This document shows, one piece after another, positions 1 to 64,000 of a stretch of DNA of 64,000 nt. Source of the DNA: Lysobacteraceae bacterium (GTDB lineage: Bacteria; Pseudomonadota; Gammaproteobacteria; Xanthomonadales; BQJN01); the NCBI GenBank assembly GCA_021604725.1, contig BQJN01000002.1, forward strand, positions 19,241-83,240, in the 5' to 3' direction. How positions within the stretch are numbered: the first letter of the stretch is position 1; each line of letters opens with the position of its first letter. The notes under the pieces are model-generated. The model did no database searches. It was not told where the DNA came from and saw only the letters and a list, made by a program, of their open reading frames with translations. The translations under genes and the position numbers were made by a program.

Positions 1-374
1 GTTCCTTTGCTGTGTTTTCGGCCTAATGAAGGATCGCAATATTGGCAGCAAGAATACGGTCAATGGCCAAGTGGGATTGCTAAAAATTGCCAAAAAATAG
101 CTAACATTGAGCGGCCGTCGCGAACACCTGAAATGAGAATGGCGGGCTAGTTGGTGACGGGCTTGGTTACACCTTTCAAGAGAAACCTGAGGGCCTTTGG
201 GGTCGCCGGCAATCAGGTTTGGAGTCCTTGCCACAAATGGCAGCTCAGTCTTTGGGGGCGGCAGGAGACGGTTTTGGTCGTAGAATTTTCCCCGGTTCTA
301 AGGGGTTTGTATTGGCCCCTTGATCGGGCGAATCAATCTTTCGAACTGGTGTTGCTGGCCGTTGTTTTTTCGTC
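1..374. other. gene-free left edge
   Basis: No convincing gene is seen here. A GTG-initiated open frame at 151-405 on the plus strand runs into the 3' end of the minus-strand membrane protein and has no recognisable motif, signal peptide or ribosome binding site, so it is not called. The stretch is the downstream flank of the gene that follows. Confidence 0.5.
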
Positions 375-980
375 TTACTCACCTTTGATTTCCTCTACTT
401 TGTAAAACTCAATCCATCGGACGTCCTTAGCCGGAATCAGTATGTCACGGGCCCTCAACTGCGTTTCGCTACCGTCACCGCTAACCCACGCAGCCTCTGA
501 GACGTCGAAATGTCCTTCGTCAGGTGTAGGCGGCCAATGCAACACAAAGCATAGCAGCCTTTTACCATTTTCCAAGTGAAGTAGGACATACCCATGCGAG
601 TCCATGAAACGACCATACCAAACCGAATGGTACGACGTTTCTCTCGTAACACTTCGGCTGCGGGCAAGCCGATGAATATAGTCGTTGTTTGCAGCATGTG
701 CGAAAAGCAGTCCTAGACAGAGCCCCCAAAGTACGGAAGAAACCAGAGTTGATGTCTCCGTCCAGGGACCAAGTATCACCCATCGACCCAAGAATAGGGC
801 GATGCCCTCAGTAAGCTTTATGACTACCTGAACAAAGAGCGTGTAGATCAGGGCTTGGATGACATCAGCGAATTGAGACTCTGAGCGATAGGCCGTTAAT
901 CCCCGGAAGACCCACAGCACCAGAAAACCAGGAAGAAGGTATTGAAGTATGTCGATTAGGCCTTCAGATAGGTGCGCCAT
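375..980 (-). CDS. DUF6338-like membrane protein
   Basis: A 201-residue protein with an N-terminal membrane domain and a soluble C-terminal half. Hydrophobic segments lie near residues 11-28 (containing LLPGF), 41-67 and 77-97. The opening, a short polar N-terminus followed by a YLLPGFL helix and a VIQALIYT helix, resembles the DUF6338 family, whose function is unknown but which is often found in accessory DNA. It points away from the HEPN/AbiC-type pair on the plus strand, with about 90 bases between start codons, so the two units may share a divergent promoter region. Codon use is richer in AGA/AGG and A/T than in the housekeeping part of the window, which suggests transfer. No clear ribosome binding site precedes the ATG. 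The family call is moderate and the function unknown. Confidence 0.6.
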   Translation of the reverse strand: MAHLSEGLIDILQYLLPGFLVLWVFRGLTAYRSESQFADVIQALIYTLFVQVVIKLTEGIALFLGRWVILGPWTETSTLVSSVLWGLCLGLLFAHAANNDYIHRLARSRSVTRETSYHSVWYGRFMDSHGYVLLHLENGKRLLCFVLHWPPTPDEGHFDVSEAAWVSGDGSETQLRARDILIPAKDVRWIEFYKVEEIKGE

Positions 981-1069
981 CGTAGTAGGGACTTGTTATC
1001 CAATAATCACCAACTATGCTATATGTATAACTACATTTCACGCAATTGTAGCTATAGGGTTTGGAATCG

Positions 1070-1579
1070 ATGACCCCACGTTCGACCGATGACCAGCTGC
1101 GCGCTGCCGACGCTATGGTCGGCAAAGCCATACGTGCCTTTAGCGAACTTGAGGTCGAATTGCACTTGTGTCTTCGCGAGTTCCTGCCTCTTGAGTCATA
1201 CGAACACCTCGCAAAAAAGAGGCATCTTTCCATACCGATACTGACATCCGTCGTGTACGCGATGGTCTCAATAGATGTAGCAAAGTTGGAGCCCGTCGAC
1301 CGAGAGCAGTTAGAGACCGACTTACGCGCGTGCTTGGATGAAATAGAAAGCCTATCGAAAACCCGCAACAAATTGGCTCACAGTCCAGTATCAATCTGGC
1401 AGAACTCTGGGTTATTCCCTAGGAGCCGTTACGATGGCGTCGGTATATTTCGCAGCGCAAATGGTAAGGAGCTTCAATTGGATCTGACTAGTATAGAAAC
1501 GTTCGCTTTGGCAACAGTTGAAGCGCGACGAAAGCTCCAAGTGGTCATGTCCCACATTTCGCGATCGAGGGAAGAATGA
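1070..1579 (+). CDS. HEPN-motif protein, possible RNase of a defence pair
   Basis: A helical protein of about 169 residues. Near its C-terminal third it carries RNKLAH, an exact Rx4H motif of the kind that forms the active site of HEPN ribonucleases. The motif follows a predicted helix (CLDEIESLSKT) and is followed by SPV, as is common in this fold. The ATG at 1070 is chosen; a TTG at 1061 would add three residues. Its stop overlaps the ATG of the next gene (ATGA at 1576-1579), so the two are translationally coupled. HEPN proteins are frequent toxins or effectors in abortive infection and toxin-antitoxin systems. The defence role is inferred from motif and partner; other HEPN proteins are inactive or structural. 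No catalytic data can be read from sequence. Confidence 0.6.
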   Translation: MTPRSTDDQLRAADAMVGKAIRAFSELEVELHLCLREFLPLESYEHLAKKRHLSIPILTSVVYAMVSIDVAKLEPVDREQLETDLRACLDEIESLSKTRNKLAHSPVSIWQNSGLFPRSRYDGVGIFRSANGKELQLDLTSIETFALATVEARRKLQVVMSHISRSREE

Positions 1580-2340
1580 AGACTGATAAGGACGCGCAAA
1601 AAGTGTCGATGTCCGTCAGGGTTCGCAAGCCAAGTAAGCACAAGACTCCGGGACGGTTTTTCGGTGTGTTGGCAGGACTAGCAGTCCTCGGCGGTTTCGT
1701 ATCTTATTGGCACTGGGTAAGTGAGATTCATCCGATTGAAAGCGGGGCAGGAACTCTCGGTGACAGTTTCGGGCCGCTAACCTCACTTTTCACTGGGCTG
1801 GCATTCGTCGGTCTAGTAGTCACACTACTTCTCCAAAGGGCCGACTTAAGACACCAGATGATGGAGCTCGAAGAGACTAGGGGCGATGCCAACCGGAGAG
1901 GGATCGAGGCGACCTATTTCCAGATGCTTCGACTGTGGAGCGAATCAGTCCATCAATTGGAAACGAAGAACCATTGCGGTAGGCAGGTAGTCTCGCTATT
2001 TTTCAACAAGATGTCTGGCACTGGCGACCTACAGATACACGAGTCATTCAACGAGGTTTGGCACAATCGAGGGTTTGACGAACTGCTCGAGCCTATTTAC
2101 TCCAAGTTCTTGTTCGAAATACTACTTTTCATCGAGACTAGAACAGAAACCACAGACACTCAGTCAAAAGTTTTGTACCAAAGGCTGTTGCGGGCTCAAT
2201 TATCCAAGAAGGAATTCGAGCTAGTATTGCATATCATTCGACACAAAAAATGCGATTCGGGCCTCGAGCGCCTATTCGGGTCGATTTGCGCGATTGAGAT
2301 GGAGGGCGAAGGCGAGAATAGAGACTTCAACGCAAAGTGA
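1576..2340 (+). CDS. putative AbiC-type phage abortive infection membrane protein
   Basis: A 254-residue protein with two membrane segments (about residues 28-47 and 64-86). A coiled segment follows, then a soluble domain containing IEATYFQMLRLW. This architecture (two helices, GDSFGPLTSLFTGLAF, short coiled coil, then a conserved EATFFQLL-like helix) matches the putative phage abortive infection family putAbiC (Pfam PF16872, recalled). The start ATG sits inside the stop of the HEPN gene. In such systems a membrane-anchored partner is thought to sense infection or hold an effector; here the partner would be the HEPN protein. The unusually high use of AGG/AGA and TTG codons compared with the 7-11 kb genes points to acquisition. 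Family assignment is fairly confident; function in this host is inferred. Confidence 0.65.
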   Translation: MKTDKDAQKVSMSVRVRKPSKHKTPGRFFGVLAGLAVLGGFVSYWHWVSEIHPIESGAGTLGDSFGPLTSLFTGLAFVGLVVTLLLQRADLRHQMMELEETRGDANRRGIEATYFQMLRLWSESVHQLETKNHCGRQVVSLFFNKMSGTGDLQIHESFNEVWHNRGFDELLEPIYSKFLFEILLFIETRTETTDTQSKVLYQRLLRAQLSKKEFELVLHIIRHKKCDSGLERLFGSICAIEMEGEGENRDFNAK

Positions 2341-2784
2341 AGGCAAGGCAAGCAAGCAAACCGGGGGAACTTTTGGGGGAACTGGCATTGTGTTCCGTGA
2401 GTTAAATTCATTATTTCCAAGGGCTTATGTTAACTATATGGTAGCGCCCCTGGCACCATTCCTTTCATACGATAGCTCCTAGCCGCGACGAAACTCCAAT
2501 GCTTCGGACGTAGCGCTGTGGGCGGAATCGAACGGCGTTGGGTGCTTCGCGAAGGAGTTGGGTGTTGGGTTGGACCCGTGGTGCCACCAACCCTCCATGG
2601 TAGCCACCCGGCCTGCACGTCCATGTGCAGGCGTTTGTCCGCCGCAGAGTGCCTTGGGGCACTCCGCACTGATGGCGGCCAAACCCCTGGGCACCATTCC
2701 TTTGGCTCCTGATACTCATCACTTCGCAGTGGTACGTTTGTGCTTCGGCTTGTCAGGCTGTGGGTGAGCCGGATCCACCAGAAC

Positions 2785-2835
2785 GAGTGACTTAACGTCA
2801 CTCGGTCCCGGCGAACGACGGTACATGGATGTACC
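2785..2835 (-). repeat. two-hairpin module with GTCGTTCGCCGGG linker
   Basis: Read on the minus strand this is a GGTACATCCATGTAC hairpin, the linker GTCGTTCGCCGGGACC, then a GAGTGACGTTAAGTCACTC hairpin. The same order, with different but still complementary hairpin arms and nearly the same linker, is present on the plus strand at 11780-11830. Conservation of fold and linker with changing arms points to a structured repeat family rather than chance palindromes. Confidence 0.65.
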
Positions 2836-3211
2836 GGCTGGGTGCGGTCCAGGTAGGGTTGTTGCCATCATCCTCGCCTATTGGTACAACCGAGGCAATC
2901 GGTCCCGGCGAAGGTCCTTACATGAGGGGGGCTTTCCAGGTCGCGCAACATTAGAGCGAACGCACGGGCAAGCCCTTCTCCCAGCGAGTTGGCGAGCGAC
3001 ACGGGAGAAGGTGGCTGCACGTTTAGGTGCAGACGGATGAGGGGCTCATGCTGGTTGTAGCCTTTTGGATTGAGTGACGACCAGGGTGCTGCGTTGGTGG
3101 TGCCGGAGAAGCCGTCCTTGGCGAAGTGCTGAACTTTGTTGGAGTCTCGAGCCTTGCGCCCAAACGCCGACCGAATGTTTGTCGTGAGAAGGCCGGAAAC
3201 TAATGGGCGTA

Positions 3212-3259
3212 ATGAGCGTTGGACATGCAATGTTTGAGTGTCCAAACTATTGCGCTCAT
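3212..3259 (+). promoter_or_regulatory. long hairpin upstream of the split gene
   Basis: ATGAGCG (3212-3218) pairs with CGCTCAT (3253-3259), and inside it GGACA (3221-3225) pairs with TGTCC (3239-3243). It ends about 50 bases before the GTG start at 3313, so it could be a leader element or the end of the repeat island. No T-tract follows, so it is not a standard terminator. Confidence 0.35.
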
Positions 3260-3312
3260 CTACATTTTTTGTGGGCACTGCGTGTTCTGCGATCAATTCG
3301 TGAGGAGTTTGC

Positions 3313-4351
3313 GTGAAACAACGCATCGATGTAGGAACTGATGTTGCGCGGGTTGGTGTTTGGGATGCGTCTTGTGCGGATGATCCGTTGCCGGAGCTTG
3401 GGATTGGCCAGCTTGCGGATGTGATTGCGGAGGATGCGAAGCGGGGGCGGGTGTTTCTTCTGCAGCTTGGGGGTGATTGGGGTGGTTCGGTTGATGTCTA
3501 TGTAGACAGCTCTGTGTGTGACGAGCATTCCGGTGCGATGGAGCGCTTGCCGGGGAAGTTTCTGGTGTCGGCTCCAACGGGTCAAATTGTGGTTGGAGGG
3601 GCTGAGGACTATCGACGTGCAGAACCTGGGATTACGTCCGAGTCCAGCGTTGTCGAGCTGCCGGTTGGCGACTACAGTGTTGAATGCTATGAGTTGAAGA
3701 GCGGGCATCATGAGTATCCAGATGGGCCGTCTTTTGAGGAAGTTAAAAAGGATGTTGGTGCTGAGGCATACGAGTATTACGAGCGCTTCAACAAGGGAAG
3801 CTCTGATTAATTCGAATATGACTCTGGCCTACAGAGCAGTTCGCAATCGAGGCCTTCCTTCGAAAGCATGCTCACTGCCTGGTGAGAAGGAATAACGAAG
3901 AGTGCGGGCTGCTCTGCAGGCCCCGCAGGGCTTGGCCTGAAGCGCACATCTGCGTTGTTCCATCCCTTGCCAAGGGCTACGGCCATTGCCTGCGGAATGC
4001 GCCTAGCAGCTGCACGCTTCAGGTCAAGCAGAGCCGCATTCGAATTGATCAGAGCTTCCCAAGCAAACCCTCCGTGGATTTTTTCTGCCCATTCTCTTTT
4101 TTCCGCTTTGGTATTTCTTTGGGGCCTTAATCGCTGCGGTAATTACCGCTGTGTTGTTCTTCGGGTACTTTCATATTCAGGATTGGAGACAGCGGCGAGA
4201 CCCCAGGTATTGCCTGGTCGACAAAGCGGCACAGTCGGCCAGGGTGCAGGCAGCAGAGACGATGCCACCGGCTTTTGCATTGGTGTTGACACGACTGAGT
4301 TCAAAGGGGCAACTTCAGGGTGGAATCTTGGACTGCTCTCATGTTCAGTGA
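3313..4351 (+). pseudogene. membrane-anchored hypothetical gene split by a MITE
   Basis: The GTG start at 3313 has GAGGAG just upstream. The visible frame ends at 3810 after 165 residues, but its last six codons, including the stop, lie in the element at 3795-4060. Removing that element plus one AA duplication (3795-4062) joins AA at 3793-3794 to G4063. The frame then stays open to TGA at 4349-4351, giving about 256 residues. The restored C-terminal part has a strong hydrophobic stretch (LRGFFLPILFFPLWYFFGAL onward) and then a basic stretch (WRQRRDPR), so the ancestral protein had a soluble N-terminal domain of about 160 residues, one or two membrane helices and a cytosolic tail. The family is not recognised. 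As it stands a truncated soluble 165-aa product could still be made. Confidence 0.7.
3795..4060 (+). mobile_element. MITE-like element, copy 1
   Basis: A 266-bp element with imperfect terminal inverted repeats of about 30 bp, starting GGGAAGCTCTGATTAATTCG and ending with the near-complement GATCAGAGCTTCCC. It is flanked by AA on both sides, the apparent target duplication; because of G/C runs at the ends the exact boundary is ambiguous by a few bases. It encodes no transposase. A second copy in opposite orientation is at 4766-5032. Short open frames inside both copies translate to similar peptides only because the DNA is repeated. Confidence 0.8.
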
Positions 4352-4364
4352 ACAGCTACAGTCA

Positions 4365-4446
4365 GGCTGCGCTGCAGCTATTCTATTTGATGCAAGGACA
4401 AAACCGGCAGCCGCCGGCCTCCTTGAACTCCTGATCTCCCTGTTCA
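4365..4446 (+). repeat. partial CACAATGAGAG-family repeat
   Basis: The stretch from GGCTGCGCTGCAGCTAT through CCGGCAGCCGCCGGCCTCC to GATCTCCCTGTTCA is nearly identical to the inner and 3' parts of the repeat at 7143-7262, but the CACAATGAGAG 5' end is missing. It lies between the two split genes. It contains a CCGGC/GCCGG hairpin. Confidence 0.65.
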
Positions 4447-4475
4447 CTTATAAAAAAGTCGATCCGTCCCCAATC

Positions 4476-5239
4476 ATGTCCAAAAAGCGAAAGTCCAAAT
4501 ACAAAGCCTACGTTCCGCATCCTCGCTACGGAGACAAGCCGGTTTACTCCGGGGAGAGCTTTACGCTTGAAGAGATCCATTCGGCGTTCTGGCGGTACCG
4601 AGGTGAGGCGGTGTTTCCAGAGTCGGCGGTGGCGGCGGATGTGGACAAGCAGAATTACTCGATCTTTCCGCGCAAGGTGTATGTGGACATTGAGAAAGCG
4701 TGCAGGGAATGCGGTAGGCACTTTCTTTTTTACGCTCTGGAACAGCGGTACTGGTTTGAAGAGTTGGGAAGCTCTGATCCATTGGAATACGGCTCTGCTT
4801 GACCTGAAGCGTGCAGCTGCTAGGCGCATTCCGCAGGTAATGGCCGTAGCCCTTGGCAAGGGATGGAACAACGCAGATGTGCGCTTCAGGCCAAGCCCTG
4901 CGGGGCCGGCAGAGCAGCCCGCACTCTATCGTCATGCCTCCTCACCAGGCAGTGAGCATGCTTTCGGAGGAAGGCCTCGATTGCGAACTGCTCTGTAGGC
5001 CAGAGTCATATTCGAATGGGTCAGAGCTTCCCTTGGGATTCTACGTTGATGCGGACTGTGTGAAGTGTGTTGAGTGCAGGAAGGCGGAGCAGCAGGTGAA
5101 GCTGTTGATGCTGGAGTATGAGGCTTTACTGAAGCTAGACAAGCGAGACGGTCAGGAGTCGGCCAGGTTGAAGGAGGTTGCCGAGGAGCTGTTCCGGGTA
5201 GGCTACATCAAGAATCCGGACAAGGCTCGAGGGAAGTAG
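4476..5239 (+). pseudogene. zinc-ribbon protein gene split by a MITE
   Basis: The ATG at 4476 opens a frame with a basic N-terminus (MSKKRKSKYK) and a first metal-binding CREC pair at residues 76-79, followed by HFLFYALEQRYWFEELG. At residue 98 the frame enters the element at 4766-5032. Deleting the element and one TT duplication (4766-5034) restores EELGFYVDADCVKCVECRK in frame, supplying the second cysteine pair. The frame then continues to the stop at 5237-5239, for a total of about 164 residues. The pattern CxxC, F, EQ, then CxxCR matches the probable zinc-ribbon family (zf-trcl type), so the reconstruction is supported by family structure. The current product would lack half of the zinc site. 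The C-terminal part is a charged helix. Confidence 0.8.
4766..5032 (-). mobile_element. MITE-like element, copy 2 (inverted)
   Basis: A 267-bp copy of the element at 3795-4060 in reverse orientation, with ends GGGAAGCTCTGATCC and GGGTCAGAGCTTCCC and TT on both sides. It differs from copy 1 by scattered substitutions and small indels. It splits the zinc-ribbon gene between codons 97 and 98. The 705 bp between the two copies holds the 3' part of the first split gene and the 5' part of the second. No transposase of the matching type is present in the window. Confidence 0.8.
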
Positions 5240-5374
5240 TCCAGTCCGGTTGAATTCCTCCGTGTTAACACCACGATCCGCCCGTTTCACCCCATTTTGA
5301 CACTGGCTTCATTGCAAGGGCCTCAGGGTCGACTTATTAATGATTGCACTTAAGACCAATGAGGCTGAGTGATC

Positions 5375-6820
5375 ATGAACATGCATACCCAAGGTTGTAC
5401 GAGGGGTATCGCAGTGAGGTGTGTTTCGGTTCTTGCCATAGTATCTGTGCTCGCCTTTCGTTCAGAGGCGGGGATTGATGTTGGGTCGACACCATTGCGG
5501 CCGCCACTCGATGCCGATATCGCTTTGTCAGGGGTCTGGGCCGATTCTTGCGTGCCGGAGAATCTGGCCAAGGTCAACTATCGGCCGAACGAGATCGAAC
5601 TGGTCGTTGGTTTTCATACCTCGCATTATTTCGCCTGCGGCTTCGCCTTTACTCCGTACTCGTTTGATGTTCAGTCGTTAAACATACCGGCAGTGGCGCC
5701 GATTGATTCGGGCACGGTAGTCCTAAGAAAAGAGCAGCTACTGCATGCATCGATGTCTGAATCAGTACAAGTTGAGGTGTCGTTGCCTCCCGCAGTTTCA
5801 CAGTTCGCATACCTGATTACCACAAATTCCGACATCGCGATTTATCGAGTCGATGACTGGACCAAGGTGGCGACGATCCAGACAAACTATGCGGAGCGGC
5901 TTTTTTCGAATCAAAACAACTATTTCATGCTCACGGGCGAAACAACGCCAGGGACCACGTCGGAATCCCTGGGCTATTTGGACTCTGATCTCAATCAAGT
6001 GCTTGCGGTCAGGAGAGGGGCCACTGTTATGGACATCGTGATGATTGACACTGGGTCGCCATGGTTTACTGACGGCGCCTACATGGTCAGCGAAAGCGAC
6101 CCCCGTACTGTTCGTTCCGACTCGTTTCAGACCTACTTGCTCGGTGTTGTTGGTGGCCTGGCGTACTCGGACCGCTATCTGTTTGCCTCGCAGCCCGAGA
6201 TCAACAAGGTTGTTGCCCTGGATCTGACCGATGGAAACATTGTCGAAGAAATCGTCGTCGGGGCAGGGCCGACACTCGCCCATCAAAGCACGGAGCTGGA
6301 TCGCATCATCGTGGCAAATCAGGGCGACCAAAGCATTGGCCTGATAGATGCTGTGACTCGTCAGTTGGTGGCAACATCAGACGTTGATTCACAGATTGCA
6401 CAGTTTACCTTTGCCGACAGTTCGAATCGGTTCTACGCGGTGTTGCGAAATGGCACCATCCAAGGGGTCTCCGCGACAGATGGGCTTGTTACAGATGCTA
6501 TGGCGTTTGTGCAGCCCGCGATTGGGGTGGCAATGAATCAACAGCGCAATGAGCTTTACGTCGTGCTATCCGGAGGGAACGGTACCGACATCGCCGTGGT
6601 CGATGCTCTTACCATGGAGCAGTTGAAGACTGTTCACCTGCCGGACATTACAACATCAATTGCCCACTACACGTCCCGTAGCTATCGCCTACCTGCACCG
6701 CAGGGAATACCCGCTAGACAGATTCCAGTAAACGGCGCTATTTGGCTGTGCCTGCTCCTGGTTCTGGCCTCGGTGATCGGTTTACGCACGCTGCGATCGC
6801 GACAAGCGTTGCGCGATTGA
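5375..6820 (+). CDS. exported beta-propeller protein with C-terminal sorting-type tail
   Basis: About 481 residues. The N-terminus has a signal peptide (hydrophobic segment VSVLAIVSVLAF, likely cleaved near SEA). The body has YVTN-like propeller repeats, for example VVALDLTDGNIVEEIVVG, RIIVANQGDQSIGLIDAVTR and ELYVVLSGGNGTDIAVVDAL. The last ~30 residues are IPVNGAIW, a hydrophobic helix and RTLRSRQ, the motif-helix-basic layout of IPTL-CTERM-like and other exosortase/rhombosortase sorting tails. The ATG at 5375 is preferred because GAGG lies about 10 bases upstream; a GTG at 5369 is also possible. The protein is likely exported, held in the membrane by the tail and then processed. The matching sorting enzyme is not in the window. 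Ligand unknown. Confidence 0.65.
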   Translation: MNMHTQGCTRGIAVRCVSVLAIVSVLAFRSEAGIDVGSTPLRPPLDADIALSGVWADSCVPENLAKVNYRPNEIELVVGFHTSHYFACGFAFTPYSFDVQSLNIPAVAPIDSGTVVLRKEQLLHASMSESVQVEVSLPPAVSQFAYLITTNSDIAIYRVDDWTKVATIQTNYAERLFSNQNNYFMLTGETTPGTTSESLGYLDSDLNQVLAVRRGATVMDIVMIDTGSPWFTDGAYMVSESDPRTVRSDSFQTYLLGVVGGLAYSDRYLFASQPEINKVVALDLTDGNIVEEIVVGAGPTLAHQSTELDRIIVANQGDQSIGLIDAVTRQLVATSDVDSQIAQFTFADSSNRFYAVLRNGTIQGVSATDGLVTDAMAFVQPAIGVAMNQQRNELYVVLSGGNGTDIAVVDALTMEQLKTVHLPDITTSIAHYTSRSYRLPAPQGIPARQIPVNGAIWLCLLLVLASVIGLRTLRSRQALRD

Positions 6821-6924
6821 CGCAGTCTCAACTCATCGGGGCACTGCATGATCGCATGGTTAGGGACCGGGACTCAGTCCTCGCTGAGATTGAAACGCGC
6901 GCTCACGCGCTCGAAGAAAATAAT

Positions 6925-7047
6925 CACAATGAGAGAAGGAGGTCAGAGAGGCTGCACTGCAGCTTCACTATTTGATTGAAGATCGAAAAATCCGGCGAAC
7001 TCGCCGGTCTCCCTGACCTCCTGACCTCCTAGTTTCCTGTTTCTTTC
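6925..7047 (+). repeat. CACAATGAGAG-family repeat, degenerate copy
   Basis: It begins CACAATGAGAGAAGGAGGTC, continues with GGCTGCACTGCAGC, has a CCGGCGAACTCGCCGG hairpin and ends in pyrimidine-rich CCTGACCTCCT. It is the first of two copies in the gene-free interval 6821-7361; outside them the interval shows nothing recognisable apart from the upstream region of the RND adaptor. Confidence 0.65.
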
Positions 7048-7142
7048 AGAGGGACTGTGTCCGTATTCCCGGCGGCCATCGTTTTGAAACTGGCCCAGTC
7101 AATAAGCTGCCAAACCAACTTCATACGTACTTAAAAGGCAAA

Positions 7143-7262
7143 TGATCACAATGAGAGAAGGAGGTCAATGAGGCTGCGCTGCAGCTATGCTGTTTGGTGC
7201 TAGCGTAAAGCCGGCAGCCGCCGGCCTCCTTGAACTCCTGATCTCCCTGTTTCATTTTTCTT
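7143..7262 (+). repeat. CACAATGAGAG-family repeat
   Basis: It starts TGATCACAATGAGAGAAGGA, carries GGCTGCGCTGCAGC, has a CCGGCAGCCGCCGG hairpin core and ends GATCTCCCTGTTTCATTTTTC, followed by TTAAG. The first 13 bases of CACAATGAGAGAA and the trailing TTAAG link it to the tandem array at 38711-39353. It lies about 100 bases upstream of the RND adaptor start. Confidence 0.7.
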
Positions 7263-7361
7263 AAGTTGACCTACAACCAGCAGCCGTTTCCGTAGCCCTA
7301 TCCAATATCTAGTGCGCTCGGTATCATCATTGGCTTTGTTTCTTCGTTTTACTCGGCGGGA

Positions 7362-8549
7362 TTGGATTTCTTGAACTGGATTAAGACATTGGTGATTTGC
7401 GGCGCGATTGTGGCGTCGGCTGCATTGGCGTTAGCGGCGATATACACTACCGAGCCGACGGCCCAGCGTACCAGCGCATCGCGTGAAACAGCCATGCTGG
7501 TGGAGGTCACCGAGGTAAGCCATGGAACTTACACGCCGACACTTTCGGCGGTTGGGTCAGTGCGTGCAGAGAAAGAAATCATGCTCAGTTCGCGCGTGGC
7601 GGGCGAGATTATTGCAGTCGCTGATGGTTTTTCGCCGGGTGGCTTCGTCGAACAGGGCGAGGTGTTATTGCGTATTGACCCTGCCGATTACGACGCTGCG
7701 TTGACGCAACGCCTTAGCGAGTTACATCAGGCACAAGCAGATTTCGAGCTTGAACTGGGACGCCAGGAGTTGGCCCGCGGGGATTATGAGGAGCTGAAAG
7801 GGTCGATTTCACCTCAATACGAAACCCTGGTGTTGCGACGGCCACAGCTCAATGCGGCTCGAGCCCGCGTCGAGGCCGCAGAGGCCGCGGTAAAACGTGC
7901 CGAGCTGGACCTTGAACGTACTCGTATAAGAGCGCCGTTCGCCGCGCAGGTGCTGACCCGTGAAGTCAACCTGGGCAGCCAGGTTTCGCCGGCTGAAACC
8001 CTCGGGCAATTGGTGGGTACCGATCAATACTGGGTCGAGGTGGCTTTGCCAGCTGCCGATGTGTCCTGGATCCGCTTCCCGGATGCGCAGCAGTCAGAGG
8101 GATCTGTCACCCGAGTCCGAAATCGAACTGCCTGGCCTGAAGGGGTCTACCGCACCGGCTTCGCCAAAAGCCTGATTGGCGCATTGGACAGCCAGACACG
8201 CCTTGCACGAGTGTTGGTCGCCGTGACTGATCCGCTGTCTCAGCTATCCGAGTCCGCCGGACAGCCGCCGCTAATGGTGGGGTCTTTTGTCGAAGCGAAC
8301 ATTGAAGGCCGACCCATAGAGAACGTCATACGGCTCGAACAGGATTACTTGCGCCGCAACGATACTGTGTGGGTCAACGGCAATGGCCAACTCGAAATTC
8401 GCGACGTGGATGTGCTGTTTCGGGACAAGACGTTTGCCTACATCAGAAGCGGTCTGGCTGAGGGCGAACAGGTGGTGATGACAGATCTGGCCACTGTGAT
8501 TGCCGGAGCCGCCCTTCGTTTGGACCGATCAGATAACAGCGATGAGTAA
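7362..8549 (+). CDS. RND efflux periplasmic adaptor (HlyD/MFP family)
   Basis: A 395-residue membrane fusion protein. It joins an inner-membrane RND pump to an outer-membrane channel. A signal/anchor helix lies at about residues 9-27. Next come a beta-barrel/lipoyl half ([20 protein letters not shown]), an alpha-helical hairpin at about residues 118-180 and the returning lipoyl half ([20 protein letters not shown]). The TTG at 7362 is taken as start, as no ATG gives a complete signal anchor; this choice is uncertain. The stop overlaps the ATG of the pump gene by 8 bases, so the two form an operon. No TolC-like gene is adjacent, so an outer-membrane partner encoded elsewhere is likely. Substrate unknown. 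Confidence 0.88.
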
Positions 8550-11500
8550 GTTTACACCCGGCAGGGATGGGTTCATTTCGTGGATGGCGCAGCACTCCAT
8601 TGCAGCCAACCTGTTGATGCTTTTGCTGATTGGTGGTGGCATCTGGACCGCCATCAACATTCAGAAAGAAGTACATCCAGAATTTGAGCTGGATATCGTC
8701 AGCGTCAGCGTGGGTTACCCGGGGGCAGCGCCAACCGAGGTTGAGCAGGGCATTCTGCGTCCGGTGGAAGAAGCCATCCGCGGCATTCAGGGTATTCGCG
8801 AGATCACCTCTACCGCACGAGAAGGGTCGGGCTCGGTGACGATCGAATTGGTCACCGGCATTGAGCGGATGAAGGTTTTCCAGGAAATCGACCAGGCGGT
8901 GAATCGCATTCGCACATTTCCTGACGACACCGAAAAACCCGAGGTTTCCCTGCGATCACAGCAGCGAGAAGTGATGTCGCTGGCTCTGTATGGAGACGTC
9001 GACGTCTGGACGCTTCGCAAGCTCAGTGAGCAACTACGCGACCGCTTGTTGAACGATCCCTACATCACTCAGGTAGAGCTCAGCAGGGCACTGGACTACG
9101 TGACCCATGTCGAGATCCCGCAACACCGCCTGCGTGAGTATGGCCTGACGCTAGGGCAGGTGGCGCAGATGATCCGCAACTCCAGCGAGGATGTGCCGGC
9201 CGGGGTGGTCGAAACCAATGCCGGCGAAGTTTTGCTGCGAATGAAGGAGCGCAGGCAGTGGTCTGATGAATTTGCCAACATTGAAATCATTTCTTCGGGT
9301 ACCGGCGCATCGGTCAAACTCGGCGACATTGCGACCATCACAGACGGCTTCGAAGAGGTTAGCTTCCACTCGCAGTTCAACCAGCAGTATTCGGCGCAGA
9401 TTGAGATTTACCGCGTTGGTAGGCAATCGCCGCAGGAAATCGCAGAACGAGTCCAAGCTGTCATGGCGGATTTCGAGACCACCCTGCCCAAAGGCGTGGC
9501 CTGGCGAATTGACGGAAACGCCGCGCGCGACTACGAGCAGCGACTGAACTTGTTGCTGGAAAATGGCTTCCTGGCCATTGGCATCGTGCTGTTGATCCTG
9601 GCCCTGTTCCTGGAATTTCGCCTGGCATTCTGGGTGATGATGGGCATGACCATCTCGTTTATTGGTGCCATCCTGTTCCTGCCGGTGGTGGGCGTGAGCA
9701 TCAACATGATTTCCATGTTTGCCTTCCTGGTGGTGCTCGGTATCGTGGTTGACGATGCCATCGTGGTCGGTGAAAACGTCTACGAGAACCGGCAAAAGGG
9801 GCTGGACCACATGACAGCGGCCATTGCAGGCACGCAGGAAATAGCCAAGCCAGTCACGGTCGCCATTATCACCACTATCGTGGCCTTTGTGCCCCTGTTG
9901 TTCATGCCCGGCACAACCGGCAAGTTCTGGTGGCCGTTGCCGGCCGTAGTCATCACGGTACTGGCCTTGTCCTTGATTGAGGCGCTGTACATCTTGCCCG
10001 CACACCTGGCGCACAGCAGCAGCAAGCCGCGCTCCGCCGTGGGTGTGCGTTTGCATGAGCTGCAACAAAGGTTTGCGCGGGCGTTTAGCCATTTCGTCAA
10101 TACACGCTACCGAAGTTTCCTCGACCTGTGCCTGAAACATCGCTACGTGACCATCACTGTGGCATTGGCCCTGTTGGTGGTCGTCGGTGGCTATGCCCGC
10201 AGCGGACACATGGGCATGATACTGATGCCACAGGTTGCCGCCGATGAAATCGAGGCGGGTATTCGTTTGCCCGTTGGCACCACGCCCGACCAGGCGGCCC
10301 GCGTAGCGCAACAAGTCACCGATGCCACGCTGCGAATGTTTGACGAACACGATCTGTATCAAGCGGCCCACGGCGTCAAGACCAATGTTCGGGGCGGCGC
10401 ATTTGTCGACGTTGAAATCGTGATGCGACCGCCGGATGAGCGAGACCTGTCGGCTGATGATGTCATTCAACTGTGGCGAGATCAGATTGGCGATATCGAA
10501 GGGGTTGATCAGATCACCTTCGAGGCGGAGCGTGGCCCGGGTGGGCATAGAAAAGAGATTGTGATTGATCTTAGCCATTCGGACATTGAAGTACTGGAAC
10601 TGGCGAGCCAGGCCCTGGTTGATCGACTTCGGGAGTTCGAAGACGCGGTCAACATCAACGACAACAGCAGCCGCGGCAAATTGCAGTTCGACTTCACCTT
10701 GCTACCGGAAGGGCGAAACCTTGGCTTAACCCCGGCAGATGTCGGCCAACAGGTTCGCGATGCGTTCTTCGGCGCGCTGGCCATGCGCCAGATTCGGGGC
10801 ACCAACGAAGTCGAAATACGCGTCAAGCTGCCGCGAGAAGACCGCAAAGACATCCAGACCTTCTCAGACCTGGTGATTTACACACCGGATGGCACCGAAG
10901 TGCCGTTGCTGGATGTTGTGGAATTGCGTCGCGGCGAGGCTTACAGTTCGATCAGCCGTCGGGACGGCCGGCGAGTGGTCAGTGTGGGCCTGGATGTCGA
11001 GCCAAAGCGCAATGTGTCACGCGTACTGGAGGCGATAAACACTCAAACGCTGCCGGAATTGCGCGCCAATCATCCCGGCTTGACCTGGTCCTTTGAAGGC
11101 AGCCAGGCTGAAATGCGCGAATCAACCGCCACGCTTTGGGGTGGGTTCGGCCTGGCCATGGCCGTGGTGTACGCTCTGCTGGCGGTGGCATTTGGCAGCT
11201 ATCTGCAGCCCATCATCGTCATGCTGGCCATTCCGTTTGGAATAATCGGTGCAGTCATCGGGCATATCCTGTTGGGTCATGACCTGTCACTGGTGAGTTT
11301 GATGGGAGTGATCGCCCTGTCAGGCGTGGTCATCAACGATGCGCTCATCATGATCGAATTGGCGAATCGTCAGCGAGGCAAAGTGTCTGCGTATGAAGCC
11401 ATTCATTCGGCCGGGCTGCGACGTTTCCGCCCCATCGTGCTGACCACCTTGACGACATTTGGCGGTCTGACCCCCATCATCCTGGAAACATCTCGCCAGG

Positions 11501-11661
11501 CCGCTCACCTGGTGCCAATGGCCATATCCCTGGGGTTTGGGATCGTCTTCGCTACCGCGATTATTCTTGTGCTCATCCCGTGTCTGTACATGATGCTGGA
11601 GGACATAAAGGAGCGTCGGGTAACAAGGCCTGAGCAGGGTGATGAGGTTGTTGTTCCTTAG
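8542..11661 (+). CDS. RND family efflux transporter permease
   Basis: A 1039-residue inner-membrane proton-driven pump of the AcrB/MexB-like superfamily. It has one N-terminal helix ([17 protein letters not shown]) and a large periplasmic loop with [10 protein letters not shown]. The first helix cluster follows, with [20 protein letters not shown]; the tandem acidic residues of this fourth helix are the proton relay. A second periplasmic loop and a second cluster ending [19 protein letters not shown] complete it. Length is normal for the family. The ATG at 8542 overlaps the adaptor gene. The sequence is closer to the less-studied chaperone-free AcrB/D/F-like clade with a single adaptor than to metal CusA types, since no methionine-rich relay is apparent. 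Substrate cannot be predicted. Confidence 0.92.
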
Positions 11662-11968
11662 AGATTTGGACTGCGGGTTGGTTTTGGGTTCATTCAAGAG
11701 CGACAGCCAGTTGGTATCTTTGGGGGGCGGGCCAGTAGGGTAGTGGGGCGGCAACAACCGTCCATGGACCGCAGCCAGCCCGCACATCCATGTGCGGTCG
11801 TTCGCCGGGATCGAGTGATCAATATCACTCGTTCTGGGCCCAGCTCACCCATCCATGGCGCGGCGAACTACCTTCGAGTGAAAGCCCAGCCTCGACATCC
11901 ATGTCGAGTCGTTCGGCGCTTGTGGCGTGCCTTGGGGCACCCCACTACTACAGCGCCTCACCCTCATC
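11662..11968. repeat. hairpin-repeat intergenic region
   Basis: This gap lies between the convergent pump and MFS genes. It holds two copies of the constant-core hairpin: CCGCACA-TCCA-TGTGCGG at 11780-11797 and CTCGACA-TCCA-TGTCGAG at 11891-11908. Both are followed by TCGTTCG. There is also a GAGTGAT/ATCACTC hairpin (11813-11830) and CGTGCCTTGGGGCACC near 11926-11941, which recurs at 2647-2664. No gene or T-tracted terminator is evident. Confidence 0.7.
11780..11830 (+). repeat. two-hairpin module, plus-strand copy
   Basis: Hairpin CCGCACATCCATGTGCGG, linker TCGTTCGCCGGGATC, hairpin GAGTGATCAATATCACTC. It is the same arrangement as 2785-2835 in opposite orientation; the arms differ but remain self-complementary. 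Confidence 0.65.
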
Positions 11969-13165
11969 CTAACGTGTGGTTGAATACCGCGGCGTCATCA
12001 CCAACGGTACAAAGAGCAAGAGGGCGGCGATTGCACCAATCAGCCCCACCGACACTACCGAATGGGTAATGGTCAGCGCCGTGATCGTTCCAGCGATCGC
12101 CGGGCCGCTGGCTGCTCCCAGGGCTTCGGTTCCTGGGGCCAGTGCCAGGACCTTGTTGCCATGGCGATCCTCGGCCAGGAAGCCAAGCAAATTTGCGATG
12201 CCGAAATTCCAGCCGAAGCCCCAAAGGGCAAGGCCAATGACGAAACTTGTCTGGCCATTGGATAACGCCAATAGCAGTAGTCCAAGCAGCTGCAGTACAG
12301 CGATACTTGCCAGGCGTAGCAGCGGTCGATTTGCTGAGCCCAGGGCGATGGCTGTCAGTGAGCCGGCGGCCTGAAAGACGATGGAGAGACTCAGGTAGCC
12401 CGCAATATCTGCCGATGCTAGACCCGACTCAGCACCGACTTTGGCGGCGAAGCCCCAGACTGCCCCCAAGTTGAGTGTGAACGCAAACAGACCCAACAGG
12501 GCCATCCAGGGCCTGCTCTGCCAGACGATCCCGGGTCGCCGGGCCTGGTCCAAATCGAGCTTCGGCAGCTGAAAGCTGGCCACTAAAGCTATCACGCCCA
12601 TGCCAGCCAGCAACCCCATCAGCAGCTTCCAAAGATCAGCGCCAACCTGGTCAGGCAGGGAAGCCAGAACAGCGCCAATGATGCACATGTTGGTAAAGGA
12701 GAAGATTGCGAATGCTCGTACCGGACTTGACTGCCGACCAAGCACTACGACGGCACAGGCATACAGCAAGCCATCGCCGGCACAGCCTATTGCAAAGCGC
12801 AGCGCCAGCAGTGTCTGGTAGTCGGTGATCGCGGCCGCTGCGAGGTTGCCCAAGGCGACTACTGCGGCACCGGCAAGTGCCAGTTTTCTTACGCCAATAC
12901 GACGCGTAAAGGCCAGTACCACTATTGAGGCGATGGCGATTCCGAACACTTCTGCGCCCATCAGCCAGCCCAATTGTTGATCGCTCAATTGCAGCAGGTC
13001 TGCGGCGGCCGACAACACCATCGGCGATAAATTGAACATCGCGGTGCCGGCAACGCCGATAACGATCGCGGCAAGCAGTTGGCTCAGCGGATATTTTTCT
13101 GACGAGTTGGTGTTCACATTCGACGGCGTTAACGAAAACGTTAACCTACCTGAGCACTCGCCCAT
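11969..13165 (-). CDS. MFS transporter
   Basis: A major facilitator superfamily transporter with about 12 hydrophobic segments, starting with LLAAIVIGVAGTAMFNLSPM. The loop RRIGVRKLALAGA after the second helix fits the MFS loop 2-3 region. With the ATG at 13165, preceded by AAGGAAA, it has about 398 residues. A GTG at 13117 would give 382 residues starting MNTNSSEKYPLSQ and would place the palindrome at 13128-13145 between the divergent genes, which is biologically attractive but has no ribosome binding site. It is divergent from an OprB-like porin and close to an exported ureohydrolase, so uptake of a small polar nutrient released by outer-membrane or periplasmic steps is a reasonable guess. 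Substrate unknown. Confidence 0.8.
   Translation of the reverse strand: MGECSGRLTFSLTPSNVNTNSSEKYPLSQLLAAIVIGVAGTAMFNLSPMVLSAAADLLQLSDQQLGWLMGAEVFGIAIASIVVLAFTRRIGVRKLALAGAAVVALGNLAAAAITDYQTLLALRFAIGCAGDGLLYACAVVVLGRQSSPVRAFAIFSFTNMCIIGAVLASLPDQVGADLWKLLMGLLAGMGVIALVASFQLPKLDLDQARRPGIVWQSRPWMALLGLFAFTLNLGAVWGFAAKVGAESGLASADIAGYLSLSIVFQAAGSLTAIALGSANRPLLRLASIAVLQLLGLLLLALSNGQTSFVIGLALWGFGWNFGIANLLGFLAEDRHGNKVLALAPGTEALGAASGPAIAGTITALTITHSVVSVGLIGAIAALLLFVPLVMTPRYSTTR
13128..13145. promoter_or_regulatory. perfect 18-bp palindrome, candidate operator
   Basis: GTTAACG-AAAA-CGTTAAC is a perfect inverted repeat near the start of the MFS gene and about 57 bases upstream of the porin start. The size and A/T core with CG steps resemble LacI- or MarR-type operators. 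It would be well placed to control both divergent genes. The regulator is not identifiable in the window. Confidence 0.45.
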
Positions 13166-13201
13166 TTGTAAGTATTTCCTTGGGATGGTTGGGAGTGGAG
13201 C

Positions 13202-14446
13202 TTGAAAGGCATCGTCAATATTTTTCTGGCAGCGGCGCTTGCCGGTGTCGGTGTCGCGACGGATGCCAGCGATGGCGCAGAAAACGCCGCTTCGCTCTAT
13301 GGTGAGCTTTCGATCCTGGAAGACTATGCAGACCCCACCTTGCGCAGCGGTCACGACCTGTTTCGTCCGCTCACGGACGCCATGGCGGGTTACTTCGATT
13401 TCAAGGACCGGTTGAGCGACAAGCAGGGACTGGCGTACACCATAGAGATCGCCCCGCAATTTCAGTGGGGACTGGATGGCGGCTATACCGCCAATAACGA
13501 AACCAATTTGATCTTGCAATGGGCGGCGGTTGATACGACCGATTCCAAACGCGGCAGCCTGTTGGCCTGGTACCAGTTCGCCAATACTTTAAGTGATCTC
13601 AACACCTCGCAGTTCATGGATCGAATCGGTGTCATCAGCCCGGTAAACGGTGGAGATACCGCGCCGGGCAGCGCCAACCAGCTGTGGCAGATGCTGGCCT
13701 GGGAGCAGTGGTTTGCCGATGAGGCGCTGCGCTTTGGCGTGGGCAAGCTGACGACACGAACATTTCTCAATCTCAATCGTTACGCCGTCAGCGACCGGGA
13801 AGATTTCTTCAGCCCGATGATCGTCAACAATCCGGTTTCGCCGTTCACTGCGCGAAATGGCATGGGGGCATTTGGTCAATACCATTTCGACACCTCCTAT
13901 CTGACCACCATGCTGCGTGAGGCTGATGGCACCAGTACCGATATCAGTTTCGACTCCATTGGCAGTGGCAAGTGGGAAGGTGCGGTAGAGCTTGGTTTGA
14001 CGCCTCAGGTGGCGGGGCTGGGACAGGGCTATTACCGCTTCACCGCCTATTACACCGACGACATCGGTGCCGGTGTCGATCTGCAACCCCATGGTTGGTC
14101 TGCAGCGCTGAGTTTCGACCAGGACTTTGGTGACAAATATGCCGGGCTCGTGCGTTATGCCTGGGCCAGCGAACGCTATCGTGCGTTCAAACAGCGGATC
14201 GCTATCGGCGCACAAATCAAAGCTCCATTGCAGTTTGAAAATGACCGCATTGGGGTTGCCGCCTGGTGGGCCGAATCCAGCGCCGCTCAGTTGGGCAATG
14301 AGACCGGTCTGGAGCTGTTCTGGAAACTCCAGTTGGCGCCATACCTGGAGTTCACTCCTGACTTGCAAGTGATCTTCAACCCGCAGCAAGACACCACGCG
14401 AGATGTGGTCTATGTCGCCAACCTTCGATTGCGCGTCGTTTTGTAG
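13202..14446 (+). CDS. OprB-like carbohydrate-selective porin
   Basis: A 414-residue outer-membrane beta-barrel protein. It has a signal peptide (IVNIFLAAALAGVGVATDAS) and alternating amphipathic strands. Features of the OprB family include FGVGKLTTRTFLN, the FFSPMIVNNP segment and a terminal strand ending LRLRVVL. OprB-family porins let sugars and other small polar solutes across the outer membrane. The start is TTG at 13202, preceded by GGGAGTGGAG at good spacing. It is divergent from the MFS gene and is followed after 34 bases by the exported ureohydrolase, probably in one transcript. Solute specificity is not visible. Confidence 0.75.
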   Translation: MKGIVNIFLAAALAGVGVATDASDGAENAASLYGELSILEDYADPTLRSGHDLFRPLTDAMAGYFDFKDRLSDKQGLAYTIEIAPQFQWGLDGGYTANNETNLILQWAAVDTTDSKRGSLLAWYQFANTLSDLNTSQFMDRIGVISPVNGGDTAPGSANQLWQMLAWEQWFADEALRFGVGKLTTRTFLNLNRYAVSDREDFFSPMIVNNPVSPFTARNGMGAFGQYHFDTSYLTTMLREADGTSTDISFDSIGSGKWEGAVELGLTPQVAGLGQGYYRFTAYYTDDIGAGVDLQPHGWSAALSFDQDFGDKYAGLVRYAWASERYRAFKQRIAIGAQIKAPLQFENDRIGVAAWWAESSAAQLGNETGLELFWKLQLAPYLEFTPDLQVIFNPQQDTTRDVVYVANLRLRVVL

Positions 14447-14480
14447 GTGGATCTATTTATCGTTTATTGAGGACATGGAA

Positions 14481-15740
14481 ATGAATCGAAACAAACTAGT
14501 ACTGGGCCTGCTGGCCAGCTTGTCATCCGGACTCTGCATGGCGCAAATGGGCGCGGCCGATACGCCGGAAGAGATTGATCCTATCGATCCGGGTGAGGAG
14601 CCCGTGGTTCACTTGAATCCTGACGATCCCACCTATGACGTATGGAAAAAAGTCCGTGACGATATTCAAGAGGGGCGAGACCCGGGGCCGATCAATGTGC
14701 AGCGCTTTGAAGGCCATGTGCCGTGGGTTGGCATTCCGACCTTTTTTCACTTGCCGGTTGCGCTGACAACCAAAGACCTCGAGGTCGGAAAGGTCGAAGT
14801 GGCGATCATGGGGGCCGAGTTGATTGGAGACATGCGAGCGCGTTCCTGGGGTCCACAGGAAATGCGTAACCCGCATCGATCGGAGGTCTACCACAACTGG
14901 GGCAGCATGACGATGCCGGAACTCGATTCAGGGGTGACAGCACTGCAAGAGTTGACGGTGGTCGACTACGGCGATGCGCCGATTGAGCCGATGAGCATTG
15001 AGCGCACCATTCCGCTGGTCCGGGAGTATGTTCGTGACATCGCCAGCGTTGAGATCGAACCTGGAAAACGAACCATTCCGATCATTATTGGTGGTGGGCA
15101 TGCCTTGATGTATCCCGATGCGGCCGGGTTGACAGATGTTTATGGCAAGAAGAACCTCAGCATTATTCACTTCGACGCCCATGCCGACCAGGCACCGGTG
15201 GGCTTTGGTCATTTTGTGACGCATGGGAATCCGGTACGGCAATTGGTTGAGGGCGGATTCATCGAAGGCAACGATGTGATTCAGGTTGGCCTGCGTGGAC
15301 CTAACTCGACAGACCTAAGTGGGGTGGAGTGGAACCGCACCAACAACCTTCGCTACTACATGATGGCGGAAGTGGAGGTTCGTGGTTGGCAGGCGGTAAT
15401 GGAGGATATCCTCAAAGACGTACGAGACGTTGGCAAGCCATTGTTCGTTTCATTTGATGTTGATGTGATTGATCCGGCGTTTATTCCTGGCACCTCAACG
15501 CCCGAGCCGGGTGGCATGTATATGCGAGAAGCGTTGCCGTTGATGCGCCGTCTCTGCGCAGAGAATCAGGTCGTTGGCGTGGAGATCGTCGAATTAAGAC
15601 CGGACTCAGACCCTGGCTACACGACCATGCTCAATGCGAAGGCGATACTACGCCAATGCTTGAACGGGCTGGCGATGCGCAAGAAGGGTCTAACCGAGCC
15701 GGGCTATATGCACCCGCATATGGTCGACGACGGCCAATAA
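14481..15740 (+). CDS. exported ureohydrolase (agmatinase/arginase family)
   Basis: A 419-residue member of the arginase/agmatinase/formimidoglutamase superfamily, dinuclear manganese enzymes that hydrolyse guanidino compounds to urea and an amine. Metal ligands are present: GGGHA (about residue 204), FDAHAD (about 231-236) and FDVDVIDP (about 326-333), followed by PGTSTPEPGGM. The usual GGDHS is GGGHA here, an unusual change next to the first histidine. An N-terminal signal peptide (MNRNKLVLGLLASLSSGLCMAQ) indicates export, which is atypical for this mostly cytosolic family. The start at 14481 has GAGG upstream; an ATG at 14475 is the alternative. It probably acts in the periplasm with the porin and MFS transporter. 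The exact substrate is undetermined. Confidence 0.85.
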   Translation: MNRNKLVLGLLASLSSGLCMAQMGAADTPEEIDPIDPGEEPVVHLNPDDPTYDVWKKVRDDIQEGRDPGPINVQRFEGHVPWVGIPTFFHLPVALTTKDLEVGKVEVAIMGAELIGDMRARSWGPQEMRNPHRSEVYHNWGSMTMPELDSGVTALQELTVVDYGDAPIEPMSIERTIPLVREYVRDIASVEIEPGKRTIPIIIGGGHALMYPDAAGLTDVYGKKNLSIIHFDAHADQAPVGFGHFVTHGNPVRQLVEGGFIEGNDVIQVGLRGPNSTDLSGVEWNRTNNLRYYMMAEVEVRGWQAVMEDILKDVRDVGKPLFVSFDVDVIDPAFIPGTSTPEPGGMYMREALPLMRRLCAENQVVGVEIVELRPDSDPGYTTMLNAKAILRQCLNGLAMRKKGLTEPGYMHPHMVDDGQ

Positions 15741-15841
15741 GGTTGACGGTATCGAGCACGGCCATGGATTGGCTGGCTTGATGTTGATGGTTTGGCAACT
15801 TTCTGCAGTGGACTCACTGTGTCCAGGGTGCGCGAGCGTCG

Positions 15842-17458
15842 CTAGTCCCAGGTAGCCCTCACTTGAAGGCCGGCTTTGCGCAGGCCGTCGATTAGATCAG
15901 CGACCAGTTCGTCTTCGGCAATGAAACAGCTGATGAAGCGCTTGCCATGGTCGACAAAGTCGGGTCGTAGCTTCAGTAGCTCCGCCAACTCAGGTTTGGC
16001 ATGATCGGTCATCCCCAATTGCCCCATGCAACTGGCGCGCATCAACGGCTGCCAGAACAGTGCTGCGGGCTTGAGCTGACGGGCCAAATCCAGCGCTTCA
16101 TGGTATTGACGATCGCGAACGGCCTTGAAAACCATCGGGTAGTCGAAGTAGGCCGGGTGTCCGTCCATGGTTTGCAGCAGCTCACGCAACAATCCGCAGG
16201 CACGGTCCCAATCACCAGCGAACCCCAACAACACCGCCGCGTCGGCGCGGTACGAGGCTGGGGTCGTTTGGTCGTTGATGATGGCGTCGGCAATGCCGCG
16301 CAATTGCTCCAGTTTGCGTTGCTGTAACAAGGTGAATCCGTAGGAGATACGGCAGGGCGCACACTCGGGCGCCAACTCTAGTGCTTTTTGCTGCAGCGCC
16401 ACCACCGATCGAAGCTGGCTTGCTTCGTCGGTATAGCCGAATGCCCAGGCGGCCCGTCGCAAGTCGCCCAACATGGACAATACCAGCGGGTTTTCGGGCT
16501 CTAGCTCAACGGCACGTTCCAAGGAAGCCCTGGCCTGTGCGTAGGACGGTGCCGACGTTTTGTGCAGGTAGTGGTGAAAACGCAGGATGGACTCATAGAC
16601 TCGGAAATCGCTGTCGGCACTGGCCCCCAGCTCACTGCGCAAATTTCGACCGAGAACACCGGTGAAAATGTCAGCAGATTGCGAAATGACCTGCTGCGCA
16701 ATCGTTGTTTGCAGGTCTAACAGGCCGGCGGTGTCTAAATCGCGGTCAAAGCGATCTGCCCAGCATTCACGGTGTAGAAAATGGTCGTACAGTCTTGCAT
16801 TGACTCTCAAATTGGAGCCATCGCGCCTAACACTGCCTTCCAGAAAGAAGCGGACGCCCATTTTGCCCATTGCGTCCAAGTCAGGGGTGGAGTCGACGTG
16901 TGGCTCGATTGCGTGACGCGAGACCACACGCAGTTCGGGAATTCGTGTCAGGATCTGGATCAGCTCTTCTCTCAAGCCATCAGCCAGCCAGGCTTCGCTT
17001 TGATGTTCGCTATGGTCGGCAAAAGGCAATACGGCAACGCCGGTTGGCCCGGCGGCGGACATTGCGCTGGCTGGCGGCGCGGCTTTGCTGCGAATATGAA
17101 AACTTGGCTGGTACCGGCCTTTAGGTATGGTAATGACCACCGGGTCCAACATGCCGGCGCTCAAGTAATACGCATCAAGCGCGCGCCTGAGCTTGCCGAC
17201 CTCAATGCGTACGATGGCATCGTTGGCCGGGTCGAAGTCGGCACCGCGTGCCAGCACTTCATGTGCCAGCAAGCGTTGGGTCAGCGGCTCGGTGGGTTGC
17301 GCCCGTGCAGCATGCACCATGAAACTCAGGAGCTTGCGCGAGCGATCTGAGGCTCGGAACGTCCGCACCTCAAGCAGCCTGGACAACTGTGCAATCACTG
17401 GATCGTCAGTTGCTGTCAACTTTTCTGAAGCGGTGTCAGGCTGATGCTGTGTGACCAT
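15842..17458 (-). CDS. TPR protein with FlgO-like domain and N-terminal regulator-like domain
   Basis: About 538 residues. Residues 20-120 (LSRLLEVRTFRASDRSRKLL to IPKGRYQPSF) form the small helix-rich domain found at the start of many proteins annotated as adenylate-cyclase-like TPR regulators. Residues ~135-260 (GVAVLPFADHSEHQSEAWLADGLREEL) match the FlgO/TolB-N-like nucleotide-free domain. The rest is tetratricopeptide-like (ASLERAVELEPENPLVLSML). No transmembrane helix or cyclase catalytic domain is seen. It faces the ureohydrolase convergently. A role as transcriptional or protein-interaction regulator of the neighbouring catabolic genes is inferred only from position. The start is ATG 17458; a longer start at 17500 is possible. 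Confidence 0.65.
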   Translation of the reverse strand: MVTQHQPDTASEKLTATDDPVIAQLSRLLEVRTFRASDRSRKLLSFMVHAARAQPTEPLTQRLLAHEVLARGADFDPANDAIVRIEVGKLRRALDAYYLSAGMLDPVVITIPKGRYQPSFHIRSKAAPPASAMSAAGPTGVAVLPFADHSEHQSEAWLADGLREELIQILTRIPELRVVSRHAIEPHVDSTPDLDAMGKMGVRFFLEGSVRRDGSNLRVNARLYDHFLHRECWADRFDRDLDTAGLLDLQTTIAQQVISQSADIFTGVLGRNLRSELGASADSDFRVYESILRFHHYLHKTSAPSYAQARASLERAVELEPENPLVLSMLGDLRRAAWAFGYTDEASQLRSVVALQQKALELAPECAPCRISYGFTLLQQRKLEQLRGIADAIINDQTTPASYRADAAVLLGFAGDWDRACGLLRELLQTMDGHPAYFDYPMVFKAVRDRQYHEALDLARQLKPAALFWQPLMRASCMGQLGMTDHAKPELAELLKLRPDFVDHGKRFISCFIAEDELVADLIDGLRKAGLQVRATWD

Positions 17459-17597
17459 GTAAGTGATTGTAACCAGAACGGCCATCGAACGCGCCAGCAA
17501 CCGTTGCGTGCCGATGTCTGCTTGAAGAGGTTGACCGATGCAAGCTACGAAAAGCAGCCTTTTTGGCGCACAGGACGGTGGTCTATATTGTTTCCGG

Positions 17598-18068
17598 TCA
17601 GAAGCCGTAGCCGACGCTTACGCCAAAATAGCTTGTATTGCTGCCATCCTCGATGAAATCGAAACTGGCAATGGGGCCAACCGTCCAGTCATCGAAATGC
17701 CAATCGTAGCCGAGGCTGATTTGCCAGAGGAACAATGTCTTGTTGTTCTTCAGCTTGGTTTCAGCGCCTGGCCCGGTAGCGACTTTCCAGCCGTTATCGA
17801 AAAATTTTGCGGCCGCGAACCCGTATGCGGCCAGATCGAAGTCGCCGCGCACCTGCTCGACGAAAACCACCGCTGAATAGCCATTGTCGAAGGTATAGGC
17901 GTAATCGACACCCAAATAGACCGAACTTTCGCCGTCGTGCCACGCCGCGCCCGTCGCCATGGCGATGTGGTGCGGATGCTTGTCATCGCCGGCCGCCAAC
18001 GCGAAAGAGCCTGCGAATGCCCAGATCGCTGTGATGAGCAGGCAATATGCGAGTTGCTTTGATGGCAT
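17598..18068 (-). CDS. small outer-membrane beta-barrel protein
   Basis: A 156-residue protein with a signal peptide (LAYCLLITAIWAFAGSFALA) and eight or so amphipathic strands: SSVYLGVDYAYTF, YSAVVFVEQV, LFLWQISLGYDWHF and the final YFGVSVGYGF, which ends in aromatic F as expected for outer-membrane insertion. The early KHPHHIAMATGAAWH motif is histidine-rich. The ATG at 18068 is chosen so that the signal peptide starts the protein. It may be a small OmpW/OmpX-like barrel or a periplasmic sensor barrel; the family is not certain. Confidence 0.65.
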   Translation of the reverse strand: MPSKQLAYCLLITAIWAFAGSFALAAGDDKHPHHIAMATGAAWHDGESSVYLGVDYAYTFDNGYSAVVFVEQVRGDFDLAAYGFAAAKFFDNGWKVATGPGAETKLKNNKTLFLWQISLGYDWHFDDWTVGPIASFDFIEDGSNTSYFGVSVGYGF

Positions 18069-18297
18069 ATCAGTTCCAGAGCTGAGAATCACCGAATTGC
18101 AGTTACCAGCCGTGCCCGGTGGCATGGGGTGTTCATGTCACAGCGGCTGTTCGACAGCTGTTGCCGCTCAGACCGTGGACGCTTTGGCTAACAAACCCCA
18201 CCCAAGTTCCGGAGAACTTGGGTGGGAGCGTGGTGTCGGTGGAGACTTCGGGTTTGATGCCCACTTCTGCAGTTTCGCGACAACCTTCTGTGTGGTC

Positions 18298-18447
18298 GAG
18301 GCTGTTGCGAAACCACAGCCGACGCGATACATGGATGTATCGCTCATTTCGATGGGCCCTAAGCCATTGAAATGTAAGGAACCCGATAACCGCGCTTCTC
18401 GGGTTCCGCGGTGTTGCTAGTCCAGGATGGACTATTGCAACACCCTC
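18298..18447 (-). repeat. compound hairpin repeat, copy 1
   Basis: Read on the minus strand it has GTGTTGC/GCAACAC closing an inner TAGTCCA-TCC-TGGACTA hairpin (18411-18443), then GGAACCCGA/TCGGGTTCC (18378-18407), a constant-core hairpin CGATACATCCATGTATCG (18325-18342), and GGTTTCGCAACAGCCTC at the end (18298-18314). It sits just downstream of the amidohydrolase pair, in the gap 18069-18450. The remainder of this gap holds a GCGGC/GCCGC palindrome near 18140-18166 and no gene. Confidence 0.6.
18325..18342. repeat. constant-core hairpin (CATCCATG)
   Basis: CGATACATGGATGTATCG is a full palindrome with the same ACATCCATGT core as hairpins near 2.8, 11.8 and 53.0 kb but different outer arms. 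Confidence 0.6.
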
Positions 18448-18450
18448 TGG

Positions 18451-20262
18451 TCAGTGAAAGGAAATCTGTGCCGCAAAAGGCCGATCCAGCTGCGCTTGTA
18501 CCTGGGCGCTTACCGCATCCCTGATGCTCACCGGTTCGCCACGGAAAATCGTGGTCAGCACGCTGGTCTTGGCGATGTCGCTCGGGTCGATCTCAAACAG
18601 GTTCTGATCCAGGATGATGAAATCCGCTGACTTTCCGGCCTTGATGCTGCCGGTGAGGTCTTCCAGCTCCATGGCCCAGGCACCGTTAATGGTCATCATG
18701 CGAATGGCCTGGTCCAGCGAAATCGGAGTGCCCCAGGCACCTTCCATCTCACCCCACGGGTTTTCGCGGGTCACCAGGGTCTCGAAGCCGATCCAGATGC
18801 CCTCCAGCGGCGTGACCGGCCAGTCGGTGCCGACAACGCCTCGTCCACCAGCAGCCAGAATCTCGGCGATCGGAAATGCGCCCTCGACCTGTCCATCGGT
18901 CAGAAGGGTTTTGGCCCCTTCGGCGAACTCCGAGTTGTACCAGTAGATTGGCGAAAACTCTGGAATCACGTTGAGTTCAGCAAAACGTGGTCGGTCGTCA
19001 GGGTGCACAAAGACAGTGTGCGTCATCTGGTGGCGCGGCCCATTCGGTCCATTCTTCTTTCGAGCGAACTCTACGGCATCGAGAAATTGTTGTGCCGAGC
19101 CGTCGCCATTGCAATGCGCATCGACACGGATACCCAACTGGTCCAGATAGGCGACGACGTCATTGATCTCCGGTTGCGTCAGATTGGCGTCACCGCCGCG
19201 CCAACTCTCCTCGCCGCGGTAGGGGTCGAGCATCAACGAGGAGCGCGATGGCGTGACCCCATCGAAATGGAATTTGACGCCGTTGGGGTTAACCAGTTCG
19301 GAACGGTACATCAAGCGCTTGCCGGCGATATGGTCCCAGCGGCCGTCGACATAGCCATAGTCATCTTTCCAGGACAGGTGAGTCTCAACCCGGAGCGTGA
19401 GCTGGTCGCTTTCGTCGAGATAATGCACGGCCTCGATCATGGGTACGTTCATTTGCGAGAACTTGGCGCCAACCACGCCGATCGCACTGAGCCGCTCGAC
19501 CGCTTCCTTGTAGGCTTCTTCGTAGGCTTGCTGAGGTATCGGTGGCATGGCGGCGAAGAAGGGGGCCTGGGCACCGTCTTCGACAATACCCAGCAGATCG
19601 CCGTCCTCAGTACGCAGGAAATGGCCGTGGCGCGGATCACGTGTTTCGCGCGACAGGCCCGCCAACTCCATCGCTTTGGTGTTGAACATATTGTGCACGG
19701 TGCTGTTGTCGATCAGATACACGGGTCGGTCAGGCATGAACTCATCCAGCCACGCCCGCCCCGCGGTGATGCCGGCCTGATGGAATACCACGGGCTGCCA
19801 TCCGCGCCCGACAATCCAGCCGTCGCCAGGGTTTTGCTCAGCGAACTCCCGCACCTGTTGCTTGACCTGCTCGGGTGTCGGCACCGCTTGTTCGAAATAG
19901 AACTGGCCGACCTTCTCGGGTACCAGAGCCAGGTCGGGATGAAGATGGGAGTCGTAAATTCCCGGCATCACAAAGCGGCCGTTGAGGTCGACCACAGTGG
20001 TTTCATCGCCAATCCACTCAGCGACTCCATCGTTGTCACCAACATAGGCGAATGCGCCGTCAACAATGGCGACCGCTTCGGCCCAAGGTTGGTCATTTTC
20101 AACGGTATAGATTTTGCCGTTGCGGTAGACTGTGTCGGAGGGTACTTGCGCCAAAGCCAGTATGGGGACCAGGCCAATCAATGCAGCTACCGCGCGACTC
20201 GACTGTTTGGCGACTTGCCTCGTCGGCTCGGTGGCCCCGCTGTGGAATTTATTGCATCTCAT
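18451..20262 (-). CDS. exported amidohydrolase, YtcJ-like (copy A)
   Basis: A 603-residue metal-dependent amidohydrolase of the amidohydrolase_3 / YtcJ type. It has an N-terminal signal region (AVAALIGLVPILALA), a composite-domain start (TVYRNGKIYTVENDQPWAEA), the metal-binding HLHPD after GRFVMPGIYDS, histidines in DAHCNGDG and QMTHTVFVHPDD, and a late aspartate in GTDWPV. Such enzymes hydrolyse amide or N-acyl bonds; real substrates are mostly unknown. The start at 20262 overlaps the preceding gene by 14 bases, so the two are co-transcribed. The copies are clearly homologous to each other. The signal peptide implies periplasmic action. Confidence 0.85.
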   Translation of the reverse strand: MRCNKFHSGATEPTRQVAKQSSRAVAALIGLVPILALAQVPSDTVYRNGKIYTVENDQPWAEAVAIVDGAFAYVGDNDGVAEWIGDETTVVDLNGRFVMPGIYDSHLHPDLALVPEKVGQFYFEQAVPTPEQVKQQVREFAEQNPGDGWIVGRGWQPVVFHQAGITAGRAWLDEFMPDRPVYLIDNSTVHNMFNTKAMELAGLSRETRDPRHGHFLRTEDGDLLGIVEDGAQAPFFAAMPPIPQQAYEEAYKEAVERLSAIGVVGAKFSQMNVPMIEAVHYLDESDQLTLRVETHLSWKDDYGYVDGRWDHIAGKRLMYRSELVNPNGVKFHFDGVTPSRSSLMLDPYRGEESWRGGDANLTQPEINDVVAYLDQLGIRVDAHCNGDGSAQQFLDAVEFARKKNGPNGPRHQMTHTVFVHPDDRPRFAELNVIPEFSPIYWYNSEFAEGAKTLLTDGQVEGAFPIAEILAAGGRGVVGTDWPVTPLEGIWIGFETLVTRENPWGEMEGAWGTPISLDQAIRMMTINGAWAMELEDLTGSIKAGKSADFIILDQNLFEIDPSDIAKTSVLTTIFRGEPVSIRDAVSAQVQAQLDRPFAAQISFH

Positions 20263-21931
20263 AAACAGTTTTCCCCTCAAACACGGTGCGCAAGACACTC
20301 GTCTCGCCGATTTCCTGGCGTGACGCCTCAAACAGATTTCGATCAAGCACGATGAAGTCGGCCAAGTTACCTTCGGTGATGGAGCCTGCTTCGTCTTCCA
20401 GGTACATGGCATAGGCGCCGTTGTAGGTCACGATCTTGAGAGCTGCTGAAAGATCTACGTCCTGCCACCCATACTTGCCACCCCGGTTAACCATGTCGCG
20501 AATGCCGGGGAATGGGTTGGGTTCCAGGCTGACCGGCCAGTCGCTGCTAATTACCGGCATCGCACCGTTGTCGAGCGCACCGCGAATATTGAAGTAGTTC
20601 GACATACGTTCCTCGCCGATATACAGCGGGACCAGCTCTGCGACCTCGCCGTCTGGATTCCACATTTGCCAGCCGCCGAATTCCGGAATGATGTTCAGCT
20701 GTTCGAAACGGGCCAGATCTTCCGGGGTGGCGAAGTTCATGTGTGCGACCGAGTGCCGCAGATCGCTCATGCCATTTTTCTCACGCATGTGTTCGTAGGC
20801 ATCCAGTGCCAGGCGGATTGCGCCGTCGCCAATCGCATGGGCAACCACGGTGATACCGCGCCGATCCATGTCAACGACGATGTCACGCAACTCCCACGGA
20901 TTTTCATTCAATGCCCCGCGCCAGCCGTTCTTGCCCATTTCACCGGCATACGGTTCCAGCAGATAGGCGGTGCCGAAAGAGCCGTCGAGGTGGAATTTAA
21001 TGTAGTTCGGGTTGACGTGTTCCGAGCGATATCGAAACCGTTCGCCAGAAAGCAATTCCGCGCGATCCGGAACAGTGAATACGATGTCGTCCTTCCAACT
21101 GATCGCAGCATCGAAACGCACCGTCAGCTCACCCTTGCGCTCCAGCATTTGTAGACCGCGCAAACGGGCTGTATTGACGTGGTTTGAACGCGCTGCAACG
21201 ATGCCGAAGCCATTGAGAATAGGCAGGCTCTGGCGATACGCCTCCTCCATGATGCGCCAATCCAGCGCCGGCATTGCATGTTCGGCCAGCGTTTGCGCAC
21301 CATCTTGCAGCAAGCCGAGCAGTCGCCCTGTTTCCGGGTCCTTGTGGATAATGCCGTGGTCTGGTTCGAAAGTATTTTCATCCAGACCCGCCAATTCAAG
21401 TCCCTTGCTGTTAATCATCAGAATATGGCGAGAGTCATCAAGAATGGCGACTGGCCGATCCGGCAGGAAGCTATCTAGCCAGTCACGGCCAGGTTGTACA
21501 CCCTGATCTTTGAATATCGGGTCAAACCAGGGCTCACCGACGATCCATTCCTTGTCCGGGTTGGCCTTGGCGTAGTCCAGCAGTTCTTGCTTGATCTGCT
21601 CCGGCGGTGCGTATTGGGTGAGGATCACCTGGCCGGCAACGCGCGGCCCGAACGCCAGATCGGGGTGGATGTGCATGTCGTAGATGCCGGGCATCACAAA
21701 GCGGCCTTGCAGGTCGACTACTTCGGTTTGCGGGCCAGCCAGCTGTTGCGCATCCGATGTGCTGCCAACAAACGAGAAGCGGTTGTCGGTGACCGCGACT
21801 GCCTCAGCCCAGGGTTGATCAGGATCGACCGTGTAAATTCGACCATTAATGAAGATGCTGTCGACCTCGGCTTTGACTGCGTGCGTCAAACTCGCGCTCA
21901 AAGCAACCACAATGACAAAAATACGAAGCAT
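20249..21931 (-). CDS. exported amidohydrolase, YtcJ-like (copy B)
   Basis: A 560-residue paralogue of the downstream gene. It has a signal peptide (LRIFVIVVALSASLTHAVKA), SIFINGRIYTVDPDQPWAEA, DMHIHPDLAFG for the first metal site, VAHAIGDGAIRLALDA, HSVAHMNFATPEDL and SSDWPVSLEPNPF. The ATG at 21931 is set by GGGAGGG upstream. It is translated from the same strand as copy A with a 14-base overlap. Divergence between copies is substantial, so the duplication is not recent. Function is hydrolysis of an unknown amide or ester. The promoter presumably lies in 21932-22260, shared with the AraC regulator. Confidence 0.85.
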   Translation of the reverse strand: MLRIFVIVVALSASLTHAVKAEVDSIFINGRIYTVDPDQPWAEAVAVTDNRFSFVGSTSDAQQLAGPQTEVVDLQGRFVMPGIYDMHIHPDLAFGPRVAGQVILTQYAPPEQIKQELLDYAKANPDKEWIVGEPWFDPIFKDQGVQPGRDWLDSFLPDRPVAILDDSRHILMINSKGLELAGLDENTFEPDHGIIHKDPETGRLLGLLQDGAQTLAEHAMPALDWRIMEEAYRQSLPILNGFGIVAARSNHVNTARLRGLQMLERKGELTVRFDAAISWKDDIVFTVPDRAELLSGERFRYRSEHVNPNYIKFHLDGSFGTAYLLEPYAGEMGKNGWRGALNENPWELRDIVVDMDRRGITVVAHAIGDGAIRLALDAYEHMREKNGMSDLRHSVAHMNFATPEDLARFEQLNIIPEFGGWQMWNPDGEVAELVPLYIGEERMSNYFNIRGALDNGAMPVISSDWPVSLEPNPFPGIRDMVNRGGKYGWQDVDLSAALKIVTYNGAYAMYLEDEAGSITEGNLADFIVLDRNLFEASRQEIGETSVLRTVFEGKTVYEMQ

Positions 21932-22107
21932 AGTAAGAACCCTCCCAAGGGTGTTGCCTTCTAAAACTGCCCGCCCCAAGCACCCCAATTGAACGGCCTG
22001 TGGTTGGGCGATATACTCAAGCTACCGCGCGGTCGGGCGCACAACGCTCAGTGGGTGTGGCGTTGTGCATGCGATGGCTTTGTCCATTGCGCCTTCTCGC
22101 GTTCATG

Positions 22108-22153
22108 ACCATCATCGGGGGCGCTGCGCATGCTCGCTATCGGATTCCTGCCA
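22108..22153 (+). repeat. CGCTATCGGATTCCTGCCA repeat, copy 1
   Basis: ACCATCATCGG, about 15 variable bases, then CGCTATCGGATTCCTGCCA. The same order and nearly the same spacing is found at 26192-26238. Both copies lie between divergent genes of this catabolic region, so they could be repeats or binding sites. Confidence 0.5.
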
Positions 22154-22162
22154 ACCGCTTGG

Positions 22163-22250
22163 GAGGGTGTTGCAATAGCCCGTCCTGGGCCAGCAACACA
22201 CGGCTTCCGAAAAGCGTGGTTTTCTGGGCCAAGAGGCTGTTGCGAAACCC
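22163..22250 (+). repeat. compound hairpin repeat, copy 2
   Basis: GAGGGTGTTGCAATAGCCCGT..GCAACAC (22167-22199) matches copy 1 on the opposite strand, with paired changes in the inner hairpin (GCCC/GGGC here, GTCC/GGAC there). It then has AAAAGCGTGGTTTTCTGGGCC and the 17-mer GAGGCTGTTGCGAAACC (22233-22249), also present at 18298-18314. Together with 22108-22153 it fills most of the 21932-22260 gap. It lies immediately upstream of the AraC-type gene. Confidence 0.6.
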
Positions 22251-22260
22251 AGGGGGAGCT

Positions 22261-23247
22261 ATGCATGACGGCATAACTACCGCTGACATTGACTTGCCGG
22301 ATGCTTGTCTGTTGTACGGTGAGGACCAGATGTTCGAGGGTCAGGCCACTCAACTTCGGCCCGGAAACCCTCGTACACGAGCAAAGGTCATCCACTGTTT
22401 GGGGATGCAGTTGTGGCTATATGCCATCGTGCAGCCATACCGTGTCACCCACGCGTTGACACAGGATGCTTTTGATCTGGCCATTGCGGTGCAATTGGAG
22501 GCCCCCGCGCTACACAACGGCGTGACCTGCGAAGCCGGGGCTTGCATCGAACTGAACCCGCATCAACAGGTTGAACAGTTGGTTCAACCGGGTCTAATCC
22601 TTGAAGTCGTCACGGATCGTTGCACTGCCATCGACCGCGGATGGTCTAGCGGTCAGGGCGCGGTTGGACGTCTACATTCACAAGTGCGGCAGCGGCTAAA
22701 CGCGGTGGCATCGAAAGTCTACGCCGCGCCAGCGCCGGAAACGGTTGCTATCGACAGGGCCAGCACCCCCATGGAGTGCCGGCTGTTTCGCATGGTCGAG
22801 AACCTTCTGGATGCCGGGGGCCATGCGCCGACAATGGATTCAGAAGTGGAACTGAGTCGTAACCATAGCCGACATATCGTTACCCAAGCTACCGGCTTGC
22901 TGCCAGATTGTGAGTTGGACGACACGATCTCGGTGCCTGCTTTGGCGCGTCTGGTAAACGTTTCTGAAAGAACGCTTTATCGCGCTTTTTCCAGGCACCT
23001 TGGTGTCAGCCCCTACAAATACATTCTGTGCTGGCGCCTGCATCGCCTTCGTCGACTATTGTTGTCGGCACCCGGAGATGATTTTGCGGTTACTACAGCC
23101 GCTTCACATTCCGGCTTCAATCATCTTGGGGAAATGGGTCAGCATTATCGCCGGGCGTTCGGTGAAACACCCAGCGAAACGCTGTTTAGAAGCCGCCAAC
23201 AGCGAAGTTTGTTCGGTGTTCAGCATGCAGAGACATTATTCCAATGA
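22261..23247 (+). CDS. AraC-family transcriptional regulator
   Basis: A 328-residue regulator. The C-terminal ~100 residues carry the two helix-turn-helix motifs of the AraC/XylS family: ISVPALARLVNVSERTLYRAFSRHLGVSPYKY, then TTAASHSGFNHLGEMGQHYRRAFGETPSET. The N-terminal ~200 residues are the ligand-sensing part and match no recognised domain. The ATG at 22261 follows GGGGGAGCT. The stop overlaps the SemiSWEET start by four bases. It is divergent from the amidohydrolase pair, making it the likely regulator of those genes in response to substrate; the target is inferred from position only. Confidence 0.88.
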   Translation: MHDGITTADIDLPDACLLYGEDQMFEGQATQLRPGNPRTRAKVIHCLGMQLWLYAIVQPYRVTHALTQDAFDLAIAVQLEAPALHNGVTCEAGACIELNPHQQVEQLVQPGLILEVVTDRCTAIDRGWSSGQGAVGRLHSQVRQRLNAVASKVYAAPAPETVAIDRASTPMECRLFRMVENLLDAGGHAPTMDSEVELSRNHSRHIVTQATGLLPDCELDDTISVPALARLVNVSERTLYRAFSRHLGVSPYKYILCWRLHRLRRLLLSAPGDDFAVTTAASHSGFNHLGEMGQHYRRAFGETPSETLFRSRQQRSLFGVQHAETLFQ

Positions 23248-23510
23248 CTGACTTTATCGGCTACGCCGCCGGTTTGATGTTGGCGCTTTGTTTTTTGCCG
23301 CAGGTGATCAAGTCGTGGCGGACCAAACAGGTTGATGATGTCTCCATGGGCATGCTGTTGTTGTCGCTCGGCTCGGCGAGCCTTTACGAAATTTATGCTT
23401 GGCAGTTAGGCCTCACACCCGTCGTCATCATGAATGCGGTTTTTGGCGTGCTGATCATGATCGAGATTTCGCTCAAGCTGATTTACGGGCGCTCCAAAGC
23501 AAACTCGTAA
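23244..23510 (+). CDS. SemiSWEET sugar transporter
   Basis: An 88-residue protein with three transmembrane helices. It has the PQ-loop hallmark (LCFLPQVIKSWRTKQVDDVS) and an asparagine in the third helix (MNAVFGVLIM), as in bacterial SemiSWEET/MtN3 proteins, which dimerise to transport sugars by facilitated diffusion. Size is exactly typical. It overlaps the AraC gene (ATGA), indicating co-expression. Its link with amidohydrolases suggests that a sugar-containing or similarly small product is moved, but this is inference. Confidence 0.88.
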   Translation: MTDFIGYAAGLMLALCFLPQVIKSWRTKQVDDVSMGMLLLSLGSASLYEIYAWQLGLTPVVIMNAVFGVLIMIEISLKLIYGRSKANS

Positions 23511-23545
23511 GCCGACTCGAGCCGCACCCGCCTGATCTACCGCGG

Positions 23546-25228
23546 TTACTGCGACCCCGAGTAGAAGGTGTCAGCCAGATAGGTGAGTCGGCCATTCATC
23601 ACGGTAGCGCTGATACGAATGTCCTTGATCGTCTCTGGTGGTACCGCGCGTGGGTCGGCTGAAAGGACCACGAAGTCCGCTTTTTTCCCGGCCTCCAGGC
23701 TCCCGATCTGATCTTCCATTCCAAACTGCCACGCGGCGTCGCGAGTGTAGGCGGCCAGCGCTTCTTCGACGGTGAGACGCATCGTTTGATCCAGCTTGCG
23801 CCCCGAACGCGTGGTGCGGTTGACCACGGCCCAGATATTCAGCATTGGATTGGTCGGCGCTACGGGAGCGTCATCATGCATTGTAGTTTTCAATCCATGG
23901 TCGATTGACCAACGCAAGGGACTGATTTGATTGCCGCGTTCTGGACCCATCATCAAGTCCAGGTGAAGGTCACCGTAGTAGTAGATGTGCGAAGAAAAGA
24001 AGGTGCAGCTAGCGCCAAGCTCAACCATGCGTTCAAACTGCTCGGGACGCACGTATTGGCAGTGAATCAGTTGTGGACGAACGTCGTCTGCTCCTACCGT
24101 CTGGCGCAGGTTCTCAATGGCGCCCAGCGCCATGTCCAGCGCGGCATCGCCGTTGGCATGCAGGGCCGGCCAGTAACCCATCTCGTACATTGACATCACC
24201 TGGGCGTTGAAGCCCTCCTGATCGGTGGTCAGGCCTGACTCGACCGAAGTCTGCATCTTGTAGTAGCCATCCGACAAGGCACCGGTGCCGCCTTGCAGCG
24301 AGCCATCGGCCCAGGATTTGATGAACGGCAGTTTGAATAGCTCATTCTCATGGTCGCGTGCGGTCGGTGCGACGTTTTCAATACCAGGCATGGAGATGAA
24401 CATGCCGCCGATCAGGCGAACCGGGAAATCGGGCTCGTTGGTCACCTGTTCAATCAGCTTAAGCATTATCGGCGAGGTGATGGCTAGCTCGGACGCAGTG
24501 GTGATGCCAACACTGGCTCGTTGCTTGGCGGCCGCGCGGGTGGATTCAGGCGTGACGGCAGGAAAGCCGCGAATCATCATCCAGGCTGGGCGACCGCGGA
24601 CAAAGCCGGTTAGGTTCCCGTTCTCATCCTTGTCAAAATCGCTGCCGGGCGGCGTCTCGGTGGCCGCCGTGATGCCGGCGTCCTCAAACACGCGCGAGTT
24701 GACGTACGCCGCGTGACCACTGTTGTGATAAAGGAATACCGGAATATCCGGAAAGGCCGCATCGAGGGTTTCGATCCACGGTTCTCGGCCTTCTTCATTG
24801 TCATAGAGCAAGGGTTCAACACCGAAGCCCAGAATCCAGCCATCATCGTCCAGCGGCTGTCGGCGCAATTTCGCTATGGCATGTTCGCGATCCCGCGTAG
24901 TTGCGGGCGACAGGTCGGCGTATCCCATGGAGACGGCACCGAACATCACCATGTGGTCATGGGTCTCAATAAACCCGGGCACCACGGTGGCACCTCCGAG
25001 GTCATACACTTCGGCAGAATCGCCAGCAGACTGACGGACCGTGGCCTCATCGCCGACGGCCAGAAGGGTACCGTTGTCGAAGGCCATGGCGGTGGCGTTG
25101 GGTTGCGCCGAGGACATGGTCAGTATGTTGGCGTTGACCACCAGTTGTACATCGTCGCCTCGCACCTGATTTGATAGGGCAAGTGTGACCGCGGCAAATG
25201 CGATGAGGTTTTGTGTCACTTGATTCAT
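23546..25228 (-). CDS. exported amidohydrolase, YtcJ-like (copy C)
   Basis: A 560-residue third member of the amidohydrolase_3 family. It has a signal peptide (NLIAFAAVTLALSNQVRG), the first metal site as ETHDHMVMFG, HANGDAALDMALGA, HCQYVRPEQFERM, and HDDAPVAPTNPM in place of the DWPV found in copies A and B. The ATG at 25228 has CAGGAG upstream. It is 31 bases from, and on the same strand as, the outer-membrane protein gene upstream, so the two probably share a transcript. It is more distant from copies A and B than they are from each other. Substrate unknown. Confidence 0.83.
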   Translation of the reverse strand: MNQVTQNLIAFAAVTLALSNQVRGDDVQLVVNANILTMSSAQPNATAMAFDNGTLLAVGDEATVRQSAGDSAEVYDLGGATVVPGFIETHDHMVMFGAVSMGYADLSPATTRDREHAIAKLRRQPLDDDGWILGFGVEPLLYDNEEGREPWIETLDAAFPDIPVFLYHNSGHAAYVNSRVFEDAGITAATETPPGSDFDKDENGNLTGFVRGRPAWMMIRGFPAVTPESTRAAAKQRASVGITTASELAITSPIMLKLIEQVTNEPDFPVRLIGGMFISMPGIENVAPTARDHENELFKLPFIKSWADGSLQGGTGALSDGYYKMQTSVESGLTTDQEGFNAQVMSMYEMGYWPALHANGDAALDMALGAIENLRQTVGADDVRPQLIHCQYVRPEQFERMVELGASCTFFSSHIYYYGDLHLDLMMGPERGNQISPLRWSIDHGLKTTMHDDAPVAPTNPMLNIWAVVNRTTRSGRKLDQTMRLTVEEALAAYTRDAAWQFGMEDQIGSLEAGKKADFVVLSADPRAVPPETIKDIRISATVMNGRLTYLADTFYSGSQ

Positions 25229-25259
25229 TGGTTTACTCCTGGCGCTTCGCCACTCGCAA

Positions 25260-26099
25260 CTAAAAGAAGGATCTGAAGGTCAGTCGGAAAGACTGGGTGT
25301 CGGTGTCTGGCGAGTCGCGCAAGAAGAACTGCAGCTGGTGTTTCGGGCTCAAGGTGTAGTTGAGTAGCAACTCATGGCTGAAGGTGGAGGGCAGTTTGCT
25401 GTCTGCCTTTAGATAGATGGGTGTGTAGGAGAGCCACACCTTGTCGCTGACAACGATCGGTGTGATCGCCTGGATGCTGTAGCCATGCAACGAGCCACGG
25501 CTGGCTTCTGGCACCAACAGGCTGTCGGTAGAGTCGGTATAGACATAGGAGACAATGGGGAACGTTTGAATCCACGGCGCGATCATCAAGCCGCCAGCAA
25601 CAGCAGGTGCTATCACCGCGCGGTCGCTGCCGAGGCCATCATCAATGTCTCCGGTGGGCAGGACCGTATCAACAGACAAAGCGAAGGCACCGAAGAACTG
25701 CGAGTAGTCCTTCCATAGGATATTGAAGTAGCGCAGGCGCGTATCGCCTATTCCGGTCTTGCCGGTAGATTCATTGCGCAGCAGCGGAAGCTCTACCAAC
25801 ACCAGGTTCTCGGGGTTTGGCGCCCATTGCAGGTTCCCGCGATAGCCCCAGATGTCCGTGCCAGCGGCTTCGGTGTACTCGAGGTTGTGACCGAAGGAGC
25901 TGAATAGATTGGTTGGCTTTGAAGTGTCCGGCGCTTCGATTGGGTTACCAGCAGCATCGGTACCTACGATGTCGTATTCGTCTTCGGCATTGTCGTGATC
26001 TTGGGCAGCGGCAACCCCGGTTGGAAGTGCAGCTACAAGCAAGGCCAGCGCCAGTGCGATGAGGCTGTTGGAAAGGCGGGTAGTGTCAAAGTCCATCAT
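25260..26099 (-). CDS. outer-membrane transporter-like beta-barrel protein
   Basis: A 279-residue exported protein with a signal peptide (LIALALALLVAALPTGVAAAQ). The body is rich in alternating beta strands: NLVLVELPLLRNESTGKTGIGDTRLRYF, VWLSYTPIYLKAD, HQLQFFLRD and a terminal FRLTFRSFF ending in F. It resembles the MetA-pathway/phenol-degradation-associated outer-membrane family often annotated simply as transporter. GGAG lies upstream of the ATG at 26099. It is followed by amidohydrolase C, so it may admit or release that enzyme's substrate. Confidence 0.65.
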   Translation of the reverse strand: MMDFDTTRLSNSLIALALALLVAALPTGVAAAQDHDNAEDEYDIVGTDAAGNPIEAPDTSKPTNLFSSFGHNLEYTEAAGTDIWGYRGNLQWAPNPENLVLVELPLLRNESTGKTGIGDTRLRYFNILWKDYSQFFGAFALSVDTVLPTGDIDDGLGSDRAVIAPAVAGGLMIAPWIQTFPIVSYVYTDSTDSLLVPEASRGSLHGYSIQAITPIVVSDKVWLSYTPIYLKADSKLPSTFSHELLLNYTLSPKHQLQFFLRDSPDTDTQSFRLTFRSFF

Positions 26100-26191
26100 C
26101 GGCTCCGTGCGAAGAGTTGAGTACGAAGGGCCCAGCGATCGTATCTGTCTGAATCGGGTTGGATTCCAGGTGATGGTCGCTTGCACTCTCC

Positions 26192-26238
26192 ACCATCATC
26201 GGCAATGCGGTAGCCCGCACGCTATCGGATTCCTGCCA
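26192..26238 (+). repeat. CGCTATCGGATTCCTGCCA repeat, copy 2
   Basis: Same arrangement as 22108-22153: ACCATCATCGG, a variable stretch, then the identical 17-mer CTATCGGATTCCTGCCA. It lies between the outer-membrane gene and the small lipoprotein. A GGTGCACGGATGACCGGTAC stretch follows, with further palindromic character. Confidence 0.5.
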
Positions 26239-26370
26239 TCGTTTTTCCGGTGCACGGATGACCGGTACAGCTGTATTCGGATACCCGTTAACACCCCTTC
26301 CTAACTGCAGCTTCGGTGTTGTACAGTGCTTGTTCGACAGGTTCGCTCAGATGAGCTTCGGGAGGCTACG

Positions 26371-26610
26371 ATGCGTTTGATTTCCATAGTGCTGGTCTTG
26401 TTTTTTGCTGGTTCACTGGCGGCTTGCGGCAACCCTCACAAGAAGGCTGCCAAGGCGCAGGCCAAGAGTTATGAGGCGCAAGGTGAGGTGGCCAAACAAC
26501 GGTTGAGACTGGTTGATCAGTATCAAGAGTGTGTTATTTCGGCGAACAATGACACGATGAAAATTGAGGCCTGCGACTCCTATCTGAAGGCAGCGGAAGC
26601 CCTGAAGTAG
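26371..26610 (+). CDS. small lipoprotein
   Basis: A 79-residue protein with a lipoprotein signal (LISIVLVLFFAGSLAAC, cysteine about residue 19) and a charged helical tail (HKKAAKAQAKSYEAQGEV) that could lie along peptidoglycan or form a coiled coil. The ATG at 26371 has GGGAGG upstream. Two further cysteines (ECVI and EACD) could form a disulfide in the periplasm. The family is not recognised. Confidence 0.7.
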   Translation: MRLISIVLVLFFAGSLAACGNPHKKAAKAQAKSYEAQGEVAKQRLRLVDQYQECVISANNDTMKIEACDSYLKAAEALK

Positions 26611-26857
26611 GTTGCAGTCGGCAAGAAGGGTCGGACTTGAGCAAGTGGAGAGGGTGGTTCGCGCGCGGCTTGTTTTTGCCGTTGTATTTTGCCGCTGCCG
26701 TTTCTAAAGGAAGCGACTTTGCCAGGTGAGCCTCTATCGGCCTGCCGGGTGGCCTACGGTTACGAGGGCGAAGAGCAGCCTTCCATGTGAGCGGGTCGGT
26801 GTCGGCAGAGTAAACCGATTTCTGCCAAAATGTGGGCAGGCAATTGGAGGACTCAGC

Positions 26858-27487
26858 ATGTCAATCAGGTACCTTGTTTCCCTTATCTTTGGCGGTTTGC
26901 TGCTGCCAGTGGCGGTGGATGCTTCCGAGCAACCTGACATTACCGGCTTGAATGCAATCGACTCGACGATTTCACAGGCCTCACGCGCAGTGCGCGCCAT
27001 GACCGTTCGGCCCGGCAGCCAGTTTGCGGTGGCCCAGGGGCTGCTGTCAGATATCACCTACCGCACCGCGAATTTGATCGGTCACGCCGCACCTGAACTG
27101 CGCATCACCGGTGCCGGTGCCACAGTCACCGACTCGGGCAAGGGCTTTGCGCTTGGGTGGTACGTTCGTACTGAACAAGCCATCGACCAATCACAGGCAG
27201 AGGCTTTATGCGAAGGGCTGTTGGACGGCATCCGGGAAGGTCTGGGTTACGCTGCAGACGGTACTGCCAATGGACAAGTGGTCGGTGACGACGGGATTCC
27301 GCATGGTTTGGTCTTGGCAGCGGTATTCGGCGCGCTTAATCAGTCTGTTGGCGCCAATCGGCGCGCTATTGCGTTGGCGCAGGCGCTGGCCATCGAGGCG
27401 CATTCCGGCTTGTGGGCTGCCGTCGGCTATGGTGATGACCCGGAAAACAACGCTGTCTGTATTGAAGCGTTAAGACTGAGCGACTAA
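26858..27487 (+). CDS. exported hypothetical protein
   Basis: A 209-residue protein with a signal peptide (YLVSLIFGGLLLPVAVDA). The mature part is a mixed helix/strand domain with no recognised family: RPGSQFAVAQGLLSDITYRT, a glycine-rich ITGAGATVTDSGKGFALGWY, and two cysteines (AEALCEG, NAVCIE). The ATG at 26858 follows GGAGG. It is the first gene of a probable operon with the CDF-like, AsmA-like and LssY-domain genes, with only 7 bases to the next start. Function unknown. Confidence 0.65.
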   Translation: MSIRYLVSLIFGGLLLPVAVDASEQPDITGLNAIDSTISQASRAVRAMTVRPGSQFAVAQGLLSDITYRTANLIGHAAPELRITGAGATVTDSGKGFALGWYVRTEQAIDQSQAEALCEGLLDGIREGLGYAADGTANGQVVGDDGIPHGLVLAAVFGALNQSVGANRRAIALAQALAIEAHSGLWAAVGYGDDPENNAVCIEALRLSD

Positions 27488-27494
27488 TTCCAAG

Positions 27495-28433
27495 GTGACA
27501 TCCAAATACGAGCAGCGTTCGCTGTCCGCTGCCAAGTGGGGCAGTTTGCTAATGGCCTTGGCCGGCGTCGCCGCTGCGGTGACGTCGCATTCCGATGCAT
27601 TGATGGTGGACGGCTTGTATTCGGGCGTTAACTTCTTTGCTGCCATTATTGCAGCCCGAGTCGGGCAACAGGTGATGTCAGCCCCGGATGCCACGTACCC
27701 ACTGGGTCAGGATGCCGCCGAGCCCATCTATGTCACCTTTCGCGCACTGGTGCTGCTAGGGGTCATGGTGTTTGCTGCGATGTCGGCCGGTGGCAAGGTC
27801 ATCACATTCTGGTCCGGCGGTGACGTCGTTGCACTGAACTATGGTCCAATCCTGATTTACGTCGTCGCCATGGTTGCGATTTGTTTTTCGCTGTCGGCCT
27901 TTCACTTTCTCAACCTGCGACGCAGTGGTGGCAAAAACGCGATCTTGCGAACAGAAGCTCAGGCAGCCCTGTTCGATGGTTTACTGACCGCAGGCGCTGG
28001 CTCGGCTTTGCTGATGTCGCAATGGTTGGTGGGTACATTCCTGGCACCGATCATTCCGATCGTTGACTCTCTGATTGTGCTGTTGCTGGTGGTGGTGATC
28101 CTGCCGCAGCCGATCGAGATTCTGCGACACGCCCTCAAGCAATTGATGGGCGCAGCAGCGTCGTCTGGCGAGCATCAAGCAGCGATCGGGGAGGTCATGG
28201 CCAGGCACAGCGAAAGCTTTGATTTGCTCCGCGTCGACGTTTTGCCGATGGGTCGCAGAGACAGTGTGGTGGTGCGCGCCCGTCCGCGCCATGGGGTGAC
28301 CGGCCTCGACGTTGATCAACTTCGCGATGAGATACAAATGCTCTACCAACAACGGTTCGGCTTGGCGCGAACGTTTGTGTTGATTACTGACAGGTCGGAA
28401 TTTTCAGATACCGATGGTACGCCACGCAAATGA
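27495..28433 (+). CDS. cation diffusion facilitator-like membrane protein with altered metal sites
   Basis: A 312-residue protein with six hydrophobic segments and a C-terminal soluble domain, the layout of CDF/YiiP metal exporters. The second helix reads SDALMVDGLYSGVN: the first family aspartate is kept, but the one four residues on, usually D, is N. The region corresponding to the fifth-helix HxxxD site reads EAQAALFDG, lacking the histidine. The FGHGK loop is replaced by YPLGQDAAEP. These changes suggest a different metal, or a non-transport role, compared with classic members. The GTG start at 27495 is chosen. The stop overlaps the next gene (ATGA). Confidence 0.75.
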   Translation: MTSKYEQRSLSAAKWGSLLMALAGVAAAVTSHSDALMVDGLYSGVNFFAAIIAARVGQQVMSAPDATYPLGQDAAEPIYVTFRALVLLGVMVFAAMSAGGKVITFWSGGDVVALNYGPILIYVVAMVAICFSLSAFHFLNLRRSGGKNAILRTEAQAALFDGLLTAGAGSALLMSQWLVGTFLAPIIPIVDSLIVLLLVVVILPQPIEILRHALKQLMGAAASSGEHQAAIGEVMARHSESFDLLRVDVLPMGRRDSVVVRARPRHGVTGLDVDQLRDEIQMLYQQRFGLARTFVLITDRSEFSDTDGTPRK

Positions 28434-31400
28434 GTGGACCTCGAAGGGCTTGGAGGCGCTTTGCCGTCATCGCCACTGGCCTGGTGCTGGCGGCGTTGCT
28501 CGGTGTCGCTCTGCTGGCCAGTTTTGCAGTACCTGTTGGCTTGGGGCTGTTCAAGAACCAAATCGCCAACGCTTCTACGCAGTTACTCGGCCTGCCCATT
28601 ACCTTTGATCAGGCGGTATTGCGAACCGGCCCACAGCCCAGGTTGTCGGCCACAGGACTGGTACTGGGATCTGTAGACAAACCACTGCTGCGCGTGCAGC
28701 AGTTGGAGGCGGGGCTTGAGCTGGCCGCACTGTTTTCCAGTCAAGTCGAGCTGACAGCCATCGAGATCTCTGGGCTGGTCTATGACGCACACGCGACGCA
28801 ACTGCAATTGTCGAGCGACGACAATGATGACAGCAGCGACTGGCAAGTGGTTGCACCGCCTGAGCTTATGGTCACCGACGCGGCAGTGCTGGGGGAGAAT
28901 TTTCACGTCGACACCTTGCAATTGGTCACTGATCAGCAGTCGCGGATCTCCGTACAAGCCATGTGGCAAGACTTGCCAATGACCCTGGACGCTCAATTGC
29001 CGCCGCTTCAGGCTCTGCATGCGTTGCGGTGGGATCAGGCGCTTCTGGAGCTAAAGGTGCTGGACTCGGAAGTTCGAGCCCAAGCTAGCGAGATGTCTGA
29101 GTCTGGCGGTGTCCTGCAAGTTTCAGGCGATATTGATTCGACCGCGTGGCAATTGCTGGGCTTGGCTGGTGGGCCGCAAACACTGAATCTGCAGAGCCGC
29201 GTGCAACGCGATCAACAGACCTTCTTGCTGAGCGAGCTTTCACTGTCAGCGGACTCGGATCGATTGCAAATTGAGCGGCTTGAGATTGAATCCGGTGGTG
29301 ACCGTTTGGCTGTTAAGGGGCAGATCAACGACCTGGCGATTTCGATTGACTCATGGCAGCGATGGCTGTCGACCGAAGCGGCTGATGAACCTTCTGCGTT
29401 GCAACAGTGGCCATTGGATCTGCAGCTTGAGATCGACCAGGTCAGTGCCAACTACCAGGCCCATGATGTGGTGCTGAGCAGCAGTAAATTAAGCATGAAT
29501 CATAGCGTGCTGCGGCTTGTCTCCGCTCTCGATGTTGCAAGCGATGCGCAGAGCCTCGGTCATGCTCAGATCGATGCCTCTGTGCTATTGCAGCCAGACT
29601 GTATGCGCCTTTCAGGGTCATCGCAGGCTGCGCTTCAGCGGCCCTGGCAGCTCAATTCAGATTTCGCCGTAAATCAGTTGCAGCAGGTGCTGGCGGAGTT
29701 CGATATTTGTATCGACGACATCGACAGCGCGTTGGCCAATCCAAAGCTGAAGCTGGACGTCAGTGGCCTGGCGATCGCCATGGATGAATCTGCAATGCCT
29801 GTTGATCAGCTGTCCATTGAGCTTGGCGATGGGCGTGGTGTGGCCAACATCAGGACCGTGCTTGAGGGGCGCCCTTTGACCGCAACAATCCGTGCACCAG
29901 GTTTGCCGCAAGCATTCGAGTCAGGCCAGATGCCGTTCGAGCTGGACGTGGACGACACCGAGGTGGCCTCGGCGCTCAGTGGCACGATCAGCTGGAATCA
30001 GGATGACTTTTCTGTGCTGGCCGACTTGACCGCGGCTGGACGGGGCGATGGCGAGCTGAAGTTGTCGGCAGCTGTGCAGCTCGATAATGAACAGCTGTCC
30101 ATTCAGGACGTGTCGGTCGATATGGTGGGTATTGACCTGGAGGGGCAGTTTAAAGCCGAGTTTTCCGACCCGCCCCGCATGACGGTTGAGGCCAATGCCG
30201 GGCTGATCGACAAGGCAAGGCTGATGCACTATCTCGGCCGCCTGGATCGGGAGTTGGAGGAAGCTGAACAGCAGGGCGATGCGTTTGACTGGCTAGGTGC
30301 TGACTTTGAATTTATCGACCAACTGTTGGCAACGCCGCTGATTGAGTTTCGTCTTGCCATTGAAGAGATAGCCGGTCTTGCAGTGGGCGTGTCGGATATC
30401 AAGGCACAAGGCAAGCTTGGGGCAGGACGCATAGACGACGCCCAGATTAGCGCGAATTTCGACAATGTCGATGTGGCCGGCACCCTCAAAGCCGATTTCT
30501 CCGGACACGAAGAACAACTGGCGCTGACTTTGGACGCGCAGAATGTTGATCTCGACGCGATCTTGCGCCGGCTCAAGATCAACCCGGGTGTCGAGATTCA
30601 GGCACCGTCAGCGTCGCTTTCAGTGCAATCCAAGGGACGCAACCTGGCTGCTCTTTTGACTCATGCTGACCTTCGTTTCGCTATCCCGCAAACAAGCTTC
30701 GACATCGGTGGAGGGGATGAATTGTGGCGTACGCTGAGCATCACCGAAATGGTCGTGGGCACCGGTGTTGGCGATCCGGTTCGTATTGATGCCCTGGTCG
30801 ATATTGACGGTGCACCGATGACCGCGGAGCTCATAGCGCCGTCCATTGATGACATGCTGAACAAGCCTGAGGAACCTATAGCGGTGCAATTGACGCTGGG
30901 TTCCGAAGAGGATCAGCTCACCGCTGTTGGTCGTGTGTTACAGCCGGTCAGTGATGATCGATTTGAAGCGGATATTCAGTTGAGTGGTACGCGGCTTGAT
31001 CTGCTTGATGGTGCCGATGATGATCTGCAGCCTGAACTGGGACCGTATTCGATTGCTGCCAACATAAAGGCCACTCCTGAGCGCGTGGAGTTGTCACTGA
31101 CTGAGGCGACCATCGGTTATAGCCGACTGCAAGGCGCGGTGACCATTGATCGATCACAGAGTCGGCAAAGGATTGATGTTGTTGTTGATGCCGAGAGAAT
31201 TCGCATCGAGGACCTGGTGGATACCGAGCTGGCAGATGCGGTAGATCCAGCAGAGCAGGATCAGGTGCCGGCAACAGTTGCCGAACAACTGGATCGGTTT
31301 TTCAATGAATTCCTTCCAGAGCTGGTGTTGGAGTCGGATCTTTCATTGACGCTACAGGCCGATGAGATTCGTGCCAATGAGCAGCTTTTGGGGTCGGGTG

Positions 31401-32218
31401 TCGTCGTCGCCACATTGATGGACAAGCGGTTGCATGTATCCCGGCTGGAAATCATTACCCCACACGGGGAGATCATGGGCTCGCTTGATCTGGCCGACAC
31501 TGCCGCCGGGGCCAGTATCGACCTGGATCTGGATATCGATGGCCTGGATATGGCCGTTGTCGCCCAGCGGGTAGGGCAAGATCACGACGGCTTAGGCTTA
31601 TTGTTCATGAAGGCTGATTTGCATGGCGAGGGTCAGGACATCGTGGACATGCGGCGGTCCCTGACGGGTCGCTTGGACATGTTCTTCTGGCCGGAGAATG
31701 TGTCAGCAGGGACTTACGACCTTTGGGTCTCCAACGTCTTTCTCGCCATCTTGCCGCTGTTCGGCAAAGGCGAATCAAACTTCAATTGTGCTGTCGCACG
31801 CTTCGGCATTGCCGATGGCGTTATGAACGCAGAAACCCTGATGGTCGACACCAGCAAGATGGTGGTGCATGGGCGCGGTGAGATCAACCTGGCAGATCAA
31901 ACGCTGTTGCTAGGCTTTGTGCCGCAGTCGAAAAAGGCGGCCTTCTTGTCGATGGAAACGCCGGTAACAATCAAGGGACCGATTGACGACTTTGGGGTGT
32001 CTATTGGGCCTCTGGACATGGCGTTTTCCGCCTTTCGTTTGTACTACAACTTGCTGTACGTCCCCTACCAGTGGATGCGTGGTCGCGCATTGCCTGAAGA
32101 TGGCATGCCGATTTGTCTACAGGAAATGCAGTGGGAGCAGCCTGAGGACCGGCCGGCCGCGTTGCAGGATTTTCCGATTCCATTCGAAGATCAGAAAAAA
32201 CCCAGGAGGTCCAGATGA
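28430..32218 (+). CDS. giant AsmA-like inner-membrane-anchored protein
   Basis: A 1262-residue protein with one N-terminal helix (about residues 12-34), then a very long beta-rich periplasmic region of repeating units. The C-terminal region (SKMVVHGRGEINLADQTLLL to TVTIKGPIDDFGVSIGPLD-like segments) matches the AsmA C-terminal/DUF748-type domain. AsmA/TamB/YhdP family proteins form bridge-like beta-helical channels that move phospholipids between membranes; function here is inferred from fold and length. The start overlaps the CDF-like gene and the stop overlaps the next start. Coupling to a CDF-like protein and an LssY-domain lipoprotein is unusual. Confidence 0.8.
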   Translation: MSGPRRAWRRFAVIATGLVLAALLGVALLASFAVPVGLGLFKNQIANASTQLLGLPITFDQAVLRTGPQPRLSATGLVLGSVDKPLLRVQQLEAGLELAALFSSQVELTAIEISGLVYDAHATQLQLSSDDNDDSSDWQVVAPPELMVTDAAVLGENFHVDTLQLVTDQQSRISVQAMWQDLPMTLDAQLPPLQALHALRWDQALLELKVLDSEVRAQASEMSESGGVLQVSGDIDSTAWQLLGLAGGPQTLNLQSRVQRDQQTFLLSELSLSADSDRLQIERLEIESGGDRLAVKGQINDLAISIDSWQRWLSTEAADEPSALQQWPLDLQLEIDQVSANYQAHDVVLSSSKLSMNHSVLRLVSALDVASDAQSLGHAQIDASVLLQPDCMRLSGSSQAALQRPWQLNSDFAVNQLQQVLAEFDICIDDIDSALANPKLKLDVSGLAIAMDESAMPVDQLSIELGDGRGVANIRTVLEGRPLTATIRAPGLPQAFESGQMPFELDVDDTEVASALSGTISWNQDDFSVLADLTAAGRGDGELKLSAAVQLDNEQLSIQDVSVDMVGIDLEGQFKAEFSDPPRMTVEANAGLIDKARLMHYLGRLDRELEEAEQQGDAFDWLGADFEFIDQLLATPLIEFRLAIEEIAGLAVGVSDIKAQGKLGAGRIDDAQISANFDNVDVAGTLKADFSGHEEQLALTLDAQNVDLDAILRRLKINPGVEIQAPSASLSVQSKGRNLAALLTHADLRFAIPQTSFDIGGGDELWRTLSITEMVVGTGVGDPVRIDALVDIDGAPMTAELIAPSIDDMLNKPEEPIAVQLTLGSEEDQLTAVGRVLQPVSDDRFEADIQLSGTRLDLLDGADDDLQPELGPYSIAANIKATPERVELSLTEATIGYSRLQGAVTIDRSQSRQRIDVVVDAERIRIEDLVDTELADAVDPAEQDQVPATVAEQLDRFFNEFLPELVLESDLSLTLQADEIRANEQLLGSGVVVATLMDKRLHVSRLEIITPHGEIMGSLDLADTAAGASIDLDLDIDGLDMAVVAQRVGQDHDGLGLLFMKADLHGEGQDIVDMRRSLTGRLDMFFWPENVSAGTYDLWVSNVFLAILPLFGKGESNFNCAVARFGIADGVMNAETLMVDTSKMVVHGRGEINLADQTLLLGFVPQSKKAAFLSMETPVTIKGPIDDFGVSIGPLDMAFSAFRLYYNLLYVPYQWMRGRALPEDGMPICLQEMQWEQPEDRPAALQDFPIPFEDQKKPRRSR

Positions 32219-33447
32219 GCGGCTACCGTTACCGCACGTCCATTGGCATCTTGCTTTTGGCGCTAATCTCAGCCTGTGCCTCTTTTGACCCGAAGCCGAT
32301 TGAGCCCGTTATCGATGCCTACATGACCCGGGCGCTGACCGAGCGTGACCATGGTGTTTCTGTCAACGCAGTGCCACTGACCGCCGAAGAATCTGCAGCA
32401 ATATTTGGCGTCAAACTGGCCAGGAAGAAGATTCAGCCGGTTTGGCTGGCTATCGACAACCAGGAGTCTTCGGACCTTTGGCTGCTGACCTTGATGCTGG
32501 ACCCCGACTACTACTCGACGCGTGAGGCGGCCTGGGCATTGGGTGCTCGTTACAAGCGCGAAATTGAAGACCACTTTGCGAGCTTCGACATGCCGATTCA
32601 TGTTCCGGCTGGGCAACGGGTCGAGGGTTTTGTGTTCACTACCCTAGATGAGCACGCCAAGGCGATCAGCGTGTCGCTGGTGGGCGATGACCATTTTCGG
32701 CAGGTCGATATGGTGTTTTCAATGCCGGCCAAGCGCGGGCTGGACTGGCAGAGTGTTGACTTCGATACGCTTTACCCGTCGCTCGCCGAGTTGGATGAGG
32801 TGCAACTAAAGGCCGAGCTGGAGGCTTTGCCGTGCTGTGTGCTCAGTACCGATGAACAGCGAAATGGCGACCCCGTCAATGTGGCCTTTGTTGGTTCGGC
32901 CGATCAGCTTTACTCGGTGCTGGTGCAGGCGGGCTGGGATGAGACCCATGCTCTGACTGCTGGAACCGCGGTGAAGACTGGCGTGAAAGGTGTATTCGGA
33001 GGTGAGTACAAACATTCGCCAATCAGCCCATTGTTGCTGTTCGGTCGCCCCCAGGATGCCGGTTTTCAAATGGCGCGGTCCAACATCCATCAACGCAATC
33101 ACATGCGAGTCTGGAAATCCCCCTGGAGTTATCAGGAAACGCCGGTCTGGATCGGTCAGATCAGCCGTGACATCGGGGTCAGGTTCACCAGATATTCACC
33201 ATTTCTCACCACCCACAAAATCGATCCGGACATCGATGAATCGAGATACGCATTGACGCAACAGATGCTGCTCAGTCAGCGCGTGCGAGCCTTTGGCTAT
33301 GTTGGTGGGTCTTTGCATGCGACACCGAATGAGCCGGGGTTCAATACGACCTTCGATCCGATGTGGTCTGATGGCCAGCGCGTGGTGTTCTTTCTGACAG
33401 ACAACCCAACCGCGCTGGATGAAATAGACTATATCGACTTTGATTAG
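32215..33447 (+). CDS. LssY-domain lipoprotein
   Basis: A 410-residue lipoprotein. The lipobox is ISAC with cysteine about residue 21 (LLLALISACAS). The region from about residue 220 (GDPVNVAFVGSADQLYSVLVQAGWDETHAL to RVRAFGYVGG) matches the LssY C-terminal domain (Pfam PF14067, recalled), found in type I secretion-associated and envelope proteins of unknown role. The N-terminal half has a beta-sandwich-like part (QPVWLAIDNQESSDLWLLTL). It overlaps the AsmA-like gene (ATGA), the last gene of the operon, and is followed by a strong palindrome at 33511-33536. Confidence 0.8.
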   Translation: MSGYRYRTSIGILLLALISACASFDPKPIEPVIDAYMTRALTERDHGVSVNAVPLTAEESAAIFGVKLARKKIQPVWLAIDNQESSDLWLLTLMLDPDYYSTREAAWALGARYKREIEDHFASFDMPIHVPAGQRVEGFVFTTLDEHAKAISVSLVGDDHFRQVDMVFSMPAKRGLDWQSVDFDTLYPSLAELDEVQLKAELEALPCCVLSTDEQRNGDPVNVAFVGSADQLYSVLVQAGWDETHALTAGTAVKTGVKGVFGGEYKHSPISPLLLFGRPQDAGFQMARSNIHQRNHMRVWKSPWSYQETPVWIGQISRDIGVRFTRYSPFLTTHKIDPDIDESRYALTQQMLLSQRVRAFGYVGGSLHATPNEPGFNTTFDPMWSDGQRVVFFLTDNPTALDEIDYIDFD

Positions 33448-33510
33448 TTTGCCGACCAGTGTCCCGCGAGTCTGTGGCGAGACCTGCTGACCTTGCTTGG
33501 CGCAAGCGGT

Positions 33511-33536
33511 TGGCCGGCTGACAAGTCAGCCGGCCA
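33511..33536. terminator. strong palindrome between convergent genes
   Basis: TGGCCGGCTGA-CAAG-TCAGCCGGCCA, an 11-bp perfect stem, lies between the convergent LssY and DUF4136 genes. No long T-tract follows on either strand (CTTAGCC on the plus strand), so it may be an intrinsic bidirectional terminator or a REP-type hairpin. Confidence 0.6.
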
Positions 33537-33544
33537 CTTAGCCT

Positions 33545-34105
33545 TTAGCGGTTTGGTGCGGTGAACGGGTAGTCGGCGAAGATCGCGGTAACCGCATTGT
33601 TGATCGGCTCGCGCGGTGCCTTCAACGCTTTTTCCGTTATGCGGCCAACAGCACTGCCTTCCCAGACGATCTGCTCGCGTTGCATGTCGACCAGGTCAAT
33701 GGTTAGCGTTCCTTCGGTCCATTGATCAACTCGCGTTTCGTATCGTGTTGCGCCCCAGTAGCCATAGTGACCATACCAGGGGTCGACGTACATGCTGGAG
33801 GTCGGCACGGTAGAGACCCGGGTCTTCTCATCTGAGTGAACGAAGAAGTTGACCTCAAGGTCCGGATTGCTTTCGTCGTAGTAATAGCCGCGAACAGCCA
33901 TTTCCCGCTTCACCGCATCTTTCAGTATCTGCGTGATCAAGGTCGAATACTGAGCGTTGTCGGTACCCACTCGGTCAAAGAAACCGTAGGTCTTGTAGCG
34001 GCTAAAGTCGCCGGACGGGTCATAGTCTGAATAGATCTTCGGTGACGAGGTGCAGCCTGCGGCCAACACGACCAAGCCCAAAGCTAAAATTGCGATTTTT
34101 CTCAT
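33545..34105 (-). CDS. DUF4136 lipoprotein
   Basis: A 186-residue lipoprotein. The signal is IAILALGLVVLAAGC, with cysteine about residue 18, then SSPKIYSDYDPSGDFSRYKTYGFFDRV. This opening, and LDVEVNFFVH-like strands with NPDLEVNFFVHSDEKTRVS, match DUF4136, a widespread outer-membrane lipoprotein family of unknown role. It is convergent with the LssY operon, and a promoter likely lies in 34106-34162. No special features. Confidence 0.82.
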   Translation of the reverse strand: MRKIAILALGLVVLAAGCTSSPKIYSDYDPSGDFSRYKTYGFFDRVGTDNAQYSTLITQILKDAVKREMAVRGYYYDESNPDLEVNFFVHSDEKTRVSTVPTSSMYVDPWYGHYGYWGATRYETRVDQWTEGTLTIDLVDMQREQIVWEGSAVGRITEKALKAPREPINNAVTAIFADYPFTAPNR

Positions 34106-34162
34106 GAGTCAGTCCAGGTAGTAGTGTGATAAGTCAATCATATCAGAGCTTCCCGTGTCGCT

Positions 34163-34660
34163 TTAGCCGCCGTTTCGGATCATGTGACGGAGCAACTCTT
34201 GCGACGGTTCGCCGGTTTCGAGCAGGCCGTGGTCAGCCTGGTATCGCATGATCGCCTCCCTTGTTCGGCTGTTCATGCTGCCGATATCGCCCGGGTCGTA
34301 GCCGAGGCGAAGCAGTGAACGCTGGATCTCCGATACGGTGCCACCTGAAGACGAAGTGTTGTAAGTGGGCGTCGAGCGATAGGATGAGCGGTACCGTTCC
34401 ATTTCCGCCTGGCGTCGATAGTGCGCCGCTTCCTGCTCTGCTCGTCGCCGGGAATGCCTTTCCCGATTGACGCCGCGTGACAGTCCCCGGATACCACCCA
34501 AGGTTGCACCGATATCGGCTCCGCGGTCACCACCCAGCAAGCCGCCGATCAAGGCACCACCAATGGCGCCGCCAATCGCTTCGCCGAATGGTCCGCTCTG
34601 TGCTGGTGAAGATAGTGCAAGGGCAGTCAACAAAATCGTAACTGTGCTAAGTCTTTTCAT
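34163..34660 (-). CDS. glycine-zipper and peptidoglycan-binding domain protein
   Basis: A 165-residue exported protein: signal peptide (TILLTALALSSPAQSG), glycine-zipper stretch at about 25-55 (GEAIGGAIGGALIGGLLGGD), an arginine-rich linker (REHRSRRRAEQE-like composition) and a C-terminal peptidoglycan-binding fold (SEIQRSLLRLGYDPGDIGSM to REAIMRYQADHGL). The glycine zipper may insert in the outer membrane while the other domain holds peptidoglycan. The start codon overlaps the stop of the MORN gene (34657-34660), so both come from one transcript. Confidence 0.8.
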   Translation of the reverse strand: MKRLSTVTILLTALALSSPAQSGPFGEAIGGAIGGALIGGLLGGDRGADIGATLGGIRGLSRGVNRERHSRRRAEQEAAHYRRQAEMERYRSSYRSTPTYNTSSSGGTVSEIQRSLLRLGYDPGDIGSMNSRTREAIMRYQADHGLLETGEPSQELLRHMIRNGG

Positions 34661-35466
34661 TGCTGTTTCTCCCCTTTGATCCAGATCTCACTTTCAATTG
34701 CGCCGTCGGCAAGTGTCACAACGAAAGTACCATTGGGTTGCCCGTCCTGGAACGGTCCCTCGTATACGTTGCCGTCAAGATCTGTGAATTTGCCGTCTCC
34801 TTCCGGTTCGCCTTCACTGAAAGGGCCCTCGTAGCGCCCTTCGGAAAATTCAGCAACCCCGGTACCATGGGGCTCATCGTTGAGCCATTTTCCTTTGTAG
34901 TAGACACCATCGGTGGTCAGGATTTCGCCTTCGCCGCTGCGCTGACCGTTGAGCCACTGGCCACGGTACATGTCGCCGTTGGCGAAAGTCATGAAACCCT
35001 GACCATGAGGTTCCAGGTTCAGAAATTCGCCTTCGTACTCAGCGCCATCTGGAGTCGACGCGCGACCCGCGCCTGCACCTGAATTTCCATCCAGTATGCC
35101 CTCGAAATATGAGCCATCCGGGCCAAAGTACTCCGCTTGCCCGTCGATAATGCCGTCAACGAATTGGCCGACAATTCTGTGTACGCCATCATCGGTATGT
35201 TCGAAGTAAACGCCGTGGCCGTGCGCTCGGCCATCGTTGGCGGGGCCGTCATAACGGTATTGGACCTCGCCATCGTCGGTTACGACTATCGAGCCCTCTC
35301 CGTTGGCAAGACCTTGAGCGCAATCGCCGGTCCAGAGCACTTCGTAGTCGGCCGGGAGATCAAGAACTTCAATCATGCAACCGGTTGTGGGGTCTTCATA
35401 CCAACCCTCCAGCGCCGCAGCGATGGGGGCGGCAATCAACGCTGAGGCCATAAACAGTGTTCTCAT
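34657..35466 (-). CDS. exported MORN-repeat protein
   Basis: A 269-residue protein with a signal peptide (LFMASALIAAPIAAAL). MORN repeats follow from about residue 80 to the end: YEGEFLNLEPHGQGFMTFAN, YRGQWLNGQRSGEGEILTTD, YKGKWLNDEPHGTGVAEFSE, YEGPFSEGEPEGDGKFTDLD and YEGPFQDGQPNGTF. MORN repeats form extended beta hairpin sheets that bind lipid or protein. The start is ATG 35466, with a longer form possible upstream. It is upstream of, and overlaps, the glycine-zipper gene, suggesting an envelope unit. Confidence 0.85.
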   Translation of the reverse strand: MRTLFMASALIAAPIAAALEGWYEDPTTGCMIEVLDLPADYEVLWTGDCAQGLANGEGSIVVTDDGEVQYRYDGPANDGRAHGHGVYFEHTDDGVHRIVGQFVDGIIDGQAEYFGPDGSYFEGILDGNSGAGAGRASTPDGAEYEGEFLNLEPHGQGFMTFANGDMYRGQWLNGQRSGEGEILTTDGVYYKGKWLNDEPHGTGVAEFSEGRYEGPFSEGEPEGDGKFTDLDGNVYEGPFQDGQPNGTFVVTLADGAIESEIWIKGEKQQ

Positions 35467-35552
35467 CGCTTTTCCGTCCGCGCAACAAAAAAACCAAACT
35501 GCCATGCCGCTGTTATCGTCGTCAATGACTAGTTGCTGGCACTTTCGGCCAT

Positions 35553-35825
35553 TCAGCTCTCGGGAGCGACGTAACCGGCAGGTTTCTCTGAGCCCTTGCC
35601 GAAGAAGAACTTCTCCATTTCCTGCTCGAGAAACTGGCGATGTCTGGGGTCAATCGGGGTCAATCGGTTTTCGTTGATCAGCATCACTTGATGCGCCAGC
35701 CAATCTGACCAGGCTTGTTTGGAGACCCGCTCAAAGATTCGCTTGCCCAGGTCACCAGGATAGGGTTGCCGGTCCAAGCCCTCGGCTTCTATGTCGAGTT
35801 TGATGCAGTGAACGGTGCGGGTCAT
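35553..35825 (-). CDS. yggX: YggX family Fe(II) trafficking / oxidative damage protection protein
   Basis: A 90-residue protein with the YggX pattern: [20 protein letters not shown] contains the conserved C-x-K, then [19 protein letters not shown] and [28 protein letters not shown]. YggX protects Fe-S enzymes from oxidative damage and is often linked to mutY, whose product holds a 4Fe-4S cluster. The ATG at 35825 overlaps the mutY stop by four bases, so the pair is co-translated. Length is normal. Confidence 0.93.
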
Positions 35826-36865
35826 GGTCTCTCCAATACGGTGCGAACAGGGGTAGGCAATCCGAGCTTTGTGGCTTGCTTTGGCGATAGCCAGCGACTC
35901 GAAGCATCCATTATAGCGCCGGCCTGGTAGCCCTTGACCAGCATCACTTCGGCGTGAAGGTGGTAGTGCGAAAAGCTGTGGCGGATAGTGGTCAACGCTT
36001 TGGGTGTGCTTTGGCAACCCAAGGCCATTGTTTGGATCAGCAGATCATCTTCCGAATCAAATTCGGGGAGGCACCACAGACCGCCCCACAGTCCACTTGC
36101 CGGTCGTTGCGTTAAAAGCAGGCGGCCGGCATTGTCTTCAAGCTTTAGCCACCAGCGCTTGCGCGTCGGCAACACCTTTTTGGGTCGGGGTGTGGGCAGT
36201 TGATCGTGCAATCCCTGCGCCAGGGCCTGGCATTCATGATGCACCGGACAGCGCTGGCAATCCGGTCGGCGGCGCGTACAAAGCGTTGCCCCAAGGTCCA
36301 TGATGGCCTGGGTATAGTCGGCGACGCGTTCGGTTGGCATGTGGGCCTGCGCCAGTTCCCATAGCCGGCGTTCAACGGCGGCCTTGCCTGGCCAGCCTTC
36401 AATACCATGCAGGCGGCACATCACGCGTTTTACGTTGCCATCAAGAATGGCGACAGGCAATCCAAATGCCTGTGCTGCGATGGCGTTGGCGGTGGAGCGA
36501 CCAATACCTGGCAGGTCTTGAAGCTGCTGTGGTGAAACAGGCAACTGGCCGTCGTGTTCTTGCATACACCGTTGCGCGGCTTTGTGCAGATTTCTGCCAC
36601 GAGCGTAGTAGCCCAGCCCGGACCAGTGCGCCAGAACATCGTCCAGCGTCGCTTCGGCTAAAGTCTGCAGCTTGGGAAACGCTTCCATGAAACGCTCAAA
36701 GTAGGGAATGACCGTGGCAGCCTGTGTTTGTTGCAGCATGATTTCCGACACCCAGATGCGGTAAGGCGTGGGCGATTTCTGCCACGGCAGACTGTGCCGT
36801 CCGTGCTGATCAAACCAGTCCAGCAAGTTTTTTACAAAAAATGAGTATTGCGCGGTTGTATACAA
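35822..36865 (-). CDS. mutY: A/G-specific adenine glycosylase MutY
   Basis: A 347-residue base-excision repair enzyme that removes adenine mispaired with 8-oxoguanine. Catalytic glutamate in [15 protein letters not shown], helix-hairpin-helix [12 protein letters not shown], catalytic aspartate in [14 protein letters not shown], and iron-sulfur cysteines in [17 protein letters not shown] are all present, followed by a NUDIX-like C-terminal domain that recognises 8-oxoguanine. The called start is TTG at 36865; no ATG occurs in the conserved N-terminus, so an alternative codon is likely used. It overlaps yggX (ATGA). Confidence 0.93.
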
Positions 36866-36869
36866 TGTT

Positions 36870-37045
36870 TGTCTGTGTTAACTTCTGCGCTCACTGCTGG
36901 TCACACACTGAACAACGGATGTAAAGCGACACGTAGTTGACCTGTTTCCGGGTTGGTCGAACCTGGATAGGTGGTGCCCCTCAATGGGCATCATCGTAAA
37001 CGGAGGGCGGGCCGCCCCCAAAAACCGCCCTCCGTTTTCCTTTTT
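36870..37045 (+). ncRNA. candidate structured RNA ending in a terminator
   Basis: A 170-base gene-free stretch between divergent mutY and the convergent end of ftsY. On the plus strand it has a long imperfect hairpin CCTGTTTCCGGGTT/AACCTGGATAGG (about 36939-36971), a second hairpin GGTGGTGCCC/GGGCATCATC (about 36970-36994, with wobble pairs) and a third, GC-rich hairpin AAACGGAGGGCGG/CCGCCCTCCGTTTT followed by CCTTTTTC. Three ordered hairpins with a terminator at the end are typical of a small RNA. It does not match tmRNA, 6S, 4.5S or RNase P by eye. No clear sigma-70 promoter was found. Confidence 0.4.
36998..37045 (+). terminator. rho-independent terminator
   Basis: AAACGGAGGGCGG pairs with CCGCCCTCCGTTTT around a 14-base loop; TTTTCCTTTTTC follows on the plus strand. 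It would end the candidate RNA above, and on the minus strand it could also serve the end of ftsY, though with a weaker T-run. Confidence 0.75.
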
Positions 37046-37071
37046 CAATGCGCTAGCCGAGCCGACTGGCC

Positions 37072-38070
37072 TCACGGCAACAAGGCGTCGACAAACTCCG
37101 CCGGATCGAAATCACGAAGGTCGTGAACCTGTTCACCGACGCCGATGTACCTCATCGGAATCCCGAATGTGTTGGCCAGTGCAAAAAGCACACCGCCCTT
37201 GGCCGTGCCGTCGAGCTTGGTCAAGGCCAGGCCACTGACCTTTACTGCTGCGGCGAACTCCCTGGTCTGTGACAACGCGTTCTGGCCGGTGCTGCCATCG
37301 AGTACCAATAACACTTCGTGCGGTGCCGTTTCATCCTGTTTAGCGACCACTCGGCTGACTTTTGTCAACTCATCCATCAGGCCACCACGGGTGTGCAGGC
37401 GGCCAGCGGTGTCGGCGATGACAACATCAATGTTTCGTGCTTTCGCTGCGGCGACAGTGTCGAAAATCACCGAGGCCGAATCTGCCCCTTCACCTTGCGA
37501 TATGACCGGGACGTCGACTCTGCGGCCCCATTCAGCCAACTGTTCGCAAGCCGCTGCCCGATAACTATCCCCGGCCGCCAGAAGCACCGATTTGCCCTCG
37601 GCCTTGTAGCGAGCGGCCAGTTTGCCAATGGTGGTGGTCTTGCCGGCACCGTTAACACCAACGACCAAGATGACAAATGGGCCGCCGCTGGCGGGCCGCT
37701 GGATGGTCAATGGCACGGCGACCTTGTTGGCCATGTCTGTCAGGTAATCTTTTAACGCGCCCATCAAGGCATCGAAGTCATCAAGCCGGCTGCGTTTGAT
37801 GCGCAGGCGCAGCTCATCAAGAATGGTGCCAGTCGTTTGCGCACCAACATCAGCGACCAGCAAGGCAGTTTCGAGCTCTTCGAGTACATCCTCATCGATG
37901 CGTCGTCGTACATTGACCATGCCTTTGAGGCTTTGAGCGATTTGCTGACGGGTCGCCCGCATCCGTTCGCGCAGAGGCTGCGGCGTTGGCTCTGGTGCAG
38001 TCTCGGCCGGTGCCGGTGCCTGTTCGACGGCAGCTTCGGTCTGCTTGTTTCGGTTTCGCTTAAAGATCAT
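37072..38070 (-). CDS. ftsY: signal recognition particle receptor FtsY
   Basis: A 332-residue SRP receptor GTPase that docks ribosome-nascent-chain complexes at the inner membrane. A charged, proline/alanine/glutamate-rich N-terminus (residues 1-35, EAAVEQAPAPAETAPEP) precedes the four-helix N domain and the GTPase domain with G1 GVNGAGKTTTIGKLA, DTAGRLH and TKLDGTAKGG, ending PAEFVDALLP. The A domain is much shorter than in E. coli, as in many relatives. Start ATG 38070 (MIFKRNRNKQ). It is divergent from rsmD, a common gammaproteobacterial arrangement. Confidence 0.96.
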   Translation of the reverse strand: MIFKRNRNKQTEAAVEQAPAPAETAPEPTPQPLRERMRATRQQIAQSLKGMVNVRRRIDEDVLEELETALLVADVGAQTTGTILDELRLRIKRSRLDDFDALMGALKDYLTDMANKVAVPLTIQRPASGGPFVILVVGVNGAGKTTTIGKLAARYKAEGKSVLLAAGDSYRAAACEQLAEWGRRVDVPVISQGEGADSASVIFDTVAAAKARNIDVVIADTAGRLHTRGGLMDELTKVSRVVAKQDETAPHEVLLVLDGSTGQNALSQTREFAAAVKVSGLALTKLDGTAKGGVLFALANTFGIPMRYIGVGEQVHDLRDFDPAEFVDALLP

Positions 38071-38110
38071 GTGAACGAGTACAATCTGTTTTTTGCTCCA
38101 ATATCTGCAA

Positions 38111-38695
38111 ATGCGGTCCAAAGGCAAACAAATCAACGCACGCATATCGGAAATCCGTGTCATCGCGGGTCAATACCGGGGCCGCAAGGTCAAGGTTCTG
38201 GACGCCGAAGGCTTGCGCCCCAGCGGTAGCCGTATTCGAGAGACGCTGTTCAATTGGCTGGCTCCCTACTTGCCCGGTGCTCGCGTGCTCGATTTGTACG
38301 CCGGCAGTGGCATTTTAGGTGTTGAGGCGGTATCCAGAGGCGCTGATCACACCGATCTGGTGGAGTTGTCAGCGCGGGCCGCGCGCACGATTCATGGCAC
38401 GCTAATCGACTTTGGTATCGACAACGCGCAAGTACATACCGCGTCGGCCGAACAATTTCTGTCGCGGGACCTCGGTCCCTGGGACATCGTGTTTATCGAC
38501 CCGCCTTTTGCGGAGGGTCCAAGCGCTTCGGTGCTTCGCCATTTGCAAAGCGCCAGCATGGTGACCGAAGGTGCATGGGTATATGTAGAAAGCCCAATCG
38601 AATCGCCATGGCCGATGCCGGAACGTTTTACAGAGCATCGCGGTAAGGTCGCTGGGGGCGTTGACTATCGGCTGTACCGCGTAAGTTGTAGTTAG
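38111..38695 (+). CDS. rsmD: 16S rRNA (guanine966-N2)-methyltransferase RsmD
   Basis: A 194-residue SAM-dependent methyltransferase that modifies G966 of 16S rRNA. It has RVIAGQYRGRKV near the N-terminus, the SAM-binding LDLYAGSGILGVEAVSRGA and the catalytic FIDPPFAEG. Size is typical. ATG at 38111. The divergent position to ftsY, with 40 bases between starts, is seen in many relatives. Confidence 0.94.
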   Translation: MRSKGKQINARISEIRVIAGQYRGRKVKVLDAEGLRPSGSRIRETLFNWLAPYLPGARVLDLYAGSGILGVEAVSRGADHTDLVELSARAARTIHGTLIDFGIDNAQVHTASAEQFLSRDLGPWDIVFIDPPFAEGPSASVLRHLQSASMVTEGAWVYVESPIESPWPMPERFTEHRGKVAGGVDYRLYRVSCS

Positions 38696-38710
38696 AGGTC
38701 GTCCACGATT

Positions 38711-39353
38711 TTCTTAAGGCGGGCGCTGCCCGCTCTCTGCGCGCCGCGCTTCAAAAGCAAAGACATGCACAATGAGAGAATGAGGGAAATGAGGGCTGCG
38801 GCTGCAGCCTTGGGGTTCGACAGGGGGAAGGGGGGGCGCATTTGCCTGGGGCGCAACGCGGTTCTGGAGCCGGCACCCGGAATCCATCTTGAAAAGCGGG
38901 CCGTGCTCGCCTCACTGATCTCCTTTTCTCATTGTGATCATTTTTTTGGGCGTGCGCTGCACGCTCTCTGCGCGCCGCGCTTCAAAAGCAAAGACATGCA
39001 CAATGAGAGAATGAGGGAAATGAGGGCTGCGGCTGCAGCCTTGGGGTTCGACAGGGGGAAGGGGGCGCGCATTGCCTTGGGGCCAACGCGGTTCTGGAGC
39101 CGGCACCCGGAAGCCATCTTGAAAAGCGAGCCGTGCTCGCCTCACTGATCTCCTTTTCTCATTGTGCTTATTTTCTTAAGGCGGGCGCTGCCCGCTCTCT
39201 GCGCGCCGCGCCTCAATAGCAAAGACGTGCACAATGAGAGAATGCGGGAAATGAGGGCTGCAGCTGCAGCCTGAGGGTTCGACAGGAGGAAGGAGGGCGC
39301 ATTGCCGGGCGCGTAACGCGGTTCTGGATCCCGGTCCCGGGTCCAGGCCCGGA
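38711..39353 (+). repeat. 231-bp tandem array of CACAATGAGAG-family units
   Basis: Three units start at 38768, 38999 and 39230, a spacing of exactly 231. Each has CACAATGAGAGAATG at its start, GAAATGAGGGCTGC, GGCTGCAGC-like palindromes, GGTTCGACAGGGGGAAGG and, in the first two, ends CTCCTTTTCTCATTGTG (38936 and 39166), an inverted copy of the start. The third ends early near 39353. Units are joined by TTAAGGCGGGCGCTGCCCGC or TGGGCGTGCGCTGCACGC hairpins and GCGCGCCGCGC. No gene is seen in 38696-39436. Confidence 0.8.
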
Positions 39354-39436
39354 TTTTTAACTCACGTGGTCACGCCATCCGCCATTTTCGCGTACCATGT
39401 TTGGTTGCGGAATAATCAAGAAAGAGGCCCTTCTTA

Positions 39437-40834
39437 ATGCATCGGATTTGTTTGCTGCTGGCATTGTGCGGCGGTGCCCACCTCGCGCACGCTCAAACCC
39501 TCATTTCACAGGACGATCTGGACATTGCGGCGCAGCTGCGCGACCGGGCTCTAAACAGTGACATGGCTTATCAACTGCTCGAGTCCTTGACCGTTGAAGT
39601 GGGGCCGAGAATGGCCGGGACGCCCGGTGATGCTGCAGGCGTGGCGTGGGCAAAGAAGACTTTCGAGGCGCTTGACTACGATCAGGTCGCCTTGGAGCCG
39701 GTAACATTTCCACTTTGGCGTCGCGGCGCCGAGTCTGCCGAAGTGACGGCACCGTATCCGCAACCGCTGGCGGTGACCGCATTGGGTTTTTCTCCCGGCA
39801 CCGGACCGCAGGGCGTTGAGGCCAAGGTCGTGCACTTTGGCACGCTGCACGAGCTTGCGCAGATCGAGGATGGCTCGTTAAACGGCGAAATCGTGTTTAT
39901 CTCCAATCAAATGGAACGCACCAAGACCGGCGAAGGCTATGGTCCGGCCGTGGTCGCGCGACGCGATGGCTCGACTGTTACCGCAGCCAAAGGTGGGTCT
40001 GCGGTGATGATTCGCTCAGTTGGTACTGACAACAACAGGACGCCTCATACCGGCACCATGCGAGTCGAGCCTGGGCAAGCCGCTGTTCCCGCCGCTGCAT
40101 TGTCAAATCCCGATGCCGACCTGTTGGTGGCCATGCTTGAGCGTGGTGATGTCACGGTCAAGTTGTCGCTCGATGTGGGCATTGACGGTGAAGGGCTGTC
40201 GCACAACGTGATTGGCGACATCAAAGGCAGCGATAAAGCTGACGAGTTTGTGATCATCGGCGGTCACCTTGATTCATGGGACCTGGGCACCGGTGCGGTT
40301 GACGATGGCTTTGGTGTTGCCATCACTATGGCAGCGGGGCGCTTCATCGCCGAACATGCTCCACGGCCGCCATCGCGCACTATTCGTGTTGTGGCCTGGG
40401 CCAATGAAGAGCAAGGGCTGTGGGGTGCCAAAGCCTATTATGAGGCGCACAAAGACCAATTGGAAAAACACCTGGTTGGGGCCGAGTCAGACTTTGGCGC
40501 GGGTCGCGTCTGGGCCTTTGCCTCACGCGTTAACAAGGCAGCCTTGCCGGTGATTGGACAAATCCACTCGGTACTTGAGCCGCTCGGTATTGAGTTGGGC
40601 AACAATGCCGCGTTTGGTGGGGCCGATGTATTGCCGCTTCGGGCTGCGGGCATGCCTGTAGTTTCCCTTTATCAGGACGGCAGTGACTATTTCGATTATC
40701 ACCACACCGCAAACGACACACTGGACAAAGTTGATCCAGAGGTGATGCGGCAAAACTTCGCCGCCTGGGTGGCCTTCACCTGGCTGGCGGCCAACTATCC
40801 GGGCACTTTTTCGCCGGCACCGGTGATTGAGTGA
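39437..40834 (+). CDS. secreted M28-family zinc peptidase
   Basis: A 465-residue exported metallopeptidase of the M28 (aminopeptidase Y/carboxypeptidase Q-like) family: signal peptide (ICLLLALCGGAHLAHA), PA-like insert around residues 115-220, and zinc ligands in GGHLDSWDLGTGAVDDGFG, WANEEQGLWGAKAY (catalytic EE) and DYHHTANDTLDKVD. It hydrolyses peptides or dipeptides in the periplasm or outside the cell; exact specificity is unknown. ATG at 39437. The kinase gene starts 28 bases after its stop. Confidence 0.92.
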   Translation: MHRICLLLALCGGAHLAHAQTLISQDDLDIAAQLRDRALNSDMAYQLLESLTVEVGPRMAGTPGDAAGVAWAKKTFEALDYDQVALEPVTFPLWRRGAESAEVTAPYPQPLAVTALGFSPGTGPQGVEAKVVHFGTLHELAQIEDGSLNGEIVFISNQMERTKTGEGYGPAVVARRDGSTVTAAKGGSAVMIRSVGTDNNRTPHTGTMRVEPGQAAVPAAALSNPDADLLVAMLERGDVTVKLSLDVGIDGEGLSHNVIGDIKGSDKADEFVIIGGHLDSWDLGTGAVDDGFGVAITMAAGRFIAEHAPRPPSRTIRVVAWANEEQGLWGAKAYYEAHKDQLEKHLVGAESDFGAGRVWAFASRVNKAALPVIGQIHSVLEPLGIELGNNAAFGGADVLPLRAAGMPVVSLYQDGSDYFDYHHTANDTLDKVDPEVMRQNFAAWVAFTWLAANYPGTFSPAPVIE

Positions 40835-40861
40835 TCGAGGGTTTAGCGTAGGCATTCTCAG

Positions 40862-43423
40862 GTGACTGGCAGTTCACAATTCGCGTTGCCGATTGGCACG
40901 CGCTTCGAACAGCTTGAAGTGGTTGAACTGCTTGGGTCGGGCGGCTTTGGCATCACCTATCGCTGTCGCGACTTGCATCTGCAGGCGGATGTCGCGGTCA
41001 AGGAGTACTTTCCCAACGATATCGCCCGGCGCCGCGCTGATGCAGTCAGTGTTATTCCGAGTGGCGAGGATACCGTCGATGCCTTTGAAACAGGCAAGGA
41101 GAGGTTCCTCAACGAGGCTCGTACCCTGGCGCGGTTTCGACACGCCAATCTGGTTCGGGTCCACCAGTTTCTGGAGGCCAACGGAACCGCCTACCTGGTA
41201 ATGGATTACGAGTCGGGCAAGACTCTGCTCGATCGAATCCGTCAGGGCGATTACCCCGATGACCTGGAGATACGGCATCTTTTGACCGGTTTGCTGGACG
41301 GTTTGGAGGTCCTGCATGAACACGGCTTCCTGCATCATGACATCAAGCCGGCGAATGTTGTTTTGCGCGAAGACGGAAGCCCGGTATTGATCGATTTCGG
41401 TGCGGCGCGTCGAACTGTAGTGGAAGGGACGGCGACCATGACCCGCTTCCTGTCGCCAGGCTATGCTCCGATCGAACAGTATGGGGCAGATCAGGCTCAG
41501 GGTGCCTGGTCAGATTTGTATGCTCTGGGTGCAACGTTCTATCACCTGATCACAGCTCATCCGCCGGTTGAATCGCCGCAAAGGGCGCTGGAGCTCGCTA
41601 CCAACGACGAAGAAACCATGACGCAGGCGGTAGATGCTGCGGAAGGGCGCTACGACAAACACTTGCTGGCAGTGATCGATTGGATGTTGGCGGTTTATCC
41701 GCATGAGCGTCCAGAGAATGCGGCTGCTGTCCGCGTTAGCTTGTTGGGTACAGGTCTAGGCTCGGAGGCCCCGACCGTGCCTATTCGTTCCAATCCGACC
41801 ACTCGCGCATGGCGACCGTGGGCGATCTCAGCGGCACTGGTAGCTGTCGCTGTTCTGGTCTTCACGTGGGTCTCTCTGGATAAACGGCCAGCTGCAACAG
41901 TGGACTCGGCCTATGTCTCGGTTGGTCCCTTCCGCGCCGTCGGGGAAGACTCGGAATACCTGGCCGAAGGGGTCACCGAGGCCCTGGTCGCCCAACTTGG
42001 CCCGACACCTGGACTTTTTCTGGTTCGGTCCAGTCCGCAGCTAAAAACCGAATGGTCCATTGAGGGGGCCGTGCTACGGCAAGGCGACAAGCTGCGTGTC
42101 ACCTATCAACTGAGCAAACTCGGGCAGCCGGCTGCCTTGCGTTCTGGCGTCGTCGATGGTGTTTTGGCTGAACTGTTTGATATCCAGGATCGGCTATCTA
42201 CACAGGTTGGAGAAGGGTTGGCAGTAGATGTTGGGCTCGCTTCAGTGGTTACGTTAGATAGACCCGAGCCAGTGATTGGTGCCTACGAGGCATATCTTCG
42301 AGGCATGGTGGCCGTTCGAAAGGCATCCACCCAGTCGAACCTGCAAGAAGCGCTAGAGTGGTTTGAAGTCTCATTGAAATCAGATGAACAGTTCGCACCC
42401 GCGTTGGCGGGGATATGCAATGCTGCATGGACGCTGTTTCGGACTACTGGAGAGAGACAACTGGTTGATCAGGCAGAGGCTACCTGTCGCCAGGCACTGA
42501 CAATTGACCCGTCTTTGGTCGCTACGCGAGTAGCGTTGGGTCGATTACTCACAGGAACTGGAAGAGGCGAAGAGGCTAGGGAGATATATGATCAGGCGAT
42601 CAATCAGGGTTTGGGCAACTCCAACTTGTACCTGGGGCTCGCGGCGCTGGAAGCATCGGTCGGTCAAACTGAGGCTGCTGAGCAAGCACACCTTGATGCG
42701 ATAGATAGAGGTCGGGACGACTGGCGAACCCACGCCGCATATGGATCCTTTTTGATTCATCGCGGCAGGTTGGATGTGGCGGAGCAGGTGTTACAGGATG
42801 CTTTGAGCAAGACCCCATTTAACGCAGATGTCTTGAATGACCTGGGAGTCACAGCCTTGTATAGAGGGGACTTCGATTCGGCTGTGTCATATTTTGAACA
42901 GGCTATTGAGATTGACCCGACGCCTGAGGCCTTTTCAAATGCGGGAACAACATATTTCTATGCGGCGGATTATGATCGAGCTGCTGACTCATACCGAGAG
43001 GCGTTGAAACTTGCACCTCAAAACTTCATTTTGGCGGGGAACTTGGCTGATGCGCTTCGTTTGGCCGGCAAGGATAACAACGAAGAGTATCTTCAAGGTG
43101 TAGAGTTAGCGAGGTCAGCAATGGAGGTCTCGGAAACGAATATGTTGGCAGCTGCTGCCGCTGGTCTGTATTTGGCGCGGGCTGGCAGATTCTCTGATGC
43201 TGTCGAGATGATCTCCAAAGTCGACATGACGCGTGATCAAAGTATCGAAGTCATTCGCAACATGGTTGTTGCGTACTGGCTGATCGGAGACGAAGAAACC
43301 GCCATATCGACACTAGAAAAAGCAATTGAGCTCGGTTACAGCAAGGATATGATAGAAAGCGACCCTGACATGAAAGACATTCGCGCCGACCAAAGGGCAG
43401 TCGAGATACTATCGACACAGTAA
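40862..43423 (+). CDS. non-RD serine/threonine kinase with TPR domain
   Basis: An 853-residue membrane kinase. The kinase domain at about residues 15-280 has a P-loop LGSGGFGITY (24-33), lysine in VAVKEYF (47), and HEHGFLHHDIKPANVVL at about 152-168. The canonical HRD is HHD here, so it is a non-RD kinase that probably does not need activation-loop phosphorylation. DFG is kept (LIDFGAARR). A membrane helix is at about 318-340, a FlgO-like domain (AYVSVGPFRAVGEDSEYLAEG) follows, then TPR repeats (EALEWFEVSLKSDEQFAPAL and others) to the end. GTG start. Likely a periplasmic TPR sensor linked to a cytosolic kinase. Confidence 0.87.
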   Translation: MTGSSQFALPIGTRFEQLEVVELLGSGGFGITYRCRDLHLQADVAVKEYFPNDIARRRADAVSVIPSGEDTVDAFETGKERFLNEARTLARFRHANLVRVHQFLEANGTAYLVMDYESGKTLLDRIRQGDYPDDLEIRHLLTGLLDGLEVLHEHGFLHHDIKPANVVLREDGSPVLIDFGAARRTVVEGTATMTRFLSPGYAPIEQYGADQAQGAWSDLYALGATFYHLITAHPPVESPQRALELATNDEETMTQAVDAAEGRYDKHLLAVIDWMLAVYPHERPENAAAVRVSLLGTGLGSEAPTVPIRSNPTTRAWRPWAISAALVAVAVLVFTWVSLDKRPAATVDSAYVSVGPFRAVGEDSEYLAEGVTEALVAQLGPTPGLFLVRSSPQLKTEWSIEGAVLRQGDKLRVTYQLSKLGQPAALRSGVVDGVLAELFDIQDRLSTQVGEGLAVDVGLASVVTLDRPEPVIGAYEAYLRGMVAVRKASTQSNLQEALEWFEVSLKSDEQFAPALAGICNAAWTLFRTTGERQLVDQAEATCRQALTIDPSLVATRVALGRLLTGTGRGEEAREIYDQAINQGLGNSNLYLGLAALEASVGQTEAAEQAHLDAIDRGRDDWRTHAAYGSFLIHRGRLDVAEQVLQDALSKTPFNADVLNDLGVTALYRGDFDSAVSYFEQAIEIDPTPEAFSNAGTTYFYAADYDRAADSYREALKLAPQNFILAGNLADALRLAGKDNNEEYLQGVELARSAMEVSETNMLAAAAAGLYLARAGRFSDAVEMISKVDMTRDQSIEVIRNMVVAYWLIGDEETAISTLEKAIELGYSKDMIESDPDMKDIRADQRAVEILSTQ

Positions 43424-43470
43424 TGTAGTCTAGTCAGCTGAATTTGAATTGTTCACTTGAGGGAGAGGAT

Positions 43471-43965
43471 ATGAAATTTATTGGTAAAGCTATCACCATC
43501 GCATTGCTTCCAGCAGTTGGTGCCTGTGCCGTTGTTGTCGATGACCGTCAAGGAGGACGCCTTAGCGACGAAGAGGTGGCATTGATGGATGAGCGTTGCG
43601 GCAAAGGGGAGTGGGTTGACGGACGTCGAAACGAAGCGGTGTTGCGAGTTCGATTTCCTGACGGAATTGGAATGGCTGAGGTATCGACCTCTTGCATGAT
43701 CCTGGGGACATCACAATCTTTGCGAATTGAAGTAGAGGACGGGCGTCACGCTGAATTTCGATTTCCGGATAACAGCCCGTTCGCTGCAAACTTGTTCCGT
43801 GTAGATGGCAAGAGGGGCGCAACGCTCAGGGTCGTTGAGGGAGCCGACTGTCCACTGACACGAGACTCTTTCGGCTGCAAATATGATGTCGCTGAGGCAG
43901 AGAACTCTCGAAGAGAAGTGCTCGACCCCATCATTATCATCAAGGGCGGCGGCGGCACACAATAG
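43471..43965 (+). CDS. lipoprotein of unknown function
   Basis: A 164-residue protein with a lipoprotein-like signal (AITIALLPAVGACAVVVDDR; cysteine about residue 19). The mature part is beta-rich with three further cysteines (ERCGKG, TSCMILG, GADCPLTRDSFGCKYD), which may form disulfides. The ATG at 43471 has GGGAGAGG upstream. It follows the kinase by 47 bases and may be its periplasmic partner, though this is only positional. No family recognised. Confidence 0.6.
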   Translation: MKFIGKAITIALLPAVGACAVVVDDRQGGRLSDEEVALMDERCGKGEWVDGRRNEAVLRVRFPDGIGMAEVSTSCMILGTSQSLRIEVEDGRHAEFRFPDNSPFAANLFRVDGKRGATLRVVEGADCPLTRDSFGCKYDVAEAENSRREVLDPIIIIKGGGGTQ

Positions 43966-44026
43966 CCGCTCGACGCACATTGTTCCTTGCGCCCATGCCG
44001 ACGAAGCCTGAGTAGGAGATACAACC

Positions 44027-45379
44027 TTGAGCCAGAACAATAACCCCATGTGGAAATCCCGAATGGGGTTTATTCTCGCTGCGACCGGGTCGGCCATTGG
44101 GCTCGGTAATGTCTGGAAATTCCCGTACATTGCTGGCGAGAACGGCGGTGGTGCCTTCGTTCTGGTTTATCTGTTGTGTATCGCCGCGATTGGCTTGCCG
44201 ATCATGATGGCTGAGGTATTGCTGGGTCGCAGGACCCGGCAATCCCCGATGCGTGCATATGCGACCCTGGCCAAACAAGCCGGTGCCAGTCGTTTTTGGG
44301 CACCGGTCGGCGTGATTGGCGCCACGGCGAGTTTTCTGGTGATGACCTTTTACGCGGTGGTCGCCGGTTGGACCCTGGCCTACGTGTTCGAGGTCGGCAG
44401 AGGTGCCTTTGCGGGTGCGACCGCGCAACAGGTGGGTGAGCATTTCGGTCATTTCGTTTCAAACCCATGGGTACTGGCATTCTGGACCACATTGTTGATG
44501 TGGTCGGCATTGGCAGTGCAGTCTCTGGGTGTCAACAAAGGGATCGAGCGGGCTGTTCGTATCATGATGCCCGGTATGCTGGTCATGATCCTTGGGCTGG
44601 TGGGGTATGCCGCAGTTGAAGGTGAGTTTGCACAAGCCACGACCTTCCTGTTTCAGCCTGACTTTTCAAAGCTGTCAGCCAACGGCGTTTTGATCGCGCT
44701 GGGTCACGCCTTTTTTACCCTTGGGGTCGCCGGCGGCATCATGTTGATCTTTGGTGCCTACCTGCCCGAAGGGGTGTCGATTGCCCGTACCGCCGTCGCG
44801 GTGGCGGTCGCTGATACCTTGATTGCTTTATTGGCCGGCATGGCGATTTTTCCACTGGTGTTTGCCAATGGGCTTGAACCCTCGTCAGGACCGGGACTGA
44901 TTTTCACCACTTTGCCGATCGCCTTTGGCTCCATGCCACTGGGTACCTTGATCGGTACGTTGTTCTTCGTGATGTTGTCGATGGCAGCTTTCACCACCCT
45001 GGTGTCGATTGTCGAGGCTTACGTTGCCTGGCTGGTTGAACGTGGATGGGGGCGGCGCAAAGCCACTTTTTCGGTAGGCCTGGTCGCATGGATACTCAGT
45101 TTCGGAACGGTGTTTTCGTTTAACGTGTGGTCCGAACCCAACATCTTCGGCATGACTTTTTTCGATGCGGTAGATCATCTGGCGACCAACATCATGCTGC
45201 CGCTTAGCGCCATTCTGATCACGATTTTCGTAGGGTGGGTACTAAAGCCTGCCATTACCACAGACGAGTTGGCGATGCGCGAGGATGCTATTTCCTACAA
45301 GGCCTGGCTGTGGTCGATTCGAGTCATCGCACCGGTTGCGATCATAGTGGTCTTTTTACACGCGATCGGCGTGTTCTAG
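44027..45379 (+). CDS. sodium-dependent NSS-family amino-acid transporter
   Basis: A 450-residue protein with about 12 membrane helices, of the neurotransmitter:sodium symporter family (LeuT type). The first helix WKSRMGFILAATGSAIGLGNVWKFPYIAG matches the family hallmark with unwound GLGN sodium/substrate site. The start is TTG at 44027 with TAGGAG upstream. The length is typical for bacterial members without the 12th-helix extension. Substrates are likely amino acids or similar; exact specificity is not readable. Confidence 0.92.
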   Translation: MSQNNNPMWKSRMGFILAATGSAIGLGNVWKFPYIAGENGGGAFVLVYLLCIAAIGLPIMMAEVLLGRRTRQSPMRAYATLAKQAGASRFWAPVGVIGATASFLVMTFYAVVAGWTLAYVFEVGRGAFAGATAQQVGEHFGHFVSNPWVLAFWTTLLMWSALAVQSLGVNKGIERAVRIMMPGMLVMILGLVGYAAVEGEFAQATTFLFQPDFSKLSANGVLIALGHAFFTLGVAGGIMLIFGAYLPEGVSIARTAVAVAVADTLIALLAGMAIFPLVFANGLEPSSGPGLIFTTLPIAFGSMPLGTLIGTLFFVMLSMAAFTTLVSIVEAYVAWLVERGWGRRKATFSVGLVAWILSFGTVFSFNVWSEPNIFGMTFFDAVDHLATNIMLPLSAILITIFVGWVLKPAITTDELAMREDAISYKAWLWSIRVIAPVAIIVVFLHAIGVF

Positions 45380-45401
45380 GCTGCGGTCAGGCTGGCGGTT
45401 A

Positions 45402-47219
45402 TTAGAACTGCCAGATTAGCCCCAACCACTTCGACCATTTGTAAATGGCGCGTTGAAACTTGGTCGTGCGCCCTTTGCTGCCGCCTTGGGCAATGATCTG
45501 TCTGCGCATTTGAAGCCACTGAGGCGAGCCCCATTGGTAGGATTGTTCAACCAACAGGTCGTAGCCGGCTTGCAGTTCGGCGATCAGTTGCGGGCTCTCA
45601 AAGAAAAAGCCCACTTCATTGTTCAGCAGGCGTGATCGATAGTCGAAATTGCTGGTGCCAACAAAGCCGACATCGCCATTGATATAGAACTTGGCGTGCA
45701 TTTTTCCGTAGGTTTCATCACCACCAAAGTAACTCGAGTCGCTGCGCCCCAACTCGTAAATGCTGATCTGAGGGTGATTGACCATCCTTTGCCAGGCCTC
45801 GCTTGAGAGGAACGCCTCGGGTGCGCGATTCTCCTTGGTGTCTTTCCACCTTTCGATCATGGCCTCATCCAGCAGCAGGCGGGGGACAGTGTTCATGTCG
45901 ATCACTGCCTGGGCGATGAAGTTGTCGGAGGTCAGGGCTGAATTGGTCACCAATTCAAAGCGCGCTTCGGGGTAGCGGTCCAGCCAGTTGAGGATTTGCT
46001 GCGCCTCATCCACAGCTGCGGCCTGGTCCGTTTCGTCGTATTCGGCCAGGAATAAATACGGCGATGCAAAACTCAAGGTGGTGTTGTGGTCAAGGTGTCG
46101 ATTGATTTGACGCATCACCTCGAGGATGGAGTTGCTGTTGCCGCGCTCGTTCTCCACTTGATTGACGAACACCTTGTTATCGGTGAGGTTCCCCAGTTCG
46201 TGTGCCAGGCGTACTTTGGCCGTGTGAAAGCCTTCGGACATGTACACATCCATCGAACTGAGTTCATCGGCCAGCAGCGGCCAGGACTTGACTTGCTGCA
46301 ATGTCTCCAAGGCCTGTTGTCGCACTGCGTCGTAAGTCTTCAGGGTTCGTTGGCCACGGCCAGGGCGCAGTACATTGTTGCCCTTGAACAGGAAGATCAC
46401 GCTGGCGTACTTGCCAGCCATCTCTGCCACTTGCGGCAACTCGGGGTTGCCCTCCGGCGCATCGCGCAGCAGGATCTCGGTGTCTCGGTAAGCATCCAGA
46501 TCGAGCTCGCCCTCATTGCTGACACCATAGTAGTCCAGGGCGATGTTGCGGCCGCCGGTCATTACCATTGCCTTGCTCGGGTAACTGCCGTCGGTAACTA
46601 GAAGCTTGTCGTGTGAGCGTCGGTTGAAGTTGGCTGAGAAGTTGCTGACGGCATTGAAGGCCACGGCCTGTACGCGCGCTCTGTTCGTTGTCAGCTGGCC
46701 GTCAGCAGTTCGCATGAATCCAGCCTGGTCCTGGCAACCGACTATGGCGCGCAGCGTTTGCTTGGGCAAGGATGTGGAGCCCACGGCATCGACCATAATG
46801 CGAACATCGACACCGCGCTTGACCGCTTCACACAATGCTCCAAGCATGGCCATACCGACCGCGTCATCGCGCAGAATGTAATAGAAAAAGTCGATGGTGT
46901 GATCGGCCGCCTCAATCATCGCCAGCTTGACGGCCAACGAACGTTGGGCATCGGCGGTGGAGGGACCAATAATCTTGCCCAGTGCTTGCTGTACCGGAAT
47001 ATCAGCGGTCTTGCCCAGTTCGATCAAATCCGTGGGCAAGTTTTCGTTGGCTTTCCACGTTCGTTTTTTGTGGACATCGGCCGTAAAGTCATCATCGATG
47101 GCGTGTGCAGGAGGGCAATACCGAGCCAAGTCTCCCGGGCCACATAACTGTTGTTCTGGCACGGCGGAACAAGCAGCCAGGATCAGGCAAAACAGACCCG
47201 CGACATAAATTGAACGCAT
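45402..47219 (-). CDS. phospholipase D-like lipoprotein
   Basis: A 605-residue lipoprotein (MRSIYVAGLFCLILAAC, cysteine 17). It has two PLD-type half sites: RRSHDKLLVTDG, a canonical HxKx4D, and MHAKFYINGDVGFVGTSNF, where the acidic residue sits one place late. It resembles cardiolipin-synthase-like or periplasmic PLD family proteins, possibly acting on phospholipid or nucleic acid outside the cytoplasm. The shift in the second motif may alter activity. The ATG at 47219 is 20 bases after the mgtC stop. Confidence 0.83.
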   Translation of the reverse strand: MRSIYVAGLFCLILAACSAVPEQQLCGPGDLARYCPPAHAIDDDFTADVHKKRTWKANENLPTDLIELGKTADIPVQQALGKIIGPSTADAQRSLAVKLAMIEAADHTIDFFYYILRDDAVGMAMLGALCEAVKRGVDVRIMVDAVGSTSLPKQTLRAIVGCQDQAGFMRTADGQLTTNRARVQAVAFNAVSNFSANFNRRSHDKLLVTDGSYPSKAMVMTGGRNIALDYYGVSNEGELDLDAYRDTEILLRDAPEGNPELPQVAEMAGKYASVIFLFKGNNVLRPGRGQRTLKTYDAVRQQALETLQQVKSWPLLADELSSMDVYMSEGFHTAKVRLAHELGNLTDNKVFVNQVENERGNSNSILEVMRQINRHLDHNTTLSFASPYLFLAEYDETDQAAAVDEAQQILNWLDRYPEARFELVTNSALTSDNFIAQAVIDMNTVPRLLLDEAMIERWKDTKENRAPEAFLSSEAWQRMVNHPQISIYELGRSDSSYFGGDETYGKMHAKFYINGDVGFVGTSNFDYRSRLLNNEVGFFFESPQLIAELQAGYDLLVEQSYQWGSPQWLQMRRQIIAQGGSKGRTTKFQRAIYKWSKWLGLIWQF

Positions 47220-47239
47220 GGAGTTACTCGACACCGTCA

Positions 47240-47680
47240 CTACCTTTTGTCGTCTTCATCGTATTTGAAATAGGCAACATATCTTAATGTAAGGAAATTG
47301 ATAACCGCCATCATGGTGGCAATCTCATAGCGATCGAAAGCGACCGCCATGCCGATCAGCCCGGTGTTCCAGATACTGGCTGCTGTGGCGGTCCCCGAGA
47401 CGCCACCCTTGTCTTTCAGTATCGCACCGCCGCCAATAAAGCCGATGCCGGTGATAATGCCCTGCAGAACTCGCGCCTCGGCATCGGTCGTGTCGAGCAC
47501 CGCAATGCCTATCAGTGAGAAACCGCATGCGGCGACGGCAACCAAAGGAAAAGTACGCAGCCCCGCGCCACGGCTCGACCGCTCGCGGTCCAGGGCGATG
47601 GGCAGGGCCAACAGATAGGCGACCCCCAAATGGATCAGGTTAAATTTGATGATTTCCCAATCGAAACTAAGCTCTGGCAT
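47240..47680 (-). CDS. MgtC/SapB-family membrane protein
   Basis: A 146-residue membrane protein with four helices and the family motif LALPIALDRERSSRGAGLRT. GITGIGFIGGGAILKDKG and VSGTATAASIWNTGLIGMAV are also typical. Most bacterial members lack the virulence C-terminal domain of MgtC, as here. Families of this type affect membrane potential, Mg2+ or phosphate homeostasis. ATG at 47680 with GGGAG upstream. Gene order with the PLD lipoprotein downstream suggests co-expression. Confidence 0.92.
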   Translation of the reverse strand: MPELSFDWEIIKFNLIHLGVAYLLALPIALDRERSSRGAGLRTFPLVAVAACGFSLIGIAVLDTTDAEARVLQGIITGIGFIGGGAILKDKGGVSGTATAASIWNTGLIGMAVAFDRYEIATMMAVINFLTLRYVAYFKYDEDDKR

Positions 47681-47737
47681 TGCCGTTCTCCCGTCGGTAT
47701 TGGCGTACAAACAGTACTGCAAACACCGCGCTACGTG

Positions 47738-48388
47738 CTAATGGTGTTGGCTAATGCGGCGAATTTTCTCTGTCTTGGACAAGCGGCAAAAACGTCGGAG
47801 CTCGCGCAGCAAGCCGATATTTCGCGACTCCACGGCATGGCTGCGCTCCAAGTGTGCGCAATACTGACTCGCCAGCTTGTTGGCCAGCTGGTATCGATCT
47901 CTGACCGCATTGCCAAGCTCTGGGCGAACCTGAAAGTTGTTAAATAGGGTTTGGTGAATGGCGGCCGCAGACGTCCCTTCCTGCTGTTGCTTGACCAACG
48001 CCACGGTACTCAAAAACTTGTCCACCTCGGCGATCAGCTCCAGTTCAAGTTGGGTAATGGGGCGGTCGTGCTCAGCATGCCAGGCGGTATGTACGAAGTG
48101 ACTGACCCCTTCCACCGCCATCAAAAAGGAATTGAGGTTCGCGGCATGCAGACGATCGGTCGGGTTGTCGTCGTGCAGTGCGTCCATCAACTTTTGATGC
48201 AGGAATAGCGAGATTTCCAGCTCACCATTGGATTCGGCGACCAGCAACTGCTCAGGGCTGTGCTGGAAGCTGTCGCCGGCCAGCACCGCAGCATGCACCG
48301 GATCATGCAGCAGGAAATCGTCGATCGGATAATGTACGTCGAAATCGTAGACGCCAGAAAGTTGCTGTTGCAGCTGCGCCAGCATCAA
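47738..48388 (-). CDS. hypothetical protein, two-gene operon member 2
   Basis: A 216-residue soluble, helix-rich protein with many histidines (VSHFVHTAWHAEHDRP). Segments such as ELELIAEVDKFLSTVALVKQQ suggest a helical bundle; no signal peptide or membrane segment. It overlaps the upstream gene by four bases (48385-48388), so the products are probably co-translated and may interact. The family is not recognised. Confidence 0.65.
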   Translation of the reverse strand: MMLAQLQQQLSGVYDFDVHYPIDDFLLHDPVHAAVLAGDSFQHSPEQLLVAESNGELEISLFLHQKLMDALHDDNPTDRLHAANLNSFLMAVEGVSHFVHTAWHAEHDRPITQLELELIAEVDKFLSTVALVKQQQEGTSAAAIHQTLFNNFQVRPELGNAVRDRYQLANKLASQYCAHLERSHAVESRNIGLLRELRRFCRLSKTEKIRRISQHH

Positions 48389-48912
48389 TGCAAATGCCCA
48401 GCACTGAATCCGGGTAGTGGCGACCCCTTATGCCCACCCACTTCGTTCAATACGGCCACGAACAACGGGAACTGATCCGCCAACTCCGCGAATACTTCGT
48501 TGCGAGCAGTTTGCTGTCGATACGCCAGCGATGAGTAGGCCGACTCGCCCATGCCAATGTAATAGTCAATGCCTATGGGGCGCCGCGGGTGGTCCAGCAG
48601 GCCGGAGAATAGACCAGCGACAAATAAAGCCACATCACCTAGCCGCTGCAATAGTAAATCACGTTCAGCCCGTGAACTGGCCGCTACGGAACCGGCGTAC
48701 AGTTCGGCCAGTGGTCGCAGCGCAATGCCGTGTTCAGTGAAATCAAATAGACGCTCAGAGCGAGCATAGTCAGCGAGGAGGTGACACAAGTACCAGACGG
48801 TGGCGTCGCTTGTGTCGACATTTTGGTGATCGATAGCCATCGTAATTCGACGATGGAAAAACGAATGCAGGTTTTCGGTGGTGCCTGTAGTCGGCGCCGA
48901 GTGTTGGCTCAT
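48385..48912 (-). CDS. hypothetical protein, two-gene operon member 1
   Basis: A 175-residue soluble protein, helix-rich (ATVWYLCHLLADYARSERLF, RDLLLQRLGDVALFVAGLFS) with a proline/glycine-containing IGIDYYIGMGESAYSSLA stretch. A good CAGGAG lies upstream of the ATG. No known domain is seen. With its partner it forms a compact operon, minus-strand, between mgtC and the 105-bp array. Possible link to a histidine-rich or metal-binding partner is speculative. Confidence 0.65.
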   Translation of the reverse strand: MSQHSAPTTGTTENLHSFFHRRITMAIDHQNVDTSDATVWYLCHLLADYARSERLFDFTEHGIALRPLAELYAGSVAASSRAERDLLLQRLGDVALFVAGLFSGLLDHPRRPIGIDYYIGMGESAYSSLAYRQQTARNEVFAELADQFPLFVAVLNEVGGHKGSPLPGFSAGHLH

Positions 48913-49059
48913 ACGCGTTACTCCTGTTCAACCTTCATGAGAAGCTCATTGCTTAGAGCTACCCTTGCCTAAAGGTTTAGTCCGACCGGCCGCTACAGTC
49001 AACGACGCACGTCAAATATGAGCACTCTCACCTGGTGGCTGCCAATGCAAGCTCCAACC

Positions 49060-49775
49060 ACTATGAGCCCCTCCACGGCCATTCCGCATCGTCATTCCGG
49101 CCCTGGACCCGGAACCCAGAAGCGCGTCAGCGCAAAAGGCTACCGATGTCGGAAAACCGCTGCCCACATTGCGCCCCTGCACGGCCATCCCCAACCGTCA
49201 TTCCGGGCCTGGACCCGGAATCCAGGAGCGCGTCAGCGCCAGAGGCTACCGATGTCGGAAAAACGCTACCCACATTGCGCCCCTCCACGGCCATCCCCCA
49301 TCGTCATTCCGGGCCTGGACCCGGAACCCAGAAGCGCGTCAGCGCCAGGGCTACCGATGTCGGAAAAACGCTATCCACATTGCGCCCCTCCACGGCCATC
49401 CCCAACGTCATTCCGGGCCTGGACCCGGAACTCAGAAGCGCGTCAGCGTCAGGGCTACCGATGTCGGAAAAACGCTACCCACATTGCGCCCCTCCACGGC
49501 CATCCCCGACCGTCATTCCGGGCCTGGACCCGGAACCCAGAAGCGCGTCAGCGCCAGGGCTACCGATGTCGGAAAAACGCTACCCACATTGCGCCCCTAC
49601 ACGGCCATCCCCATCGTCATTCCGGGCCTGGACCCGGAACCCAGTAGCGCGTCAGCGCCAAGGCTACCGATGTCGGAAAAACGCTGCCCACGTTGCGCCC
49701 CTGCACGGCCATCCCCAACCGTCATTCCGGGCCTGGACCCGGAATCCAGAAGCGCGTCAGCGCCAGAGGAGTTCA
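49060..49775 (+). repeat. seven-copy tandem array, about 105 bp per unit
   Basis: GTCATTCCGG recurs at 49091, 49197, 49303, 49407, 49512, 49616 and 49721 (spacings 106, 106, 104, 105, 104, 105). Each unit reads GTCATTCCGGGCCTGGACC, CGGAAYCCAGAAGCGCGTCA, GCGCCAGGGCTACCGATGTC, GGAAAAACGCTACCCACATT, GCGCCCCTCCACGGCCATCC. The CCGGGCCTGGACCCGG part is a palindrome. Because the period is near 105, several frames stay open for 200+ codons, but this is a consequence of repetition. The gap 48913-49784 has no gene. Confidence 0.85.
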
Positions 49776-49784
49776 GGACAATCC

Positions 49785-51500
49785 CTACAAGCCCTTGAAG
49801 TAAGCCAGCGTTGCTTCCGCCTCTGTGCGAAGGTCGAATTGTTGAGCGGTTTGCATCGCCGCCGCGCTCAGACGCTGCGCGGTCTCGTCCTCGGTCAGTA
49901 GTGTATCGACGTGGTCGACCAGAGCGAAGATGTCGTCGGGGTTGGCCAGCAAACTATTGCCGCCATGTTTGGCGTAGGCGTTGACGCCGCCCTGGTCGGA
50001 AAGTACGCAGGCGCAGCCACAAGCCATCGCTTCCAACGCACAGCGCCCGAAGCCCTGAAATCTAGAGGTATCGATAAACACGCGGTGGCTGCCGTAAAGC
50101 TGGGCCAGGTGTTGCTGGTCTTCCACTATCCCTTCATTCACGCAGGGGAAGGGCAGCTTGCGGGTGTTTAGCTCGCCGCTGCCAAACAGCGTGATTTTGG
50201 TGTCAGGAAAGCGTTCATGGATCTGTTCAAGGACCTGCACCAGTGCACCAAAGCCTCGGCGTTCGGTGCCGGGTCGCGCCATGGCGATGACAGATTTTTC
50301 TCGAGGCTGCTCGAGGCCTGACGAAAATAGGTCGAGGTCAAGACCCAACGCAATCTGCGTGCTGTCTGCGGCGTGTCGCTTCAGCTTGTCGGCCAGCCAC
50401 TGACTCTTGACGATGCGGTTCGGAATACGGGCGTAACTGGATCGCACCAGATCCCTGCGCTCATCCCCTTTGTCATAAAACCAGGCTTCGTAATCCTGGA
50501 CAAAATAGGCGGCAGCTTTGGCTGTGCCGGCAAACTTGAGATCGGCAACCGTTGCCGCGGTGGTCCACATGGTCGCCACGGCGACATCGCATGGAGGCAA
50601 GGTCTCGCCCATGGTGTCTAGGCTTTCATAGACCATTGGACGGGTAAGAAGCGGCATCCAGCGGTAGATGGCAGGATCGACAAAGCGCGCGGCGATACGA
50701 GCATCTACACCGAGAAGAATCAGCTCATTGACCAGCTGAATCACCGATTGGGTGCCGCCAGCGACAACCAACTCGTCGAGAACGTAGGTGACACTGAACC
50801 GATCAGTATTCTTGACGACATGGATCTCGGGTCGCTTGCGAAACAGGCCTGCAATGGCGGCACCTGCCTGTCGAATGCGGTTGCCAATAGAGCCACCACG
50901 CAGCACGGCGCGCCCGATCTCCCAGCTCATTGCACGCAGGTCGCCGCTGCCTTTGCTGCTTGGCATCTCGGGCAGCAATAGCAGCGAGCGGTTAGTGGAA
51001 CGGTCAACCCCAAAGATCGGTGCGGTGGCTGAGTTCGGGTCAGAAAATGCGGCGTCGAGAAAACTGTCGTTGAGAATGGCGATCAGCCGAATGCGCGGCA
51101 CACCGGCAGCAGCCAATTTATGCGGCTTTCCAACCGGGTCCAGCTCCAGCGCAGCACTCAATACCTGGCCTGGCTTAAGACCACGTACGTTCTCCGGGTG
51201 GGCGGCGACGACGACATCGTTCGCTTCCAGCGCGCGATTGGCCAGTGCGCGCGCAGACAGGCTCGGTAACAGCACATCTTCTTCAATGGCTACAACTGCG
51301 GGGTGTTCACAATCGATCAACCATTGTCGAAGATCGAAGTCGCTGACGCAGCTCACACCGCAGCGCGCAGCGACATGATGTGCTACCGGGCTATCGCCGA
51401 CCAGGCAGACCGCGCTGGCTTCGGCTTGCAACAGCCGTGTCGCCAATGACAGCCATCGCGCATCAGACCCGGCAATGATCAGGCCGACAAAGTCTGTCAT
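49785..51500 (-). CDS. glycosyltransferase family 4-like protein
   Basis: A 571-residue protein. The C-terminal half has a GT1/GT4 Rossmann domain: VIAMARPGTERRGFGALVQV, TLFGSGELNTRKLPFPCVNE and EAMACGCACVLSDQGGVNAY, the donor-binding EX7E-like region. The middle (about residues 240-400) is the acceptor domain with DDELVVAGGTQSVIQ-type segment VLDELVVAGGTQSVIQLVNE. The N-terminal 200 residues are an additional domain (LIIAGSDARWLSLATRLLQA) that looks like a further Rossmann-like or transferase fragment. Likely modifies cell-surface polysaccharide. Start ATG 51500. Confidence 0.8.
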   Translation of the reverse strand: MTDFVGLIIAGSDARWLSLATRLLQAEASAVCLVGDSPVAHHVAARCGVSCVSDFDLRQWLIDCEHPAVVAIEEDVLLPSLSARALANRALEANDVVVAAHPENVRGLKPGQVLSAALELDPVGKPHKLAAAGVPRIRLIAILNDSFLDAAFSDPNSATAPIFGVDRSTNRSLLLLPEMPSSKGSGDLRAMSWEIGRAVLRGGSIGNRIRQAGAAIAGLFRKRPEIHVVKNTDRFSVTYVLDELVVAGGTQSVIQLVNELILLGVDARIAARFVDPAIYRWMPLLTRPMVYESLDTMGETLPPCDVAVATMWTTAATVADLKFAGTAKAAAYFVQDYEAWFYDKGDERRDLVRSSYARIPNRIVKSQWLADKLKRHAADSTQIALGLDLDLFSSGLEQPREKSVIAMARPGTERRGFGALVQVLEQIHERFPDTKITLFGSGELNTRKLPFPCVNEGIVEDQQHLAQLYGSHRVFIDTSRFQGFGRCALEAMACGCACVLSDQGGVNAYAKHGGNSLLANPDDIFALVDHVDTLLTEDETAQRLSAAAMQTAQQFDLRTEAEATLAYFKGL

Positions 51501-51507
51501 GATCTAA

Positions 51508-52827
51508 CTATGCTCCCAACTCAGCAAAGGCCTCACGCGTCAAGTTGCGGGGGCCTTTGGCGCTGGCCACAACATTGTCCTCAATTCGCACACCGCCAAA
51601 AGGTTTGAGTTCGGCGACTCGATCCCAGTTGATGTCTCGCTCAAGTTCAGTGCCCTTGTGCTCATCGAGCAGCATGTCGATGAAGTACAGGCCAGGTTCA
51701 ATGGTGACCACAGCATTGGTGGTGAGTGTTCGTGTTAGTCGCAGGTAAGGGTGGTCACTGGGAGGCGGTTTGCCACCGCCGGTTTCGGTCGCTTGATGGC
51801 CGCCAATATCATGCACCTGCAAACCGAGGAAATGGCCGACGCCGTGAGGGAAGAAGGTGCTGGTCAGACCACTGCCAAGCGCTTGTTCCGCTGAGCAGCG
51901 AATAACATCAAACTGTGCCAGTAGCTCCGCTACCTTTTCATGGGTTGCCAGGTGGATTTCGACATAGTCGCGACCGGGAGTCACCATGTTGCATAGCTCC
52001 AACTGGGCCTCGTCCATGGCGCTGATCATGTCGCTGAACAGGTCTGGGTTGGCGCTATAGGTTCGAGTGATGTCAGAGGCGTAGCCTGCAACCTCAGCGC
52101 CGGCGTCAATCAAGAACGACCGGAACTGGCTCGGTTTATCGCGTTGCGGTGCGTCGTAATGCAGTACCGCGCCATGCTCGTTGAGGGCGACAATATTGTT
52201 GTACGGAACATCAAAATCAGTGGCATCAATTGCGGCCAGATAGGCGCGATTGATATCAAACTCACTGCAGCCCCGCTCGAAGGCTTCGCGCGCCGCAGTG
52301 TGGGCGCGTGCACCCTGCATCGACGCCTCTTTCAGCGCAGCGATTTCGTAATCGGTTTTTCCGGCCCGTGCCCAATGCAGGCGATGAATCAACTCGGCGC
52401 AGTCGCTGTCTCCACCGGTGTCGAAGCCGATCATGTCGAGCTCACCAATAACTGCGACGCGACCATCAGGCCAGTGTTTGAGGACCTCATCCGGAGAGCG
52501 CATGACGACAATATCGAAGTGTTCGGTCCAGTAACCCTGTGGGTCAGTGGGAACCAAATGCCAATAGTCCCGCGGCTGGTAATAGAACAAGCGTGGTTTG
52601 CCGTCGGCAGGGCACTGTATCCAGCTGTAAGGGTGTCGATTCAGCGGCGCCCACCATTTGAACATCGGGTTTGCCGCAAACGGCATCGTGCGGTCGTCCT
52701 GGAATTGGTAACGCACACCACCGGAGAAGATCATTGCGTGGTCGTATTCCGTGGTCTTCAGAGCATCCTGGTGATGCTGTAGTACCGATGCAACGTGCTG
52801 TGGGTAGTGGGTCGAAAGCGCTGTCAT
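51508..52827 (-). CDS. pepQ: Xaa-Pro dipeptidase PepQ
   Basis: A 439-residue M24 family metallopeptidase that cleaves Xaa-Pro dipeptides in the cytosol. It has metal-binding DAGAEVAGYASDITRTY, HGVGHFLGLQVHDIGG and TIEPGLYFIDMLL with GGVRIEDNVV at the end, in the order and at the spacing of E. coli PepQ. Start ATG 52827 is chosen, matching the PepQ N-terminus; 52866 is an alternative. The stop lies 7 bases before the glycosyltransferase start, which is downstream on the same strand. Confidence 0.92.
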   Translation of the reverse strand: MTALSTHYPQHVASVLQHHQDALKTTEYDHAMIFSGGVRYQFQDDRTMPFAANPMFKWWAPLNRHPYSWIQCPADGKPRLFYYQPRDYWHLVPTDPQGYWTEHFDIVVMRSPDEVLKHWPDGRVAVIGELDMIGFDTGGDSDCAELIHRLHWARAGKTDYEIAALKEASMQGARAHTAAREAFERGCSEFDINRAYLAAIDATDFDVPYNNIVALNEHGAVLHYDAPQRDKPSQFRSFLIDAGAEVAGYASDITRTYSANPDLFSDMISAMDEAQLELCNMVTPGRDYVEIHLATHEKVAELLAQFDVIRCSAEQALGSGLTSTFFPHGVGHFLGLQVHDIGGHQATETGGGKPPPSDHPYLRLTRTLTTNAVVTIEPGLYFIDMLLDEHKGTELERDINWDRVAELKPFGGVRIEDNVVASAKGPRNLTREAFAELGA

Positions 52828-53024
52828 GGTCAGTATTGATCCTGTAATTGGTCTGGTCATCGCCACAGGTGGCTAGTGCGTCACCGAGTGTAGGCTGAAT
52901 CGGCTCTTGCGCAAAGGTTATAGGAAAATTCCACCTGTGATTGAGGGATTTTTCCACTATTCGGTCGGCGGTGAAGAATCTAAGCTTGATCCTGTCCTGT
53001 TCGCACGAATTCGGACACTGCTGT

Positions 53025-53048
53025 CGGCACACGGATGTGCCGTTTTTT
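53025..53048 (+). terminator. rho-independent terminator, constant-core type
   Basis: CGGCACA-CGGA-TGTGCCG followed by TTTTTT on the plus strand. It also resembles the constant-core hairpin family (minus-strand reading: CGGCACATCCGTGTGCCG, one base off the usual core). No obvious plus-strand gene ends just upstream. Confidence 0.65.
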
Positions 53049-53108
53049 AACATTGAACAGGCTGGCAAGCGACAACGGATGAGCTAGTTGCCAGTCGGAG
53101 TAGCTGAA

Positions 53109-53285
53109 ATGACCGAGATCGACACCGTCCGCTTGAAGCGACGTATTCGCGAGTTGCAGTTGGAGATCACCCGCTGCTCCATGAGTCTGGATTTGCGAGA
53201 CTCGAAAGTGCATCGATTGTTGTTGGCAGAGCTTGAGAAGTCCAGGGATATGCTGGGCGAAAGACAGCGACGACGCGCCGGATAA
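53109..53285 (+). CDS. small helical protein
   Basis: A 58-residue, highly charged protein without signal or membrane segment; the body (MTEIDTVRLKRRIRELQLEI, ELEKSRDMLGERQRRR) is predicted coiled-coil helix. GGAG lies upstream of the ATG at 53109. No family recognised. It is the only plus-strand gene in a long minus-strand region and follows the terminator hairpin, so an independent promoter is likely. Confidence 0.5.
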   Translation: MTEIDTVRLKRRIRELQLEITRCSMSLDLRDSKVHRLLLAELEKSRDMLGERQRRRAG

Positions 53286-53327
53286 CCCGGACGTCCGCCA
53301 TGAGGATCGTGAAAGGGCCCTCGCGCT

Positions 53328-53762
53328 CTAACCTGCGATGTAGTGCTCTAGCTGCTCAATCTGATGTTGCTGTTCAGCAATAATTGACTTGACCAGGTCG
53401 CCGATCGACACCATGCCAATGAGTTGTTCCGCCTCATTGACCACCGGCAAATGGCGAAATCGCTTTTCCGTCATCAAACCCATGGCTTGATCAACGGTTT
53501 GCGCGCTGCGAGCGCAAACCACCGGGTGCGACATGATCGCCTCGGCCGGCGTCGATCGAGAGCTTCGCCCTTTCAAGATAACTTTTCTGGCGTAATCGCG
53601 TTCCGATAGCATGCCTACCAGCTCACCGCCGGCATTGATGACCAACAAGGCACCAATGCCTTTCTCGGCCATCATACTGATCGCGTCCAGGACGGGGGTT
53701 TCAGGGGTGACCGACCAAATTTCGCCACCCTTGGCTTCTACTAACTGACCCAGTGTCTGCAT
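53328..53762 (-). CDS. CBS-domain protein
   Basis: A 144-residue protein consisting of two CBS motifs forming one Bateman module: VTPETPVLDAISMMAEKGIGAL to LSERDYARKVI and MSHPVVCARSAQTVDQAMGL to VSIGDLVKSII. Such stand-alone modules bind adenosine nucleotides and act as energy or ligand sensors. C-terminal helix EQQHQIEQLEHYIAG may mediate dimerisation. Start ATG at 53762. Target unknown. Confidence 0.9.
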   Translation of the reverse strand: MQTLGQLVEAKGGEIWSVTPETPVLDAISMMAEKGIGALLVINAGGELVGMLSERDYARKVILKGRSSRSTPAEAIMSHPVVCARSAQTVDQAMGLMTEKRFRHLPVVNEAEQLIGMVSIGDLVKSIIAEQQHQIEQLEHYIAG

Positions 53763-53852
53763 CGTGCGCTCCGGCGGAAGTGGATCGTGGCTACAGATTA
53801 GCGCTTTTTTGCCCTGCTTGTCACACGGCCATGCGCCGTCAGCAGCTGGAAT

Positions 53853-54509
53853 TTAAGCCTGCTGCGGATTATTGGCGCTGTTGCTACGGTTTCGCCAACG
53901 GTGCGCGGTCATGTCGCCGACGGTCTTCAGCGCAATTAACAAAAGCAGCGCCCAAACCGGGCTACCAAGGGCCATCACAGCCGCACCACCGAAAATAATG
54001 GTGACGTGCAGGATAACCACCCGACCGTAAGGCCGCATCATCAACATGCTGGCGCTGGTCGTTCTGTATTCCCCACCAAACACAAAGTTGGCGAAAAAGG
54101 ACACCAGGTGACTGGCGGCAAGCGCGGCCACTGCCCACCATAGCTCAGCGTGGGGAAATATTTCCGGTACACGCAACAGGTCCGGGATATCCATATGCAA
54201 GCCATACTCTTCACCGAACAGGCCGATGACGAAAATCCCATGGATGGCTGTGAACATGCCGTAGTGCACGCAGAAAAACGGCACAAGGAACAGTTTGCTG
54301 GCCCAGTTGGCAAGGCTCTTCGGTTGCGACACCAGCATGCGCAGCACATTGAGCACGCCAACGATGACATTCTCAATCCAGAACAGCAGCATGATTGAGA
54401 ACACATCCCAATCCAACAGCGCCACCCCCAGCAGGGGAATGGCGTTGGCGGCTAGCAGGACAGCGCCGGTCAGCCTTGAGCGGGCTGCCGGCACCGTGGT
54501 TTCGCTCAT
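53853..54509 (-). CDS. DUF6498-like membrane protein
   Basis: A 218-residue polytopic membrane protein with 5-6 helices (LTGAVLLAANAIPLLGVALL, FSIMLLFWIENVIVGVLNVL, VLILHVTIIFGGAAVMALGS-like segment). The FWIENVIVG motif in the second helix is typical of DUF6498. It overlaps the TelA gene by one base (54509), so it is co-transcribed. Role unknown; envelope stress is suggested by its neighbours. Confidence 0.75.
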   Translation of the reverse strand: MSETTVPAARSRLTGAVLLAANAIPLLGVALLDWDVFSIMLLFWIENVIVGVLNVLRMLVSQPKSLANWASKLFLVPFFCVHYGMFTAIHGIFVIGLFGEEYGLHMDIPDLLRVPEIFPHAELWWAVAALAASHLVSFFANFVFGGEYRTTSASMLMMRPYGRVVILHVTIIFGGAAVMALGSPVWALLLLIALKTVGDMTAHRWRNRSNSANNPQQA

Positions 54510-55669
54510 TACTCGCTTGCGGTGCGCGTGCTCGATATTTGGCCCGCGCTGGCGGCAGCCAGGGCCTCTTTCAGGTCATCCTCGCAAGAGACCAATTGCT
54601 GCTCTGCCTCGGCGCGACGCTTCTTGGCATCGTCGGCGATTTGCAGGCTTTCCTGAATGGTTTCAATCAAGGTTTGATTGGCTTTCTTGACCGCTTCGAT
54701 ATCAAAAATACCGCGTTCGATCTGAGTGCGAACTTCTGCGTTGGCCTGTTTCAGGGTTTCCGCACCTGATTCAAGCAACTCGTTGGTTAGATCATTGGCG
54801 GCCTTGACTGTCTTGCCAGCCTGCGCGGAGCGATAAATAGTGACCGTTTGCGCCAGCTGCTGACGCCACAGCGGGATGGTGTTGGCGATGGTCGAATTGA
54901 TCTTGGTGACCAGGCCCTTGTCGTTGTCTTGCACCAGGCGAATGCTGGGCAGAGCCTGCATGATGACCTGCCGCGTTAACTTCAGGTCATGCACTCGGCG
55001 CTCCAGGTCGTCACGCGCACTGCGTAGATCCTTGAGCTCCTGCGACTTGAGCATGTCTTGTGCTGCCTCGACTTCCTTGGCAAATGCCGGAATAACCTCA
55101 TTGTCCAGCTCAAGCAATTTCTTTTCGCCAGCGTGGATGTAGTCTTCCAGGTTGTGAAAATAATCGAGGTTTGCGTCGTACAAGCGATCCAGCGAGGTGA
55201 TGTCGGTTAGCAACTGTGTCTTGTGCCGTTCCAGCTTGTCGGTGATGGCATCAATTTGGTTGCGCACTTCCTCGTACTTTTGCAGGAATTTGGCCACCGG
55301 TTTGGCGAACCCGAGCAAGCGAGCAAACCAGCTGGGTTTTTCGTTCGGGTTGAGCTTTTCAACATCGAAACCTCGCAGCGCCAACACCATTTCGCTGAGC
55401 GCGCTGCCCGCAGCCCCAGTGTCCTTGTTACGCACGCCTTCGAGCATGCGATCAGACAGCTCGGTCAATTCTTGCTGAGCTTTGGTTCCGAAGTAGATGA
55501 TTGACGTTGAGTCGTTCGGGTCAATCTCGGTCATCAACCGATCAATGCGCTCCTGGTCCTTGGCATCCAGCTCGTCCAATGGCACCAATGCGTTGGTGAC
55601 CCCCGGGACGATCTCGGTCTTGAGCAGGACTTCTTCAGTCGTTTCGGTTGTGGTCGTGGTCTTTGCCAT
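54509..55669 (-). CDS. TelA-like toxic anion resistance protein
   Basis: A 386-residue soluble coiled-coil-rich protein of the TelA family (PF05816, recalled): FGTKAQQELTELSDRMLEGVRNKDTG, SALSEMVLALRGFDV, and IPLWRQQLAQTVTIYRSAQAGK are family hallmarks, followed by helices to the end. TelA proteins are linked with tellurite and cell-envelope stress resistance, often next to XpaC as here. ATG at 55669. The XpaC gene is 80 bases upstream on the same strand. Confidence 0.9.
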   Translation of the reverse strand: MAKTTTTTETTEEVLLKTEIVPGVTNALVPLDELDAKDQERIDRLMTEIDPNDSTSIIYFGTKAQQELTELSDRMLEGVRNKDTGAAGSALSEMVLALRGFDVEKLNPNEKPSWFARLLGFAKPVAKFLQKYEEVRNQIDAITDKLERHKTQLLTDITSLDRLYDANLDYFHNLEDYIHAGEKKLLELDNEVIPAFAKEVEAAQDMLKSQELKDLRSARDDLERRVHDLKLTRQVIMQALPSIRLVQDNDKGLVTKINSTIANTIPLWRQQLAQTVTIYRSAQAGKTVKAANDLTNELLESGAETLKQANAEVRTQIERGIFDIEAVKKANQTLIETIQESLQIADDAKKRRAEAEQQLVSCEDDLKEALAAASAGQISSTRTASE

Positions 55670-55749
55670 TGGGCTTCTCTCCCCTTGCCAGTTCGTTTGC
55701 TTAAACTACACGCTCGGTCGCGCAGTGTCTTGTGTTTTGATCAGACGGC

Positions 55750-56577
55750 TTATTGCACGCCCTCTCGCTCCATTTGTGTGGTCAGTACTTCGATTTGCAC
55801 ATCAAGATCGGTGCGGTCGCGCTCGAGCAGCTTTTGTTTCTGTTCGACGAACACTGTTTCGATCGTACTCAATACGTTGCGAAAATTGGCGTCCAACTCT
55901 TGCGACTGACCATGTCGACTGGTCGCCGCGTAGCGCTCGATCACGCTTTCCGCACCTTCAAGATAGGTATTCATGAATTTGCGCGCCCGCCGAATATCTT
56001 TCGGATTGTCTTCCAGAATGTCGAGGATCTCGCGTCCACGGATGCAGATGGTGTCCAGCCGATCGGTCAATTCAGGGCAGTCAATCCTGGCGTTGGCTTT
56101 TTCAATGGCGATAATTCGCGACTCTGCGGCCGCCAATGTCTCGGCTGCCTGCTTGGCCACTTCCAGATCGGAGATGTTGATTTTAGTGCGTCTGGGGTCA
56201 AGACCGTAAGTAAACAGTACGCCGGCGGCGGTGCCCATGCCGAGCAAGACCGAATGGGCCAATGAATAGTCGGTCATGGTCAGCGCCGTAAATACGGTTG
56301 CCGCGCCAGCCAGCAGCGAGGCCAATGTTTTAAATGGTGTGGGTGACTCCGGGACGAATTTTCGGCCTCGAGTTTCAGCAACGTCTCGATGCGAGCGGCG
56401 AACCAGCATGCCGGCCAGGTAATAGCCGGCCAGGCCAACACCGGAATACAGTAGGCGCAAGTAGTCGCCTGAGGTCAACGCGCCCAATGCAACGGCCATC
56501 AGCGGCAGCGGCAGGATAAACAGGGCCAGTGCGGCAGGAGCCTTCAACTTCGTTTTGTCAGCGGGTTTTTTGTACAT
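55750..56577 (-). CDS. XpaC-like 5-bromo-4-chloroindolyl phosphate hydrolysis family protein
   Basis: A 275-residue protein with an N-terminal membrane domain (AALALFILPLPLMAVALGAL, LYSGVGLAGYYLAGMLV, LLAGAATVFTALTMTDYSLA) and a C-terminal soluble helical domain (NPKDIRRARKFMNTYLEGAE) typical of the XpaC/Halogen_Hydrol family (PF10112, recalled). XpaC and TelA form a conserved pair in many bacteria. ATG at 56577. Function in envelope stress is likely; true enzyme activity is doubtful. Confidence 0.88.
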   Translation of the reverse strand: MYKKPADKTKLKAPAALALFILPLPLMAVALGALTSGDYLRLLYSGVGLAGYYLAGMLVRRSHRDVAETRGRKFVPESPTPFKTLASLLAGAATVFTALTMTDYSLAHSVLLGMGTAAGVLFTYGLDPRRTKINISDLEVAKQAAETLAAAESRIIAIEKANARIDCPELTDRLDTICIRGREILDILEDNPKDIRRARKFMNTYLEGAESVIERYAATSRHGQSQELDANFRNVLSTIETVFVEQKQKLLERDRTDLDVQIEVLTTQMEREGVQ

Positions 56578-56586
56578 TCGGGTCGT

Positions 56587-56667
56587 TTACAGTGTCTGAC
56601 AGGAAACCAGGCCGACGGTGAAAATCAGCAGCATCAGGCCAATGGCTTTTTTCAGGAAACTGGGCAT
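56587..56667 (-). CDS. 26-residue lipoprotein-like peptide
   Basis: ATG at 56667 with GGAG upstream. The whole product is MPSFLKKAIGLMLLIFTVGL followed by VSCQTL: basic N-terminus, hydrophobic core and a lipobox-like VSC, so only QTL follows the would-be lipidated cysteine. It overlaps the 3' end of alkB (stop at 56652) by 16 bases and precedes xpaC by 9 bases. It may be an entericidin-like or regulatory peptide of the XpaC-TelA operon. Too short for standard callers; expression unproven. Confidence 0.5.
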   Translation of the reverse strand: MPSFLKKAIGLMLLIFTVGLVSCQTL

Positions 56668-57236
56668 ATCGGGGCTCCTTTTCGGTCGCAGATTATACTG
56701 CGGAATGTCAGGTTGATGCGTGGCGCTACCGCACGACGGGTTTTCGGCACGCAATGCTGCCACTGACGCTGGCTTTGCCCGCGCATGATGAGCAGGTCGC
56801 CGTGGCGTAAGTCCAGACCGATTGATTCGGCGTGGTGGTCAGTTCGGCGTAACCTGAAGCGTCGCGCGCCACCGAGACTGACACTGGCAATGGTCGGTTG
56901 CGGGCCGAGCTCTGGTTCGTTGTCGGCGTGCCAACCCATGGAGTCCTGGCCGTTGCGATACAGATTGCACAGCACGCTATTCATACCCGCACCACACAAG
57001 TCCATGACGGTGTCTCTGATTTCAACAATCGGTTTGACCCACGCGCTCGGTTTGCGTTCAACCCCTGAGTAGACGTAGCTGAGGCCCGAGTCGCCCAACC
57101 ATGCGCTTAAGCGAGGCTCGGTTACCTTGCGCCCAAAGATCGTGATCGTGTGTTGCTGCCAGTCGATCGCTTCGCTGATTCGCGCGGCGTCCAGTTGGCT
57201 GAAGGCACCGGGCATCACGGCAACGCCGGATACCAC
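56652..57236 (-). CDS. alkB: AlkB-like 2OG-Fe(II) dioxygenase
   Basis: A 194-residue DNA repair dioxygenase that oxidatively removes alkyl lesions from bases. Iron ligands HxD in MGWHADNEPELG and histidine in QWQHCVPKTRR are present, with the 2-oxoglutarate-binding arginines in PRINLTFR. VLCNLYRNGQDSMGWH is typical of ALKBH2/3-like bacterial proteins rather than classic E. coli AlkB. Start ATG 57236; an internal ATG at residue 8 is possible. 23 bases separate it from qmcA, same strand. Confidence 0.9.
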   Translation of the reverse strand: MVSGVAVMPGAFSQLDAARISEAIDWQQHTITIFGRKVTEPRLSAWLGDSGLSYVYSGVERKPSAWVKPIVEIRDTVMDLCGAGMNSVLCNLYRNGQDSMGWHADNEPELGPQPTIASVSLGGARRFRLRRTDHHAESIGLDLRHGDLLIMRGQSQRQWQHCVPKTRRAVAPRINLTFRSIICDRKGAPICPVS

Positions 57237-57259
57237 GGACTGCCATTTCGGTTGTAGCG

Positions 57260-58186
57260 TCAGTTTTTGGTTTGCCCTTGCTGCAGTATTTTTTGCAGGC
57301 CAGCGACCGCACCACCGATATTACTGAGCTCAGCAGGCAGGATCAGCGTGTTGGTCTCGTCGGCCAAGCGTCCGAACTCCTTCACATACTGTTCGGCGAT
57401 GCGCAGATTGACTGCATTCTCACCACCGGGCTGATTGATGGCGACGGCAATGCGCTCAAGCCCGCGTGCGGTCGCCTCGGCCAACAGCATGATCTCCTTG
57501 GCTTTACCTTCAGCTTCGTTGATCTGCTTCTGTTTCTCGGCTTCCGAGATGTTGATAATCTCGGCTCGTTCACCCAGTGAAACGTTGATCTTGGCTTCTT
57601 TCTCGCCTTCGGACTCAGCCACGACTGCGCGACGTTCGCGCTCGGCGCGCATCTGTTTCTCCAATGCGTCCTGCACCGAGGGTGGCGGCTTGATGTTTGA
57701 AATCTCGTAACGCAACACCTTGACGCCCCATGGTTTGGCGGCTTCATCCAGAGCGTCTACTACCTTGCCGTTGATGGTTTCACGCTCTTCGAAGGTTTGA
57801 TCCAATTGGATCTTGCCGATCACCGAACGCAAGGTGGTTTGTGCCAACTGGGTGGTCGCGTACTGGTAGTCTTCGATGCCATAAGCAGCGTTAGCCGGGT
57901 CAACCACTTGCAGATACAGAACGCCGTCTATCTCCACTGCGATGTTGTCAGAGGTAATACAGATCTGGCTGGCCACATCGATTGCGGTTTCTTTCAAATT
58001 CAGCTTGTACGCGACCTTGTCTATGAACGGCACCAGAATGTGGAAGCCAGCGCTTAACGTTTTTGAGTATTTACCGAGCCGTTCAACCACAAACGCCGCT
58101 CGTTGCGGCACAATTCGCGCCGTCTTGAGAATGGCGATGACGACAACAATCGCCAGGCCATACCCTAATAATTCTCCGAATCCCAT
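57260..58186 (-). CDS. qmcA: SPFH/stomatin-family membrane protein QmcA
   Basis: A 308-residue inner-membrane scaffold of the stomatin/paraslipin type. Single N-terminal helix (LGYGLAIVVVIAILKTARIV), then FVVERLGKYSKTLSAGFHILVPF (SPFH domain) and a coiled-coil with repeated EAE motifs (EREVKAEKQ-like AEGKAKEIMLLAEATARGLE). These proteins assemble large ring-like microdomains and pair with NfeD proteins. ATG at 58186, 13 bases after the nfeD stop. Confidence 0.93.
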   Translation of the reverse strand: MGFGELLGYGLAIVVVIAILKTARIVPQRAAFVVERLGKYSKTLSAGFHILVPFIDKVAYKLNLKETAIDVASQICITSDNIAVEIDGVLYLQVVDPANAAYGIEDYQYATTQLAQTTLRSVIGKIQLDQTFEERETINGKVVDALDEAAKPWGVKVLRYEISNIKPPPSVQDALEKQMRAERERRAVVAESEGEKEAKINVSLGERAEIINISEAEKQKQINEAEGKAKEIMLLAEATARGLERIAVAINQPGGENAVNLRIAEQYVKEFGRLADETNTLILPAELSNIGGAVAGLQKILQQGQTKN

Positions 58187-58199
58187 AACTTAATGCTCC

Positions 58200-58622
58200 C
58201 TATTCAACAACCAGTTGCGTGCTGTCACGACTAACAATGCGAGCCGATTGGCCGGCCTTGAGTTTTTTTGATGCCTTGGCGTGCCATTTAACACCGTTGA
58301 GCTCCACCTTGCCACGGCCATTGACAAAGTCGTCGACAATGACGACCTCCTGACCGATCAAGCGTTCATCTTGAGCAACATTTTCGTCCTGACTGGTTCC
58401 GGTGAACCAGCGCTGAAATGTCCGCCGCAAGGTAACCAGGGAAGCCACTGATAACACTGCGAAAATGGTCAACTGCACACCTGAGGAGGATATGAGGCCG
58501 ATCCAGGTTAGAAAAGCCACTACCAGGGCTGCAAAGCCAAAGAACACAACGACAAAGCCCGGCATTGCGAACTCTAAAACGATCAGTGCGATCGCAGCGA
58601 TTAACCAAACGGTATAGTCCAT
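58200..58622 (-). CDS. NfeD-like membrane protein
   Basis: A 140-residue short NfeD-family protein: two or three helices (VWLIAAIALIVLEFAMPGFV, FVVVFFGFAALVVAFLTWIG, GVQLTIFAVLSVASLVTLRR) followed by an OB-fold domain (IGQEVVIVDDFVNGRGKVEL to LKAGQSARIVS). NfeD partners QmcA in membrane-domain quality control. The ATG at 58622 has GGGAGTAGG upstream. First gene of the nfeD-qmcA-alkB run. Confidence 0.9.
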   Translation of the reverse strand: MDYTVWLIAAIALIVLEFAMPGFVVVFFGFAALVVAFLTWIGLISSSGVQLTIFAVLSVASLVTLRRTFQRWFTGTSQDENVAQDERLIGQEVVIVDDFVNGRGKVELNGVKWHAKASKKLKAGQSARIVSRDSTQLVVE

Positions 58623-58822
58623 GTTTCCTACTCCCGTGCGAGGGACTTCCATCGTAGCACTAGGGGGCGGTTTTCGCTTGTCCCGAATGGCCTATTGACC
58701 AGCTCATCCTGCTCAATTGTCCGTTTACCGTTTGTTTCGGTAAATCGCTTGCCTGCTAGTACCGGTACTGCGTATCTTCATACGAAGATGGTCGTATTGA
58801 GCTTATTGCGAGTGAGGGCGCG

Positions 58823-61800
58823 ATGAAACGAATATTTGCCTTAACACTGACCGTGGCGTTTGCGGCCGCTGTTTGGGATGTGCGTTATGGTCAGCAGGAC
58901 GATCCTTTGGATCGCTCGCTGAGACCAGATCAGCCGTATGAGCGCCAGCAGTTACATGAACAGAAGCGCCTGCCGCCTGGTGCCGACTATCTACCGCCTG
59001 ACCCGTACCGACAGGCCCGCAGTTCGTTGGCGCAGATGCCGCTTTACAGCACTGTTGCTGGTCGTCAGATTGACCGACAAGAGAAGTCGGCTGTCGGAAC
59101 CTGGGAATCGCTGGGTCCAGACAATGTAGGTGGCCGCACACGGCGGCTGTTGATGGACAGCAATGGCACCCTGTTTGCAGCTGGCGTGTCCGGCGGCGTT
59201 TGGCGCAAAGCAGCCAGCGAAACAAAATGGACGCCACTGGCTGATGAGCTGGCCAATCTCAATGTCGGGGCGCTGGTCATCGACCCCAACGATGACGACA
59301 TTCTGTATGCCGGTACGGGGGAGGTTTATCGGCACACCAACCGGCCATACTCCTCGATGTCAGGAGGAGGGCTGTTCAAATCGATCGACGCTGGCGACAC
59401 CTGGGTGCAGTTGCACGACACCGTGGGTGAAGACTTCATGTACATCTCAGATGTGGTGGTCTCGCCAAATAACAGTCAGCGTGTCTACCTGGCGAGCAAT
59501 ACGGGCATCTGGCGGTCCGACAATGGCGGTGCCAGCTTCGAATCTATACTGCGACCGGTAGACGGTGACGACCAGCCTTTGTTTGAAGGGTGCACCGACT
59601 TGTCCATCCACATGGGAGCCGAAACTGACGAAGTGTTGGCCAGCTGCGCTTCACGATCCACCGATGACAGGTATTTTCTGCCGGGCCTGTTGCCGGATGC
59701 CTGTGGCGGCTCACCGTGTGATGCCAGGGTGTATTTCAATGCAGATGCCGGCGGTGATGGCCAGTGGTCGGTGGCATTGACCGAATCTGGAATGGGGCGC
59801 ACATCCATGGCCCGTCATTATGACGACCCCAACATTGTGTATGCGGTGTCCTCATCCATCGTCCCTGGGCCGGACTTCAATGCCGATGGATTCGGCGACT
59901 ACGAAAACGGCTTGCACGCGGTATTTCGTTCAGATGACGGTGGGCGCAGTTGGGCAGCGACTGTTCGCAACTCTGATCCCGACAAACTTAACACCTTCCT
60001 GCTGGCCTACGCTGACATGGCCTTCTGCAGTCTAATATCCCCATACAGTGCAGGATGGTACAACCAGGCGATCGAGGTCGATCCGCATGATCCCGATGTA
60101 GTTTGGGTCGGCGGCATGCAATTGTACCGTTCTGATGATGGCGGTCAGAGCTTTGGCCTGGCCTCGTATTGGTACACCGATAGCTCGGTCTCCGGTAGCG
60201 CCGGCACCTACATGCACGCGGACATCCACACCCTTTACGCCCCACCTGGCAGTGGCGACCTTTGGATCGGCAATGACGGTGGGGTTTGGTATAGCGATGA
60301 CCCACACCGTCCAACGCACACCAATAACACGGATGTGTGTCAGCCCAAGGCTGGTGGACCGACATATGCTGAACTGAATGACGGCTACACCACGACGCAG
60401 TTCTATCACGGTGTCCCGTACGACGATGGCGAGATCTACGTCGGTGGATTGCAAGACAATGGCACGGTATGGACCGGCTCTGGTAGCAAAGATTGGTCGC
60501 ATATCCTGGGTGGCGATGGAGCCGTCTCGGCCGTTAGTCAGGATGGGCAGGATCTGTTTGTTGCATACCAAAATGCCGGTCTCGGCCACTATGGTGCGAA
60601 CGGCTTCCGCTGGATTACCTTTGGTCTACGGGGCAATGACGACTTCCTGTTTATCACCCCCTATATTCTGGACTCTTTTGACAATACACATCTGTATGTG
60701 GCCGGCACACATATGTGGCGTAGCCCGAACAAGGGTACGACCTGGGAGCAGGCCAGCGCGCAGTTGCTGCCGGGGAATGATTTCGCTTCGAAGGCGACCG
60801 CGATAACGCAAGCACCAACCATGCAAACCCGCTTGCTGATCGGCAATGGTCATGGCATCTATCGCCACAATCAGGCCACGTTCGGTTCGCCGGCCTACAT
60901 AATGACGGAAACGGATGCGCCTCGAGAAGGGTGGGTCTCTTCGCTGATTTTCGATCCGAACGATGCCGAAATCGCCTACGCCACGTATTCGACCTTTGGT
61001 GGTCAGCATGTCTTCAAATCGACTGATGGCGGCCTGACCTGGGCATCGATCGATGGCAGCGGCAAGAATGCCTTGCCTGACATCCCAGTTCACACTTTGG
61101 CAGTGCATCCAGATGACCCGAACCGACTCTATGTAGGCACCGATCTTGGCGTTTTCCTTACCTTTGACGGTGGCCAAAACTGGGCGTGGGAGTACTCGGG
61201 CTTTGGCACATCCATCGTCGAGAGCCTGCAAATCAATACCGCCAGTGGGCCGAGCGATGAGCGCTACCTGTTCGCATTTACCTATGGCCGCGGTGCCTGG
61301 CGTGCATCTCTGGACGCTGTCGATGCGACGCCGCCGTATTCGGCAGGTTCTGACATTAACGGCGCCTGGTGGGATCAGCCAGGGCAGGGCGTACAGATGC
61401 AACTGGTTGAAATAGATGGCGAAGACATTGTCCACTTCGGCTGGTACACCCATTACCTTGGCCAGTGGATGTGGGTCTTCGGACAAGCGCCGCTGGTTGG
61501 TGACCAGGTGCGGATCGAAGCCTATACCGCTGTCGGCAGTAATTTTCCGCCCAACCTGAATCCCGATGATGTCGTTGTCGAGCTGTGGGGCACCGTAGAT
61601 ATCAAATTCGTCAATGGCACCGAGGCAATCATGGCCTGGCAAGCAGCCGGCCCCGGCTTTGGCGCAGGTACCGTTCATCTGTCGAAGCAAATTGCCTACG
61701 ACGATATTTCGGTTCCCAATACGCCGGTTAGCATGTGCAAGTCTGGTGCCTGGGGCAACAAGGACTACGCTGTTGGTGACGGCATGTTCCTGCAAACCAT

Positions 61801-62104
61801 TCTGATCAATGGTCAGCCCGGTCTGGTCATTTCCTGGTATGCCTTCAAGGACGGCCTGCAGTACTGGATTGCCGGTGCAGGCGTGTTCGATGGCGACACC
61901 GTGATCGTGTACCCGGCACAGGTCCAGGGCGGGCAATTCCCGCCAGCGTACAGTGCCAGCGATGTCACCAATACCGCCTGGGGCGAAGTGAAGATCAAGT
62001 TCCTGGCCAATGGCAATGCGCGTGTGACCAGTACGCCGTATTTGGAGGGGTTTGAGGGGGCGTTTTTTACAATCAAACAACTAGCACCCCCAAAAGGCTG
62101 CTAG
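58823..62104 (+). CDS. giant exported BNR/VPS10-type beta-propeller protein
   Basis: A 1093-residue exported protein (signal peptide RIFALTLTVAFAAAVW). Residues ~90-840 hold many BNR-like repeats with SxDxGxTW-type motifs (FKSIDAGDTWVQLH, RSDNGGASFESI, FRSDDGGRSWAATVR, RSPNKGTTWEQA, KSTDGGLTWASI). The C-terminal ~250 residues carry two copies of a tryptophan-rich domain: INGAWWDQPGQGVQMQLVEI and SGAWGNKDYAVGDGMFLQTI with GWYTHYLGQWMW / SWYAFKDGLQYWIAG. These recur in surface proteins of Xanthomonadales-type bacteria. Possible role in glycan or protein binding outside the cell. ATG at 58823; no SD of note. Confidence 0.85.
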   Translation: MKRIFALTLTVAFAAAVWDVRYGQQDDPLDRSLRPDQPYERQQLHEQKRLPPGADYLPPDPYRQARSSLAQMPLYSTVAGRQIDRQEKSAVGTWESLGPDNVGGRTRRLLMDSNGTLFAAGVSGGVWRKAASETKWTPLADELANLNVGALVIDPNDDDILYAGTGEVYRHTNRPYSSMSGGGLFKSIDAGDTWVQLHDTVGEDFMYISDVVVSPNNSQRVYLASNTGIWRSDNGGASFESILRPVDGDDQPLFEGCTDLSIHMGAETDEVLASCASRSTDDRYFLPGLLPDACGGSPCDARVYFNADAGGDGQWSVALTESGMGRTSMARHYDDPNIVYAVSSSIVPGPDFNADGFGDYENGLHAVFRSDDGGRSWAATVRNSDPDKLNTFLLAYADMAFCSLISPYSAGWYNQAIEVDPHDPDVVWVGGMQLYRSDDGGQSFGLASYWYTDSSVSGSAGTYMHADIHTLYAPPGSGDLWIGNDGGVWYSDDPHRPTHTNNTDVCQPKAGGPTYAELNDGYTTTQFYHGVPYDDGEIYVGGLQDNGTVWTGSGSKDWSHILGGDGAVSAVSQDGQDLFVAYQNAGLGHYGANGFRWITFGLRGNDDFLFITPYILDSFDNTHLYVAGTHMWRSPNKGTTWEQASAQLLPGNDFASKATAITQAPTMQTRLLIGNGHGIYRHNQATFGSPAYIMTETDAPREGWVSSLIFDPNDAEIAYATYSTFGGQHVFKSTDGGLTWASIDGSGKNALPDIPVHTLAVHPDDPNRLYVGTDLGVFLTFDGGQNWAWEYSGFGTSIVESLQINTASGPSDERYLFAFTYGRGAWRASLDAVDATPPYSAGSDINGAWWDQPGQGVQMQLVEIDGEDIVHFGWYTHYLGQWMWVFGQAPLVGDQVRIEAYTAVGSNFPPNLNPDDVVVELWGTVDIKFVNGTEAIMAWQAAGPGFGAGTVHLSKQIAYDDISVPNTPVSMCKSGAWGNKDYAVGDGMFLQTILINGQPGLVISWYAFKDGLQYWIAGAGVFDGDTVIVYPAQVQGGQFPPAYSASDVTNTAWGEVKIKFLANGNARVTSTPYLEGFEGAFFTIKQLAPPKGC

Positions 62105-62372
62105 GTGCTAGATCGCCCGCTGGCGGCGCGAGTCGTTGTTAGGGTACGCCCGAGAAATGCTCATTTGCGATATGCAAACTCCGCTTTCTCGACCGCACCA
62201 AGCCTAGACTCGCACCACCAGCGAACGACCCTGGAGGTGGGTGTTGCGCGCCATGGGGCAAGCCAATGCAGATTGGCTATTTGACTGTCGTACTGATTTC
62301 AAACGTCCCCTGGCTAATCGAATCGACGAAAATCCGCGCAAACCCGGATTCGTAGATATGGGCAATAGCGTT

Positions 62373-63011
62373 CTAAGTTAATGAGATTGGTGTTGCGACT
62401 TGGCCCTTGCCAATAGATATTGCTAGCCAAACCTCATCGCACCTTCGTTTATAGCTTGCGGCTTTTTCCTCCTTCCCCATTAATTCTGCTGTGACCCTCT
62501 TCGCGTCCCAAGCATCTTCCCAGCCACTCTGGTCAGCGGTCCACCAGGCTTGAGTTTGATTAGGTGAGCGAAACACCATCAGTTCTCCAATTCGATGTTT
62601 CATCAACTTACTGAACCTTGTCGGAACAGTTACCGATGTAAGTCCATATTGGGGTGGGCAGTTCGCGGAGAAGACCTGGAGTAGATTTTCCGAAAGGTTT
62701 CGAACATCGCTCTTGGCGATGTCGAAGTTTGTGTGTTGGGAGAAACTTACGCTCGCCACCGGTATGTCTGACTGGTTATGTAATTCCGTTGCGCGGGTTG
62801 CAACAGAATTCCACAGTGAAATTTGCTCCGGCATTGGTCGGGTGCTGGACACACCGTCAGCGAAGAACCTTGTTACCTCGACGCCTATCATTCGATTGCC
62901 AAGCGTGAAACGGACATCAGGCCGCTCTCCCGGCATCAGATTAAAATCCCCTATCCCGATAGACGACAGTACGTTCCTCACAACCCCAAGCTCGAATTCT
63001 TTCTCGTCCAT
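62373..63011 (-). CDS. possible PD-(D/E)xK-like protein
   Basis: A 212-residue soluble protein. Near the N-terminus PGERPDVRFTLGNRMIGVEV followed by TRF gives a PD...ExT arrangement like that of PD-(D/E)xK nuclease or nuclease-like folds; the final lysine is replaced by threonine, so catalytic activity is uncertain. The rest is helical with several tryptophans (QTQAWWTADQSGWEDAW). It lies between the BNR gene and tRNA-Thr. Codon use and A/T content are unlike the flanking genes, hinting at acquisition near the tRNA. Family not certain. Confidence 0.55.
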   Translation of the reverse strand: MDEKEFELGVVRNVLSSIGIGDFNLMPGERPDVRFTLGNRMIGVEVTRFFADGVSSTRPMPEQISLWNSVATRATELHNQSDIPVASVSFSQHTNFDIAKSDVRNLSENLLQVFSANCPPQYGLTSVTVPTRFSKLMKHRIGELMVFRSPNQTQAWWTADQSGWEDAWDAKRVTAELMGKEEKAASYKRRCDEVWLAISIGKGQVATPISLT

Positions 63012-63082
63012 GGTGCTCCAGTTCGTTTAGCCATAGCAGGGAGAGCTCCGGCGCCTGCAATCCGGTTCTGCCGATTTCATAC

Positions 63083-63111
63083 TAGACGGAATGGTCCACC
63101 TGCATTACAAT
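63083..63111 (+). promoter_or_regulatory. sigma-70 promoter of tRNA-Thr
   Basis: TAGACG (63083-63088) and TACAAT (63106-63111) with a 17-base spacer, 26 bases upstream of the tRNA. A GC-rich discriminator GCCGCGCCC follows, as in stringently controlled tRNA promoters. Confidence 0.6.
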
Positions 63112-63137
63112 GCCGCGCCCACGTTCTGTGGCCCCGT

Positions 63138-63213
63138 GCCGGCATAGCTCAGTTGGTAGAGCAACTGATTTGTAATCAGTAGGTCCCGAGTTCGAATCTT
63201 GGTGCCGGCACCA
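63138..63213 (+). tRNA. tRNA-Thr(UGU)
   Basis: A 76-base cloverleaf with encoded CCA. Acceptor GCCGGCA/TGCCGGC, D-arm GCTCAGTTGGTAGAGC, anticodon stem ACTGA/TCAGT with loop TTTGTAA (anticodon TGT), and T-arm with GTTCGAATC are all seen. It matches the gammaproteobacterial threonine tRNA type. The 3' end of a tRNA is a common integration site, but no integrase is seen in the window. Confidence 0.95.
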
Positions 63214-63282
63214 ATTTTCCTCCCGAGTTCGATCAGGATCGTCTGGAACGACCCGAGCAGCTTTAGCTGGCCCTATAGGGCA

Positions 63283-64000
63283 TTAGCCAATCTCAAAACT
63301 CATCAGTTCGACAGGCACGGTCATGCAATCGACGGCTGCGTCGTTGTCGAGGACCAGCAATGAGGCGCTGGCGGTGTTGCCTACGCCTACCAGGTTGCCG
63401 ACGGCATCGACCTGGATGTCAATGGCAGTGGCGGCGGCCATGCCGGAGCCCGCTCCAAGGTCGGTCAGTGTGGTTTGGTTGACGCGGACGTGACCGGTGA
63501 CGCCTAGACCGGCCAAGCCTGCGAAGGTTGAAAGGTCAATGTCGACAGCGGCCGAGCCGTTGGCGCCGGCCAAAATGGACACGCCCAACACGTTTACACT
63601 GAGGTTGGTAATGGAGGTCGTTGCCGCTTCTGTAAGATCGTTTGTACCCCCTGCACCACAAGCACCGGTGACACTGGACGAGTTGGATAACGCGTCGGCG
63701 GTTACGGTCAGAAGGTCGGGCAATACGCCGGTGAGGTCGACCAGAACGTCAAGGTTAGTGAGGCTGCCGGTGGAGTGATGTTGATCCGTGGCGTCGACAA
63801 AGCTGGTGGATACCGAGAAGACATTATCACCGGCTATGATACTTCCGAAACTACCAAGTGTGGCCATCGCGCCAAGGTCTACCGCCAGATCGTCATCAGT
63901 AGTATCTGTGTCGACCCCGGCTAAACTGACAGCCGGTGTCGGGCCTACCTCCACGCCCGCGCCAACGGTGCCTACTATGATCCCGCCAGTATCGGCCAGG
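63283..64000 (-). CDS. surface protein, 3' part, running off the window edge
   Basis: An open frame of at least 239 codons from beyond 64000 to TAA at 63283; the visible first codon is not the true start (a GTG at 63954 is internal and upstream codons stay open to the edge). The product is low-complexity, threonine/glycine/valine-rich (GTVGAGVEVGPTPAVSLAGV, VSTSFVDATDQHHSTGSLTN) with no charged core, and ends VPVELMSFEIG. That PVELMSFE ending is typical of proteins that precede an IPTL-type tail, but here the frame stops directly after it. Probably a large exported repetitive protein. Confidence 0.65.
   Translation of the reverse strand, partial: LADTGGIIVGTVGAGVEVGPTPAVSLAGVDTDTTDDDLAVDLGAMATLGSFGSIIAGDNVFSVSTSFVDATDQHHSTGSLTNLDVLVDLTGVLPDLLTVTADALSNSSSVTGACGAGGTNDLTEAATTSITNLSVNVLGVSILAGANGSAAVDIDLSTFAGLAGLGVTGHVRVNQTTLTDLGAGSGMAAATAIDIQVDAVGNLVGVGNTASASLLVLDNDAAVDCMTVPVELMSFEIG

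Follow-up and report, generated by a model that had tools for sequence, protein, structure and literature searches.

Does the 206-nt gap that separates mutY from ftsY hold an RNA gene of its own and, if it does, to which class would the RNA belong? A first-pass annotation of the window (the whole stretch of 64,000 nucleotides that was analysed) had placed a candidate small RNA with several hairpins in this gap and had hinted at the CsrA/RsmA-binding class. We examined the fold, the signals for transcription and the distribution of the candidate, and compared it with small RNAs of known function.

The mutY-ftsY locus

As shown in Table 1, both genes that flank the gap are located on the minus strand, and their identities were checked against NCBIfam models. 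The start region of mutY has no in-frame ATG nearby, and translation probably starts at the TTG at 36865, which shares bases with a -10-like TACAAT of the other strand. The closest plausible plus-strand gene ending upstream of the gap has its end at 33447 and is followed by a separate inverted repeat at 33511-33536; the plus-strand ORFs inside mutY were read as shadow frames. This repeat is a perfect one of 11 bp with a 4-nt loop, lies between convergent gene ends and is likely a bidirectional terminator. At 38710-39340, between rsmD and a gene weakly similar to amidases/aminopeptidases, a unit of about 231 nt also occurs as three direct repeats. Their 143-nt core has 94% and 84% identity to that of the first copy, and the repeats create an ORF that repeats MHNERMREMRAAAAALGFDRGKG.

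Table 1. Features of the mutY-ftsY gap and its two flanking genes.
Feature	Position	Strand	Description
mutY	35822-36865	-	TTG start; TIGR01084, 359.5 bits (cut-off 286.5); not part of the RNA
-35-like hexamer TTGTAT	36856-36861	+	Part of the best sigma-70-type site in the plus-strand gap
Alternative -10 TACAAT	36861-36866	+	Lacks a recognisable -35; shares bases with the TTG start codon of mutY; such -10s occur at 0.45 per kb
Extended -10-like TGTTAACTT	36876-36884	+	17 nt from TTGTAT; TAACTT core at 36879-36884 with extended TG
Long imperfect 5' hairpin (doubtful)	36877-36942 (about)	+	z -1.1 when folded alone; 5' arm upstream of the predicted start
Predicted small RNA	36891-37045	+	About 155 nt; with the alternative -10, start at about 36873 and length up to 173 nt
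Stem-loop	36947-36967	+	8 bp, loop GGTCG, one G-U pair
Stem-loop	36970-36995	+	10 bp, loop CTCAAT, two G-U pairs
Intrinsic terminator	36998-37045	+	Perfect 13-bp stem (36998-37010/37025-37037), 14-nt loop GCCGCCCCCAAAAA, tail TTTTCCTTTTT
C-rich terminator loop, proposed pairing site	37011-37024	+	All 14 bases predicted unpaired
ftsY	37072-38163	-	TIGR00064, 341.6 bits (cut-off 260.7); not part of the RNA

Fold of the gap and strand asymmetry

The plus strand of 36870-37045 folds at -70.2 kcal/mol, compared with -54.0 +/- 4.4 for dinucleotide shuffles (z -3.67), and its fold is better than that of all 200 shuffles. A z as low as this was reached by 0.3% of 341 stretches of the same length sampled from both strands of the window. 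For the minus strand of the gap the structure is unremarkable (z -1.15), and the predicted RNA alone (36891-37045) gives a z of -3.94. The stem-loops and the T-tailed terminator announced by the first-pass annotation are indeed located between mutY and ftsY, at the positions that it gave. Two stem-loops and the terminator are solid when folded alone (z -3.2 for 36946-36968, -4.8 for 36968-36996 and -4.2 for the terminator), while a long hairpin at the 5' end is doubtful. The structure signal sits in these two stem-loops and the terminator, not in the long 5' hairpin.

Both stem-loops are about half as stable on the minus strand because the G-U pairs of the plus strand become A-C mismatches there. 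The folding energy of 36947-36967 is -11.7 kcal/mol on the plus strand and -6.3 on the minus strand, and that of 36970-36995 is -16.8 and -9.2, respectively.

Terminator and putative promoter

An intrinsically terminated stand-alone small RNA calls for a Rho-independent terminator, and the plus strand of the gap has one. In a survey of both strands of the 64 kb, this hairpin had the lowest energy of all hairpins with T-rich tails, and its U tract is broken by CC. A mechanical terminator scan missed the site because it permits loops of up to 8 nt. The T tract lies on the plus strand and points away from both ftsY and mutY. Since the terminator faces away from both neighbours and the nearest upstream plus-strand gene ends far back at 33447, a plus-strand transcript that uses it would have to start inside the gap or close beside it, and we infer that the gap is transcribed on this strand.

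For the start of such a transcript, the gap was searched with a standard sigma-70 matrix, with the frequency of matches calibrated across the window. Matches as good as TTGTAT-17-TGTTAACTT occur at 0.2 per kb, about once per 5 kb and strand, so that the chance of one in a 200-nt gap is about 4% per strand. A stricter scan of the gap found no promoter. A start near 36891 is weakly predicted from the promoter match; it would retain both stem-loops and the terminator and drop the 5' arm of the doubtful hairpin.

Test of the CsrA/RsmA class

The first-pass annotation had described GGA-containing loops and a resemblance to CsrA/RsmA-binding RNAs. The genome encodes one CsrA, and the gap has two ANGGA strings and several stem-loops, as an RNA that sequesters CsrA/RsmA in the manner of CsrB, RsmY or RsmZ might have. 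The GGA motif itself, however, is at chance level, with three in the 176 nt of 36870-37045 against a shuffle mean of 2.3 (P = 0.42), and none is presented in a hairpin loop. In the predicted fold, stems take up the GGAs at 36965 and 37002; of the GGA at 36917 the two G's are base-paired (unpaired probability 0.01-0.02) and the A alone is free. The RsmZ of P. fluorescens, by contrast, contains eight GGA, and the motif is found in the loop of each of its four stem-loops (PMC4005645). In the covariance search of Rfam that the first-pass annotation had proposed, nothing reached gathering score. Even at E <= 10 no Csr/Rsm family appeared, the sole match being STnc390 at E 3, which was taken as chance. 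A CsrA-sequestering role for the gap RNA is thus highly improbable, and of the first-pass proposal the class falls away while the candidate small RNA stays, with its strand-specific fold, its G-U asymmetry, its outward-facing terminator and a possible promoter. Given the CsrA gene, the genome may hold Csr/Rsm-type RNAs elsewhere.

Distribution of the candidate

The element is single copy, with no further copies found in its own genome. Within the order, the best relatives of MutY have 50-58% identity, and of 29 relative loci that were inspected, 26 have ftsY upstream of mutY, next to it in some and at a distance of about 1.2 kb in others. Where the two genes are direct neighbours the gap is mostly short, and the hairpins of the candidate were absent from all ftsY-mutY gaps inspected in the order. 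Two distant relatives in the order (L005 and L007) have this gap filled by unrelated long palindromic repeats, which suggests that the gap tolerates insertions. When contigs were searched with MutY, the named gammaproteobacteria had at most 54% identity, and in none of them was ftsY detected beside mutY, so that they are uninformative for the gap.

A covariance model (R1) built from the single sequence of the gap RNA gave no credible match in 300 genomes of the order. Two weak matches (22.3 and 20.7 bits) were both set aside as chance: the one in L115 lacks the T tract of a terminator and lies over ORFs beside a universal-stress-type gene, and the one in L116 consists mainly of terminator similarity. 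The class-level covariance search of 369 genomes returned nothing apart from the window itself. No match to the candidate was found in DNA searches of plasmids and phages or in an exact-pattern scan of viral contigs, and a literature search for a small RNA mentioning both ftsY and mutY found none. These searches covered genomes of the order and class outside the candidate's own family, and the RNA is either restricted to an unsampled lineage or diverged past detection.

Interpretation of the gap

We put at about even the chance that a small RNA is encoded in the gap by a stand-alone gene of the plus strand, the likeliest product being a base-pairing regulator that acts through its exposed loops. 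Without any RNA gene, the inverted repeat could be the terminator of ftsY, perhaps a bidirectional one, and the other hairpins could be incidental folds of the mutY leader. The 13-bp stem is located 35 nt beyond the ftsY stop codon, where a terminator is expected, its hairpin is equally stable on the minus strand (-25.9 kcal/mol), and strong stems occur at other gene ends in the window, such as the one at 33511-33536 between convergent genes. The T tract, however, is on the plus strand; on the minus strand the stem is followed by ACGATG and there are only three U, all confined to the stem. The two further stem-loops, moreover, fold well on the plus strand only, and the minus-strand fold of the gap is ordinary. 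We regard a bare ftsY terminator as rather unlikely.

If the plus strand is transcribed, the product could also act in cis as an antisense RNA to the ftsY-mutY intergenic region, pairing fully with read-through or leader RNA and so controlling the translation of mutY or the extent of the ftsY transcript. Such an RNA would show complementarity to most of the sequence preceding the start codon of mutY, and ftsY and mutY are often neighbours in the order, in some cases with a very short gap between them. Yet any RNA from this gap automatically has that complementarity, and an antisense RNA would need neither the pair of tight stem-loops nor the long C-rich loop. We consider an antisense role in cis improbable.

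A stand-alone small RNA, as we picture it, would begin near 36891, a short way outside the start codon of mutY, and would stop at the intrinsic terminator at about 37045. Its 5' part would have little structure and would be followed by the two tight stem-loops and by the terminator hairpin with its 14-nt C-rich loop. In the predicted fold the exposed parts are this terminator loop, the CUCAAU loop and the GGUCG loop. Of the apical loops, one carries a C-run, CCGCCCCC, which is fully unpaired in the prediction, and the others are not C-rich. The loop GCCGCCCCCAAAAA foremost, and perhaps CUCAAU too, would contact G-rich ribosome-binding regions of mRNAs. Sites complementary to the loop are present in the genome, with 26 exact occurrences of TGGGGGCG-N3-13-ATG, a bare count without a proper significance control. 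By analogy with the regulators compared below, the C-rich terminator loop might pair with ribosome-binding sites, a proposal that we offer as a doubtful one. The fullest form of the idea, an undescribed regulatory RNA restricted to its family, encoded antisense between ftsY and mutY and using the large, C-rich loop of its terminator to pair with mRNAs, is likewise speculative and rather improbable.

For the candidate as a whole, a lineage-restricted orphan small RNA of ordinary architecture, located on the strand opposite to both genes, is a plausible description. If the candidate is transcribed, a poorly sampled bacterial lineage would have a further orphan small RNA, and the general understanding of small RNAs would be unchanged. 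The candidate would also be a case in which terminator orientation and G-U asymmetry indicate an RNA gene without conservation data.

Comparison with known small RNAs

Like CsrB, RsmX, RsmY and RsmZ, the candidate would be a small RNA with several stem-loops and a terminator; it differs from them in the repeated, loop-presented GGA, which it lacks, and in having no Rfam match. The 6S RNA (RF00013) is similar to the candidate in length, but it is one long interrupted hairpin, whereas the candidate is a chain of short ones. The genome's own copy of 6S RNA is located elsewhere (C165, 77 bits), and this identity was rejected.

LhrC of Listeria pairs with a Shine-Dalgarno sequence through its loop A and its terminator loop (PMC4132741). 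A C-rich terminator loop as a pairing site is shared with the candidate, in which this use is a proposal only (PMC4132741). LhrC is present in five copies and has UCCC at three sites, whereas the candidate is single copy and its terminator loop has no UCCC, and there is no homology between the two (PMC4132741).

In sX13 of Xanthomonas, loops with four or five C's act against G-rich translation start regions (PMC3771888). This RNA is 115 nt long and is located downstream of polA, in contrast to the ftsY-mutY position of the candidate, and it has C-runs in all three of its loops, where the candidate has one in the terminator loop only; the two show no homology (PMC3771888). The likeness consists of a compact form, successive stable stem-loops (three in sX13) and a C-run in a loop (PMC3771888). 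Loop 3 of sX13 carries CCCCC, and so does the terminator loop of the candidate (PMC3771888).
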